This document shows, piece after piece, positions 1 to 45,363 of a stretch of 45,363 bases of DNA. This DNA is from Bacteroidota bacterium (GTDB lineage: Bacteria; Bacteroidota; Bacteroidia; Bacteroidales; JABHKC01). Under the pieces are notes generated by a model that searched no databases, had not been told where the DNA came from, and worked only from the letters and a program-made list of their open reading frames with translations. A program made the translations under genes and the position numbers. The DNA is taken from the NCBI GenBank assembly GCA_018692315.1, contig JABHKC010000064.1, positions 1 to 45,363 of the forward strand. The letters are read 5' to 3'. How positions within the stretch are numbered: the stretch's first letter is position 1; each line of letters starts with the position of its first letter.

Positions 1-30
1 AAAAAATCCCTGAATTTCAGGGATTTTTTT
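1..30. terminator. Bidirectional intrinsic terminator
   Basis: A near-perfect palindrome has the arms TCCCTGA and TCAGGGA around a very short AT loop. It is flanked by six As on one side and seven Ts on the other, so either transcription direction ends in a U-tract. On the reverse strand it lies about 90 nt past the stop of the outer-membrane protein gene at 120-1382 and probably ends that transcript. It could also end a gene entering from the left, outside the window. Confidence 0.8.
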
Positions 31-119
31 GTTTGGTAGATTTTTAAGTTTTAGGTCAAGCTCTTTTCAAAAAAAACAATTCCAAATATTTGGTTCACTA
101 AAACTATTTATTGTTTCAA

Positions 120-1382
120 TTAGAAACTATATACTAATGAAAGTATAAATTTCAAATTAGAAACCGCTTCTGAATAGTTTACTGTTCCGTCATCGGCATA
201 CATTTCTTGTAAAGGTTTGTCAATATCAAGTTTGCCATAGTTCACAGAAGTGTGTTCTAATTCAAGTCCAATTTTTGTTTTTCCCGAAAGGAAAACAACT
301 CTTGGTGCAAGACGATACATATAATCAACATCGAACCAGCGTCCTACCTGACTACCTGCAACTATTGCCTCGGCAGCTCCCAGGTTTTGAGAATATCCGC
401 CAAATAATCCATACTGCATTTTCTTTCCATTGGTATGGAAATCGACCCAACCGGTTAATGTTGCTATAGGAACATATTCGAAATTATTGTACAAAATGTT
501 TTCAGTAGTGTATTCTCTATTAACCATGGCATAACCGCCCATCATAACCATATTGTCGTTGTTTTGTCCGTATTTTGCCCAAAGTTTCAGCGTGAATGGG
601 CTTGTTTTAATTTTGCAGTATCCTAAAGCAGAGATGCTGCTAACAGTGTTTTCCCCGGCTTCGTGAAAAAATCCATCCTCAATAACCAGAGTTTTTGCAT
701 TGATAGCTCCTCCCAAAACAAACAAATTGCTTCCATTTGATTTCTTATATTGAATTTGTGCATGAGCTTCAGGAATTACAGCTTTTTGCATAGAAACATT
801 TCCTTTATTTTTGAAAGTTCCTTGCGACAAAATAGCAGCCATGAACTGCATATCACCAAATTGTTTAATGAATCTGATTTGTGGATTTCTCGAAAGAGGA
901 TTGTATGGAAGCCCTGCACCAAAGGAAACAGTTGATGCGTAACAATCTGCTATCCACAAAGGGTGCCAGTACTGACCAGCCCAAAGTTGAGTTGTTCCCC
1001 AATCTAATTTTAGTAGCGCATGTCGCATTCTTATGGAATAGTAGCTTGCACCAGAAACTCCGTAAAAGTCAACTTCAATAAGTCCAGAAGTTTTAGCACC
1101 AAATGCGTCTGGTCCTGTAATTTTCCCTCTTATTCTCGTAACTAATGACGAAATAGTAAAATTTGGATCAGCATTCAGGTCATTTCCAAGAGAGTCGATA
1201 TTTTCTGCCAAAGGTGTTAAATAAAGAGCACTTTCTCCTCTTGCCGAAAAAGCAGCTCGACTGTTGAATATTGCATCGTTTCTAATGAAACCGGAAAGTT
1301 TAATCCCAAATTTGCTTTCTTCCTGAGCATTTGAAATAAACAGCATTGATAATGCCAAAAAAGTTAGTAATAATTTTCTCAT
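120..1382 (-). CDS. Porin-like outer-membrane beta-barrel protein
   Basis: This 420-residue protein has a clear Sec signal peptide (residues 1-19, cleavage expected after the SNA of SNAQ). The rest is an alternation of short amphipathic strands rich in aromatic and glycine residues, ending in LVYSF. A terminal aromatic residue is the usual signal for BAM-dependent barrel insertion. Strand pairs such as those around LWAGQYWHPLW resemble porin-type or DcaP-like barrels of Bacteroidota, but I cannot assign a substrate. The ATG at 1382 follows AT-rich DNA with no Shine-Dalgarno sequence, which is normal for this phylum. The gene is divergent from the YfhO-family gene and ends about 90 nt before the terminator at 1-30. 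The barrel call is firm; the specific family is a guess. Confidence 0.7.
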   Translation of the reverse strand: MRKLLLTFLALSMLFISNAQEESKFGIKLSGFIRNDAIFNSRAAFSARGESALYLTPLAENIDSLGNDLNADPNFTISSLVTRIRGKITGPDAFGAKTSGLIEVDFYGVSGASYYSIRMRHALLKLDWGTTQLWAGQYWHPLWIADCYASTVSFGAGLPYNPLSRNPQIRFIKQFGDMQFMAAILSQGTFKNKGNVSMQKAVIPEAHAQIQYKKSNGSNLFVLGGAINAKTLVIEDGFFHEAGENTVSSISALGYCKIKTSPFTLKLWAKYGQNNDNMVMMGGYAMVNREYTTENILYNNFEYVPIATLTGWVDFHTNGKKMQYGLFGGYSQNLGAAEAIVAGSQVGRWFDVDYMYRLAPRVVFLSGKTKIGLELEHTSVNYGKLDIDKPLQEMYADDGTVNYSEAVSNLKFILSLVYSF

Positions 1383-1583
1383 AATTCTTAGTTTTAATTA
1401 ATTTCAAATGATGCAAGATATTACTTATAGCTTATTTTAAGCATGACAAATGTCATTGTTTTTCGAGTCCAAAACATCCGATTTCAATTTAGTATTTTGC
1501 TTAATGTTTTTTTGAATTGGCAATTTCATATTATAAAAAATACAAGGTGCAACAATCAAATTAAAATAGAAGTCATTAAAATT

Positions 1584-4010
1584 ATGATAGAAAAATTGAA
1601 ACTCAAACAATATATTCCGCAAGTTGTGGCAATAGCTATTTTTCTTTCATTATCAATTATTTATTTCAATCCTTTATTAACTGGCAAAAAAATTAAGCAA
1701 GACGATATAGTTAGTTTTCGGGGAATGTCGAAAGAGATTGTTGATTTTCGTAACGAAACCGGAGAAGAAGCATTGTGGACAAATGCAATGTTTGGAGGAA
1801 TGCCGGCGTTTCAAATTTCTGTAAAATATAGTTCGAACCTTATAAAAAAGATTGATAGCTTTTTGAAATTAGGCTTACCACATCCGGCAAATTTGCTTTT
1901 CTTGAATTTTCTGGGTTTTTATATTCTGCTTCTTGTTTTGAGGGTTGATAAATGGCTGAGCATTGGTGGTGCTATTGCTTTTGCTTTTTCCTCTTATTTT
2001 TTTATTATAATTGATCTTGGGCACAATTCTAAAGCTAATGCAATTTCATATATTCCATTAGTTTTTTCAGCCTTAGTTCTCATTTTTAACAAAAAGTATT
2101 TTTGGGGAGGCATTCTGTTTTCAATATTTTTTGCCTTAGAAATTGGTGCTAATCATTTGCAGATAACTTATTATCTGGGTTTTATTGTCTTTTTCTTTCT
2201 GTTGTCAAAGCTGATTTTTGCATTAAAAAACAATGAAATTCGTGCATTTGCAAAAGCATCAGTTATAATTCTTGTGGCATCAATATTTGCAATAGCTACA
2301 AACATTTCTTTACTATGGACCAGCTTTGAATATTCGAAAGAAACCATTAGAAATGGCTCAGTTTTGCAATACAAAAATGTTAGTTCGACTGGCTTGGAAA
2401 AATCGCATATAACTGCATGGAGCTATGGGCTTTTAGAAACGGTCAATACAATTATACCCGGTTTAACCGGAAATTCGTCGGAAGAAAATCTGGAGAATTG
2501 TATAAATACGAATTTGTATGTTTCTGAAAACGAAATAGAAATTGGCGATAAGCAAAACAAAATTCCGTTATATTGGGGCAATCAGCCATACACCGGCGGA
2601 CCAAACTATTTTGGAATAAGCATTTTTTTCTTTTTCCTGTTAGGAATTTTTATCCTGAAGCATAAGTTTAAATATTGGATTTTGCTTTTAATTTTGCTTT
2701 CAGTTTTGCTGGCATGGGGCAAAAACCTTATGATTTTGACAGATTTCTTTATTGATTATATTCCTTATTATGAAAAATTCAGGGCTGTAACTACAATTTT
2801 GATTATTCCTCAGTTTTTGATTCCGGTTTTTAGTTTACTGACAATAAACCAGTTAATTACAAATTCTGCATTCAAATTGAAAAATATCAGATATTTGACA
2901 ATTACGTCAGCAATAATTGCCGGTTTCATAATATTTTTATTGCTGTTCTCTAACTATATTTTTGACTTTTCAAGTATTCATGACAAAAGACAAATTCTGA
3001 AATTTTATGATTACGATTTTTTGGAAACAATAAAACTCGACAGAGCAAAATTATTATCAAATGATTTGTTGCGCTCGCTGATATTGATTTTAGTTGCAGC
3101 ACTTTCAACTTATTTGTTTTTAAATGGAAAAATAAAAAAATCTGTAATTATCATAATTCTGACTTTTCTTTTTTTATTTGATTTGTGGACAGTGAACAGG
3201 CGATTTTTGAATAATGAAAATTTTACAGACGAAAAAAATGTAGTTGAACCCTTTGAAAAAACTATCGCCGATGAAACTATTTTGATGGATGAAGACCCAA
3301 ATTTTAGAGTTTACAATAAAACTGTTGCGACTTTTAACGAGGCTTCTACATCGTTTTTTCATAAATCAATTGGAGGTTATCATGGTGCCATGCTAAGTCG
3401 ATACAATGACATTGTCAAATATCATTTGAAAAAGAAAAGCAAAAATGTTTTCGATATGCTAAATACAAAATATTTTATTCTTAGAAAGGGTAACAGATAT
3501 TTAGCTCGAAAAAATAAATCGGCGCTCGGAAATGTTTGGTTTGTAAATTTTGTCGAATTTGCCAAAAATCCAATTGAAGAATTTGAATTCCTTGATAGTT
3601 TTAATCCAAAAACCACTGCAATTGTAAATGAAATATTTGAAGACTACATTTCAGGAATTTCTTCTACAATTTCAGGCAAAGAGTTTATTAATTTAACGGA
3701 ATACATGCCCAATTTTTTACAATATGAAAGTCGTTCGGAGCGAAAACATTTGGCAGTCTTTTCAGAAATATATTACGATAAAGGCTGGAATGCGTATATT
3801 GACGGGGAAGAAGCAAAAATTGTCAGGGCAAATTATTTGCTCAGAGCAATAGTAATCCCACCAGGGAATCATTTGATTGAAATGAAATTTGAGCCGAAAT
3901 CGTTTTTTGTAGGTGAAACAATTTCTTTATTTTCTTCCGGAATATTAATACTTTTATTACTCATTGGCATATTTCAAGGTTTTTATAAAACTTCTTTAAA
4001 GCTAAATTAA
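1584..4010 (+). CDS. YfhO-family polytopic membrane protein
   Basis: The protein is about 808 residues from the ATG at 1584. The frame is open back to 1443, but those extra 47 codons are low-complexity and lie outside the family's normal N-terminus, so I prefer the ATG just before IEKLKLKQYIPQ. It has an N-terminal membrane anchor, then the YfhO-type sequence DIVSFRGMSKEI and LWTNAMFGGMPAFQ. About a dozen hydrophobic helices follow, then a soluble C-terminal part with YYDKGWNAYIDG and a final helix. In Firmicutes, YfhO is implicated in glycosylation of lipoteichoic acid. In Bacteroidota the family is common, and the role, presumably a GT-C-type sugar transfer outside the membrane, is inferred. 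The two TMTC-like transferases downstream fit a surface-glycan theme. Confidence 0.8.
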   Translation: MIEKLKLKQYIPQVVAIAIFLSLSIIYFNPLLTGKKIKQDDIVSFRGMSKEIVDFRNETGEEALWTNAMFGGMPAFQISVKYSSNLIKKIDSFLKLGLPHPANLLFLNFLGFYILLLVLRVDKWLSIGGAIAFAFSSYFFIIIDLGHNSKANAISYIPLVFSALVLIFNKKYFWGGILFSIFFALEIGANHLQITYYLGFIVFFFLLSKLIFALKNNEIRAFAKASVIILVASIFAIATNISLLWTSFEYSKETIRNGSVLQYKNVSSTGLEKSHITAWSYGLLETVNTIIPGLTGNSSEENLENCINTNLYVSENEIEIGDKQNKIPLYWGNQPYTGGPNYFGISIFFFFLLGIFILKHKFKYWILLLILLSVLLAWGKNLMILTDFFIDYIPYYEKFRAVTTILIIPQFLIPVFSLLTINQLITNSAFKLKNIRYLTITSAIIAGFIIFLLLFSNYIFDFSSIHDKRQILKFYDYDFLETIKLDRAKLLSNDLLRSLILILVAALSTYLFLNGKIKKSVIIIILTFLFLFDLWTVNRRFLNNENFTDEKNVVEPFEKTIADETILMDEDPNFRVYNKTVATFNEASTSFFHKSIGGYHGAMLSRYNDIVKYHLKKKSKNVFDMLNTKYFILRKGNRYLARKNKSALGNVWFVNFVEFAKNPIEEFEFLDSFNPKTTAIVNEIFEDYISGISSTISGKEFINLTEYMPNFLQYESRSERKHLAVFSEIYYDKGWNAYIDGEEAKIVRANYLLRAIVIPPGNHLIEMKFEPKSFFVGETISLFSSGILILLLLIGIFQGFYKTSLKLN

Positions 4011-4026
4011 TCCGTATAGCAAAATA

Positions 4027-4147
4027 GGGGACTTCTGAAAATGCAAATTTATTCGTTGCTTCAAAATTTCAAAATCCTCATTTACAGTAGTAAACTGCGG
4101 TTTTGAAATTTCTTGCACCTTGAAATTTACTATTTTTAGAAGTCCTC
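4027..4147. repeat. 121-bp imperfect inverted-repeat (MITE-like) element
   Basis: The whole spacer folds on one centre of symmetry at about 4087. The outer arms are 4027-4050 and 4123-4147 (GGGGACTTCT against AGAAGTCCTC, with further matches inward). The middle arms pair AAATTTCAAAA with TTTTGAAATTT, and the core is TTTAC-AGTA-GTAAA at 4081-4094. AATA lies immediately outside both ends, as a short target duplication might, although in AT-rich DNA this is weak evidence. There is no open reading frame inside. It could be a non-autonomous mobile element or REP-like repeat, or a very long transcribed hairpin behind the YfhO gene. I saw no second copy in this window. Confidence 0.6.
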
Positions 4148-4240
4148 AATAATAATTCAGGAAAATTTTAATGAAAAAATATTAGTTGTTTGTTGCAACA
4201 AGGGCTAACATATTTTAGTCTTTACTCAAAACCCGCAAAT

Positions 4241-5953
4241 ATGAAAAACCCAATCTTAAAAACCCCAATTAACTTAAACAACAAATGGGTTTGGTTAGCA
4301 ACAATTTTGCTGATAACCATTGTTGTTTACTTCCCTACCTTTCAATTTGAATTGCTTAACTACGACGACGAAAGATTAATAATTAAAAACAAGTTGATTA
4401 AAGATTTTTCTTTTTATAGTTTGCAATTATATTTTGCTGATTATTACGACAACATTTATCAACCGTTTGTATTGATGTCATGGGCTTTCGATTATGCCAT
4501 TGATGGATTAAATCCATCTGTTTTCCATATTCATAATCTTGTTTTACACTTGATTAACATTAGTTTAGTATTTTTCTTTATTCAACTTTTATTTAACGAT
4601 AAACGAATTTCCATAATCACAGCATTTTTGTTTGCAATTCAGGCACTGCATATTGAGTCGGTAGCCTGGATTTCTGAAAGAAAAGATTTGGTTTATTCTA
4701 TGTATTTTTTGTTGTCGTTAATTATGTATATTAAATATATTAAAACCTCACAGTTAAAGTTTTATGCTTTATCTATTGTTTTGTTTTTATTTTCACTCTT
4801 CTCAAAAGGTTTGGCAATTGCTCTGGCACCAACGATTTTTGCAATCGATTTCTTTTACAGACGAAAAATATTGAGTAAGAAAGTAATTTTAGAAAAAATT
4901 CCATTTCTGATTCTCGCAACAATTTTTGCAATAATTGGCAGTATTGGATTTTTTATTCACAATAAACCTTCGGATATATCAATTGTAGGCAAAATTTTGT
5001 CAACAGGATTCGTATTTTTTAATTATTTCACAAAAGTGATTTTCCCATACAAACTGTCAGCATTTCATCCTTATCCGGAAGAAATTGGAGGTTATTATTC
5101 AATTAAGTTTATTATTCTTACAATTTTGTCAGTTTTAGCAATAGTAGCTTTATTTCTATTAGCAAGAAAAAGCAGAAAGCTGGCATTTGGTGCACTATTT
5201 TTTATCGTTAACATTTTATTAGCTTTAAAATTGTCGCAGATAACCAATCTTGGTTTTATTATGGCTGACAGATATACTTATATTTCTTCTATTGGCATTT
5301 TTATTATAGTGGCTACATTTTTTATTCATTTACTAAAAAGATTTTCGAGATTCAAAATTCCGGTATTAGCAATACTGTTTGCCTATATGTTTTTTCATAC
5401 TGCCATCAGTTCACAACATATATTTGTCTGGCAAGATAGTATTTCCATTTGGGATTCAATTGTAGAACAATATCCTGACAGATCGCGATTTTATAACAAG
5501 AGGGGAATGGCAAAGGTCGATAATGGTGATTTTAAAGGTTCTATTCAGGATTTTAGTGAAGCAGTAAATATTAATCCCAATTACGAAAAGGCATATTATT
5601 GCAGAGCTGATGCTTATGAAAAACTTAAAAAGTGGAAAATGGCAATTCAAGACTATTCAAAAATCATTGATTCTGATGTAAATAGTAGCAAAGCGTATTC
5701 ACTCAGAGGTAAAGTATATGAAAAAACATCTAATTACAATAAAGCATTAATTGATTTTAATACAGCTATTGAGATAGATCCTAACCATCCAAAGCTATAT
5801 GTACAACGAGCATATTTTTTTTACAAAACAGGAGACTATCAAGCTGCTATTCAAGATTATGACATAGCACTCGAAATTAAACCTAAGATGAAGATAGCGA
5901 AAAGACAGCGAGAGATGGTGTTGAGGAAATATAGAGAAAAGTCCTTTTTTTAA
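4241..5953 (+). CDS. TMTC-like membrane glycosyltransferase with C-terminal TPRs (copy 1)
   Basis: The protein is 570 residues from the ATG at 4241. The frame extends to a TTG at 4190, but the ATG gives the same N-terminal length as the downstream paralogue. A first transmembrane helix is followed by an extracytoplasmic loop with NYDDERL. The Asp pair matches the catalytic acidic motif of GT-C enzymes and of TMTC protein O-mannosyltransferases. HIESVAWISERKDL and SAFHPYP are also TMTC hallmarks. About ten helices follow, then four TPR units in the last 150 residues (each with the A-x-x-DY/F-x-x-A pattern). The predicted role is sugar transfer from a lipid-linked donor to a secreted acceptor. 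Donor and acceptor are unknown. A tandem paralogue lies 149 bp downstream. Confidence 0.8.
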   Translation: MKNPILKTPINLNNKWVWLATILLITIVVYFPTFQFELLNYDDERLIIKNKLIKDFSFYSLQLYFADYYDNIYQPFVLMSWAFDYAIDGLNPSVFHIHNLVLHLINISLVFFFIQLLFNDKRISIITAFLFAIQALHIESVAWISERKDLVYSMYFLLSLIMYIKYIKTSQLKFYALSIVLFLFSLFSKGLAIALAPTIFAIDFFYRRKILSKKVILEKIPFLILATIFAIIGSIGFFIHNKPSDISIVGKILSTGFVFFNYFTKVIFPYKLSAFHPYPEEIGGYYSIKFIILTILSVLAIVALFLLARKSRKLAFGALFFIVNILLALKLSQITNLGFIMADRYTYISSIGIFIIVATFFIHLLKRFSRFKIPVLAILFAYMFFHTAISSQHIFVWQDSISIWDSIVEQYPDRSRFYNKRGMAKVDNGDFKGSIQDFSEAVNINPNYEKAYYCRADAYEKLKKWKMAIQDYSKIIDSDVNSSKAYSLRGKVYEKTSNYNKALIDFNTAIEIDPNHPKLYVQRAYFFYKTGDYQAAIQDYDIALEIKPKMKIAKRQREMVLRKYREKSFF

Positions 5954-6102
5954 TAATGTATTTGCTTATGCGGCTGATAATCAAGCCGTAAAAATAATGT
6001 TTGACTTTTTCTGAGAGAACAATTTTCGTTAATTTTTTACAAATCAACAAATAATTCGGATTGCAACAATAACAAACTAGTTGTGGTCTTAATCCAAAAT
6101 GT

Positions 6103-7836
6103 ATGATTATGGATAGTTATAAGCTTAAGAAAATCATAAATAATAATTGGTTTTGGTTGGCAACAATTTTAATATTTACCTTCATACTTTATTTTCCGAC
6201 ATTTCAATTCGAAATTTTAAATTACGACGACGATAGATTAATCGTAAATAATGAACTAATTCAAGAAATCTCTTTCAGGAATCTGAAATTGTCTTTCGCT
6301 GATTATTACGATAATATTTATCAACCTTTTGTTTTGATGTCATGGGCTTTCGATTATGCTATCGATGGTTTGAACCCAAGAGTTTTTCATATTCACAATC
6401 TTGTGATACATTTGATAAACATTTGTTTAGTATTTTTTTTTATTCAACTTCTCTTCAGTGATAAACGAATTTCCATTATCACATCATTTTTATTTGCTGT
6501 TCATTCAATGCACATCGAGTCTGTAGCCTGGATTTCGGAAAGAAAAGACCTTCTTTATGCAATGTATTTTTTGTTGTCATTAATCATGTATATAAAATAT
6601 GTCAAGTCCTCACAGATAAGATTTTATGTTTTTTCTCTTGTTTTGTTTTTATTTTCACTTTTCTCGAAAGGTCTCGCTGTGGCATTAGCTCCTACGATTG
6701 TTGCAATCGACTTCTTTTTGAAACGAAAAATATTCAGCAAAAAAGTAATTATCGAAAAAATCCCATTTCTGATTTTTGCAATATTCTTCAGTATAGTGGG
6801 CAGTTTCGGATTCAATAATCTATCGAAAGCAGCAGACTTTTCACTTTTTGGCAAATTATTATCAACAGGATATGTATTTTTTCATTACTTCATAAAAATG
6901 TTTATCCCTTACGGACTTTCAGCTTATCATCCTTATCCTTCAGAAATAGAAAGCTCTTATCCTTCTATATTTTATCTTCTTAGTTTTTTGTCAATATTAA
7001 TAATAATTACCTTAATTATTCTATCGAAAAAAAGCAGACGATTGGCATTTGGTGCAATTTTTTTTGGCATAAATATTTTTATTGCCCTTAGGATTTCGCA
7101 AATCACATCTGTTGGTTTCATCATGGCCGACAGATATGCTTATGTTTCTTCAATCGGAATTTTTATTCTTATTTCCGTTTTCTTCATATTTTTGATAAAA
7201 AAAATTCCGAATTTGAAAATCCCTGTATTTTCCTTACTAATTGCATTTATGATTATTAATATTTGGATTAGTTCCCAACATATTTTTGTTTGGGAAAATA
7301 GTATTTCAATATGGGATTCGATAATTGAAAAATATCCTGACAGGTCGTGGCCATATTCCAAAAGAGGATTGGCTAAAGCAGATTACGGCGATTATGAAGG
7401 AGCAATTTACGATTTTAGCAGTGCTGTTATAATAAAACCCGACTTCTACAAAATATATTACAATAGAGCAGAAACATATAGGAAATTGAAAATGTGGGAT
7501 TTAGCTATTCATGACTATTCAAAAATTATTTATGATAATTCAGATTGTGCTAAGGCTTATGCATTCAGAGGGATTGCATATGAAAAATCTGATATGTACA
7601 AAAAAGCATTAAACGATTTTAACAAAGCAATAAAAATTGAGCCTGAATCTTCAATGTTATATTTACAACGAGCAATGTTAAAGACTAAAAAAGGGTACTA
7701 TAATTCTGCAATTCAAGACTATAACATAGCACTTGCAATTCAACCTGACCTAAAAATTGCCAAAAATCAAAAATACATGGTTTTGGAAATCATAAAAAGA
7801 AACTACCTGCGAACAAATACTTTGGTTCAGAATTAA
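6103..7836 (+). CDS. TMTC-like membrane glycosyltransferase with C-terminal TPRs (copy 2)
   Basis: This 577-residue paralogue of the preceding gene is collinear along its whole length. It shares NYDDDRL, a long run around YQPFVLMSWAFDYAIDGLNP, HIESVAWISERKDL, SAYHPYP and four C-terminal TPRs. The ATG at 6103 places the first conserved Trp at residue 16, exactly as in copy 1; an ATG at 6109 is equally possible. The most conserved block is also very similar at DNA level, while the TPRs and the loops after the sixth helix have diverged, which suggests different acceptors or partners. The gene ends 13 bp before the convergent hemW stop. The role is inferred from the TMTC and GT-C families. Confidence 0.8.
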   Translation: MIMDSYKLKKIINNNWFWLATILIFTFILYFPTFQFEILNYDDDRLIVNNELIQEISFRNLKLSFADYYDNIYQPFVLMSWAFDYAIDGLNPRVFHIHNLVIHLINICLVFFFIQLLFSDKRISIITSFLFAVHSMHIESVAWISERKDLLYAMYFLLSLIMYIKYVKSSQIRFYVFSLVLFLFSLFSKGLAVALAPTIVAIDFFLKRKIFSKKVIIEKIPFLIFAIFFSIVGSFGFNNLSKAADFSLFGKLLSTGYVFFHYFIKMFIPYGLSAYHPYPSEIESSYPSIFYLLSFLSILIIITLIILSKKSRRLAFGAIFFGINIFIALRISQITSVGFIMADRYAYVSSIGIFILISVFFIFLIKKIPNLKIPVFSLLIAFMIINIWISSQHIFVWENSISIWDSIIEKYPDRSWPYSKRGLAKADYGDYEGAIYDFSSAVIIKPDFYKIYYNRAETYRKLKMWDLAIHDYSKIIYDNSDCAKAYAFRGIAYEKSDMYKKALNDFNKAIKIEPESSMLYLQRAMLKTKKGYYNSAIQDYNIALAIQPDLKIAKNQKYMVLEIIKRNYLRTNTLVQN

Positions 7837-7849
7837 TCTAAACTAAGTG

Positions 7850-8983
7850 TTATTTGTCGGTCCAAAAAAGTTCTGAAAGAATATAGTCTGAAACAAATTG
7901 ACCTTCTGGTGTTAAAAAGCAATTGCCCTTATTCCAAACAAAATATTTATTTTCCTTGAATTTCTTTGCCTTTGCGAAAAAATCATGATAGAGTTTCTTG
8001 CCAAAATTTCTTTGCAAAAAGCTTAATTCAATTCCCTTATTTGTTCGCAAGTTTGTCATCAAATATTCATTATATTTTGTAAAAAAATCTAATGTTTCAA
8101 TTTCAAAAGGAACTTTTCCTTCAGTAATAGATTTTATATAAGATGAAGTATTTGAAATATTCCATTGTCTCGACTCAATATTAAATGAGTGTGCCGATGG
8201 TCCAATTCCAAGATATTTTCCTTTAAGCCAATAATTTGAATTGTGTTTCGACTCGTAGCCCTTTTTTGCGAAATTCGATATTTCATATTGGATAAAATCA
8301 TTTTGTTTGGTTTTTTCAATCAAAGTTGAGAATTGTTCAAAACATTGTTTGTCGTTAAGTTCTTTTACGATTCCTTTTCTTAAATAATTACTGAACACTG
8401 TGCCTTTTTCGTAGGTTAACTGATATGCTGAAATATGCTGAATATTTAAATCGAAAGCTTTTTGAAGATTTTTCCCCCATTTATTCAAGTTCATTTGTGG
8501 CAAGGAATAAATTAGGTCGATGCTAATATTATCGAATCCGGTAGTTTGACTATTTTCAACTGACTTTATAGCAGAACGTGCATCGTGCCTTCTATTCATA
8601 ATTTTCAAATCATCGTTCGAGAAAGATTGAATACCAATGCTTAATCTGTTAATTCCTATTTTTCTTAATTCCTGCAAATAATCTAAATTTAGATCTTCTG
8701 GATTTGCTTCAAAAGTAATTTCCGGATTTTCAGAAATATTAAAAAACCTGAAAGCATGATCCAGTATTTTTCCAATTTTCGAACTGCTTAGAACCGAAGG
8801 AGTTCCACCTCCAAAATATATTGTATTTACACTATCAGAAGCCAAATATTTTTTCTGTAACTCAATTTCCTTAAGAAAAGCCTCAATTAATTCATCTTTT
8901 TCTTTTTCAGAAACTTTTGAATAAAAGTCGCAATAGAAACATTTTTTTCTACAAAAAGGTATATGTATATATATGCTTGCCAA
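7850..8983 (-). CDS. hemW: Heme chaperone HemW (radical SAM)
   Basis: This 377-residue radical SAM protein of the HemN/HemW family starts SIYIHIPFC. The cluster motif is C11-x3-C15-x2-C18 followed by DF, without the extra cysteine found in true coproporphyrinogen dehydrogenase HemN, which points to the HemW subtype. Other family landmarks are GGGTPS, EANPEDL, SIGIQSF, DLIYSLPQ and GIGPSAHSF. HemW binds heme and a 4Fe-4S cluster and is thought to deliver heme to membrane hemoproteins; older annotations call it oxygen-independent coproporphyrinogen III oxidase. The length is normal. It is divergent from the FIST gene and convergent with the TMTC-like gene, so it is probably transcribed alone. 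Confidence 0.92.
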   Translation of the reverse strand: MASIYIHIPFCRKKCFYCDFYSKVSEKEKDELIEAFLKEIELQKKYLASDSVNTIYFGGGTPSVLSSSKIGKILDHAFRFFNISENPEITFEANPEDLNLDYLQELRKIGINRLSIGIQSFSNDDLKIMNRRHDARSAIKSVENSQTTGFDNISIDLIYSLPQMNLNKWGKNLQKAFDLNIQHISAYQLTYEKGTVFSNYLRKGIVKELNDKQCFEQFSTLIEKTKQNDFIQYEISNFAKKGYESKHNSNYWLKGKYLGIGPSAHSFNIESRQWNISNTSSYIKSITEGKVPFEIETLDFFTKYNEYLMTNLRTNKGIELSFLQRNFGKKLYHDFFAKAKKFKENKYFVWNKGNCFLTPEGQFVSDYILSELFWTDK

Positions 8984-9063
8984 ACTCTAAAAATTTAATA
9001 ATACAATTTTATTAATATTTTTACATTATATCATATTTTTAGAACAAATAGTTACTAAGACCA

Positions 9064-9081
9064 TATTTTTGTCTATTTTTG
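9064..9081 (+). promoter_or_regulatory. Two tandem -7-like boxes upstream of the FIST gene
   Basis: TATTTTTG occurs at 9064-9071 and again at 9074-9081. Both fit the Bacteroidota -7 consensus TAnnTTTG, 29-46 nt before the ATG at 9110. I see no good TTTG -33 box at the expected 17-23 nt spacing, so this is only half a promoter. Confidence 0.35.
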
Positions 9082-9109
9082 TTAATTATGAAATTAAAAA
9101 TTATATATT

Positions 9110-9193
9110 ATGAAAGCAGAACAGTTTATTTACCAAGAAAAAGCCAATGCAGAAGATTATAGTGGCAAAAATTCTCATTTGTTCCGGATTTAA
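9110..9193 (+). pseudogene. 5' fragment of the FIST-domain gene, in another frame
   Basis: This 27-codon open frame encodes MKAEQFIYQEKANAEDYSGK and seven more residues before TAA at 9191. The opening MKAEQFIYQE looks like the N-terminus usual for FIST proteins of Bacteroidota. The next frame continues the protein: upstream of the ATG at 9217 it reads FSFVPDLILVFASGN, back to a TAG at 9160. The two frames join cleanly if the five-A run at 9167-9171 had one more A (GKK-FSFVPD). I therefore read this as the true gene start, separated from the body by a one-base loss or a sequencing error. A recoding event is the less likely alternative. Confidence 0.7.
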
Positions 9194-9216
9194 TTTTAGT
9201 ATTTGCAAGTGGCAAT

Positions 9217-10251
9217 ATGCTTACTAATACGGTATTAGTTAATATGTTAAAAGAAGAATATCCAGATTCTATATTAACCGGATGTTCTACAAGTGGAGAA
9301 ATATGCGGAATTACTGTTAGCGATAACACTTTTACAACCACTGGGGTTAAATTCGAGAAAACAAAAATTGCTTATCAAGCTGCTGATATAAAGGATTTTG
9401 AAAACAGTCAGGAAGCAGGCAAGCATATATCAGAAGCCTTTGAAAAAGAAGGATTGAAACATGTATTTGTCCTCTCCGAGGGTTTGAATGTAAATGGTAC
9501 TGAGCTTGTCAAAGGTTTCAGGTTGAATCTACCAGCAGGTGTAAACGTAACGGGCGGATTGGCAGGCGATGGAGCCAATTTTGCTCAAACCTATATCGTT
9601 ACAAATTCTGGCAAAGTAAAAGGAGATATTATTGCAGCTATAGGATTTTATGGTGAAGATATTAAAATCGGTTACGGTTCACTTGGAGGTTGGGATAGTT
9701 TTGGAGTTGAAAGATCTGTTACAAAATCGGAGGCAAATGTTTTGTACGAAATAGACAATACACCAGCTCTGAGCATATATAAATCATTTCTTGGCGATCA
9801 GGCAAAAGATCTTCCTGCTTCTGGTCTCCTATTCCCATTAAGTATGCGAACAGAAGCTGATGCCGAGCCCGTTGTGCGTACAATTCTTGCTGTAGATGAA
9901 GAGAAACAAAGTTTGACATTTGCTGGAGATATTCCTGAAGGTTCATATATCAAACTTATGAAAGCTAATATAGATAGACTAATTACCGGAGCCGAAGATG
10001 CAGCCAAAGTAAGTGTCAATCCACTATCAGGAAATTTACCTGAATTAGCAATTCTAATAAGCTGTGTAGGCAGGAAATTGGTATTAAATCAAATGGTTGA
10101 AGAAGAAGTTGAAGCAGTGCAAGATGTTGTTGGAGAGCAAGCAAAACTTACAGGATTTTATTCTTATGGAGAAATAGCTCCTTTCCTTGAAGGGGCAAAA
10201 TGTGAACTACACAATCAAACAATGACAATTACAACCTTCCAAGAGGTATAA
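9217..10251 (+). CDS. FIST N/C-domain sensory protein (start displaced by frameshift)
   Basis: The 344 residues from the first in-frame ATG cover most of FIST_N (GCSTSGEICG, VFVLSEGLNVNGTELVKGF, GGLAGDGANF) and a complete FIST_C (SGLLFPLSMR, LISCVGRKLVL, GFYSYGEIAPF). FIST domains are soluble small-ligand sensors, proposed to bind amino-acid-like molecules, and usually pair with histidine kinases or cyclase domains. The ATG at 9217 is internal: homologous coding sequence continues upstream in frame to about 9172, and the natural start is probably the ATG at 9110 in another frame. If the shift is real, any product from 9217 lacks the first FIST_N strands. The kinase gene downstream, past a strong hairpin, is the likely partner. 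Confidence 0.85.
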   Translation: MLTNTVLVNMLKEEYPDSILTGCSTSGEICGITVSDNTFTTTGVKFEKTKIAYQAADIKDFENSQEAGKHISEAFEKEGLKHVFVLSEGLNVNGTELVKGFRLNLPAGVNVTGGLAGDGANFAQTYIVTNSGKVKGDIIAAIGFYGEDIKIGYGSLGGWDSFGVERSVTKSEANVLYEIDNTPALSIYKSFLGDQAKDLPASGLLFPLSMRTEADAEPVVRTILAVDEEKQSLTFAGDIPEGSYIKLMKANIDRLITGAEDAAKVSVNPLSGNLPELAILISCVGRKLVLNQMVEEEVEAVQDVVGEQAKLTGFYSYGEIAPFLEGAKCELHNQTMTITTFQEV

Positions 10252-10283
10252 TTTTCTGTTTTTGCTGAATTGATAGAAATTTG

Positions 10284-10350
10284 AAAATGCTTAGCTTTTA
10301 TTTTACAGGGATTATTGTTCCTTTATCGAAATGAAAAAGCTAAGCATTTT
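10284..10350. repeat. Perfect 16-bp inverted repeat between the FIST and kinase genes
   Basis: AAAATGCTTAGCTTTT at 10284-10299 is exactly reverse-complementary to 10335-10350, with a 35-nt loop. The right arm runs into TTTTATTACC, so the RNA hairpin could act as an intrinsic terminator for the FIST transcript. The loop is large and contains a small AGG/CCT pairing. It ends about 55 nt before the kinase ATG, so it could instead be an attenuator or an operator for the kinase genes. Confidence 0.6.
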
Positions 10351-10404
10351 ATTACCAGCATAGTATTTGAACAAAATATTGAATTATTTATACTGATTTA
10401 ATTG

Positions 10405-11652
10405 ATGCACAGATTATTAAAAAGGCAAATAAAAAGGTATTTGCCAAACATTGAATCATGCAATGGCGATATGAAAGTATTTTTAGATGCCATTGATAGC
10501 GCATATAATAGCTATGATACCGATTATGGACGTTTAGAGCGAACATTAGAAATAAGTTCTAACGAATCTTTCAAAGAGCTTTCTGATTTTAAGTATGCGA
10601 TGAGTACAACCACAATGATCGTAATTACTGATTATCGTGGCAAAATTACATTTATGAATGATAACTTTCTAAACTCATCTGGTTATTGCCGTGAAGAGTT
10701 AATTGGTAAAGACTATCGTTCTTTAAATTCAGATTACCATGCTGCAGAATTCTACGATGACCTATTTTCAACTATCACAAGTGGTCATATATGGAAAGGA
10801 GAGGTATGTGATATCACCAAAAACAAAGAATATTATTGGGTTGATACGACTATTGTTCCTCTAATTAATGAACAAGGTAGGCCATATCAGTTCATTTCAT
10901 TCAAAATAGATATTACTACAATAAAAAATGCAGAAATAGAGATTCGAGAATATGCTACAAATTTAGAAAAAATAAATAAAGAGTTAGACCAATTTGCTTA
11001 TGTAGTTTCGCACGATTTAAAAGCACCATTAAGAGCTATCAATAATTTGTCAGAGTGGATAGAAGAAGATATAATTGAAGTTATAGACTTTGATACCAGA
11101 GAAAACTTGCAACTACTAAGAGGCAGAGTCAATCGAATGGAAAATCTGATAAATGGAATATTAGAATACTCACGCGCCGGAAGAGTAAAAAGTAATAATT
11201 CGATGGTTGATTTGAATAAACTTGTTGCAGATATTACCTGCTCTACTGAAGACAGTTCAAATGTAAAATATCATTATGCAAAAAATTTGCCGGAGATATA
11301 TACTGAAAGGGTAGCTATAGATCAAATCCTTAGCAATCTCGTCAGTAATGCAATAAAGTATAATGACAAGGAAATTGTAGAAATCAGCATAAACTTTGGA
11401 ACTGAAGACAAATTTTACAAATTTTGCGTTGCAGACAACGGTCCTGGAATTGCAAAAGAGTATCACGAAAAAATATTTGCTATTTTTGCAACCTTACAGG
11501 CTCGAGATAAGTTTGAGAGTACAGGAGTTGGGCTTGCAATTGTGAAAAAATTAATAGAAGAAAAAAATGGAAAAATATGGGTTGAATCAGAATTAGGCAA
11601 AGGAAGCAAATTCAATTTTACATGGCCCATTGAGTATAACAATTTAAATTAA
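10405..11652 (+). CDS. PAS-domain histidine kinase, soluble
   Basis: The protein is 415 residues from the ATG at 10405; the frame also holds a TTG just before it at 10402. Numbering below counts that TTG as residue 1. An N-terminal helical segment (residues 3-60) is followed by one PAS domain (about 65-175), a short coiled coil, a HisKA domain with the phosphoacceptor His204 in VVSHDLKAPLR, and a HATPase with the N box around NLVSNAIKYN (312-321), the G1 box DNGPG (345-349) and the G2 box GVGLAI. There is no membrane helix or signal peptide, so it senses an intracellular cue or works with the FIST protein. The DLKAPLR H-box is typical of phytochrome-like and PAS kinases that pair with Rcp1-type receivers, and such a receiver gene begins 6 nt downstream. 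Confidence 0.93.
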   Translation: MHRLLKRQIKRYLPNIESCNGDMKVFLDAIDSAYNSYDTDYGRLERTLEISSNESFKELSDFKYAMSTTTMIVITDYRGKITFMNDNFLNSSGYCREELIGKDYRSLNSDYHAAEFYDDLFSTITSGHIWKGEVCDITKNKEYYWVDTTIVPLINEQGRPYQFISFKIDITTIKNAEIEIREYATNLEKINKELDQFAYVVSHDLKAPLRAINNLSEWIEEDIIEVIDFDTRENLQLLRGRVNRMENLINGILEYSRAGRVKSNNSMVDLNKLVADITCSTEDSSNVKYHYAKNLPEIYTERVAIDQILSNLVSNAIKYNDKEIVEISINFGTEDKFYKFCVADNGPGIAKEYHEKIFAIFATLQARDKFESTGVGLAIVKKLIEEKNGKIWVESELGKGSKFNFTWPIEYNNLN

Positions 11653-11658
11653 TCAATA

Positions 11659-12087
11659 ATGACAGAAACCTTAATTAATGTATTACTTGTTGAGGATGAC
11701 AAGGTTGACATAATGAACGTGAAGCGAGCCTTTAAGAAAAACAAGATTGAAAATCCTCTGTTTGTTGCTGAAAATGGTGTAGAAGCACTTGAACTACTTC
11801 GAGGGCAAAACCCAAACCAAAAAATAGTACCACTACCAAGAATAATTTTGTTAGACCTTAATATGCCAAAAATGGGAGGATTAGAATTTCTGAAAATCTT
11901 GCGAAACGATGAAAATTTAAGAAATATTTCTGTATTTGTAATGACCACTTCGAATGATGATAAAGACAAAGTTGAAGCATATAACCTGAATGTAGCAGGC
12001 TATATACTTAAACCACTATCAATGGCAAATTTCATAAATGCAGTTTCTGTATTGAACAATTATTGGAGACTTAATGTCTATCCATAA
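11659..12087 (+). CDS. Rcp1-type single-domain response regulator
   Basis: This 142-residue stand-alone receiver has no output domain. The acidic pocket is E12-D13-D14, the phosphoacceptor is Asp66 in LLDLNMPKMGG, the conserved Thr is at 96-97 in VMTTSND, and the Lys is K118 in YILKPL. The insertion after helix 2 (RGQNPNQKIVPLP) and the MTTSNDDKDKVEAY segment are typical of the Rcp1 subfamily, which takes phosphate from kinases of the type encoded just upstream. The 6-nt gap implies translational coupling. With no output domain it probably passes phosphate on or docks onto a partner; the hybrid kinase 45 nt downstream is the obvious candidate. Confidence 0.93.
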   Translation: MTETLINVLLVEDDKVDIMNVKRAFKKNKIENPLFVAENGVEALELLRGQNPNQKIVPLPRIILLDLNMPKMGGLEFLKILRNDENLRNISVFVMTTSNDDKDKVEAYNLNVAGYILKPLSMANFINAVSVLNNYWRLNVYP

Positions 12088-12132
12088 TAAGAAAAATAGC
12101 CTGTTGAAAACCTATTTTAGCGATTAACCTGA

Positions 12133-14112
12133 ATGGAAGAAAAAGAGAAAATAAAAATATTACTTGTAGAGGACGATGATATTGACGTAAGATCATTCGA
12201 AAGATCATTAAGGAAAGCAAAAATTGATTATAGCATAGAAGTATGTACATATGCAAACGAAGCTATCAATTTGCTAACAAACAAAGATGATTACGATTGC
12301 ATTTTTCTCGATTATCAATTGCCTGGAATGGACGGATTATCTTTATTGATTAAAATTAGGGAATTAGGAATTGAAAAACCAATTGCGGTTCTAACTTCGC
12401 AAGGAGACGAAAAAGTTGCAGTCGAAATGATGAAAGCCGGTGCATTCGACTATTTTCCAAAATATGATGTCAATCCCTCAAAAATTGGAAGAACAGTTTC
12501 TTCTATGATTAATTTTAATAAAATTGCAGAAGAAAAACGAGAAATTGAGAAATCTTTAGAAAATCACAAACAATTTATTCAGGTTGTTACCAATTCTTCG
12601 CCAAACATAATTTATGTTTTAGACATTCAAAGCTCTAAATATCTATTTCTAAATAGAAGTATTTACAAAGACCTTGGATACTCCGATGAGCATATTAATG
12701 CAAATAAAGTTAATATTCAGGAAAATACAATTCATCCGGAAGATATTCCAAAAGTAAAAAAACACTATAAAGAGTTATCGGAAAAAGAAGACAATAGTAT
12801 ATTTGAATTGGAATTCAGGATGAAGAATTCTGAAGGCAATTGGGTTTGGTTTTTAAGTAGAGATACCATTTTTAAACGAAACGAAGACAAAAGAGTTTCT
12901 CAAATACTTGGCTCTACTAGCAACATCAACAATTTGAAAAAAGTTGAGACCGAACTCATTAGTGCGAAACAACAAGCCGAACAAGCTGCAAAAATAAAAT
13001 CGGAATTTCTATCGAACATGAGCCATGAAATCAGAACCCCAATGAATGCTATTATTGGATTAACAGATTTGTTGCTCTCTGAGGAAAATAATAGTATTGT
13101 TGAAGACAACTTGCAGTCAATCAAACAATCAGCCGATAATTTATTAGTTATTATTAATGATATTCTTGATTTTTCTAAAATTGAAGCAGGAAAATTAATA
13201 TTAGAAACAATCAATTTTAATTTTACTTATCAACTAAATCATATTCAAAAAACATTAGCATATAAATCTGAAGAAAAAGGTTTAGAATTTGATGTAGTAA
13301 TTGACCCAAAAATACCAAATTTCTTATTAGGAGACCCATTCAGACTAAATCAAATAATAATTAATCTTGCCGGAAATTCAATAAAATTCACCGATAAAGG
13401 GCATATTAAAATAATAGCAAATTTAGTTAAGCTGACAGACGATAAAGTAGATCTACAAATAGTAGTAAAAGATACAGGTATTGGAATTTCGAAAGAAAAA
13501 CAAAACAGTATTTTTGAAAGTTTCACCCAAGCCGATACAAATATCACTCGCTTTTTTGGAGGAACTGGTCTTGGTCTGACCATTACAAAACAATTAGTTG
13601 ATCTAATGAATGGCTCTATTAGAGTTGAAAGCGAATTAGGAGAAGGTTCAGAATTTATCTTAGATTTAAGATTCGAAAAAGGTAAAGGGCAGAAGATGAA
13701 AATTCCAACAAAAATTATTGAAAAAGACCTTGCCGGAATCAATATTTTAGTTATGGAAGATAATATCTTTAATCAGAAAGTAATTTCTCAAATCCTTAGA
13801 CAATGGAATTGTAATATGGTGATTGCAGACAATGGTCAGTTAGGCCTTGAAGAATTACTAAAATCGTCTTTTGATATAATTCTTATGGATTTGCAAATGC
13901 CCGTAATGGATGGTTTCGAGACAGCAAAAGCAATAAAAACAGATCAAAAATTTCTTGAATATAAAGATATTCCAATTATTGCTCTAACAGCAGACGCTTT
14001 TCCGGAGACAAAAAGTAAAGTCTTTGATAAAGGAATGAGTGATTTTGTGAGTAAACCATTTGAAAGATTAGATCTTAATCATAAAATTTCTAAATACACG
14101 CAAGGAAAATAA
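12133..14112 (+). CDS. Hybrid sensor kinase, REC-PAS-HisKA-HATPase-REC
   Basis: This 659-residue soluble protein has a receiver at 7-125 (acidic pocket VEDDD, phosphoacceptor Asp60 in FLDYQLPGMDG) and a PAS_3-type domain at about 145-270 with the HPEDIPKV motif. HisKA follows with His298 in SNMSHEIRTPMN, then a HATPase (N box around NLAGNSIKFT, G1 DTGIG at 447-451, GGTGLGL) and a C-terminal receiver with Asp586 in LMDLQMPVMDG. Both receivers keep the catalytic residues. An N-terminal receiver makes the kinase itself a target of phosphorylation, plausibly by the upstream PAS kinase, so the three genes could form a relay. No output domain or HPt is visible in the window, and the final target is unknown. 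Confidence 0.93.
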   Translation: MEEKEKIKILLVEDDDIDVRSFERSLRKAKIDYSIEVCTYANEAINLLTNKDDYDCIFLDYQLPGMDGLSLLIKIRELGIEKPIAVLTSQGDEKVAVEMMKAGAFDYFPKYDVNPSKIGRTVSSMINFNKIAEEKREIEKSLENHKQFIQVVTNSSPNIIYVLDIQSSKYLFLNRSIYKDLGYSDEHINANKVNIQENTIHPEDIPKVKKHYKELSEKEDNSIFELEFRMKNSEGNWVWFLSRDTIFKRNEDKRVSQILGSTSNINNLKKVETELISAKQQAEQAAKIKSEFLSNMSHEIRTPMNAIIGLTDLLLSEENNSIVEDNLQSIKQSADNLLVIINDILDFSKIEAGKLILETINFNFTYQLNHIQKTLAYKSEEKGLEFDVVIDPKIPNFLLGDPFRLNQIIINLAGNSIKFTDKGHIKIIANLVKLTDDKVDLQIVVKDTGIGISKEKQNSIFESFTQADTNITRFFGGTGLGLTITKQLVDLMNGSIRVESELGEGSEFILDLRFEKGKGQKMKIPTKIIEKDLAGINILVMEDNIFNQKVISQILRQWNCNMVIADNGQLGLEELLKSSFDIILMDLQMPVMDGFETAKAIKTDQKFLEYKDIPIIALTADAFPETKSKVFDKGMSDFVSKPFERLDLNHKISKYTQGK

Positions 14113-14201
14113 CCCGTAATTTTGAAAATCACGAGATAGGAAAACTTCAAGAATAAACCTACGACAGATATTGTAGTTTAATATTGGTAGTGAAATATTT
14201 G

Positions 14202-14984
14202 TTATTCCGGAAAATAGCCTCTCATAATTCCTCTTTTTGCATTTCTAATGAAAAGAAGAATTTCATCTCTTTCTTTTGTTGCTTGCATTTCTGCTTCAAT
14301 TCGTTCAAGAGCCTGAAAGTTATTTAATTTTCTTAAAAATAAAAACCTATAAACTTCTTGTATCTCATTAATTTTTTCGTTTGAAAATCCTCTCCGTCTC
14401 AATCCTATTGAATTGATTCCTGCATAAGAAAGTGGTTCTCGTCCTGCTTTTACAAATGGAGGAACATCTTTTCTAACTAATGATCCGCCGGAAATCATTA
14501 CGTGAGATCCTACATTCACAAACTGGTGAACTGCTACCAGCCCACTAAATATTGCCCAATCGCCAACAATAATTTCGCCAGCAAATTGCGAGGCATTGCC
14601 CATAATCACGTTGTCGCCAATTGTGCAGTCGTGAGCAATATGAACATATGCCATTAGGAGACAATTTTTTCCAACAGTAGTTTTATACTTCGATCTAGTA
14701 CCTCTGTTTATTGTTACACATTCGCGAATCGTAGTGTTATCTCCAATTTCTGCGGTTGTTTCTTCACCTTCAAATTTCAGGTCTTGAGGGATTGCAGAAA
14801 TTACAGCTCCTGGAAAAATCCGACAATTTTTTCCAATTCTGGCTCCTTCCATAATTGAAACATTTGATCCAATCCAGGTCCCTTCGCCTATAACTACATT
14901 TTTAGCAATGGTTACAAATGGTTCTATTACAACATTTCTTGCAATTTCTGCTTGTGGATGTACGTATGAAAAAGGTTGATTCAT
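14202..14984 (-). CDS. lpxA: Acyl-ACP--UDP-N-acetylglucosamine O-acyltransferase LpxA
   Basis: This 260-residue protein is a left-handed beta-helix of hexapeptide repeats (about residues 5-185: VVIGEGTWIG, ARIGKNCRI, CTIGDNVIMG and others) followed by a helical C-terminal domain. The catalytic His is His118 in HIAHDCTIG, equivalent to His125 of E. coli LpxA. It transfers a 3-hydroxyacyl chain to the 3-OH of UDP-GlcNAc, the first step of lipid A synthesis, in the cytoplasm. The length is normal. Its start lies 14 nt after the lpxC/fabZ stop, so the two genes are one operon. It converges with the hybrid kinase gene across 89 nt. Confidence 0.95.
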   Translation of the reverse strand: MNQPFSYVHPQAEIARNVVIEPFVTIAKNVVIGEGTWIGSNVSIMEGARIGKNCRIFPGAVISAIPQDLKFEGEETTAEIGDNTTIRECVTINRGTRSKYKTTVGKNCLLMAYVHIAHDCTIGDNVIMGNASQFAGEIIVGDWAIFSGLVAVHQFVNVGSHVMISGGSLVRKDVPPFVKAGREPLSYAGINSIGLRRRGFSNEKINEIQEVYRFLFLRKLNNFQALERIEAEMQATKERDEILLFIRNAKRGIMRGYFPE

Positions 14985-14998
14985 TGTATTTTATCTTT

Positions 14999-16387
14999 TT
15001 ATTTAGTTTTAGATATTTGAGCCATAAATTCTCCTTCAGTTACAAGTTTGTCGCCAACGAATGCTTGTCCACTCATGTTAGCAATTCCTCTCCTAATAGG
15101 AGTAATTAATTCCATTTTGAAAACTAATGTGTCGCCCGGAACAACAGGATTTCGGAATTTTATGTTGTCCAATTTCATAAACAAAGTTGAATAATTTTCA
15201 GGATCGGGAACTCCTTTCAAAACCAAAATTCCACCGGCTTGTGCCATCGCTTCAACAATTAAGACTCCCGGCATAACAGGCATATTTGGAAAATGACCGA
15301 CAAAAAATTGTTCATTCATCGTAACATTTTTAATTGCTATTACAGATTCATCATCTGCTTCAAGAACTTTATCAATCAGAAGAAATGGCGGACGATGTGG
15401 AAGTAGTCTTTTAATTCCTTCTATATCGAAAAGAGGTTTAGCATTAATGTCAACATCTGGAGCAGAACTTTTAGTCCTTTTTATTTTTTGTCTAATGAGT
15501 TTGGCGAATTCAACATTTGAGTAATGACCTGGGCGAGTGGCAATAATTCTGGCTTTTATCGGCATTCCAACTAAAGCAATATCTCCTAACAAATCTAAAA
15601 GCTTATGTCGGGCAGGTTCATTTTCAAAAGATAAATCAACATTGTTTAAAATACCTTGTGGCTTAACTTTTACATGTGGTTGATTGAATAGATCGGCAAG
15701 CTTATTTAGCTCTTCTTGCGAAATCTCTTTCCCGATAATTACTATGGCATTGTTTAGGTCGCCGCCTTTTATTAAATTTTGTTTTAGTAGAGGTTCTAAA
15801 TCTTTTAGAAATACAAAAGTTCTGCATTCAGCAATTTCTTTGTCGTAATCTGAAAGGGAATTTAATGATGCAAATTGATTTGAAAGAACCTCCGAATCGT
15901 GCGAAATTAGTACATTTACTCTAAGCTCGTCTTCAGGTAATGCTAAAATTTCTATATTATTTTTTTCATCGAAATATCTAATTTTTTCTTTTAGAACGAA
16001 ATATTGTTTTTCGGCTTTTTGCTCTATAATTCCGGTTTCATTTATTTTATCAATATAGATTTTTGCACTTCCATCTAATATAGGAACCTCTTGTGCATTT
16101 AGTTCAATTACAGCATTGTCGATTCCTTTCGAATATAATGCTGATAAAATATGCTCAACTGTATAAATTCGAGCTCCATTTTCTTCAATTGCAGTTCCAC
16201 GCGAAGTGTCAACAACATTTTCTACAAGAGCTTTTACAATAGGTTGATTCTCTATATCAAGTCTTCTAAATTTTATGCCATGATTTTCAGGAGCAGGTTT
16301 TATAGTTAATTTTACATTTAAACCTGTATGCAATCCTTTTCCATTTATAGCAATTTCTTGCTGTAAAGTCTTCTGATTTTCTTTCAT
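14999..16387 (-). CDS. lpxC/fabZ: Bifunctional LpxC/FabZ fusion
   Basis: This 462-residue fusion is characteristic of Bacteroidota. Residues 1-310 are LpxC (UDP-3-O-acyl-GlcNAc deacetylase): zinc ligands His79 (TVEHILSAL), His261 and Asp265 (ARHKLLDLLGD), general acid/base His288 (RPGHYSN). Residues 320-462 are the 3-hydroxyacyl-ACP dehydratase FabZ: LLPHRPPFLLIDKV, catalytic His365 (GHFPNMPVMPG) and Glu379, spaced 14 residues as in E. coli. The fusion couples the committed lipid A step to fatty-acid elongation, which compete for the same 3-hydroxyacyl-ACP. lpxD, often the upstream neighbour in this phylum, is absent; upstream lies a 273-bp divergent spacer. All active-site residues are intact. 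Confidence 0.96.
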   Translation of the reverse strand: MKENQKTLQQEIAINGKGLHTGLNVKLTIKPAPENHGIKFRRLDIENQPIVKALVENVVDTSRGTAIEENGARIYTVEHILSALYSKGIDNAVIELNAQEVPILDGSAKIYIDKINETGIIEQKAEKQYFVLKEKIRYFDEKNNIEILALPEDELRVNVLISHDSEVLSNQFASLNSLSDYDKEIAECRTFVFLKDLEPLLKQNLIKGGDLNNAIVIIGKEISQEELNKLADLFNQPHVKVKPQGILNNVDLSFENEPARHKLLDLLGDIALVGMPIKARIIATRPGHYSNVEFAKLIRQKIKRTKSSAPDVDINAKPLFDIEGIKRLLPHRPPFLLIDKVLEADDESVIAIKNVTMNEQFFVGHFPNMPVMPGVLIVEAMAQAGGILVLKGVPDPENYSTLFMKLDNIKFRNPVVPGDTLVFKMELITPIRRGIANMSGQAFVGDKLVTEGEFMAQISKTK

Positions 16388-16660
16388 ATTTATTTAAGTC
16401 TGAACAATTTATCAAAAAAATGGCAAGATATAAAAATAATTTTAAGAGTTGAAATATGATATTTGTTTTTAAAAACTGAATAATTATTTCATATATTTGA
16501 CTGCATTAGAATATGGTTATAAGATATTGAATGATAGATTTATAAGTGTTAGATGTTTAGAGTTTATCAAATCAAAATTATTAAATTTAGTTTTCGTAAC
16601 CACAAATTATTAATTGTACAAAACATTTATCAAATTAAGGAGTAAAAATTAGGCAAACAA

Positions 16661-17530
16661 ATGACAGTTATACAATCAAAGAAAGAATCGCTTCAAGATA
16701 TAAAATGGTGGAAAATGTATAATGAACTCTTGAATTTTAAAGGAGAGTTTGGTCATGCAAATCCCATTTTAAGCAATACAAATTACTCGACAATGGCAAA
16801 GTGGGTAAAAACTCAAAGGTATTTTTTTTCGAGGAACATGCTAAGTAATGATAGAATTCAGAAATTGAATGAAATTGGGTTTATATGGAGCATTTCTGAT
16901 AAGTTGTGGGAAGAAAAATTTAATATTCTTTACGAATTTTATGAAAAAAACGGACATTTAGAAATTCCAAAAACAGGTGAATACACAAAACTAAACAGTT
17001 GGTGCTATCAGCAAAGAAATAATAAAAATCAATTGTCTGAAAAGAGAAAAAATCAGTTAGACAAAATAAACTTCATTTGGAACACCGCTGACTATAAATG
17101 GGAAAAAAGTTTCAAGCTAATTTTAGAATTTAAGAATACCTACGGACATTGTAGAGTGCCACAAATTAGCAGTGAGCACAAAGAACTTTCAGCATGGTGC
17201 AACATACAAAAATTGTACTTTCACAAAGGTTTGTTAGATAATATTAAGATCGAAAAATTAAATTCAATAGGATTCTATTGGTTCGAAAATAAAAATGTTT
17301 TGTGGGAAAAGCGCTACAATCAACTTATTGATTTCAAAAATAAATTTGGGCATTTTAAAGTTCCAAGAAGGCAAAATGCTAAGGATAAATACATAGAATA
17401 TAAAGTTTTAAGTAATTGGATAAGTACTCAACGATACTACAATTCTATTGGCAAATTACAAGCCAACAGGAAAAGCAAGCTCGACGAAATTGATTTTATT
17501 TGGGTTTATCGCCAAAAAATATCAGATTAA
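16661..17530 (+). CDS. Protein of four helicase-associated (HA) repeats, no helicase
   Basis: This 289-residue protein is made almost entirely of four repeats at about 17-76, 82-140, 147-207 and 215-281. Each follows the pattern W-x-x-x-(F/Y)-x-x-L-x-x-F-x8-GH-x-x-(I/V)P-L-x-x-W-x-x-QR-x-L-x-x-(R/K)-x-x-x-L-x-x-I-x-F-x-W, which is the helicase-associated (HA) domain. HA domains usually sit C-terminal to superfamily 2 helicases and are thought to bind nucleic acid. Here there is no helicase motif and no neighbouring helicase. The protein is strongly basic and lacks a signal peptide, so it is probably a small nucleic-acid-binding protein. A -7-like TATATTTG at 16492-16499 lies upstream, but its -33 partner is poorly spaced. 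Confidence 0.75.
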   Translation: MTVIQSKKESLQDIKWWKMYNELLNFKGEFGHANPILSNTNYSTMAKWVKTQRYFFSRNMLSNDRIQKLNEIGFIWSISDKLWEEKFNILYEFYEKNGHLEIPKTGEYTKLNSWCYQQRNNKNQLSEKRKNQLDKINFIWNTADYKWEKSFKLILEFKNTYGHCRVPQISSEHKELSAWCNIQKLYFHKGLLDNIKIEKLNSIGFYWFENKNVLWEKRYNQLIDFKNKFGHFKVPRRQNAKDKYIEYKVLSNWISTQRYYNSIGKLQANRKSKLDEIDFIWVYRQKISD

Positions 17531-17589
17531 TAAATATATTTCAGCCAAAATATATAATAATATTAATACTAATTTAAGAAAATATATAA

Positions 17590-18687
17590 ATGAAAATTGT
17601 AATTCCTTCGGGATTTGAAAAAATATACGATAAAGTTATTAGTAATAAAAGAATAGATCAAAACGAAGCAATGATTCTTTTTGAGAAAGCCGAAATAGGT
17701 TTTTTAGGAATATTGGCAAATCATATTCGTGAGAAAAAGCATGGCAGCAATACTTTTTTTAATAGAAATTTTCATATAGAACCTACAAATATCTGCGTTT
17801 ATAATTGCAAGTTTTGCTCCTATCGCCGCCGTAAGGGTGAAGATGGGAGTTGGGATTATTCTGTCTATGAAATGCTCAACACTGCTAAGAAATATATTGG
17901 CAAAAATGTTAGTGAAGTTCACATTGTTGGAGGTGTACATCCGCAATATGATTTATTTTATTATGCAAATCTCATTAAAAAAATAAAAGAGATACTTCCA
18001 AAAATTCATATAAAAGCATTCTCTGCAATAGAATTAGAATATATGATAAGCAAAGCAAACTATTCGTTGAGCGAAGGGCTTACATATCTCAGAAATCATG
18101 GTCTCGATTCAATTCCCGGAGGAGGAGCCGAAATATTCGATGAAAATATCAGAACCGAAATTTGCGACGAAAAAGCAAGTTCTCAGCAGTGGCTAACTAT
18201 TCATGAAAATGCACATAAAATAGGAATTTCATCGAACGCAACAATGCTCTACGGACATATCGAAAACTATAGTCATAGAGTCCACCACTTAAATTTACTT
18301 AGAGAACTTCAAGACCGAACAAATGGATTTAATGCGTTTATTCCATTAAAATTCAAAAAGGAGAACAACAAATTGTCTTATATTAAAGAAGTAAATACGC
18401 TTGAAGATCTACGAAACTATGCTGTATCGAGAATATTTCTTGATAATATTCCAAACATAAAAGCCTACTGGCCTATGATTGGAACTGAAATTGCCCAATT
18501 ATCGCTTTCTTTTGGAGTGAACGATTTGGATGGAACAATTGATGATTCAACAAAAATATATTCGATGGCAGGAGCAAAAGACAAAAATCCGGGTTTGTCT
18601 TCAAACGAATTGATTGAATTGATAAAAGACGCAAGGAGAAAACCTGTAGAGAGAGACTCGAACTATCAAATAATTAAGAAGTATTGA
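17590..18687 (+). CDS. mqnE: Aminodeoxyfutalosine synthase MqnE
   Basis: This 365-residue radical SAM enzyme has the cluster motif C69-x3-C73-x2-C76 in NICVYNCKFCSY. The rest matches MqnE: HIVGGVHP, the GGGAEIF block, SNATMLYGHIE, the HHLNLLRELQD segment, GFNAFIPLKF, DNIPNIKAYWPMIG and FGVNDLDGTI. MqnE joins the carboxyvinyl ether of chorismate-derived 3-enolpyruvylbenzoate to SAM, making aminodeoxyfutalosine in the futalosine route to menaquinone. The related MqnC differs around the GGG and YGHIE segments, so MqnE is preferred. It follows the HA-repeat gene by 59 nt. Other mqn genes are not in the window. Confidence 0.9.
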   Translation: MKIVIPSGFEKIYDKVISNKRIDQNEAMILFEKAEIGFLGILANHIREKKHGSNTFFNRNFHIEPTNICVYNCKFCSYRRRKGEDGSWDYSVYEMLNTAKKYIGKNVSEVHIVGGVHPQYDLFYYANLIKKIKEILPKIHIKAFSAIELEYMISKANYSLSEGLTYLRNHGLDSIPGGGAEIFDENIRTEICDEKASSQQWLTIHENAHKIGISSNATMLYGHIENYSHRVHHLNLLRELQDRTNGFNAFIPLKFKKENNKLSYIKEVNTLEDLRNYAVSRIFLDNIPNIKAYWPMIGTEIAQLSLSFGVNDLDGTIDDSTKIYSMAGAKDKNPGLSSNELIELIKDARRKPVERDSNYQIIKKY

Positions 18688-18784
18688 GTCACTATTTAGA
18701 ATGCAAAACTTCGCATTTTGTTAATCATAGAAAACAAAAATATTTGTAGGGCATAAATTTTTGTTATGCTTTTAAAATTATGTT

Positions 18785-18887
18785 TATATTCAAAAAAAAT
18801 TGTTTTTGTATGTGGTTGAATATAAAATAGATATAAAATTAGAAGGTCCTAAAATTAAAATTTGAGATATTAATTTGCAATTTTAAT
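18785..18887. repeat. Two AT-rich inverted repeats upstream of the methyltransferase
   Basis: TATATTCAA at 18785-18793 pairs with TTGAATATA at 18816-18824, with an A-run/T-run pairing in its loop. ATTAAAATT at 18854-18862 pairs with AATTTTAAT at 18879-18887. Both lie in the 222-bp gap before the gene at 18910. They may be operators or RNA hairpins, but in DNA this AT-rich such repeats also arise by chance. Confidence 0.3.
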
Positions 18888-18909
18888 GAGATAGATTAAA
18901 GAATATAAA

Positions 18910-19776
18910 ATGGATTACAATAAAGAATTTGTTTCGCAACTGGTCTTAAACGGAGGACCTGAAAAACATGAATACTCTCAATTAAATAATATATTAAATA
19001 GTATTGGCAAGGAAGAAATAGAAAGTTTCCGAGAACAGATAAAACCTAGTTTGAATATTGACACCATGCATGGATTTGGTTTTAATAAACCTTTCGGATA
19101 TTCCGGTGATTTTTTTATGATTGAAAAAATTTATTCGTATTGGATAAATCAAGGCGAAAATTGCAAAAAATGGGATTTGTTTTTCCATAATCATAGTGCA
19201 ACTCAGGCAGTTAGAAATAGAAAGGAATTTTTTATAAAAGTGCTTGAAGATATTGAAAACAACGAAAATATCACCGACAAAGCTGTTTTGATTTTAGGAA
19301 GCGGTCCTGCCACAGATGTTGCAGAGTTTTTCGATAGAAATCCGCAGAGCAAAATGTATTTCGATTTGCTCGATTTAGACCCAAAAGCAATTGATTATGC
19401 TAAAATTAAAAACATAAAATATCAATCTCAATTAAACTTTCTTAATAGAAATGTTCTACGATTGAAGCCAGAAAAAAAATATTGTCTTATATGGAGTGCC
19501 GGACTTTTCGATTATTTTGGTGACAGACATTTTACTTTTTTAATAAAAAAGTATTTTGAATTTGTGAGAAAAGATTGTGAATTAATAGTAGGGAATTTTT
19601 CTCAAAATAATCCTTCTAAAAACTACATGGAAATTATGGGCGACTGGTTTTTAAACTATCGCTCGGAAGAAGAATTGATAAAAATTGCTGAAAATGCAAA
19701 TGTTCCGAACAAACAAATAAATCTTGAATCAGAACCTTTAGGTATTAATTTATTTATGCGAATCAAGAAAAGATAG
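18910..19776 (+). CDS. PhcB-like class I SAM methyltransferase
   Basis: This 288-residue soluble protein has an N-terminal segment with KPFGYSGDFFMIEKIY, which resembles the KPxGYAGDxxM signature of the family annotated after Ralstonia PhcB (3-hydroxypalmitate methyl ester synthesis). A Rossmann methyltransferase core follows: motif I VLILGSGPATDVAEF, the acidic end of strand 2 in FDLLDLDPKAIDYAK, and WSAGLFDYFGD as the post-motif segment. By analogy it may methylate a fatty acid or another small acid. Actual production of a 3-hydroxyacyl ester signal is speculation, since the family is broad. It is alone on its strand and converges with the AIM24-family gene; a weak TCAAGA/TCTTGA hairpin lies between them. 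Confidence 0.65.
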   Translation: MDYNKEFVSQLVLNGGPEKHEYSQLNNILNSIGKEEIESFREQIKPSLNIDTMHGFGFNKPFGYSGDFFMIEKIYSYWINQGENCKKWDLFFHNHSATQAVRNRKEFFIKVLEDIENNENITDKAVLILGSGPATDVAEFFDRNPQSKMYFDLLDLDPKAIDYAKIKNIKYQSQLNFLNRNVLRLKPEKKYCLIWSAGLFDYFGDRHFTFLIKKYFEFVRKDCELIVGNFSQNNPSKNYMEIMGDWFLNYRSEEELIKIAENANVPNKQINLESEPLGINLFMRIKKR

Positions 19777-19810
19777 TCTCAAGATTGTAGTTTTCTTGAA
19801 GCTGCAAAAC

Positions 19811-20578
19811 TTAGTCTTCCATAAAATTACCCATTATAGAGCGGCTTCCTTTTTCGGTATTTTTTCCGTATGGAGAAATTGCTTGTATTAGTTTCCTGAA
19901 AGGCATAGATTGTAGCAATACTTTCCCTGTTCCGCTAAGGGTGGTTAAAAACATGCCTTCGCCACCGAAAACCATCGACTTCAAGCTGCCTGCCGATTCT
20001 ACACTGTAGTCCACACTTTCTTCAAATGCAACTATACAACCTGTATCTATTCTGAGGGTTTCGTTGTTCAATTGTTTTTCTATGACTGTTCCTCCGGCAT
20101 GAACAAAAGCCATTCCATCGCCTTTTAGTTTTTGAAGTATAAAACCTTCGCCTCCCACCAATCCTGCACCTAATTTTTTATTAAAAATTATTGAGAATTT
20201 TGTTCCTAAAGCTGCACACAAAAATCCATCTTTTTGCACTATAAGCGATCCGTTGGTTTTTGCGAGATCTATGGGTACAATTGTTCCTGGATAAGGTGGT
20301 CCAAAAGCAACATGTTTTTTCCCGACTCCTCTATGCGTAAAATGCGTCATAAACATCGACTCGCCGGTTAAAACACGAGAACCCATAGAAATTAGTTTGC
20401 CAAAAAAACCTTGATTTGGATTTGATCCATCGCCCATTTTTGTTTCATATTCGATACCTTCTTCCATATAAACCATAGTTCCGGCTTCGGCAATTACTGT
20501 TTCATCTGGATCTAATTCTATTTCTACAAGTTGAATTTCGTTTCCAAATATTTTATAGTCTATTTCGTGCGATTTCAT
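19811..20578 (-). CDS. AIM24/TIGR00266-family protein
   Basis: This 255-residue protein has the features of the TIGR00266/AIM24 family: an N-terminal [20 protein letters not shown], a glycine-rich middle ([25 protein letters not shown]) and a beta-rich C-terminal half with [15 protein letters not shown] and [12 protein letters not shown]. The fold is a tandem double-stranded beta-helix-like (TRAP-like) structure. The biochemical role is not known in bacteria; the name comes from a yeast mitochondrial gene. It follows the hybrid kinase gene by 69 nt on the same strand and could be its last co-transcribed gene. Confidence 0.85.
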
Positions 20579-20647
20579 ATTTTTTTATTTAAAGTTTTTT
20601 GAATTACAACTTCAGAAATTCAAAATTTGGGTTTTTAATTTAGAATT

Positions 20648-23455
20648 CTAATTTTTGAAGTACTTAAACAATACGCTTTGTAGAGCGGAAGTTTTTACAG
20701 GTTTAGTTATATAATCGTCCATTCCTATTGAGATAGCATGGTTTTTGTTTGTTTCCGAAGCATCGGCTGTCATTGCAACAATTGGTGATATAAAGCCATT
20801 TTTTCTCAAATCTATAGTAGCTTCTATTCCGTCTTTTTCGGGCATCATGATATCCATAAAAATTATGTCGTACCGATTTTTTGCAACCATATCCAGAGCT
20901 TCTACTCCATTGTTTGCAATTTCTATTTTGTAACCAAGTTTTTTGAATATAGAATACGCTACTTTCTGGTTTATTAAATTGTCTTCTGCAACAAGAATTG
21001 ACAGGTCTTTTTTTGAAACAGGTGATTCGGACAGTTGCGATGTAGCTTGTAAATTTGGGAAAGTATCTTTGAAAATTTGCTGAATTTCCTGGCTTTCATA
21101 TGGAGAAATAAAATATTTGTCTATCTCATAATCTACGCATTTAAGATGGTTGCCGATTTTATGATTAGAACTCAAAACTACGCATATGAAACGAATAGTT
21201 AGGTTTTCTTCGTGCAATATTTTTGCAATTTCTATACCGTCGAATTCTACAGAGTTTTCTATAAAAACAATTTTGTAGGGATTTATTTCTGCTAAAGAAA
21301 TTCTAATAATTCCAATCGCTTCTATAGCAGAAAATGCACTATCGAAACTTATGCTCATATTGTTTAATAGAGGCTCAATTTCGTTTTGAGGGTCTTTACC
21401 AATAATCAATGCCTTTATTTGATTTAGACTGGTAATTTTTTCATAGTCAAGGTCTTTTAAAACTTTTTCGTAGCTAACACTTGGAACAATAAAACAAAAC
21501 TTCGAGCCCGGATATGTATCATCTGTATAAATTGATGATGGACTTTCAATCCAGATTTTTCCTTTCATTAGTTCAACTAATTGTTTAGATATTGTGGTTC
21601 CTAAACCTGTGCCACCATAATTTCTGGTAGTTGAAGTATCGGCTTGTGTGAACGACGAAAATATTTTATTAATTTTATGCTTTGGTATTCCTATTCCTGT
21701 ATCTTCAACTTTATAAAGTAGTTCCACTACACCATCTTTTTCACTATGTCTCTCGACAGAAACTACAACTTTACCTACATGTGTAAATTTTAGAGCATTG
21801 CCTATTAGATTAGTTAAAATCTGTCCTAATCTTAATGAATCTCCAATAATCATTCCCGGAATGTCCGGCGAAATTTTTGTTTCAAGCGAAATTTTACTTT
21901 CTTTTGCTTTCACGGTAAACGAATCTGTAATTGCTTTTATCTCCTTTTTAAGGCTGAAAGGCATATCTTCAAGAATCATTTTCCCGGCTTCTATTTTGGA
22001 GAAATCGAGGATGTCGTTTATTATTGAAAGCAGGATGTCCGCTGAAGTTTTTATTATGTTTATGTGCTCGCCTTGTTCACTATTCAGATTTGCTTTCATG
22101 AACATTTCTGTCATGCCAATTATTCCATTTAGAGGTGTCCTTATTTCGTGGCTCATATTTGCAAGAAACTCAGATTTTGCTCTATTGGCAGATACTTCTA
22201 TTTTCCGTGCTTGCTCAATTGGGGTAACATCAATAAATGCTTCAATAAGAACATTTTTTCCATTCAGAAATACAGGGATTCGTTTTTTTAGAATGGCTCC
22301 TTCTGTACCATTGTTGAAAACATGTAAATATTTTTCCGATTTTTTTTCTGAGAAGTCTCTTTTAAAATTATATTTTTTAAAAAAATCTGTGTTTATGGTT
22401 TCTCCAATTAGAACATCTTCATCATCTACTTCAAACAAATCGATTGCAGTCCGGTTAAGTTGAAATATCTTGTTTCCCGTGTCGGAAATCACCATTCCAA
22501 TTGGCAAGTATTCAAGTATTTTTTTTAGAGAAAGTTCTGATTCTTTAAGCTTTTTGCCTTCTTTTTTCTGTCTTCTGATAAAATACAGAAAAATAATAGC
22601 AACCATTGTTATTATTGTAAATGTCAAACCTGAAAGATAGAAAGTCCTATCCATTTGAGTTGAATAAATCTCTTCGGTATTTTTTGAAAAAACAATTCCA
22701 AGGTTTTGATTTAAAATTTTTATGGGATAATACACAGAAATAATTTCTTCCAAGCCATTTTTCCCTTCTACATAATTTGTGAGATAACCTTCTTCATTAT
22801 TATAAATAGCATGAGAAATAGTTTGTTTTTCGGTAACTATTAGTGTGTCTGAATTATAATTATAATTTATAATTTTTCCATCTGAATTTATTAGCCATTG
22901 CCACAACGAATTTCCAAAATGATGCTTTTCGAACACATGGCTTATATAGCTGTATGGATCTACAATTAAAATTATATTTGCTATAGTTTTTTCGTTTTGT
23001 TTGATGGGGTATATCAGGATAGACTTATTTTTATACATTTTTATATTGCTTGTCCCTTCAAGCAATTTGTTATCTTGTAGAACTTCGAATTCTTTTGTTT
23101 GAAAATTGTTTTTATCTATAGAATAATTGAACTTGCTGTTTTGAATTTCTATGATTATTTCGCTTATGAAGTAGCGATATTTTTGATAAAATTGAGAAAT
23201 TCGTTTAATTTCCTGCTTTGCTAATTCTTTTTTCTTAAATAAATTTACAATGTCTTCGGAGATAATAAAATAGTTTATCTCTTCATCAAGGTCTAATGAT
23301 GTGTTTTTTATCTCGTGAGCACAAAGTTGTACTTCTTTTTTCAATATATTAATATGTATCGCAACTTGCTGATAATAAGTTTTTTTGTAATAATATATAT
23401 TTACAATAAACAGTATCCCAAAAACAAGTACTAATAATATATATATCTTTCTCAT
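20648..23455 (-). CDS. Membrane hybrid sensor kinase, Cache-PAS-HisKA-HATPase-REC-REC
   Basis: This 935-residue protein has a transmembrane helix (about 5-23), a periplasmic region of about 245 residues resembling a double Cache sensor (SLWQWLINSDGKII), and a second helix (272-293). A PAS domain (about 308-410) follows, then HisKA with His436 in ANMSHEIRTPLN and a HATPase (GNALKFT, G1 DTGIG, GGTGLGT). The C-terminal receiver is intact (AEDN; phosphoacceptor Asp868 in FMDIMMPEKDG; K918 in ITKPV). Between them, residues about 680-800 look like a second receiver that has lost the acidic pair and carries Glu733 at the phosphosite (FIENSVEFDG). The organisation resembles BarA/EvgS-like kinases but without an HPt. 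A Cache lipoprotein gene lies 67 nt upstream. Confidence 0.93.
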   Translation of the reverse strand: MRKIYILLVLVFGILFIVNIYYYKKTYYQQVAIHINILKKEVQLCAHEIKNTSLDLDEEINYFIISEDIVNLFKKKELAKQEIKRISQFYQKYRYFISEIIIEIQNSKFNYSIDKNNFQTKEFEVLQDNKLLEGTSNIKMYKNKSILIYPIKQNEKTIANIILIVDPYSYISHVFEKHHFGNSLWQWLINSDGKIINYNYNSDTLIVTEKQTISHAIYNNEEGYLTNYVEGKNGLEEIISVYYPIKILNQNLGIVFSKNTEEIYSTQMDRTFYLSGLTFTIITMVAIIFLYFIRRQKKEGKKLKESELSLKKILEYLPIGMVISDTGNKIFQLNRTAIDLFEVDDEDVLIGETINTDFFKKYNFKRDFSEKKSEKYLHVFNNGTEGAILKKRIPVFLNGKNVLIEAFIDVTPIEQARKIEVSANRAKSEFLANMSHEIRTPLNGIIGMTEMFMKANLNSEQGEHINIIKTSADILLSIINDILDFSKIEAGKMILEDMPFSLKKEIKAITDSFTVKAKESKISLETKISPDIPGMIIGDSLRLGQILTNLIGNALKFTHVGKVVVSVERHSEKDGVVELLYKVEDTGIGIPKHKINKIFSSFTQADTSTTRNYGGTGLGTTISKQLVELMKGKIWIESPSSIYTDDTYPGSKFCFIVPSVSYEKVLKDLDYEKITSLNQIKALIIGKDPQNEIEPLLNNMSISFDSAFSAIEAIGIIRISLAEINPYKIVFIENSVEFDGIEIAKILHEENLTIRFICVVLSSNHKIGNHLKCVDYEIDKYFISPYESQEIQQIFKDTFPNLQATSQLSESPVSKKDLSILVAEDNLINQKVAYSIFKKLGYKIEIANNGVEALDMVAKNRYDIIFMDIMMPEKDGIEATIDLRKNGFISPIVAMTADASETNKNHAISIGMDDYITKPVKTSALQSVLFKYFKN

Positions 23456-23522
23456 TTATTACAATAAAACTCAATCAATAGATTGTTTTGCCAAAGTAAG
23501 TAAAAACATAATTGAAACTGAA

Positions 23523-24521
23523 CTAAATTTTGTTAAATTCAATAATTATCCAGCCAAGCTTTTCAATTTCAATTGGATTTAAACAAAAATTATATTCTTT
23601 GATTTCGATTTCGATTTGCTCGTTCTCTTTTCTAATTATTTGTTTAATGAAATTTCTAAATTCTACGTTTTTATGCTTCGATAACGAATTTATTTTTCTT
23701 AAATAATTATGATTTGATACGTTTTTGTAATATTGGTATTTCTCAGGAAGCGGAATCGAAATAACATTGTAAACATAGTTGCTTGCAGTAATTATTGTTC
23801 CGGAATCATTTAACACCAATACTTTTTGAGTGTTTTCATCAAAGTATTCCTCCACAATTGTATTGATAGTGATATTTGCTCCAAGTACACCCATAAATTT
23901 TTCTTTGTCGTAAACCGGAGCAACTACCGAAATTAGAAATCCACGGCCTGCCGGATCTGCATATGGTTCATTTATGAAAATTACCTTTTTCTTTGGATTA
24001 TTTTTCTCATTAGCCCGAGAATAGAAACCGAATTGTGTGATGTCTAATTTCGCTTTGAATTGAAATTGTGTATCGAAAAATGGATATAATCTTAAGATTG
24101 AATTTTTGTCATAATAAAATAATTGCACTATTTGGTTGTGCTTTGAAATAATAACTTTGAAAAGAGAGTCTAATGGCTCGCTAATATTAATATTCTTAAA
24201 AATGGTTTGGTTTACTGGTACATGTCCGGTAACAAAAATTGCTGAAGCTCCATCATCAATATTTTTATAAATAGTTCCTTCCGAACTTAGCGTAAAAATA
24301 TTTGTATCAATTGATGTAATTTTATTTTGGCTCGAATAAAGATTTCCTGCAAATACAGCGGCTTTTTCAATATCTATAGAAATCCTTTGAAAATCGTTAC
24401 TAATAGTTTCAATTGTCTTAGAAAGAATTTCTTGATTCTCAGGACAATTGTTTTTGTCTGTATCACAAGATATTACAATAGAAATTAATAATGTCGGAAG
24501 AAATAATTTTCTAAAATTCAC
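23523..24521 (-). CDS. Cache-domain lipoprotein
   Basis: This 332-residue predicted lipoprotein has a lipobox ending at Cys19 (ISIVISC), followed by Asp at +2. The body resembles a double Cache (dCache_1-type) sensor, with the membrane-distal module at about 35-160 and the signature PYADPAGRGFLISVVAPVYD, then GVLGANITI, at about 188-222. Such domains normally form the periplasmic ligand-binding part of kinases or chemoreceptors. Here it stands alone with no transmitter, just upstream of a kinase with its own Cache-like region, so it may be a co-receptor or binding protein for that kinase. The Asp at +2 would favour inner-membrane retention under the E. coli Lol rule, but this rule is not established for Bacteroidota. 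Confidence 0.8.
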   Translation of the reverse strand: MNFRKLFLPTLLISIVISCDTDKNNCPENQEILSKTIETISNDFQRISIDIEKAAVFAGNLYSSQNKITSIDTNIFTLSSEGTIYKNIDDGASAIFVTGHVPVNQTIFKNINISEPLDSLFKVIISKHNQIVQLFYYDKNSILRLYPFFDTQFQFKAKLDITQFGFYSRANEKNNPKKKVIFINEPYADPAGRGFLISVVAPVYDKEKFMGVLGANITINTIVEEYFDENTQKVLVLNDSGTIITASNYVYNVISIPLPEKYQYYKNVSNHNYLRKINSLSKHKNVEFRNFIKQIIRKENEQIEIEIKEYNFCLNPIEIEKLGWIIIEFNKI

Positions 24522-24594
24522 GATTTTCTAATTGAAAAAAAGAACAAATAAAAGTATAAATTATTTATTAAATGACAATTTTCCAAAATAAAAC

Positions 24595-25440
24595 TCACTT
24601 TATTGCTGATGAAAATGGATATTTAAGTCCTGAATATTCCGTGAGAAAAACTTTTATCGATCCAACAATTATTTTTGCTTCAATTAATATTGGAACTTTA
24701 TTTTTGTCGTTGCTCACCCAAACTGTGAGATTTTCGTTCGCATTAAAAATTGTTCCTTCAAGCAATAGTGTTGAAAACTTTAAACATTCGTAGTTGTTTT
24801 TGTTGCGGTCTGTTATGATTTCGATTCCTTGAAATCGAATATTCAAATCATGAATTTCATTATCAATGAAAATTGAAACAAAAATACTATCATTTGTTTT
24901 GAATTCGGTAAAATCTAAGTTTCTAATATAATAGGTTGCAGAAAGCAGATCGAAAATTTCATGAGTAATCGGTATAGTATCTCTCGAAAAAGCTTTTTCG
25001 GAATTTTCAGTTTCTGTAATTATTATATTCTTATTGTAATCGAAAGTATATTGATTTTTTAAATGAAAGTCGCCTTCGTTGTTTTCTCTATAAAATTTTA
25101 TTGGTAACAAAGAATTGGTATATGCAAAAGATTGGTATCTGTCTCTTACTTTAAAAAACCAATCGTATTCGGGCAAACTTCTTCCTGTATTATTGAAACA
25201 ATAAATTTTTTGATTGTCATAGTTTAAGGAATCAACTGAGAATTCTACATTTCCGGCTTTTACATATATAAATCCTAAATTGTAATATACCTCGTAAAAA
25301 ATATTTTCGCCATATTTAAAAGAAAACTCTTTGTATGTTTGTTGTGTGTAAGCATATTTATTAGTTAAGATAAATAAAAATAAAAGAATGAAAATATGTG
25401 AAAAATTCTGAAATGAAATGTAGTTACTTTTTTGACTCAT
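24595..25440 (-). CDS. DUF3108 domain protein, exported
   Basis: This 281-residue protein has a long N-terminal hydrophobic segment (about 13-31, ending near YAYTQQ), probably a signal peptide. It is followed by a DUF3108 domain starting GENIFYEVYYNLGFIYVKAG, with the usual beta-rich pattern and the later SRDTIPITHEIFDLLSATYYIR and SNDKNKVPILIEAKI segments. Family members are periplasmic or outer-membrane-associated beta proteins of unknown function. It is the first gene of the run DUF3108 > Cache lipoprotein > hybrid kinase > AIM24 on the reverse strand, with gaps of 73, 67 and 69 nt, so it may belong to the same envelope-sensing transcript. A CAAAAGTA (reverse-strand TACTTTTG, -7-like) is at 25480-25487. 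Confidence 0.8.
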   Translation of the reverse strand: MSQKSNYISFQNFSHIFILLFLFILTNKYAYTQQTYKEFSFKYGENIFYEVYYNLGFIYVKAGNVEFSVDSLNYDNQKIYCFNNTGRSLPEYDWFFKVRDRYQSFAYTNSLLPIKFYRENNEGDFHLKNQYTFDYNKNIIITETENSEKAFSRDTIPITHEIFDLLSATYYIRNLDFTEFKTNDSIFVSIFIDNEIHDLNIRFQGIEIITDRNKNNYECLKFSTLLLEGTIFNANENLTVWVSNDKNKVPILIEAKIIVGSIKVFLTEYSGLKYPFSSAIK

Positions 25441-25577
25441 GCTTTAAATCCAAATAATATATTGCAGTTTTATCTTTAGCAAAAGTAGAGTAATTTATAA
25501 TTATTAAGCATACAATACTCCAAAATATTTGATTGTACATTTTCAAATATTTAATAATTCAAAAATCCTAAATTTTA

Positions 25578-25585
25578 TACTTTTG
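25578..25585 (+). promoter_or_regulatory. -7-like box before the DUF58 gene
   Basis: TACTTTTG fits TAnnTTTG and lies 23 nt before the TTG start at 25608. No TTG or TTTG is found 17-23 nt upstream, so the -33 half is missing or weak. Confidence 0.35.
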
Positions 25586-25607
25586 CTATTTTTATAATTC
25601 GTAAAAT

Positions 25608-26528
25608 TTGAAAAACATAATTGACATACAAAAGTTTCAGGAATTCGACAATCTTGAATTTATTGCCAAACAAGTGGTTGAAGGCTTCATTACTGGTTTG
25701 CACAGAAGCCCTTTTCACGGATTTTCTGTCGAATTTGCCGAACATCGTTTATATAATCAAGGCGAATCGACGAAACACATTGATTGGAAGCTTTTTGCAC
25801 GAACCGAAAAATTATTTGTTAAACGATACGAGGAGGAAACAAACCTAAGAAGCCATTTGATTGTTGATACCTCATCTTCAATGAATTTTCCGTTTGATGC
25901 AGGCGTTTTAAACAAACTTTCCTTTTCAGCATACAGTGCAGCAGCATTGATTTATTTGCTTAGAAAACAACGCGATGCTGTTGGGCTGACATTGTTCTCC
26001 GACAAAATTGAGTTGCATACCGATGCAAAACTTTCTGTAATTCATTCAAAATTGCTTTATAGCGAATTGTCGAAACTTCTTCAAGAAAAATCAGTTAAGG
26101 AAAAAAAGCAAACAAAAACCTCTACAATCCTTCATCAAATTGCGGAAAGTATTCATCAGAGGTCCTTGGTGATATTATTTAGCGATATGTTCGAAAATGA
26201 GAATTTTGAAGAAATATTTCCTGCTTTACAACATTTACGCTACAATAAGCACGAAGTAATTTTATTTCATGTTTTTGATAAAAAGCGAGAACTTGAATTC
26301 GATTTCAAAAATCGTCCTTATAAATTCATTGATCTCGAAACCGGAGATGAAGTAAAGTTTAATCCGAACGATGTTCGTGGCGAATATATTAGCAACATAA
26401 ACAAGCATTTCAACGAAATTAAATTGCGCTGCGGACAGTACAAAATTGATTTGATAAATGCCGATATAAATCAGGATTTTAAGGAAGTTTTGTTGCCATA
26501 TCTTATCAAACGTAGCAAACTCTATTAG
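25608..26528 (+). CDS. DUF58 (VWA-like) protein
   Basis: The protein is 306 residues. The start is a TTG at 25608: an in-frame TAA lies two codons upstream and no ATG occurs before residue 93, so the rare start is forced unless ATA or ATT is used. The DUF58 core reads HRSPFHGFSVEFAEHRLY, then HIDWKLFARTEKLFVKRYEEET, the MIDAS-like DTSSSMNFP, and LFSDMFE, characteristic of a von Willebrand A-like fold. DUF58 proteins usually sit beside MoxR-type AAA ATPases and take part in assembly or activation of envelope complexes; no MoxR gene is within the window. A VanZ-like gene follows after 12 nt. Confidence 0.87.
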   Translation: MKNIIDIQKFQEFDNLEFIAKQVVEGFITGLHRSPFHGFSVEFAEHRLYNQGESTKHIDWKLFARTEKLFVKRYEEETNLRSHLIVDTSSSMNFPFDAGVLNKLSFSAYSAAALIYLLRKQRDAVGLTLFSDKIELHTDAKLSVIHSKLLYSELSKLLQEKSVKEKKQTKTSTILHQIAESIHQRSLVILFSDMFENENFEEIFPALQHLRYNKHEVILFHVFDKKRELEFDFKNRPYKFIDLETGDEVKFNPNDVRGEYISNINKHFNEIKLRCGQYKIDLINADINQDFKEVLLPYLIKRSKLY

Positions 26529-26540
26529 TTATTTGAAACC

Positions 26541-26894
26541 ATGGTAAAACCGTTTTGGAAAGTAGTTTTTGCTACTATTATTATATTTATTTTGAGTGCA
26601 ATTCCGGGAAATGTGGTGAAAGAACCTATTTTTTGGAATGCTGACAAACTCATTCATTTTGGCATGTATTTGATATATTCAATTTTGCTGATTGCATATT
26701 TCGAAGGGCAATTCAAATATTCAAAACTCCATAATTTCCCATTAACTTATGCTTTGATTTTTGCTGTCTCCTATGGAGCAATTCTGGAAATACTGCAGGA
26801 ATTTGTTTTTGTTCATAGGTCTGGTAGTTTTGCCGATGCAATTGCGAATAGTGTTGGTGCTATAGTTGGAGTAATTTTTTATAGGCGATTTTGA
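26541..26894 (+). CDS. VanZ-like membrane protein (copy 1)
   Basis: This 117-residue protein has four predicted membrane helices and the VanZ-family pattern: a first helix ending in SAIPG, then WNADKLIHFGMY, YGAILEILQEF, and RSGSFADAIANSVGAIVG. VanZ was named for low-level teicoplanin resistance, but most family members have no known link to glycopeptides. The gene starts 12 nt after the DUF58 stop, so it is probably co-transcribed. A related gene follows 93 nt downstream. Confidence 0.82.
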   Translation: MVKPFWKVVFATIIIFILSAIPGNVVKEPIFWNADKLIHFGMYLIYSILLIAYFEGQFKYSKLHNFPLTYALIFAVSYGAILEILQEFVFVHRSGSFADAIANSVGAIVGVIFYRRF

Positions 26895-26987
26895 GATATT
26901 ATTAGTAATTTTTATTCTCTATTCGCTTACTTTTTTATTTAATAAAAAGCCAATTCCGTTCAGCAAAACATAAAAGAAATTCAAAAA

Positions 26988-27401
26988 ATGATATTAAAAA
27001 CCTTTTGGAAATCTATAAGTTATTTTGTTTTCATAGCTATTTTAAGCATAATTCCGAATAGCAAACTCGAAAAATTTGATATTGAACGTATCTATAATTT
27101 TCAAATATTCTTAGATAAAATTGAACATGCAATAGCGTTTTTTATTTTCAGTTTTTTGTTTTGGTACGATTTTAAAAAGCAAAACAAGTATCTTTTTCTG
27201 AAAAATTACTCGCTACTGTTTTCCATTATTTTTTCGTTTACTATTGGAATATTAATCGAAATAGTTCAAGAATATATTTCCATTATCGACAGAACTGGAA
27301 ATATTCTTGATTTTTACTCAAACAATATTGGAATTATTTTATTTGTATTTTTGTTCTTTGTTTTTAGAAACTTTATTTATAGAATTTCAAAAATTGAATA
27401 G
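26988..27401 (+). CDS. VanZ-like membrane protein (copy 2)
   Basis: This 137-residue paralogue of the preceding gene has four helices and the same landmarks in weaker form: FLDKIEHAIAFFIFSFLF (for DKLIHFGMY), IGILIEIVQEYISIIDRTGNI (for the LEILQ motif) and DFYSNNIGIIL (for DAIANSVGAIVG). Conservation of D-K-I-x-H, E-I-x-Q and R-x-G-N/S-x-x-D suggests that function is retained. It is longer than copy 1 by an insertion between the first helix and DKIEH. An inverted repeat lies just past its stop. Confidence 0.75.
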   Translation: MILKTFWKSISYFVFIAILSIIPNSKLEKFDIERIYNFQIFLDKIEHAIAFFIFSFLFWYDFKKQNKYLFLKNYSLLFSIIFSFTIGILIEIVQEYISIIDRTGNILDFYSNNIGIILFVFLFFVFRNFIYRISKIE

Positions 27402-27408
27402 TAAAATT

Positions 27409-27428
27409 TTGCCAAAAGTGTTTGGCAA
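27409..27428. terminator. Inverted repeat after the second VanZ-like gene
   Basis: TTGCCAAA and TTTGGCAA form a perfect 8-bp stem with an AGTG loop, starting 7 nt after the stop at 27401. No T-run follows on the forward strand, so it is a poor intrinsic terminator. It could instead be an operator for the aminotransferase gene, whose ATG is 66 nt downstream. Confidence 0.45.
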
Positions 27429-27494
27429 TGAAGTCATATATACGATTGTTTGAGTAAAAAAATCTAATTTTACAGTGGAGAAATATTATAAGAA

Positions 27495-28961
27495 ATGAGA
27501 AATTTAGAAGAATATTTTAGTAAGTTTGGTAGCAATGTAGTAGGAAACAATACATATTTCAACTCGGAATACGGTAATAAAAAAATTCTATACGCCGATT
27601 GGATTGCAAGCGGCAGACTTTATAAACCCATTGAAGATAAGCTACTTGAAACTTTTGGTCCTTTTGTAGCAAATACACACACCGAGACTTCCGAAACCGG
27701 AACAAAAATGACTCAAGCATATCACTATGCTCACAAATATATTAAGAAACATGTCAATGCGAGCGAAGAAGATGTAATTATTACGGCAGGTTTCGGGATG
27801 ACTGCGGTAGTAAATAAACTTCAAAGGATACTTGGATTAAAAGCATGCAAACATGTCAATACTGAAAAATGTATGGCTAAAAGAGAAAAACCTGTTGTTT
27901 TCATAACACATATGGAACATCATTCAAATCATACATCCTGGTTAGAAACACTTGCTGATGTTGTTCAAATAAAACCAACGAAAGATTTGCTTGTAGATTT
28001 GAACGACTTGGAAGAACAACTAAAAAAATATAAGGATAGATCTTTTAAAATAGGCTCATTTACAGCTTGTTCAAATGTAACAGGAATTGTAACTCCATAT
28101 CACAAAATGGCAAAACTTATGCACCAATATAATGGATTGTGTTTTGTCGATTTTGCTGCTTCTGCTCCTTATGTAGATATGAATATGCACCCTAAAGACC
28201 CTATGGAAAAATTGGATGCAATATTTTTTTCGCCACATAAATTTCTTGGTGGACCTGGCTCCTCAGGTGTTTTGATATTCGATTCGGCAATGTACGATTG
28301 TAGCGTTCCCGATAATCCGGGCGGTGGAACTGTCGATTGGACAAATCCATGGGGGAAATATAAATATCTTGACAATATTGAAATGAGAGAAGATGGTGGT
28401 ACGCCAGGCTTTTTGCAAGCATTTCGAACAGCTTTGGCAATTGAATTAAAAACCCAAATGGGAACCGAGAATATTGAGAAACGCGAAAAAGAACTTGTTG
28501 AAATAGCTTTTCGCGAATTTAAAAATATCAAGGGAATGAAAATTCTTGCCGATAATATTGAAAATCGGCTTGGGGTTATTTCATTTTATTTTGAAAATAT
28601 TCATTACAATCTGTTGGTAAAAATTCTTAGCGACAGATTTGGAATTCAAGTTAGAGGAGGCTGTGCTTGTGCAGGAACTTATGGACATTTTTTACTTGAC
28701 GTAAGCTACGAGCATTCAAAAGAAATAACCGACAAAATAAATTTGGGCGACCTTTCTGACAAACCTGGCTGGGTAAGGCTTTCATTGCATCAAACCATGA
28801 AAAACGAAGAGCTTTATTTCATTGCAGATGCCATAAAACAGATTAGCGAACGCATTAAAGATTGGAAAAAAGACTACACTTATATCCCTCACAAAAATGA
28901 ATTTGTACATAACTCTCCTATAGAGCAGAAAAATATTTCTGAGTGGTTTAAGTTAGATTAA
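27495..28961 (+). CDS. Class V PLP aminotransferase, cysteine-desulfurase-like
   Basis: This 488-residue cytosolic enzyme has the PLP lysine Lys249 in FFSPHKFLGGPG, Asp219 in CFVDFAASAP (pairs with the PLP nitrogen) and the HMEHHSNHTSW segment (about 139-149). The C-terminal VRGGCACAG has Cys390 and Cys392, the latter aligned with the catalytic Cys of SufS-type desulfurases. It is about 80 residues longer than SufS, with extra sequence around residues 115-130 (ACKHVNTEKCMAKR) and at the C-terminus. This longer subfamily is widespread and its substrate is not settled; it may act as a cysteine desulfurase/lyase or on another amino acid. No suf or isc genes are nearby. Confidence 0.85.
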   Translation: MRNLEEYFSKFGSNVVGNNTYFNSEYGNKKILYADWIASGRLYKPIEDKLLETFGPFVANTHTETSETGTKMTQAYHYAHKYIKKHVNASEEDVIITAGFGMTAVVNKLQRILGLKACKHVNTEKCMAKREKPVVFITHMEHHSNHTSWLETLADVVQIKPTKDLLVDLNDLEEQLKKYKDRSFKIGSFTACSNVTGIVTPYHKMAKLMHQYNGLCFVDFAASAPYVDMNMHPKDPMEKLDAIFFSPHKFLGGPGSSGVLIFDSAMYDCSVPDNPGGGTVDWTNPWGKYKYLDNIEMREDGGTPGFLQAFRTALAIELKTQMGTENIEKREKELVEIAFREFKNIKGMKILADNIENRLGVISFYFENIHYNLLVKILSDRFGIQVRGGCACAGTYGHFLLDVSYEHSKEITDKINLGDLSDKPGWVRLSLHQTMKNEELYFIADAIKQISERIKDWKKDYTYIPHKNEFVHNSPIEQKNISEWFKLD

Positions 28962-29369
28962 GTTTTTTGTGAAATTTTATTTATTCTCGCATTAAATCTT
29001 TCATCAATCTAGGTAGTGTCAATTAGAAAATGTTGAATTTTCATTCCTTTTTTATTGTGATTAATGAAAAAAAAATTATTCTTGAAAATAGTTTTTGGTA
29101 TCTAAATAAGTTTTGATATTTTTGTTTTTTAGAATTTTATTTTCATAATAAAATTAAAGGAAATGAATGTACTAATTAAGGGTTAGGAGCTCAGAAAAAT
29201 TATAACATTATCTTTTATAAATAGAAAAAAAGTGGTTTACAATTATTTTTACTTGAGAATTTGTTTCAATAGTTTGCAGTATTTCGATTAAGTAATTGTT
29301 TTAGTCCCCTACTTTTTAGTGAGAATATTTACACTGCTTTTGGGACAAAGCAAATAAAAAATAATAAGG
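28962..29369 (+). other. 408-bp spacer before the PKD lipoprotein gene
   Basis: This is AT-rich DNA without a convincing gene. It holds a weak GAAAAT/ATTTTC hairpin followed by T-rich DNA (29026-29042), which may end the aminotransferase transcript. It also holds the promoter match at 29094-29124 and then about 240 nt of leader. An AAAGGAA followed by a 7-codon ATG frame (29163-29186) lies in the leader but is too short to call a gene. Confidence 0.5.
29094..29124 (+). promoter_or_regulatory. Bacteroidota-type promoter (TTTG-N19-TAnnTTTG)
   Basis: A TTTG -33 box at 29094-29097 and a TATTTTTG -7 box at 29117-29124 are separated by 19 nt, an exact match to the phylum consensus. Transcription would start near 29131, leaving an unusually long leader of about 240 nt before the PKD lipoprotein ATG. 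Confidence 0.6.
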
Positions 29370-30872
29370 ATGAAAAAGAATTTATTTTTAGTGCTCGTTT
29401 CAATTTTAGTTTGTTTTAGTTCTTGCCAAAAAGAACCAGTGGCATCATTTACTGCTTCGAGTACTACAGCTTTGGTAGGCGAGACTATTAGTTTCTCAAA
29501 TACTTCAGTAGATGGCAGTAGTTATGAATGGGATTTTGGTGATGGAAATACCTCTTCGGAAAAAAATCCAACTCATGTTTATGATTCGGCTAACACTTAT
29601 TCCGTTAGTTTGATTGCAAATTCTAAAAATGGAAAGAATTCTGATGAAGCAACAGCAACTATTGTAATTATGGATTTGGAGCCTGTTGCAGGTTTTTCTT
29701 TTACAGGAGCAGGAGAAAATGCTCCATGTACTGTAACGTTTATAAACTCTTCAACAAATGCAACAAGTTATATTTGGGATTTTGGTGATGGCAATACTTC
29801 AAGCGACGAAAACCCTCAACATTTATATACAATAGGTGGCACATATACAGTAGAATTGACAGCTACCGGTAATGGAGGAACGAGTTCTATTTTGAAAACC
29901 GTCAATATAATAGATATTCCGGAGCCAATTGCAGATTTCACATATTCTGGAGGAACAGATCCTGCTCCCAGCACTGTCTTTTTTACTAACACCTCTCAGA
30001 ATGCCACCTCCTACAATTGGGATTTTGGTAATGGGGAGTCTTCAACTTCAATGAATCCAGTACATACATTTAATTCAGGTGGTGTTTTTACAGTAAATCT
30101 CACTGCCACCGGAGCAGGCGGAACACATTCTATTTCGAAAAATATAAATATTGCTAATCCTATTGGACCTAATGCAGATTTTTCATTTACAGGTGCAGGT
30201 GCTTATGCTCCTTGCAGTGTTTCTTTTACTAATTTGTCTCAAAATTCACACTCATACAGTTGGGATTTTGGCGATGGTGGAACATCAACATCAGAAAATC
30301 CATCTCATACTTATAATACGGGGGGTGTTTTTACTGTAATCCTCACTGCCACCGGAACAGGAGGAACTAGCTCTAGTTTTCAAAATGTTGGTATTGAAGA
30401 TGCTCCAACTAAACTCCAAATTAATCAACTTTTGTTAATGGATTATCCAATTACGGATGATTATGGTGATTTTTGGGATGTTTCAGATGGTCCGGATATC
30501 AAGTGGAAAATATTGGATGAAAATCAAGTAACTACTCTCTTTTCAGGAGGTATTTATTGGGATATTATTTACACCGATTTACCTTTAACTTATACATATG
30601 GATTGCCATATACACTAACAGATATAAATCCTACTTATACAATAATATTTTTTGATATTGATTCCCCAGATGAAATATGGATGGGAGGATTTTATTTTGA
30701 ACCATCAATATATACAGATTATCCTTCTACTATATTGATGACTACTGGAGGAGTTGGTTATTTTGAATTCGAATTGTCTGTTACATGGCTAAATTCCAAA
30801 AATGAAGTTGTCAATACTAAAGGAGGTAAATCAAGAATAGAATTAGTACCTATTAAATCATTGAAAAAGTAA
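29370..30872 (+). CDS. PKD-domain surface lipoprotein
   Basis: This 500-residue protein has a lipoprotein signal (lipobox CFSSC, Cys19) followed by QKEP, a charged +2 to +4 segment resembling surface-export signals of Bacteroidota lipoproteins. Four PKD domains follow at about 23-101, 105-183, 186-263 and 267-345, each with the WDFGDG (or WDFGNG) motif and the NPxHxY/F strand. The C-terminal 150 residues (348-500) are not PKD; they are beta-rich, aromatic and acidic (DYPITDDYGDFWD, PDEIWMGGFYFEP) and I do not recognise them. They could be the functional head, displayed on a PKD stalk. PKD units 3 and 4 share near-identical DNA stretches (around CTCACTGCCACCGGA), so they duplicated recently. 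Confidence 0.88.
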   Translation: MKKNLFLVLVSILVCFSSCQKEPVASFTASSTTALVGETISFSNTSVDGSSYEWDFGDGNTSSEKNPTHVYDSANTYSVSLIANSKNGKNSDEATATIVIMDLEPVAGFSFTGAGENAPCTVTFINSSTNATSYIWDFGDGNTSSDENPQHLYTIGGTYTVELTATGNGGTSSILKTVNIIDIPEPIADFTYSGGTDPAPSTVFFTNTSQNATSYNWDFGNGESSTSMNPVHTFNSGGVFTVNLTATGAGGTHSISKNINIANPIGPNADFSFTGAGAYAPCSVSFTNLSQNSHSYSWDFGDGGTSTSENPSHTYNTGGVFTVILTATGTGGTSSSFQNVGIEDAPTKLQINQLLLMDYPITDDYGDFWDVSDGPDIKWKILDENQVTTLFSGGIYWDIIYTDLPLTYTYGLPYTLTDINPTYTIIFFDIDSPDEIWMGGFYFEPSIYTDYPSTILMTTGGVGYFEFELSVTWLNSKNEVVNTKGGKSRIELVPIKSLKK

Positions 30873-31103
30873 AAATTAATTTATTGCAGCTATTTTAGCT
30901 TGTCTACGAAAACAGCATAAAAATAGAAATTTCATTCGAAATATATCATTTATAAAAATTGCCTGTTGCATAGAGAACCTAACAAAATAGTAAGCGATAT
31001 GTTTGCGGTTGCATAACGAAAATGATTTGAATGAAATTCAATTGGATAAAAAACATATTATTTTAAATATATCTGATGATAATACATTCATAAAATAAAA
31101 AAG

Positions 31104-32540
31104 ATGAGAAAAATTGGACTATCATTAAGCTTAATCTTGGGTTTTGTAATTTTTTCTTTTGCGCAAAGAGACACAATTGCAGCATGGACTTTTCCTACCG
31201 GCCTAGAAGATGATAAATATGCAAATATTGGTACTGAACAAAATCTTGGAGAAAAGTATTTATCGGCTGAAGATACAACATCTGCCCAAAGAGAACTAAC
31301 ATACACGAACGGAGTTGAAGGCTCTGGAGATTTTGCCGCTACCGCAAATGGCAGGGACAATGGAGCGAATGCAAAATATTGGGCTATAAAGATTAAGGCT
31401 CAGGAATATTCTGAAATTCGAGTATCATCTCAACAAAGAGCTGCAAACAATCCTGCCGGACCTGAAGATTTTAAACTTCAATACAAAATTGGAGAAAATG
31501 GAACATGGACTGACATTCCAGGAGGTGATATAATAGTTGCAAATGATTGGACTACAGGTGTTGTTTCTAAACTGGATTTGCCAAGTGAAACCAACGAAAC
31601 TTCTTCTTCGATACATATTAGATGGATAATGACTTCAAACGAAAATATTGAAGGACACGATGTTGATACTTTAGCAAATGCAAAAATTGATAACATAATT
31701 GTTACAGGTGTTCTTGCGACATCAATTGGTATTGAAGGAGATACTATTGCTGGTTGGACCTTTGCTTCTGACAGCATAGACATTTCATTAAATGCAAATT
31801 TGGGAATTTCAGAAAATAGCAATAATTATTTATCTGCTGAAGATACAAATTCTGTAGAAAGGGTAATCTATCTAACTAATGGAGCAACTGACAATGCAGC
31901 TACAACAGTTGGATGGAACGATGGAGCATGGTCGAAATATTGGTGTGTTAAATTTAAGGCAGAAGGTTTTACCAATATAAAAGTGTCTTCTAAACAGAGA
32001 AGTGGTGGCAACGAACCTGGTCCACGCGAATGGAAAATTCAGGCTCGACTAAGCCATGAAGACTGGATTATTGTTCCGAATGGAAATGTTACGGTAGCTG
32101 GCAATTGGACTACCGGTGTTGCAGAAAATCTTGAACTTCCTGAATTATTTGACAATCCCGGATCAAGCTTGATATATGTCAGATGGATTATGACATCAGA
32201 TTCTTCAACAAATAACACTATCGTTGATGAATTTGGTGTTGCGAAAATTGATGATATAATTATCAGCGGAACTTCTTCTTCGGAGACCTATGAAATACTT
32301 TTCGAAAGTAAATTGAATATTTATCCAAATCCTTGCTCCGAAAATGTTATGGTTGAAAGTTCAAAGCTAATTGAAGAAATTAGTGTATATAATATTTATG
32401 GCAGCCTAATTGAAAAACAAAAATGCAACTCAAATTCAATATTTTATAGTTTGCCTCAGTGTAAAAAGGGGATATATTTAATTTCTGTTAAATATGCTGG
32501 CGATATAATTCCTGAAACTAGAAAAGTTACAGTTTTTTAA
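31104..32540 (+). CDS. Secreted protein with duplicated domain and T9SS type A tail
   Basis: This 478-residue protein has a signal peptide (1-20, cleaving before Q of FAQRD) and two homologous modules of about 185 residues (about 22-205 and 212-395). Each begins DTIA(A/G)WTF, passes through YLSAEDT, an NGxxxxxxW/YW segment, a VSSxQR repeat and IRWIMTS or VRWIMTS, and ends with AKID(N/D)IIV/ISG. The tail at about 403-478 has IYPNP, IYGSLIEKQ and GIYLISVK, a Por-secretion (type A) sorting domain. The modules look like carbohydrate-binding jelly-roll folds, but no catalytic domain is present. A -7-like TATGTTTG at 30998-31005 lies upstream; a strong terminator follows. Confidence 0.85.
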   Translation: MRKIGLSLSLILGFVIFSFAQRDTIAAWTFPTGLEDDKYANIGTEQNLGEKYLSAEDTTSAQRELTYTNGVEGSGDFAATANGRDNGANAKYWAIKIKAQEYSEIRVSSQQRAANNPAGPEDFKLQYKIGENGTWTDIPGGDIIVANDWTTGVVSKLDLPSETNETSSSIHIRWIMTSNENIEGHDVDTLANAKIDNIIVTGVLATSIGIEGDTIAGWTFASDSIDISLNANLGISENSNNYLSAEDTNSVERVIYLTNGATDNAATTVGWNDGAWSKYWCVKFKAEGFTNIKVSSKQRSGGNEPGPREWKIQARLSHEDWIIVPNGNVTVAGNWTTGVAENLELPELFDNPGSSLIYVRWIMTSDSSTNNTIVDEFGVAKIDDIIISGTSSSETYEILFESKLNIYPNPCSENVMVESSKLIEEISVYNIYGSLIEKQKCNSNSIFYSLPQCKKGIYLISVKYAGDIIPETRKVTVF

Positions 32541-32630
32541 AACTAATTTTTTAGAACTTAATTTCTTAATAATCAGTTTTATCCAAATCATAGTTCATTT
32601 CAATTGATTCAGTTGGTTAGTGATTTTTAG

Positions 32631-32665
32631 GGCTGTTTAGTTTTTTATGAAACAGCCTTTTTTTT
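32631..32665 (+). terminator. Intrinsic terminator after the T9SS substrate gene
   Basis: GGCTGTTT (32631-32638) and AAACAGCC (32650-32657) form a perfect 8-bp stem with an 11-nt loop, followed directly by eight Ts. It lies about 90 nt past the stop at 32540 and is the clearest forward-strand terminator in the window. Confidence 0.92.
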
Positions 32666-32808
32666 GTTTCTTATTCTGCGCATGCCGTCATCACTTCAAA
32701 TGACAGCATATGATTATCAATCGTTTACGAGCAATGATTTTGAATTATGAGCGTTGTAATTCGCAGAACAGGAAGGCACGAAAAATGTTTTTGCTGATCA
32801 TATAAAAA

Positions 32809-34827
32809 CTAATCAACAATTTTAAATTCAACTCTTCTATTTTTTGCTCTGTTTTTTTCGGTGTCGTTCGGAGAAATTGGTTTTAGCTCGCCATGCCCAA
32901 TTGCTATAAAGCGATTTTTTGATATTCCGTAGTTTATCAAATAATTCACAACCGAATTGGCTCTTTGCTGCGAAAGTTTATCATTATATTCGTTCGAGCC
33001 TTTGCTATCTGTGTGTGCAGAAATTTCGACTTTTATTCGTGGATTATTTTTCATTAGATCTGCAACTCTGTTTAATTCGCGATAGCTTACTGCCTGCAAA
33101 ACATATGAATTAAAGTCGAACAAAATATTATTCAAAACAGCCTTAACATCTTTTTTTAGTGGCGATAATTCGGCATTTTTCACAATAGTGTCGGACAAAA
33201 AATTATGTTCAGGAATCAACAATTCCGAATAAAACATATATCCTATTGTCGATGCCGAAAAATCAAGAATATGTACTTTTCTGATTTCTATAGAATAGCT
33301 GCCGTCAGATTTGCAAATTTTTTCATAAGTTTTATTCACATTCAAATCGCTGATAGTAATTTTTGCTTTTATCGGCTTTTTTGTTTCTATATCAACAACA
33401 TTCCCAATAAGAGTAAAAATTCTTGGAGTCAATGCAATGTTTTTTTCAATGTCTTGATATTTTATTCTTTTAACCAAATCAATTGTTTCAGGTATGGAAT
33501 TTTCGAAGCCTTCGGAAGAAACCATAAATTGATATTTTAAACCGATTTCGAGCTGGGTTTCAAATTTTCCATCATCGCCGGATTGAAGCTCAAGAATTTC
33601 GTTTGTTTCAATATTTTTAATTGCAATTTTCGCTTTGATAGTTTCTTCCGATTCAATATCAGAAATAATTCCATTGAAAGGAACTGTGCTTGGAGATAAT
33701 TCAATATTTTTATCAACAACAGTAAATTTTTTTATAGGTTTTATTTCAATAATATCATTTTTTTCAAAAAATCCTTCAGCTTCGAGCTCAATTTCGTACT
33801 TGTCTTTTTCTTTCAAAATACAAACATAATCGCCATCTATAGTGCTGTACAATTGAGAAATGATTCTATCGGATTTCGATTTTTTTATTGTAATATTTGC
33901 TTCTAAGAATTCTTTGTCTTTTTCGTTTTGAATTTTACCCCGCATTAAAACAAATTTTCCAAGTTGGTGTTCTTCAGGAATATTAATGGAATAAATGTCG
34001 TCAGAACTGAACTCGTTGCAAGTATAGTATAAAATATCTCCTGAAAATGGGATGCTTGCCAATTTCTCATTGTATGGAGAATTTACAAAATCGAGGTTTT
34101 CCGGTTCAGTCCAGCTTTTGTTTTCCTGCAAAGTAGTTTTGTAAAGGTCGAAGCCGCCTTTTCCTTCCTGGCGAATCGCAGAAAATATCAGACTTATGCC
34201 ATCGACCATAATTCTTGGGCATTCAACAATACCTTTATTGATATTTTCGGGCAACAAAATCGGCTCGCCCCATGTTCTGTCTTCTTGCCTTTCGGAGACA
34301 AATAGTTGATATTTTATAGTTTTTTTTCGTCCTAACTTCACTTCTTTTCCTCGCATAAAATATAAAAACCTACCATCGGCTGATACAGATGGAAAACCTT
34401 CATACGATGAAGTATTAATGGGATTTCCTATGTTTTTTGCCTCTGCCCAAACGGAGCCTTTTTTTTCTGAAATCCAAATATCCATATTTCCTTTTGTTCC
34501 TTCAATATCTGAAGTAAAAAATATAAAGTTCCCATCGTATGAAAGAAACGAGCCTCCAACAAAATTGGGGCGTTTCGCAAGTTCATTTAGGTCTGGGATG
34601 TTAAGTTTTATTTTCCAAATAGAATCAGAACTTTGGTTAGATTTCATTAGTCGCCATTGCCCGGTTCTATCGGTTTCGTAAATCATTGTTTTTCCATCGA
34701 AACTTATTGTTGGACAATATTCATTATAAATCGAGTGATTGATTTTTAGTCTGGTGCTTTTGTTGTTTTGGGCAAACGAAAGACCTACGAATAATATACT
34801 TGCGATGAATGTTATTATAATTTTCAT
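32809..34827 (-). CDS. OmpA-family protein with PD40 propeller and three CarboxypepD-like repeats
   Basis: This 672-residue protein has a signal peptide (1-19, FAQ). A WD40-like PD40 beta-propeller follows (about 30-285; blades such as CPTISFDGKTMIYETD and FPSVSADGRFLYFMRG), then three carboxypeptidase-regulatory-like/CNA-B-like repeats (about 293-378, 381-465, 468-555). The OmpA_C peptidoglycan-binding domain is at 566-672. Asp607 (AHTDSKGS) and Arg622 (LSQQRANS) have the 15-residue spacing of the diaminopimelate-binding pair. It would be periplasmic or outer-membrane associated, holding the cell wall. The architecture resembles the T9SS accessory PorE but without a TPR region. It is the last gene of the operon with the PorP/SprF and SprB-like genes, 52 nt after porP. 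Confidence 0.9.
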   Translation of the reverse strand: MKIIITFIASILFVGLSFAQNNKSTRLKINHSIYNEYCPTISFDGKTMIYETDRTGQWRLMKSNQSSDSIWKIKLNIPDLNELAKRPNFVGGSFLSYDGNFIFFTSDIEGTKGNMDIWISEKKGSVWAEAKNIGNPINTSSYEGFPSVSADGRFLYFMRGKEVKLGRKKTIKYQLFVSERQEDRTWGEPILLPENINKGIVECPRIMVDGISLIFSAIRQEGKGGFDLYKTTLQENKSWTEPENLDFVNSPYNEKLASIPFSGDILYYTCNEFSSDDIYSINIPEEHQLGKFVLMRGKIQNEKDKEFLEANITIKKSKSDRIISQLYSTIDGDYVCILKEKDKYEIELEAEGFFEKNDIIEIKPIKKFTVVDKNIELSPSTVPFNGIISDIESEETIKAKIAIKNIETNEILELQSGDDGKFETQLEIGLKYQFMVSSEGFENSIPETIDLVKRIKYQDIEKNIALTPRIFTLIGNVVDIETKKPIKAKITISDLNVNKTYEKICKSDGSYSIEIRKVHILDFSASTIGYMFYSELLIPEHNFLSDTIVKNAELSPLKKDVKAVLNNILFDFNSYVLQAVSYRELNRVADLMKNNPRIKVEISAHTDSKGSNEYNDKLSQQRANSVVNYLINYGISKNRFIAIGHGELKPISPNDTEKNRAKNRRVEFKIVD

Positions 34828-34879
34828 ACTGACATTTTCTTGTTAGTCATTTCAATAATAATGAGTTTCTGAAGAAATA

Positions 34880-35842
34880 CTAATTTAGAAATCTCTTTTT
34901 TTCATTAAAATTAAAACCTATTAATATTTCGTGTATTCCGCTCGAATAACTTACAATATTGCTCAACGAATATCCAAAGGAATATGCTGCAATAAAATTT
35001 TTATATCGAAAACCTGTTTTTGCAAAGAAAGATTCAGAATTGCTCCATGAGCCACCTAACCAAAAATTCTTTTTAAAATAGAAATTCACTCCAAAATCGT
35101 AAACTACCGGTGAGTTTATAATAGCTTTTGCTGTGGAATTTGGCTCTATGCTGAAATTTTTGGACAAATCGAACTCATAAGCACCATTAATAAAATAATG
35201 CCTAACCATTTTATTGTCATCGGAATTGCTTTCATATTTATATGAATTTTCAAGAATTTGAGCCGAGCTTATTCCAAAATAGTATTTGTGAGAATAAAAT
35301 AATATGCCTGCATTTAAATCGGCAAAAAACTGAGCATCGCTACTTGTGGTCAATGTTGGGTCAAATCCTGAATAGTCTTCATTCTCAGTTAGATTTCCAA
35401 TTTTGAATTGATATATATTCCCGGAAATTCCTATTGAAAGATTATGATTTTTTTTATCGTTCAATGTTAAATGATATGCCATTGAAAAATTAATCCCGGC
35501 ACGAGAAAACGGTCCACTTTTGTCGCTGTACAAATATGATCCTATTCCAAATCTGCCATTTCGCAACACAGGAAATCTGTTTAATGATTCGCCTGTATGG
35601 TCAAATTTTCCGACTCTTGAAATTCTTGAATGAAAGCTAATTATATTTGTTTGCGGAGCATTGTCGAAACCCAATAGATTCATATGCGAGATAATACGCA
35701 AAGGAGTATAATTCTGACTTCCGGCCACAGCAGGATTTATAAGAAAACTATTTAGCTTATATTGGTTATAAAGCGGCAGTTGCTGCGCTTTTGCTGCTGC
35801 AACATTTATTGTTAGAATTATTATTAAAATTAGTTTCTTCAT
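34880..35842 (-). CDS. PorP/SprF-family T9SS outer-membrane protein
   Basis: This 320-residue protein has a signal peptide (1-19, AKAQ), the family signature QLPLYNQYKLNSFLINPAVAGSQ right after cleavage, and a beta-barrel body (FGIGSYLYSDKSGPFSRAG, then an FFADLNAGILFYSHKYYFG-like strand pair). It matches the PorP/SprF family. SprF is needed for export of the adhesin SprB in Flavobacterium, and PorP for type IX secretion in Porphyromonas; paralogues next to type B-tailed proteins are thought to serve that substrate. Its start is 2 nt after the stop of the SprB-like gene, so the two are co-translated, which supports a dedicated partnership. Confidence 0.93.
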   Translation of the reverse strand: MKKLILIIILTINVAAAKAQQLPLYNQYKLNSFLINPAVAGSQNYTPLRIISHMNLLGFDNAPQTNIISFHSRISRVGKFDHTGESLNRFPVLRNGRFGIGSYLYSDKSGPFSRAGINFSMAYHLTLNDKKNHNLSIGISGNIYQFKIGNLTENEDYSGFDPTLTTSSDAQFFADLNAGILFYSHKYYFGISSAQILENSYKYESNSDDNKMVRHYFINGAYEFDLSKNFSIEPNSTAKAIINSPVVYDFGVNFYFKKNFWLGGSWSNSESFFAKTGFRYKNFIAAYSFGYSLSNIVSYSSGIHEILIGFNFNEKKRFLN

Positions 35843-35844
35843 TA

Positions 35845-38800
35845 TTATCTTATAATTGAAACATCTCCTTTAATGATGGCTGTTCCATTTTTTAAATCAA
35901 TTATATAGAAATATGCGTCTATTGGTAGATTTTTGCCTTCATATTTTCCGTCCCATTTGTTATTGTCATAGTTGCCAACAGATTTAAAAATCAGTTTAGA
36001 CCATCTGTTGTATATTTCAACAACTGCATTCTGATAAAGATGAATGTTTGTAATTTCCCATTCGTCGTGATAGCCATCGGCATTTGGTGTAAAAACACTT
36101 GGAATTGAAAGACAATTTTCATTTTCATAAATGATTTCAAATTCGTTGGTTTTGCTGCAATTATTTAAGTCCGATACGGTAACTTCATAAAATCCGGATA
36201 TTAAATCGAAAATTGAGTCTGTTTGCTCTCCAATTGACCATTGGTAAGAATATGGAGCAAATCCTGAATCTACAGATAAAGCAATGTAAGCATCGTAATT
36301 ATCTACACAACTTGCATTTTGAATCTCGGCATTTATAATTATTTCAGCAGGCTGATCTAAGAATATACTTGCATTTGTTTCGCAATTGTTGCTATCTATA
36401 ATTTCAAGTGAAAATTCGCCTGTAGCAATATTTGATATGTTTGATTCTATTTGCCCATTGCTCCATAAAAAATTGTATGGTTCGTTTCCGCCTGAAATAT
36501 TGCTAACAATTATTCCATCTTCATAATCAAAACAACTTATTTTTTGAAAAACTTCTAAATTCAAAAGTAAAGGATTAGGCTGAGAAATTGTGATTATTTC
36601 GGTACTATCTTTACAACTATTTAAATCGTAAACAACAAGGTAATAATCTCCTATTCCTAAATTATCCAAAGATTCGTCCGACGAACCGGTATTCCATTGG
36701 AATTGGTACTGAGGAAGTCCGCCACTAACATTGATAGAAATGGAGGCATCATGGTTTCCATAACATGAAACATTTACAATATCAGTAATGGAAACATTTA
36801 GTTCGCTTGGTTGGTTTAGCAAAATTTCAAACTGTTCTGAGCAGTTCAAGGAATCTGTAATTGTAACAACATAAGTTCCGGCAGTTAAGTCGATAATATT
36901 TTGAGTTGTAGAATCGTTCGACCAAAGGAGGGATATAGGACCTTCTCCATTAATAATATTTGAAATATTGATATATCCATTACTGTCGTTGAAACAAGAA
37001 ATTTCATAGCCATTATAAACACTAATGTTAAAATTTGCATCAATTTGTTGGTTTTGCATAATTTCAACTGAAATTGAATTTACGCAAAAAAGTGTGTCAG
37101 TAACTGTCAAATAATAGAATCCGGCAGGAATATTTGACAAATCTTCGCTTGTTTCGCCGTTTGACCAAATAAAACTGAAAGGCGTGGTTCCTCCGAAGGT
37201 GCTCACATCAATGCTTCCATTAGAAGTGCCAAAACAAACTGTGTTGGTTTCTAAATAGTCTAAAATGAGGATATCAGGTTCAGTAATAATAAAATTTTCT
37301 ATGGTTTCGCAGTTATTAAAATCTGTGATGGTAACTTGATAGTTCGAGGCTGACAAAAATTCAACTGTTGCAAGAGTATCTCCGTTCGACCATAAAAATG
37401 AATATGGAATTGTTCCACCTGTGATTTGCAGAGCAATAGAACCATCCGACAAAGAATTGCAACTGACATTAGTAATATTGGAAGTTACAATTACCGAATC
37501 TGGTTGAGGAATCAAAAAACTATCACTTTTTGTGCAATTATTCTGGTCGTTAATTGTGATGAAATAATCTCCCGGATTTAAATTTGATATTTGATTAACG
37601 GTGGATCCATTCGACCAATTATATAAATATGGAGAAATCCCACCTGTGATTGCAATAAATATTTCTGCATTTGAAGTTCCATAGCAGATTAAGTTTGGGA
37701 TATAAGCATTTATAATAATTGAATCCGGTTCACTGATGGAAACGCTATCTATATTTTCACAAAGATTATTGTCTGAAACGGTAACAAAATATGTATTTGC
37801 TGTCAAATTATAGATCGAATCTGAACTATTTCCGTTAGACCAAATAAATGTATATGGAGCATTTCCGCCAGAGATTTCAGCTTTTATTGTTCCGTTCGAA
37901 TCATTATAGCATAATGCATCTGCAATATTAAAATTAAATTCTATTGAGTCGGGTTCAAAAATTTCTATACTATCGAGAATTACGCAGCCATTAACATCTT
38001 CTACACTTATTAGATATGTCCCGGCATAAAGATTTTGGATATCTTCATCGGTTTCGCTATTCGACCATATATACGAAAATGCTTGTGTTCCACCGGAAAC
38101 TGACAAATCAATTGCTCCATTGTTTATGCCAAAACAACTAACATTTGAAGTATTAAAAGATAAACCGAGAGCACTTGGTTGAGTAATTGAAATACTCTCG
38201 CTGTACGAACAGTTATTTATATCTGAAACTGTCAAGGTGTAAATCCCTGCTATCAAATTTGATAAATCCTCGATGCTTACGCCATTCGACCAAATGTAGG
38301 AGTATGGCGAAGTCCCTCCGGAAACAGAAATATTCAATGAGCCATCTGATAATCCGTAGCAACTTACATTTTGTTGATTGTATAGAATTGCAATTTCTGA
38401 ATTGGGTTGTTCAATAGTTAAGCTGTCTGAGATAGAACAATTGCCGGAATCGGTGATAGTTACATAATAATTCCCTGCCGGCAGTAAGGAAATATCTTCG
38501 GCAGTTTCTCCGTTCGACCAAGATGTTGAATATGATGGAGTTCCTCCCAATATTTGTAAATCAATGCTCCCTGTGGAATCATTAAAACAATTTACATTTG
38601 TTCCTTGAAGAAATGACAATAATGCTGAATCTGGTTGAGTAATAGTTATTGAATAAGTGCTTTCGCAGGAATTTGCATCATAAATGCTTACAAAATATGT
38701 TCCGCTTGAAAGATTGATCAAATCTTCATCAGTAAAACTATTAGACCATAAATATGAATATGGTGAAATTCCACCGCTTGCAGTAAGGTTTATATTTCCA

Positions 38801-41013
38801 TCGGAAAAACCAAAACAAGAAATATTATCAACAACATAATTGGCAAATAATGAATCGGGTTGGAAAATTTCTATACTATCTTCACTGATACATCCAAAAT
38901 TATCAGTTACTGTTACTGAATAATTTCCTATGGGCAGCGAATTTATATTATCGCTTGTTTGACCGGAAGACCATAAATAACTATACATAGCAACAGGATA
39001 TCCTCCGGAAATTGTTGCACTTATTGAACCGCTTTGGTTTGAATAGCAATCAACATTTATTGCATCTAAATTTACCTGCAATATAGAACCAGGCTCCATA
39101 ATAGGAAATGACTCAGTGTTTGTACAATTATTACCATCAATTACTGTAACACTATAATTTCCTGAAGGCAAATTCGATATTGAAAATAAAGTATCTCCTG
39201 TACTCCAATTGTATGAATACGGTAGTGTTCCACCTGAAACTATTGCGTGTGCAGTACCACTACTATCGCCACTAAAACATGTATTAAAAATGCCATTAAT
39301 TGTAACAGATAGTTCTTCTAAAGGCTCGCTAAGAAATATACTATCTATAATGCTGCAATTATTATTATCACTAACTGTAATAATGTATGTGCCTGAATAT
39401 AAATTACTAATAGCTGGATTTATTTGTCCGTTTGACCATAAAAAAGAGTATGGTGAACTTCCTCCGGTAATCAGAATTCCTGCCTCGCCTGTATTTATTC
39501 CGCTACAATTTAAATTTTGAGATGTCATTGCATATTCAATTGAATCCGGTTGAATAATTTCAAATGAATCTGTTGCTTGACAATTGAGCGAATCTGTTAC
39601 AGTTATACTATAGGTTCCAATAGACAGATTTGAAATATTAGCAATGCTTTCTCCATTCGACCAATTGTAGTGATAAAGCAAATATCCATTTGTGGCAGTT
39701 ATATCAATTTCGCCTGTAGCAGTTGCGTAGCAAGCAGCATTTGTAATATTTGCCTGAATATTTATGTTTCCATTTGACTCTAAAATTGGTGCAGTTTCAA
39801 AATCCTGACAACCATTAGCATCGGTAACTGTTAAATTGTAATATCCGGCCGAAAGTCCACTATGAGTAGCAGAACTTGTATTGTCCCACCAAAGATATGA
39901 ATATGGCGATATTCCACCACTCACTAAAGCATGAGCAGTTCCGGCACTTGAGCCATAGCAAATCTGAAAAACTCCGGTAATTACTACATTAAGTTCGGGA
40001 GATTGTCCTACAACAATACTATCAGTTTTCTGGCAATTATTGTTGTCAGAAATTGTTATGTGATAATTTCCTGCATTAATATTTGATAAATCTTCGCTTG
40101 TGTGCCCATAGGTCCATGAATAAGTAAAAGGCGAAACTCCTCCCGAAACTGTCAAATCAAGAGAAGCTGAATTTTCTCCAAAGCAAATTGCATCGCTCAC
40201 TAAGAATGTATTAGAAATTGAAGAATCGGCTTCAATGATCTCAAAAGTTTGAATAGTTTCGCATACAAAATTTGTAACTGTTACAGTGTAAAAACCTCCC
40301 GAGAGTCCATAAATATCTTCATTGGTTGAACCATTCGACCAAAAAAATATAGTTGGAAATGAAATATTAGCACCATTTACAGTAAGATCTATTTCTCCAT
40401 CTGAGTCGCCAATACAAGTAACATTCTCAATATTTGCACTAAGCATTAATGCTGAACTTGTCTCAATAATTTGAATTGAATCTGTAGCGAGACAATCATT
40501 GTCGTCAGTTACGGAAACATAATATACTCCTGCCAACACGTCGAAGTTGAAACCAAAAGTTGAACTATCTGACCACAAATAATTATAGCCTGAAGTAGCG
40601 ATCCCACCGCTAACATTTGTGAATAGTTTGGTTGTTTCGCCAAAGCAAACAATATTATCATTTGCAAAAATATTTACTTGCAAAAGTGGAGCTTCGTTTA
40701 TTGTATAACTGTTTACTGTCGAATCTCCAAGAATGTCAGTAATAGTAACTGAATATATTCCGCCAGAAAGATTATAAATATTTTCTGATGTGTCGCCATT
40801 CGACCATAGGAAACTATATGGATTAGTGCCTCCCGATACGGATATTTCTATAAAACCATCGGCGAAACCATTGCACGAAACATGTGATATTGTGTCGGTA
40901 ACTAACAATAATTCAACGGCTTGCAGCTTATTCTTGAAAAAAACATCAGTATGATTTGCCTGTGTATTAATAAATAAACTTATTAGAAGCAATATATTGT
41001 AAAACTTAATCAT
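35845..41013 (-). CDS. Giant SprB-repeat adhesin with type B (gliding) C-terminal domain
   Basis: This 1722-residue protein has a signal peptide (1-19) followed by 21 SprB-type repeats of about 75 residues (about 45-1635). The typical unit reads (V/I)SC-x-G-x-S-D-G-x-I then SGGxxPYSYLWSNG, LSNLxAGxYxVTVTD and NNC, and ends in a Gln-Pro-Asp-Ser linker. Most repeats have two Cys, placed to pair within the unit; repeat 1 lacks the second. The last 83 residues (1640-1722) are the gliding-motility-associated C-terminal domain: VFTPNADGYHDEW, YNRWSKLIF, WDGKYEGKNLPIDAYFYIID. It would be exported by the T9SS and act as a long cell-surface fibre, a motility or adhesion protein. The repeats are diverged at DNA level. 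It heads the operon with PorP/SprF and OmpA. Confidence 0.93.
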   Translation of the reverse strand: MIKFYNILLLISLFINTQANHTDVFFKNKLQAVELLLVTDTISHVSCNGFADGFIEISVSGGTNPYSFLWSNGDTSENIYNLSGGIYSVTITDILGDSTVNSYTINEAPLLQVNIFANDNIVCFGETTKLFTNVSGGIATSGYNYLWSDSSTFGFNFDVLAGVYYVSVTDDNDCLATDSIQIIETSSALMLSANIENVTCIGDSDGEIDLTVNGANISFPTIFFWSNGSTNEDIYGLSGGFYTVTVTNFVCETIQTFEIIEADSSISNTFLVSDAICFGENSASLDLTVSGGVSPFTYSWTYGHTSEDLSNINAGNYHITISDNNNCQKTDSIVVGQSPELNVVITGVFQICYGSSAGTAHALVSGGISPYSYLWWDNTSSATHSGLSAGYYNLTVTDANGCQDFETAPILESNGNINIQANITNAACYATATGEIDITATNGYLLYHYNWSNGESIANISNLSIGTYSITVTDSLNCQATDSFEIIQPDSIEYAMTSQNLNCSGINTGEAGILITGGSSPYSFLWSNGQINPAISNLYSGTYIITVSDNNNCSIIDSIFLSEPLEELSVTINGIFNTCFSGDSSGTAHAIVSGGTLPYSYNWSTGDTLFSISNLPSGNYSVTVIDGNNCTNTESFPIMEPGSILQVNLDAINVDCYSNQSGSISATISGGYPVAMYSYLWSSGQTSDNINSLPIGNYSVTVTDNFGCISEDSIEIFQPDSLFANYVVDNISCFGFSDGNINLTASGGISPYSYLWSNSFTDEDLINLSSGTYFVSIYDANSCESTYSITITQPDSALLSFLQGTNVNCFNDSTGSIDLQILGGTPSYSTSWSNGETAEDISLLPAGNYYVTITDSGNCSISDSLTIEQPNSEIAILYNQQNVSCYGLSDGSLNISVSGGTSPYSYIWSNGVSIEDLSNLIAGIYTLTVSDINNCSYSESISITQPSALGLSFNTSNVSCFGINNGAIDLSVSGGTQAFSYIWSNSETDEDIQNLYAGTYLISVEDVNGCVILDSIEIFEPDSIEFNFNIADALCYNDSNGTIKAEISGGNAPYTFIWSNGNSSDSIYNLTANTYFVTVSDNNLCENIDSVSISEPDSIIINAYIPNLICYGTSNAEIFIAITGGISPYLYNWSNGSTVNQISNLNPGDYFITINDQNNCTKSDSFLIPQPDSVIVTSNITNVSCNSLSDGSIALQITGGTIPYSFLWSNGDTLATVEFLSASNYQVTITDFNNCETIENFIITEPDILILDYLETNTVCFGTSNGSIDVSTFGGTTPFSFIWSNGETSEDLSNIPAGFYYLTVTDTLFCVNSISVEIMQNQQIDANFNISVYNGYEISCFNDSNGYINISNIINGEGPISLLWSNDSTTQNIIDLTAGTYVVTITDSLNCSEQFEILLNQPSELNVSITDIVNVSCYGNHDASISINVSGGLPQYQFQWNTGSSDESLDNLGIGDYYLVVYDLNSCKDSTEIITISQPNPLLLNLEVFQKISCFDYEDGIIVSNISGGNEPYNFLWSNGQIESNISNIATGEFSLEIIDSNNCETNASIFLDQPAEIIINAEIQNASCVDNYDAYIALSVDSGFAPYSYQWSIGEQTDSIFDLISGFYEVTVSDLNNCSKTNEFEIIYENENCLSIPSVFTPNADGYHDEWEITNIHLYQNAVVEIYNRWSKLIFKSVGNYDNNKWDGKYEGKNLPIDAYFYIIDLKNGTAIIKGDVSIIR
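36109..40881 (-). repeat. Tandem array of 21 SprB repeat units (about 225 bp each)
   Basis: The coding repeats inside the adhesin gene each encode the SprB motif with WSNG (or WTYG, WWDN, WSTG, WSIG, WNTG) in the middle. Unit length is 73-80 codons. No two units are near-identical at DNA level, so the array is old and unlikely to expand or contract easily by recombination. The most divergent are units 2, 3 and 6 (ITATNGYLLYHYNW). Confidence 0.88.
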
Positions 41014-41982
41014 TCAATAAAATCAAAATTTGTTGTAAAAATATTGTCTTCAACGAGCTTATCTGATAAATGTTTTAATTTATTTTACCAAGCATAATAA
41101 AAACTACATTGAAGTTTTTTATCGAATTTGAAGACAAGTTTTCTTATGCTTTTTGTTGCTTTTGTATGTTAATATTTCTAATTTTTTTTTAGGCTAAATT
41201 ATTTTTAAGATGATGAAAAATAATAGACTATTTTTTTGTTGTCAATTGACACAATTAGCAATTGCAAAATACACCTGTAGCTTTATAGGAAAAATAAAAT
41301 TTATAAAAATTTGCAGAAGATATGATTAAAATTGAATATTTTTTTTAGATTTGTAGCAATTCAATTTTTATGTCAAATAAATGATAAGAAATATTGCAAA
41401 TAATTTATTTTTTAAGCTTAATAAAGGAAAATGCACATGCTTAACAACTTGTTATACAGGGTGTTACCCCCCCCCATCCATATTTTCAATTAATAGGGAA
41501 GCTTGATTTATTAAGAGTTTTATATCCTTCAATATACGCTATTAATAAATTCTTCCTAATAGAAGAAAAAGTATTTCCGAAAAAACTTAATATACTTTTC
41601 AAGAAAAAATTGAAAGATATTTTTTCACGAGTAATAAACATATTTGTTTTGAAGAAAAATAAATTTGTGAATTGAGCTCAAATAGAGTTAGTAAGTTTAT
41701 TTGATGAAATCTACCAAAAAAATAAATAGTTAAATAAATTTCTTTTTGAGCATGACAAAATACTATTGAAAAAAACACTGGCAGTTTCTGTTGTATAACC
41801 ATTCAAAACTATAAACCAACATTAGTTTATATGCAACACATGGCAGTATTTTGTTTTTTAGGTCATGTAAGTTTGACTTTAAGTTTTTAAGCCAAAACTA
41901 ATACGTATGCAGTTTATGCACTATTTATTTCCAAAAGTTTCTGAAATTTTTGGATAATTTTAAAACTATTAAATTTAACAAA
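41014..41982. other. 969-bp spacer between the adhesin operon and the beta-helix gene
   Basis: Very AT-rich, with no convincing gene on either strand; the reverse 67-codon frame at 41599-41802 has no family signature. It must hold the promoters of two divergent surface genes. A TAAGTTTG at 41868-41875 fits the -7 box for the forward gene, but the nearest TTTG (41850-41853) is only 14 nt upstream, too close. In its middle is a compact, more GC-rich patch: a 13-bp palindrome TAACAACTTGTTA (41442-41454), a GGGT/ACCC hairpin (41459-41469) and a run of nine C (41467-41475). Confidence 0.5.
41467..41475. repeat. Homopolymer tract of nine C
   Basis: C9 overlaps the right arm of a GGGT-GTT-ACCC hairpin, in DNA that is otherwise nearly all A and T. 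Such tracts slip during replication and, near surface-protein genes, can give phase variation; here it lies about 450 nt from the adhesin start and 510 nt from the beta-helix start. It is also a typical place for an assembly error. Confidence 0.6.
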
Positions 41983-44979
41983 ATGAAAAAATATTTAATT
42001 CTTAGTTTATTAATAATACTAGCTAATAGTCATATTGCTCAGGTAGCTACATGTTCATCAACACAGGGAAGTTATGATGCCAATAACAACTATCGGGACA
42101 TAATTTATATTGAAGGAGATGCCAATGGCAAAAGAGATAATCTTAGCTTTTCTAATATTATTGGCTCAAATAGTAATAGTGATGGTTATACCATTATTAT
42201 TAATAAAAATAATATTCCTGTAGTTATTGATGGAGAACCAGATGGTGGATATAATTTTTGCATACGATTTATCAATTGTACAAATTTTGTTTTAACAAGT
42301 AGCACTACAACTTCAGATCCATATGGTATAAAACTATATGCAATTAGAGATAATGGGACTACTTACGCTAATGGAATAACATTTGATGGAAGGTGTTTCA
42401 ATTATATAATTGAAAATATTGAGATCTATAATGATCCGGATGCCGCATTAGATGGAGATAATGATAATGTTGGTATATATATTAATGACCCACATCCTTA
42501 TTATCATGTGAATAATGTGCAATGTAATTCTCAAAATATGTTTGTTCGATGGGGAAATTATATAGATTTGACTACTAATACATTTACAGAAGGATATTTT
42601 ATTGAAAATGTTATTATTAGAAACAATAAAATCTATAATATGGGTAAGGAAGGAATGTATATCGGATATTCATCACCATATGAGTATGAAATATTAACTT
42701 GTGGAGGGACAGATTATAAAATATTCTGGCCTGAACTAAAAAATATACAAGTCTATTCAAATACTATTGAGAATACTGGAGCAACAGGTATAAAAATATC
42801 TAATGATAGTCTTGGGATATTTGTTCATGATAATATAATAAAAAACTATGGGCTAAAAGACGGTGGGAATAATGCAGGTATTTGGATTGGAGGTGGTACT
42901 TATCAGGCTTCGTTTTATAACAACTGGATTGAAAATGGCACCGGAGAAGGTATTGGTTCAAAGGGTGCCTATTATATAGATATCTTCAACAATATAATAA
43001 AAGATGCAGGTAGTGTCCCAAATACAGACAATGGTCATGGAATATATATCAACTGGTTACAATCTACACCTATCTACACAGATGATAGAGGTTATAGAAT
43101 ATACAATAACACAATCGTAAATCCTGAGGAAGATGGAATATTCGTAGAACATTCATGGTTTTCAGGAAAAAAAATATATAATAATATTATTGTTTATGAT
43201 TCTTCAAATGATGCAATTGATATCAGTGGACAAGGCGATTGGACAATTTTTGATAATTATCATACCACTACAATCTCAACTGTTGTTTTCGTTGACCATG
43301 TTAATTCTAACTATAATCTATCAATTTACTCGCCTTGTATTGATAATGCCTATAATATTGGATTAGATTTTGATTATAACAATAATTTCAGACCAAGTTG
43401 TTATGGTACAGATAAAGGAGCGTTAGAGTCTAAAATATTACGATGGGAGTATCAAACTACAGGTGCACCACATACAATTGTTATAGGACCAACATCCAGT
43501 ATTTCAAAAGTAGATTTGAGTACAAATCAGCAAACAGATATTGAACAAGGAGATGTTATTGGAGTTTTCTATTCCGATAGTGAAGGGAATATGGCTTGTG
43601 GAGGATATGCTACTTGGGACCTTACAAACGGTGCAACTGTAATTGCCTATGGAGAATCTATTGCAGGAGAAGATGATGGTTTTGTTAATGGAGAAACTAT
43701 GACATGGGTAATTCATGATGCAGATGAAAATGTTGAATATTCAGCTTGGCCAATTGATGATAATAACAGTGTTATTGATTACAGTGCGAATAGTAGTTCA
43801 ACACTTGTGAAATTAAAGTCTGCCTGTCAGGAAATTGAACTTGAAAAAACATGGGATTTGATTTCAACTTATATAGATCCATTATGTCCTGAAATTGAAT
43901 ATGTTTTAAAAGACATTGAGCCTTATGTAAATGAAGTTCAACGATATGACAATGGAGTACCTGATATAAAATATTATAAACCCGAAATAGAGAATGATAT
44001 AAATGATATTCAAATAGGTGAAGGTTTTAAAATAAGTATGAACAACCTTAATCAAACACTTACATTATATGGTGCTAAAGTGCCATACTATCACGATATT
44101 ACATTGGAATCAACTAAAGATTATTTTGGCTATTTAAAGTATAATGAGGCAGAAATCGAAAATATGTTAAGCGATGTTGTTAGTGATATAATGTATGTAA
44201 AAGACGATGATGTATTCATTTATTTTCCAGGGATACTAAATACAATAGAGTGGATGAAACCAGGTGAGGGATATTATTGTCATTTGTTAAGTTCTCAAAA
44301 TATTACTTTGAATTATCCCTCAGGAACAAAATCTCATAGTTTGCCAATGGAAAAATCAGAAGTTGCATATTATACTGATTATTATAAAACATATAATACT
44401 ATGGGCTTGGGCTTAATGCTAGATTCATGGGATAATATGCCAGAAAATGGAGACGAGATTGGAGTTTTCGACTCACAGGGTATGCTTTGTGGTGCTGCAG
44501 TTTACGAAAATAATAATATGGTATTCTTAGTTCATGGCGATGACAAAAGCACAAACATTAAGGAAGGACTTTTGGAAAATGAAGAATTTACTATTAGAGT
44601 TTATAATTCGTTTTCCGGTATAGAGAGAGAATTTGAAGTTGCTGAGTGGATTGAAGGTAGTGAAAAATATGAAGATGATGGTATTAGCATTGCTGGAAAA
44701 ATGCAGGAAATAGTTCCTGAATCAATTGTTTTTTGTAAAATTTTCCCAAATCCTTGCAAAGATAGTTTTACTGTTAATTTTTACCTCCCAACTAAAGAAT
44801 CTATAAAAGTAGATTTATTCGATATGTTTGGTTCAAAGGTAGATAATATAATTTCGAAGGAATTGACAAAAGGATATCATTCTTATAACTACCAAATTAG
44901 TTCACTTTCTAAAGGTACATATTTTGTTAAACTTTCATCAGAAAGTTTTAATGCTACCAAAAAGATCATACTAATGTAA
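41983..44979 (+). CDS. Right-handed beta-helix secreted protein with T9SS type A tail
   Basis: The protein is 998 residues from the ATG at 41983; the frame runs back to a TTG at 41950, but a clean signal peptide (KKYLILSLLIILANSHIAQ) starts at the ATG. A parallel beta-helix covers about residues 60-470, with repeated short strands and N-N-x-I turns (IIRNNKIYNMGKEGMYIG, VYSNTIENTGATGIKIS, IYNNTIVNPEEDGIFVE), as in polysaccharide lyases and NosD-like proteins. Two copies of a GDxIGVF-xxx-G-x-xCGG/A module follow, near 520-610 and 825-905. The last 80 residues (KIFPNPCKDSF, GTYFVKLSS) are the Por-secretion (type A) sorting domain. It is probably a cell-surface or released polysaccharide-binding or -cleaving protein; no catalytic triad is obvious. 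Confidence 0.87.
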   Translation: MKKYLILSLLIILANSHIAQVATCSSTQGSYDANNNYRDIIYIEGDANGKRDNLSFSNIIGSNSNSDGYTIIINKNNIPVVIDGEPDGGYNFCIRFINCTNFVLTSSTTTSDPYGIKLYAIRDNGTTYANGITFDGRCFNYIIENIEIYNDPDAALDGDNDNVGIYINDPHPYYHVNNVQCNSQNMFVRWGNYIDLTTNTFTEGYFIENVIIRNNKIYNMGKEGMYIGYSSPYEYEILTCGGTDYKIFWPELKNIQVYSNTIENTGATGIKISNDSLGIFVHDNIIKNYGLKDGGNNAGIWIGGGTYQASFYNNWIENGTGEGIGSKGAYYIDIFNNIIKDAGSVPNTDNGHGIYINWLQSTPIYTDDRGYRIYNNTIVNPEEDGIFVEHSWFSGKKIYNNIIVYDSSNDAIDISGQGDWTIFDNYHTTTISTVVFVDHVNSNYNLSIYSPCIDNAYNIGLDFDYNNNFRPSCYGTDKGALESKILRWEYQTTGAPHTIVIGPTSSISKVDLSTNQQTDIEQGDVIGVFYSDSEGNMACGGYATWDLTNGATVIAYGESIAGEDDGFVNGETMTWVIHDADENVEYSAWPIDDNNSVIDYSANSSSTLVKLKSACQEIELEKTWDLISTYIDPLCPEIEYVLKDIEPYVNEVQRYDNGVPDIKYYKPEIENDINDIQIGEGFKISMNNLNQTLTLYGAKVPYYHDITLESTKDYFGYLKYNEAEIENMLSDVVSDIMYVKDDDVFIYFPGILNTIEWMKPGEGYYCHLLSSQNITLNYPSGTKSHSLPMEKSEVAYYTDYYKTYNTMGLGLMLDSWDNMPENGDEIGVFDSQGMLCGAAVYENNNMVFLVHGDDKSTNIKEGLLENEEFTIRVYNSFSGIEREFEVAEWIEGSEKYEDDGISIAGKMQEIVPESIVFCKIFPNPCKDSFTVNFYLPTKESIKVDLFDMFGSKVDNIISKELTKGYHSYNYQISSLSKGTYFVKLSSESFNATKKIILM

Positions 44980-44995
44980 CTATATTTTGTTATAT

Positions 44996-45033
44996 TTCCA
45001 TACGGTTTTACCGTGCATAATTCTTGTATGGAA
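44996..45033 (+). terminator. Hairpin after the beta-helix gene
   Basis: TTCCATAC (44996-45003) pairs with GTATGGAA (45026-45033), and ACGGT-TTT-ACCGT (45002-45014) forms an overlapping inner hairpin. It starts 17 nt past the stop. No T-run follows, so termination efficiency is uncertain. Confidence 0.5.
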
Positions 45034-45052
45034 GTATTATCAAAAACCTCCA

Positions 45053-45099
45053 AGTCATCGGATGACTATTTGTAAAATTGTATAAGTCATCCGATGACT
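45053..45099. promoter_or_regulatory. Pair of 15-bp palindromes upstream of a promoter
   Basis: AGTCATCGGATGACT (45053-45067) and AGTCATCCGATGACT (45085-45099) are each palindromic apart from the central base and are reverse complements of each other, with a 17-nt spacer. The right one ends 13 nt before the -33 box at 45113. They look like a double operator for a dimeric regulator, though a dispersed intergenic palindrome family is also possible. Confidence 0.6.
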
Positions 45100-45112
45100 C
45101 ACATATTAATAA

Positions 45113-45142
45113 TTTGGAAATATATATAAAACACTAATTTTG
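45113..45142 (+). promoter_or_regulatory. Bacteroidota-type promoter (TTTG-N18-TAnnTTTG)
   Basis: A TTTG at 45113-45116 and a TAATTTTG at 45135-45142, 18 nt apart, match the phylum consensus. The ATG of the next gene is 18 nt past the -7 box, giving a short leader. Confidence 0.7.
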
Positions 45143-45160
45143 TTTAAAATAAATATAATT

Positions 45161-45363
45161 ATGAAAATCTTTATTTTAATAATACACATCTTTACTATAA
45201 ATATCCATGTTTTTTCACAAGAAGTAGAATGCGAATGGATTCTATCTGCTGGAACTAATGCTCAAGAGTCAGTATATGCAATTGAAAATGACAATAATGG
45301 AAATTGTTATATGTTATACGCAAGTCCGTTTAATCAGCCTATTATGATTGATACTATACAAGT
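45161..45363 (+). CDS. Secreted protein, 5' end only
   Basis: An open frame runs from the ATG at 45161 to the window edge, 67 codons without a stop. A signal peptide covers about residues 1-19 (KIFILIIHIFTINIHVFSQ, cleavage before EVE). The mature start reads WILSAGTNAQESVYAIENDN, then NGNCYMLYASPF, which resembles the W-x-x-x-x-G-x-x-x-D-x-x-x-x-I-x-x-D-x-x-G-N-x-Y pattern of SBBP-type beta-propeller repeats in Bacteroidota surface proteins. It is probably another exported or T9SS-linked protein. The promoter and palindromes just upstream support independent transcription. Confidence 0.75.
   Translation, partial: MKIFILIIHIFTINIHVFSQEVECEWILSAGTNAQESVYAIENDNNGNCYMLYASPFNQPIMIDTIQ

Follow-up and report, generated by a model that had tools for sequence, protein, structure and literature searches.

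The window, by which we mean the whole stretch of 45,363 nucleotides analysed here, contains a FIST gene followed on the same strand by three genes of two-component signalling: a PAS-domain histidine kinase, a single-domain response regulator and a hybrid histidine kinase (Table 1). As assembled, the FIST gene is spread over two reading frames. An ATG at 9110 begins a 27-codon frame (MKAEQFIYQEKANAEDYSGKNSHLFRI) that is ended by TAA at 9191–9193, while the downstream FIST frame is closed by TAG at 9160–9162, then reads WQKFSFVPDLILVFASGNM and remains open to 10251. The first ATG of this second frame lies at 9217, with no GTG or TTG before it. Because each frame is bounded by a stop, one can be exchanged for the other solely within 9163–9190. 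The positions that a first-pass annotation had given for the break (ATG 9110, stop 9191, TAG 9160, five-A run 9167–9171 and ATG 9217) hold on re-reading the sequence.

Table 1 Features of the broken FIST gene and of the signalling genes downstream of it.
Feature	Position	Strand	Basis
Upstream piece, FIST N-terminus up to the break	9110..9193	+	MKAEQFIY matches the start of intact L009 and L054
TAG shutting the downstream frame on its 5′ side	9160..9162	+	
Exchange zone of both frames	9163..9190	+	Bounded by TAG 9160–9162 and TAA 9191–9193
Main FIST piece (FIST_N + FIST_C), first ATG 9217	9163..10251	+	Pfam PF08495, PF10442
Five-A run named by the first-pass annotation	9167..9171	+	Equal length in intact L009 and L054
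PAS-domain histidine kinase	10405..11652	+	Pfam scan from 10414; same order in relatives
Single-domain response regulator	11659..12087	+	Pfam scan; same order in relatives
Hybrid histidine kinase with receiver and PAS domains	12133..14112	+	Pfam scan; same order in relatives

The order of the four genes was kept in five of the six relatives examined, namely L076 (genome G346), L009, L008, L077 (G144) and L078 (G020); in L009 and L008 the locus ends within the last gene. In the sixth relative, L010, kinase and receiver matches fall in one frame inside one longer match (frame arithmetic by hand), which suggests that this locus carries a hybrid kinase instead. The gap between the FIST and kinase genes (10252–10404) spans about 150 bases in the window, about 145 in L008 and about 25 in L076 and L009. 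The opposite-strand gene upstream (7850–8983) had no match in any of the six relatives' loci. Further upstream, 4190–5953 and 6103–7836 encode adjacent, clearly similar membrane proteins (587 and 577 aa) whose C-terminal parts look repeat-like; as judged by eye, the pair apparently arose by tandem duplication. Two copies of TATTTTTG lie at 9064–9081, about 30–45 bases 5′ of ATG 9110; we take them to fit the TAnnTTTG promoter element of Bacteroidota, which would presumably place a transcription start just before 9110. A sigma-70 promoter scan gave 7 sites against 6.2 expected.

Both Pfam domains of the FIST family exceed their curated cut-offs, confirming the assignment made in the first-pass annotation. 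The product read from 9217 scores 138.8 bits with PF08495 (cut-off 23.2), matched from profile position 16, and 127.5 bits with PF10442 (FIST_C; cut-off 28.5). When read from 9187, the PF08495 match covers profile positions 1–188 and rises to 147.3 bits. The intact relative L009 was modelled with 17 sequences (mean pLDDT 89.1, pTM 0.88). Its structure model has strands at residues 2–8 and 27–32 with a poorly defined linker between them, and both strands come before residue 36, which by counting along the sequence corresponds to Met 9217. According to this model, a product started at 9217 would lose two predicted FIST_N strands and, if the break is real, would probably be non-functional; translation from ATG 9110 would in that case yield a 27-residue peptide.

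To place the two frames in the context of the family, we compared the gene with 45 loci from genome contigs and with loci from a set of 393 genomes of the order, 20 of which, the window's own included, matched at E 1e-20 or better. The resulting 64 loci consist of the 45 contig loci and 19 order-genome loci, counted without the window's copy (L053) and L004; the two collections may have genomes in common. The remote loci L004–L007 of an earlier search stand outside the 64, and its L003, the same G020 gene as L056, is counted as L056. A single open frame with an ATG 15–40 codons before the residue encoded at 9187 was present in 59 of the 64 loci. The match begins at query residue 1 or 2 in 49 of these intact frames and further in for the other 10, where the ATG distance is an ungapped extrapolation. 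Of the remaining five loci, three are cut at the start of the contig or locus, and the other two are remote archaeal loci (24–27% identity) in which an upstream ATG in one open frame was not seen.

Two of the intact relatives, L009 and L054, link the two pieces directly. MKAEQFIY of the window's upstream piece matches MKTQQFIY in both, and the window's QKFSFVPDLILVFAS matches their QKFNFYPDLILIFAS, so that both frames align to one unbroken protein, as expected if the two frames are one gene. The first-pass annotation had also described a clear coding signal on both sides of the break. Upstream, this statement is carried by the solid homology, whereas composition alone gives a modest signal: codon composition before ATG 9217 places the gene 5th among the 134 sampled from this genome, and 6th among 131 with ATG as the sole start. 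The break is absent from all 59 informative loci and, in this comparison, private to one genome, as would be the case for a singleton error or a recent pseudogene; the family search found only the window's own genome, and the comparison is one with genomes that are not conspecific.

The A5 run, where the first-pass annotation had located the break, is rejected as its site. The C-A5-TT of the window also occurs in intact L009 and L054, with a run of identical length. In alignments A3 and A4, the similarity of the downstream frame to these two relatives begins at 9166, and a two-base length difference directly adjoins the run on its 5′ side. L008, as near to the window as L009 and L054 by protein identity (75%), is without the A5 run and gives no help in placing the break; between ATG 9110 and 9187 the window has one base fewer than L008, at an ambiguous placement. 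Given the fast evolution of the linker and the close relationship between L009 and L054 (85% DNA identity), the exact position of the break is not fixed.

Downstream of the break, the gene shows the pattern of an intact relative. Computed from 9187 onward, the window differs from L008, L009 and L054 by 0.15–0.17 nonsynonymous versus 0.76–0.80 synonymous differences per site, the synonymous value being saturated. Differences to L054 number 79, 42 and 206 at codon positions 1, 2 and 3, and 354 codons are free of stops. Identity to L008 is 0.754 for the window, 0.728 for intact L054 and 0.711 for intact L009; identity to L055 is 0.651 for the window versus 0.631 for each of L054, L009 and L008. 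As judged from these substitutions, the FIST gene downstream of the break is under purifying selection. The divergence of the window is no greater than that of its intact relatives, and there is therefore no sign of long relaxation. The same sequence comparisons indicate a frame-breaking event that is either very young or present in the assembly alone.

The proposed explanation is that an ordinary, NosP-like FIST sensor gene heads a two-component cluster and carries, in one assembled sequence, a single isolated break about 20 codons past its start, which would be either a consensus error (strain mixture included) or a private, very recent mutation. We regard it as highly probable that the isolated break reflects an assembly error or a mutation of very recent date rather than a controlled switch, with the A5 run unsupported as its site. 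Pseudogenisation and a read error, both named in the first-pass annotation, remain the leading readings of a private break in an otherwise constrained gene.

There is about an even chance that the assembled consensus is wrong and that the organism's gene is intact. The gene is otherwise constrained, has no other stops and heads an intact cluster, and the break is absent from all the informative relatives. An error also agrees with a survey of prokaryotic frame transitions, which expects homology-confirmed singletons to be sequencing errors rather than genuine indels (PMC3711429). On the other hand, the site is no long homopolymer, and a second clear frame jump is absent in 309 kb of this genome, in screens that are weak near gene starts.

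These screens bear on the error rate of the assembly. Applied to 309,471 bases of this genome, among them the window, a mid-gene frame-jump screen returned 3 candidates, each of which was judged by eye to be a pair of ordinary neighbouring genes (junction starts, deduced from translations: two ATG and one GTG). The same screen of the relative G346 returned 9 candidates in 419,001 bases, a raw count without inspection. The window's own break was missed by the mid-gene screen because its upstream piece is short; the screen therefore says little on breaks near gene starts. A comparative tblastn screen of low power (40 and 36 homologous 300-base bins) found no frame breaks in either direction. When genes were ranked by coding signal before their start, four stood above the window gene: L080 +9477, L082 +254, L092 and L080 minus, of which the latter two were read by eye along with the mid-gene candidates. 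A high assembly error rate is not visible in the sampled part: the mid-gene and comparative screens gave no clear second frame jump, which leans a little towards a real mutation.

Two of these higher-ranking cases were noted in their own right. In L080 (contig C2 of genome G000), an otherwise open coding frame rich in repeats contains an in-frame TAA at about 9321–9400. The repeat protein at +9477 resembles FG-GAP repeats by eye, and the case represents a second isolated coding lesion in the genome. In L082 (contig C4 of G000), a coding signal at about 110–260 precedes the first start (+254) of a long frame, which may reflect a non-standard start or another frame break at an N-terminus. Since the screens are weak near starts and the L080 lesion and the L082 case exist, error and recent mutation are close rivals.

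To a real, very recent mutation that inactivated the FIST gene in this strain we give somewhat less than an even chance. The frame break stands in the consensus, the sampled assembly is otherwise clean in the mid-gene screens, and the genome holds another coding lesion; on the structure model, losing the two predicted strands would probably disable FIST_N. However, the gene is without a second lesion and its protein without faster divergence, and the mutation would therefore have to be very young.

A natural start at ATG 9217 or at a rare start codon, with the 27-codon frame open by chance, is improbable and was rejected. An ATG does exist at 9217, and L009 and L054 carry Met at the same place; in alignment A1 (17 rows), Met occupies this column only in the window and L009, with L020 having Met one column on. 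However, a check for homologues starting at this Met, suggested in the first-pass annotation, showed that the frames of L009 and L054 continue upstream, with residues that match the window's other frame. Furthermore, 59 of the 64 loci have an upstream ATG, and a start at 9217 would cost FIST_N its beginning, including both predicted strands.

Programmed or transcriptional slippage at the A5 run, yielding full-length protein at a controlled rate, is very unlikely and was rejected: the frames do overlap at 9163–9190 with the A run inside the overlap, but the run comprises merely five As, as in intact L009 and L054, a canonical slippery heptamer is absent by eye (in agreement with the first-pass annotation, which had nevertheless offered a slippage-controlled switch), RNA structure in 9174–9260 is unremarkable (z 0.38; 124 of 200 shuffled sequences equally or more stable) and the break recurs in 0 of 59 informative loci. 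Neither a slippery heptamer nor a stimulatory structure, nor conservation of the break in relatives (59 of 64 loci unbroken, 3 off the end and 2 remote), as a programmed frameshift would have, was found, and the five As, equally present in L009 and L054, are no long repeat tract of the kind linked to phase variation by slipped-strand mispairing. The run is also below the minimum of 7 nt from which the survey of frame transitions flags poly-A/T stretches (PMC3711429). We consider it most improbable that the frame overlap is a real lineage-specific switch, translational or mutational, of a gas-sensing FIST protein in the host's family.

As it stands, the broken FIST gene matters little, and the locus is an ordinary one. 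In practice, automated annotation would report either a truncated FIST protein or a pseudogene at this place, and the break could be mistaken for a switch. The closest parallel for the break itself is provided by the singletons of the GeneTack survey, which are, as that survey describes them, likewise isolated, homology-confirmed frame breaks in one genome; the survey, by its description of the material, covered complete genomes, whereas the window's assembly is a draft of 248 contigs (PMC3711429).

For the protein, a Foldseek search with the L009 model gave four chains of FBXO22 as its best matches (8ua3_C, E 2.0e-11; 8ua6_C; 8s7d_D; 8s7e_B), after which chorismatase and cyanuric acid hydrolase folds matched less well (E about 1e-5). 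A search of solved structures by sequence yielded no significant match (best E 0.49). The likeness to the FIST domain of FBXO22 is one of the fold of the L009 model, with an identity of only 11–13% (8ua3_C 12%). FBXO22 is an F-box protein, whereas the window protein had no F-box match in the Pfam scan and its gene sits in a bacterial two-component setting.

Among bacterial systems, the locus is best compared with NosP, a haem protein of the FIST type that is described as sensing NO and controlling a co-cistronic kinase (PMC8846402, PMC11784011, PMC8738867). The arrangements described are NosP-NahK-NarR (PMC8846402) and NosP with the co-cistronic kinase NahK, which in P. aeruginosa hands phosphate to HptB (PMC11784011). 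Like NosP as presented there, the window gene encodes a stand-alone FIST_N and FIST_C protein, with histidine kinase and response regulator genes downstream; in gene order alone, it is a stand-alone FIST/FIST_C gene beside a kinase in a conserved cluster. In contrast, the window's regulator is a lone receiver in the Pfam scan, without the GGDEF or EAL match of a c-di-GMP enzyme such as NarR, and is followed by a hybrid kinase, and the FIST frame is broken in this assembly. A c-di-GMP regulator is, however, found in some of the NosP systems described and not in all, the HptB route of P. aeruginosa being a case in point (PMC11784011). As a by-product, this analysis describes a NosP-like four-gene cluster conserved in the Bacteroidales-labelled loci L008 and L009 and in three genomes of the same order. 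By analogy, the window locus resembles a NosP system, with putative haem and NO binding.
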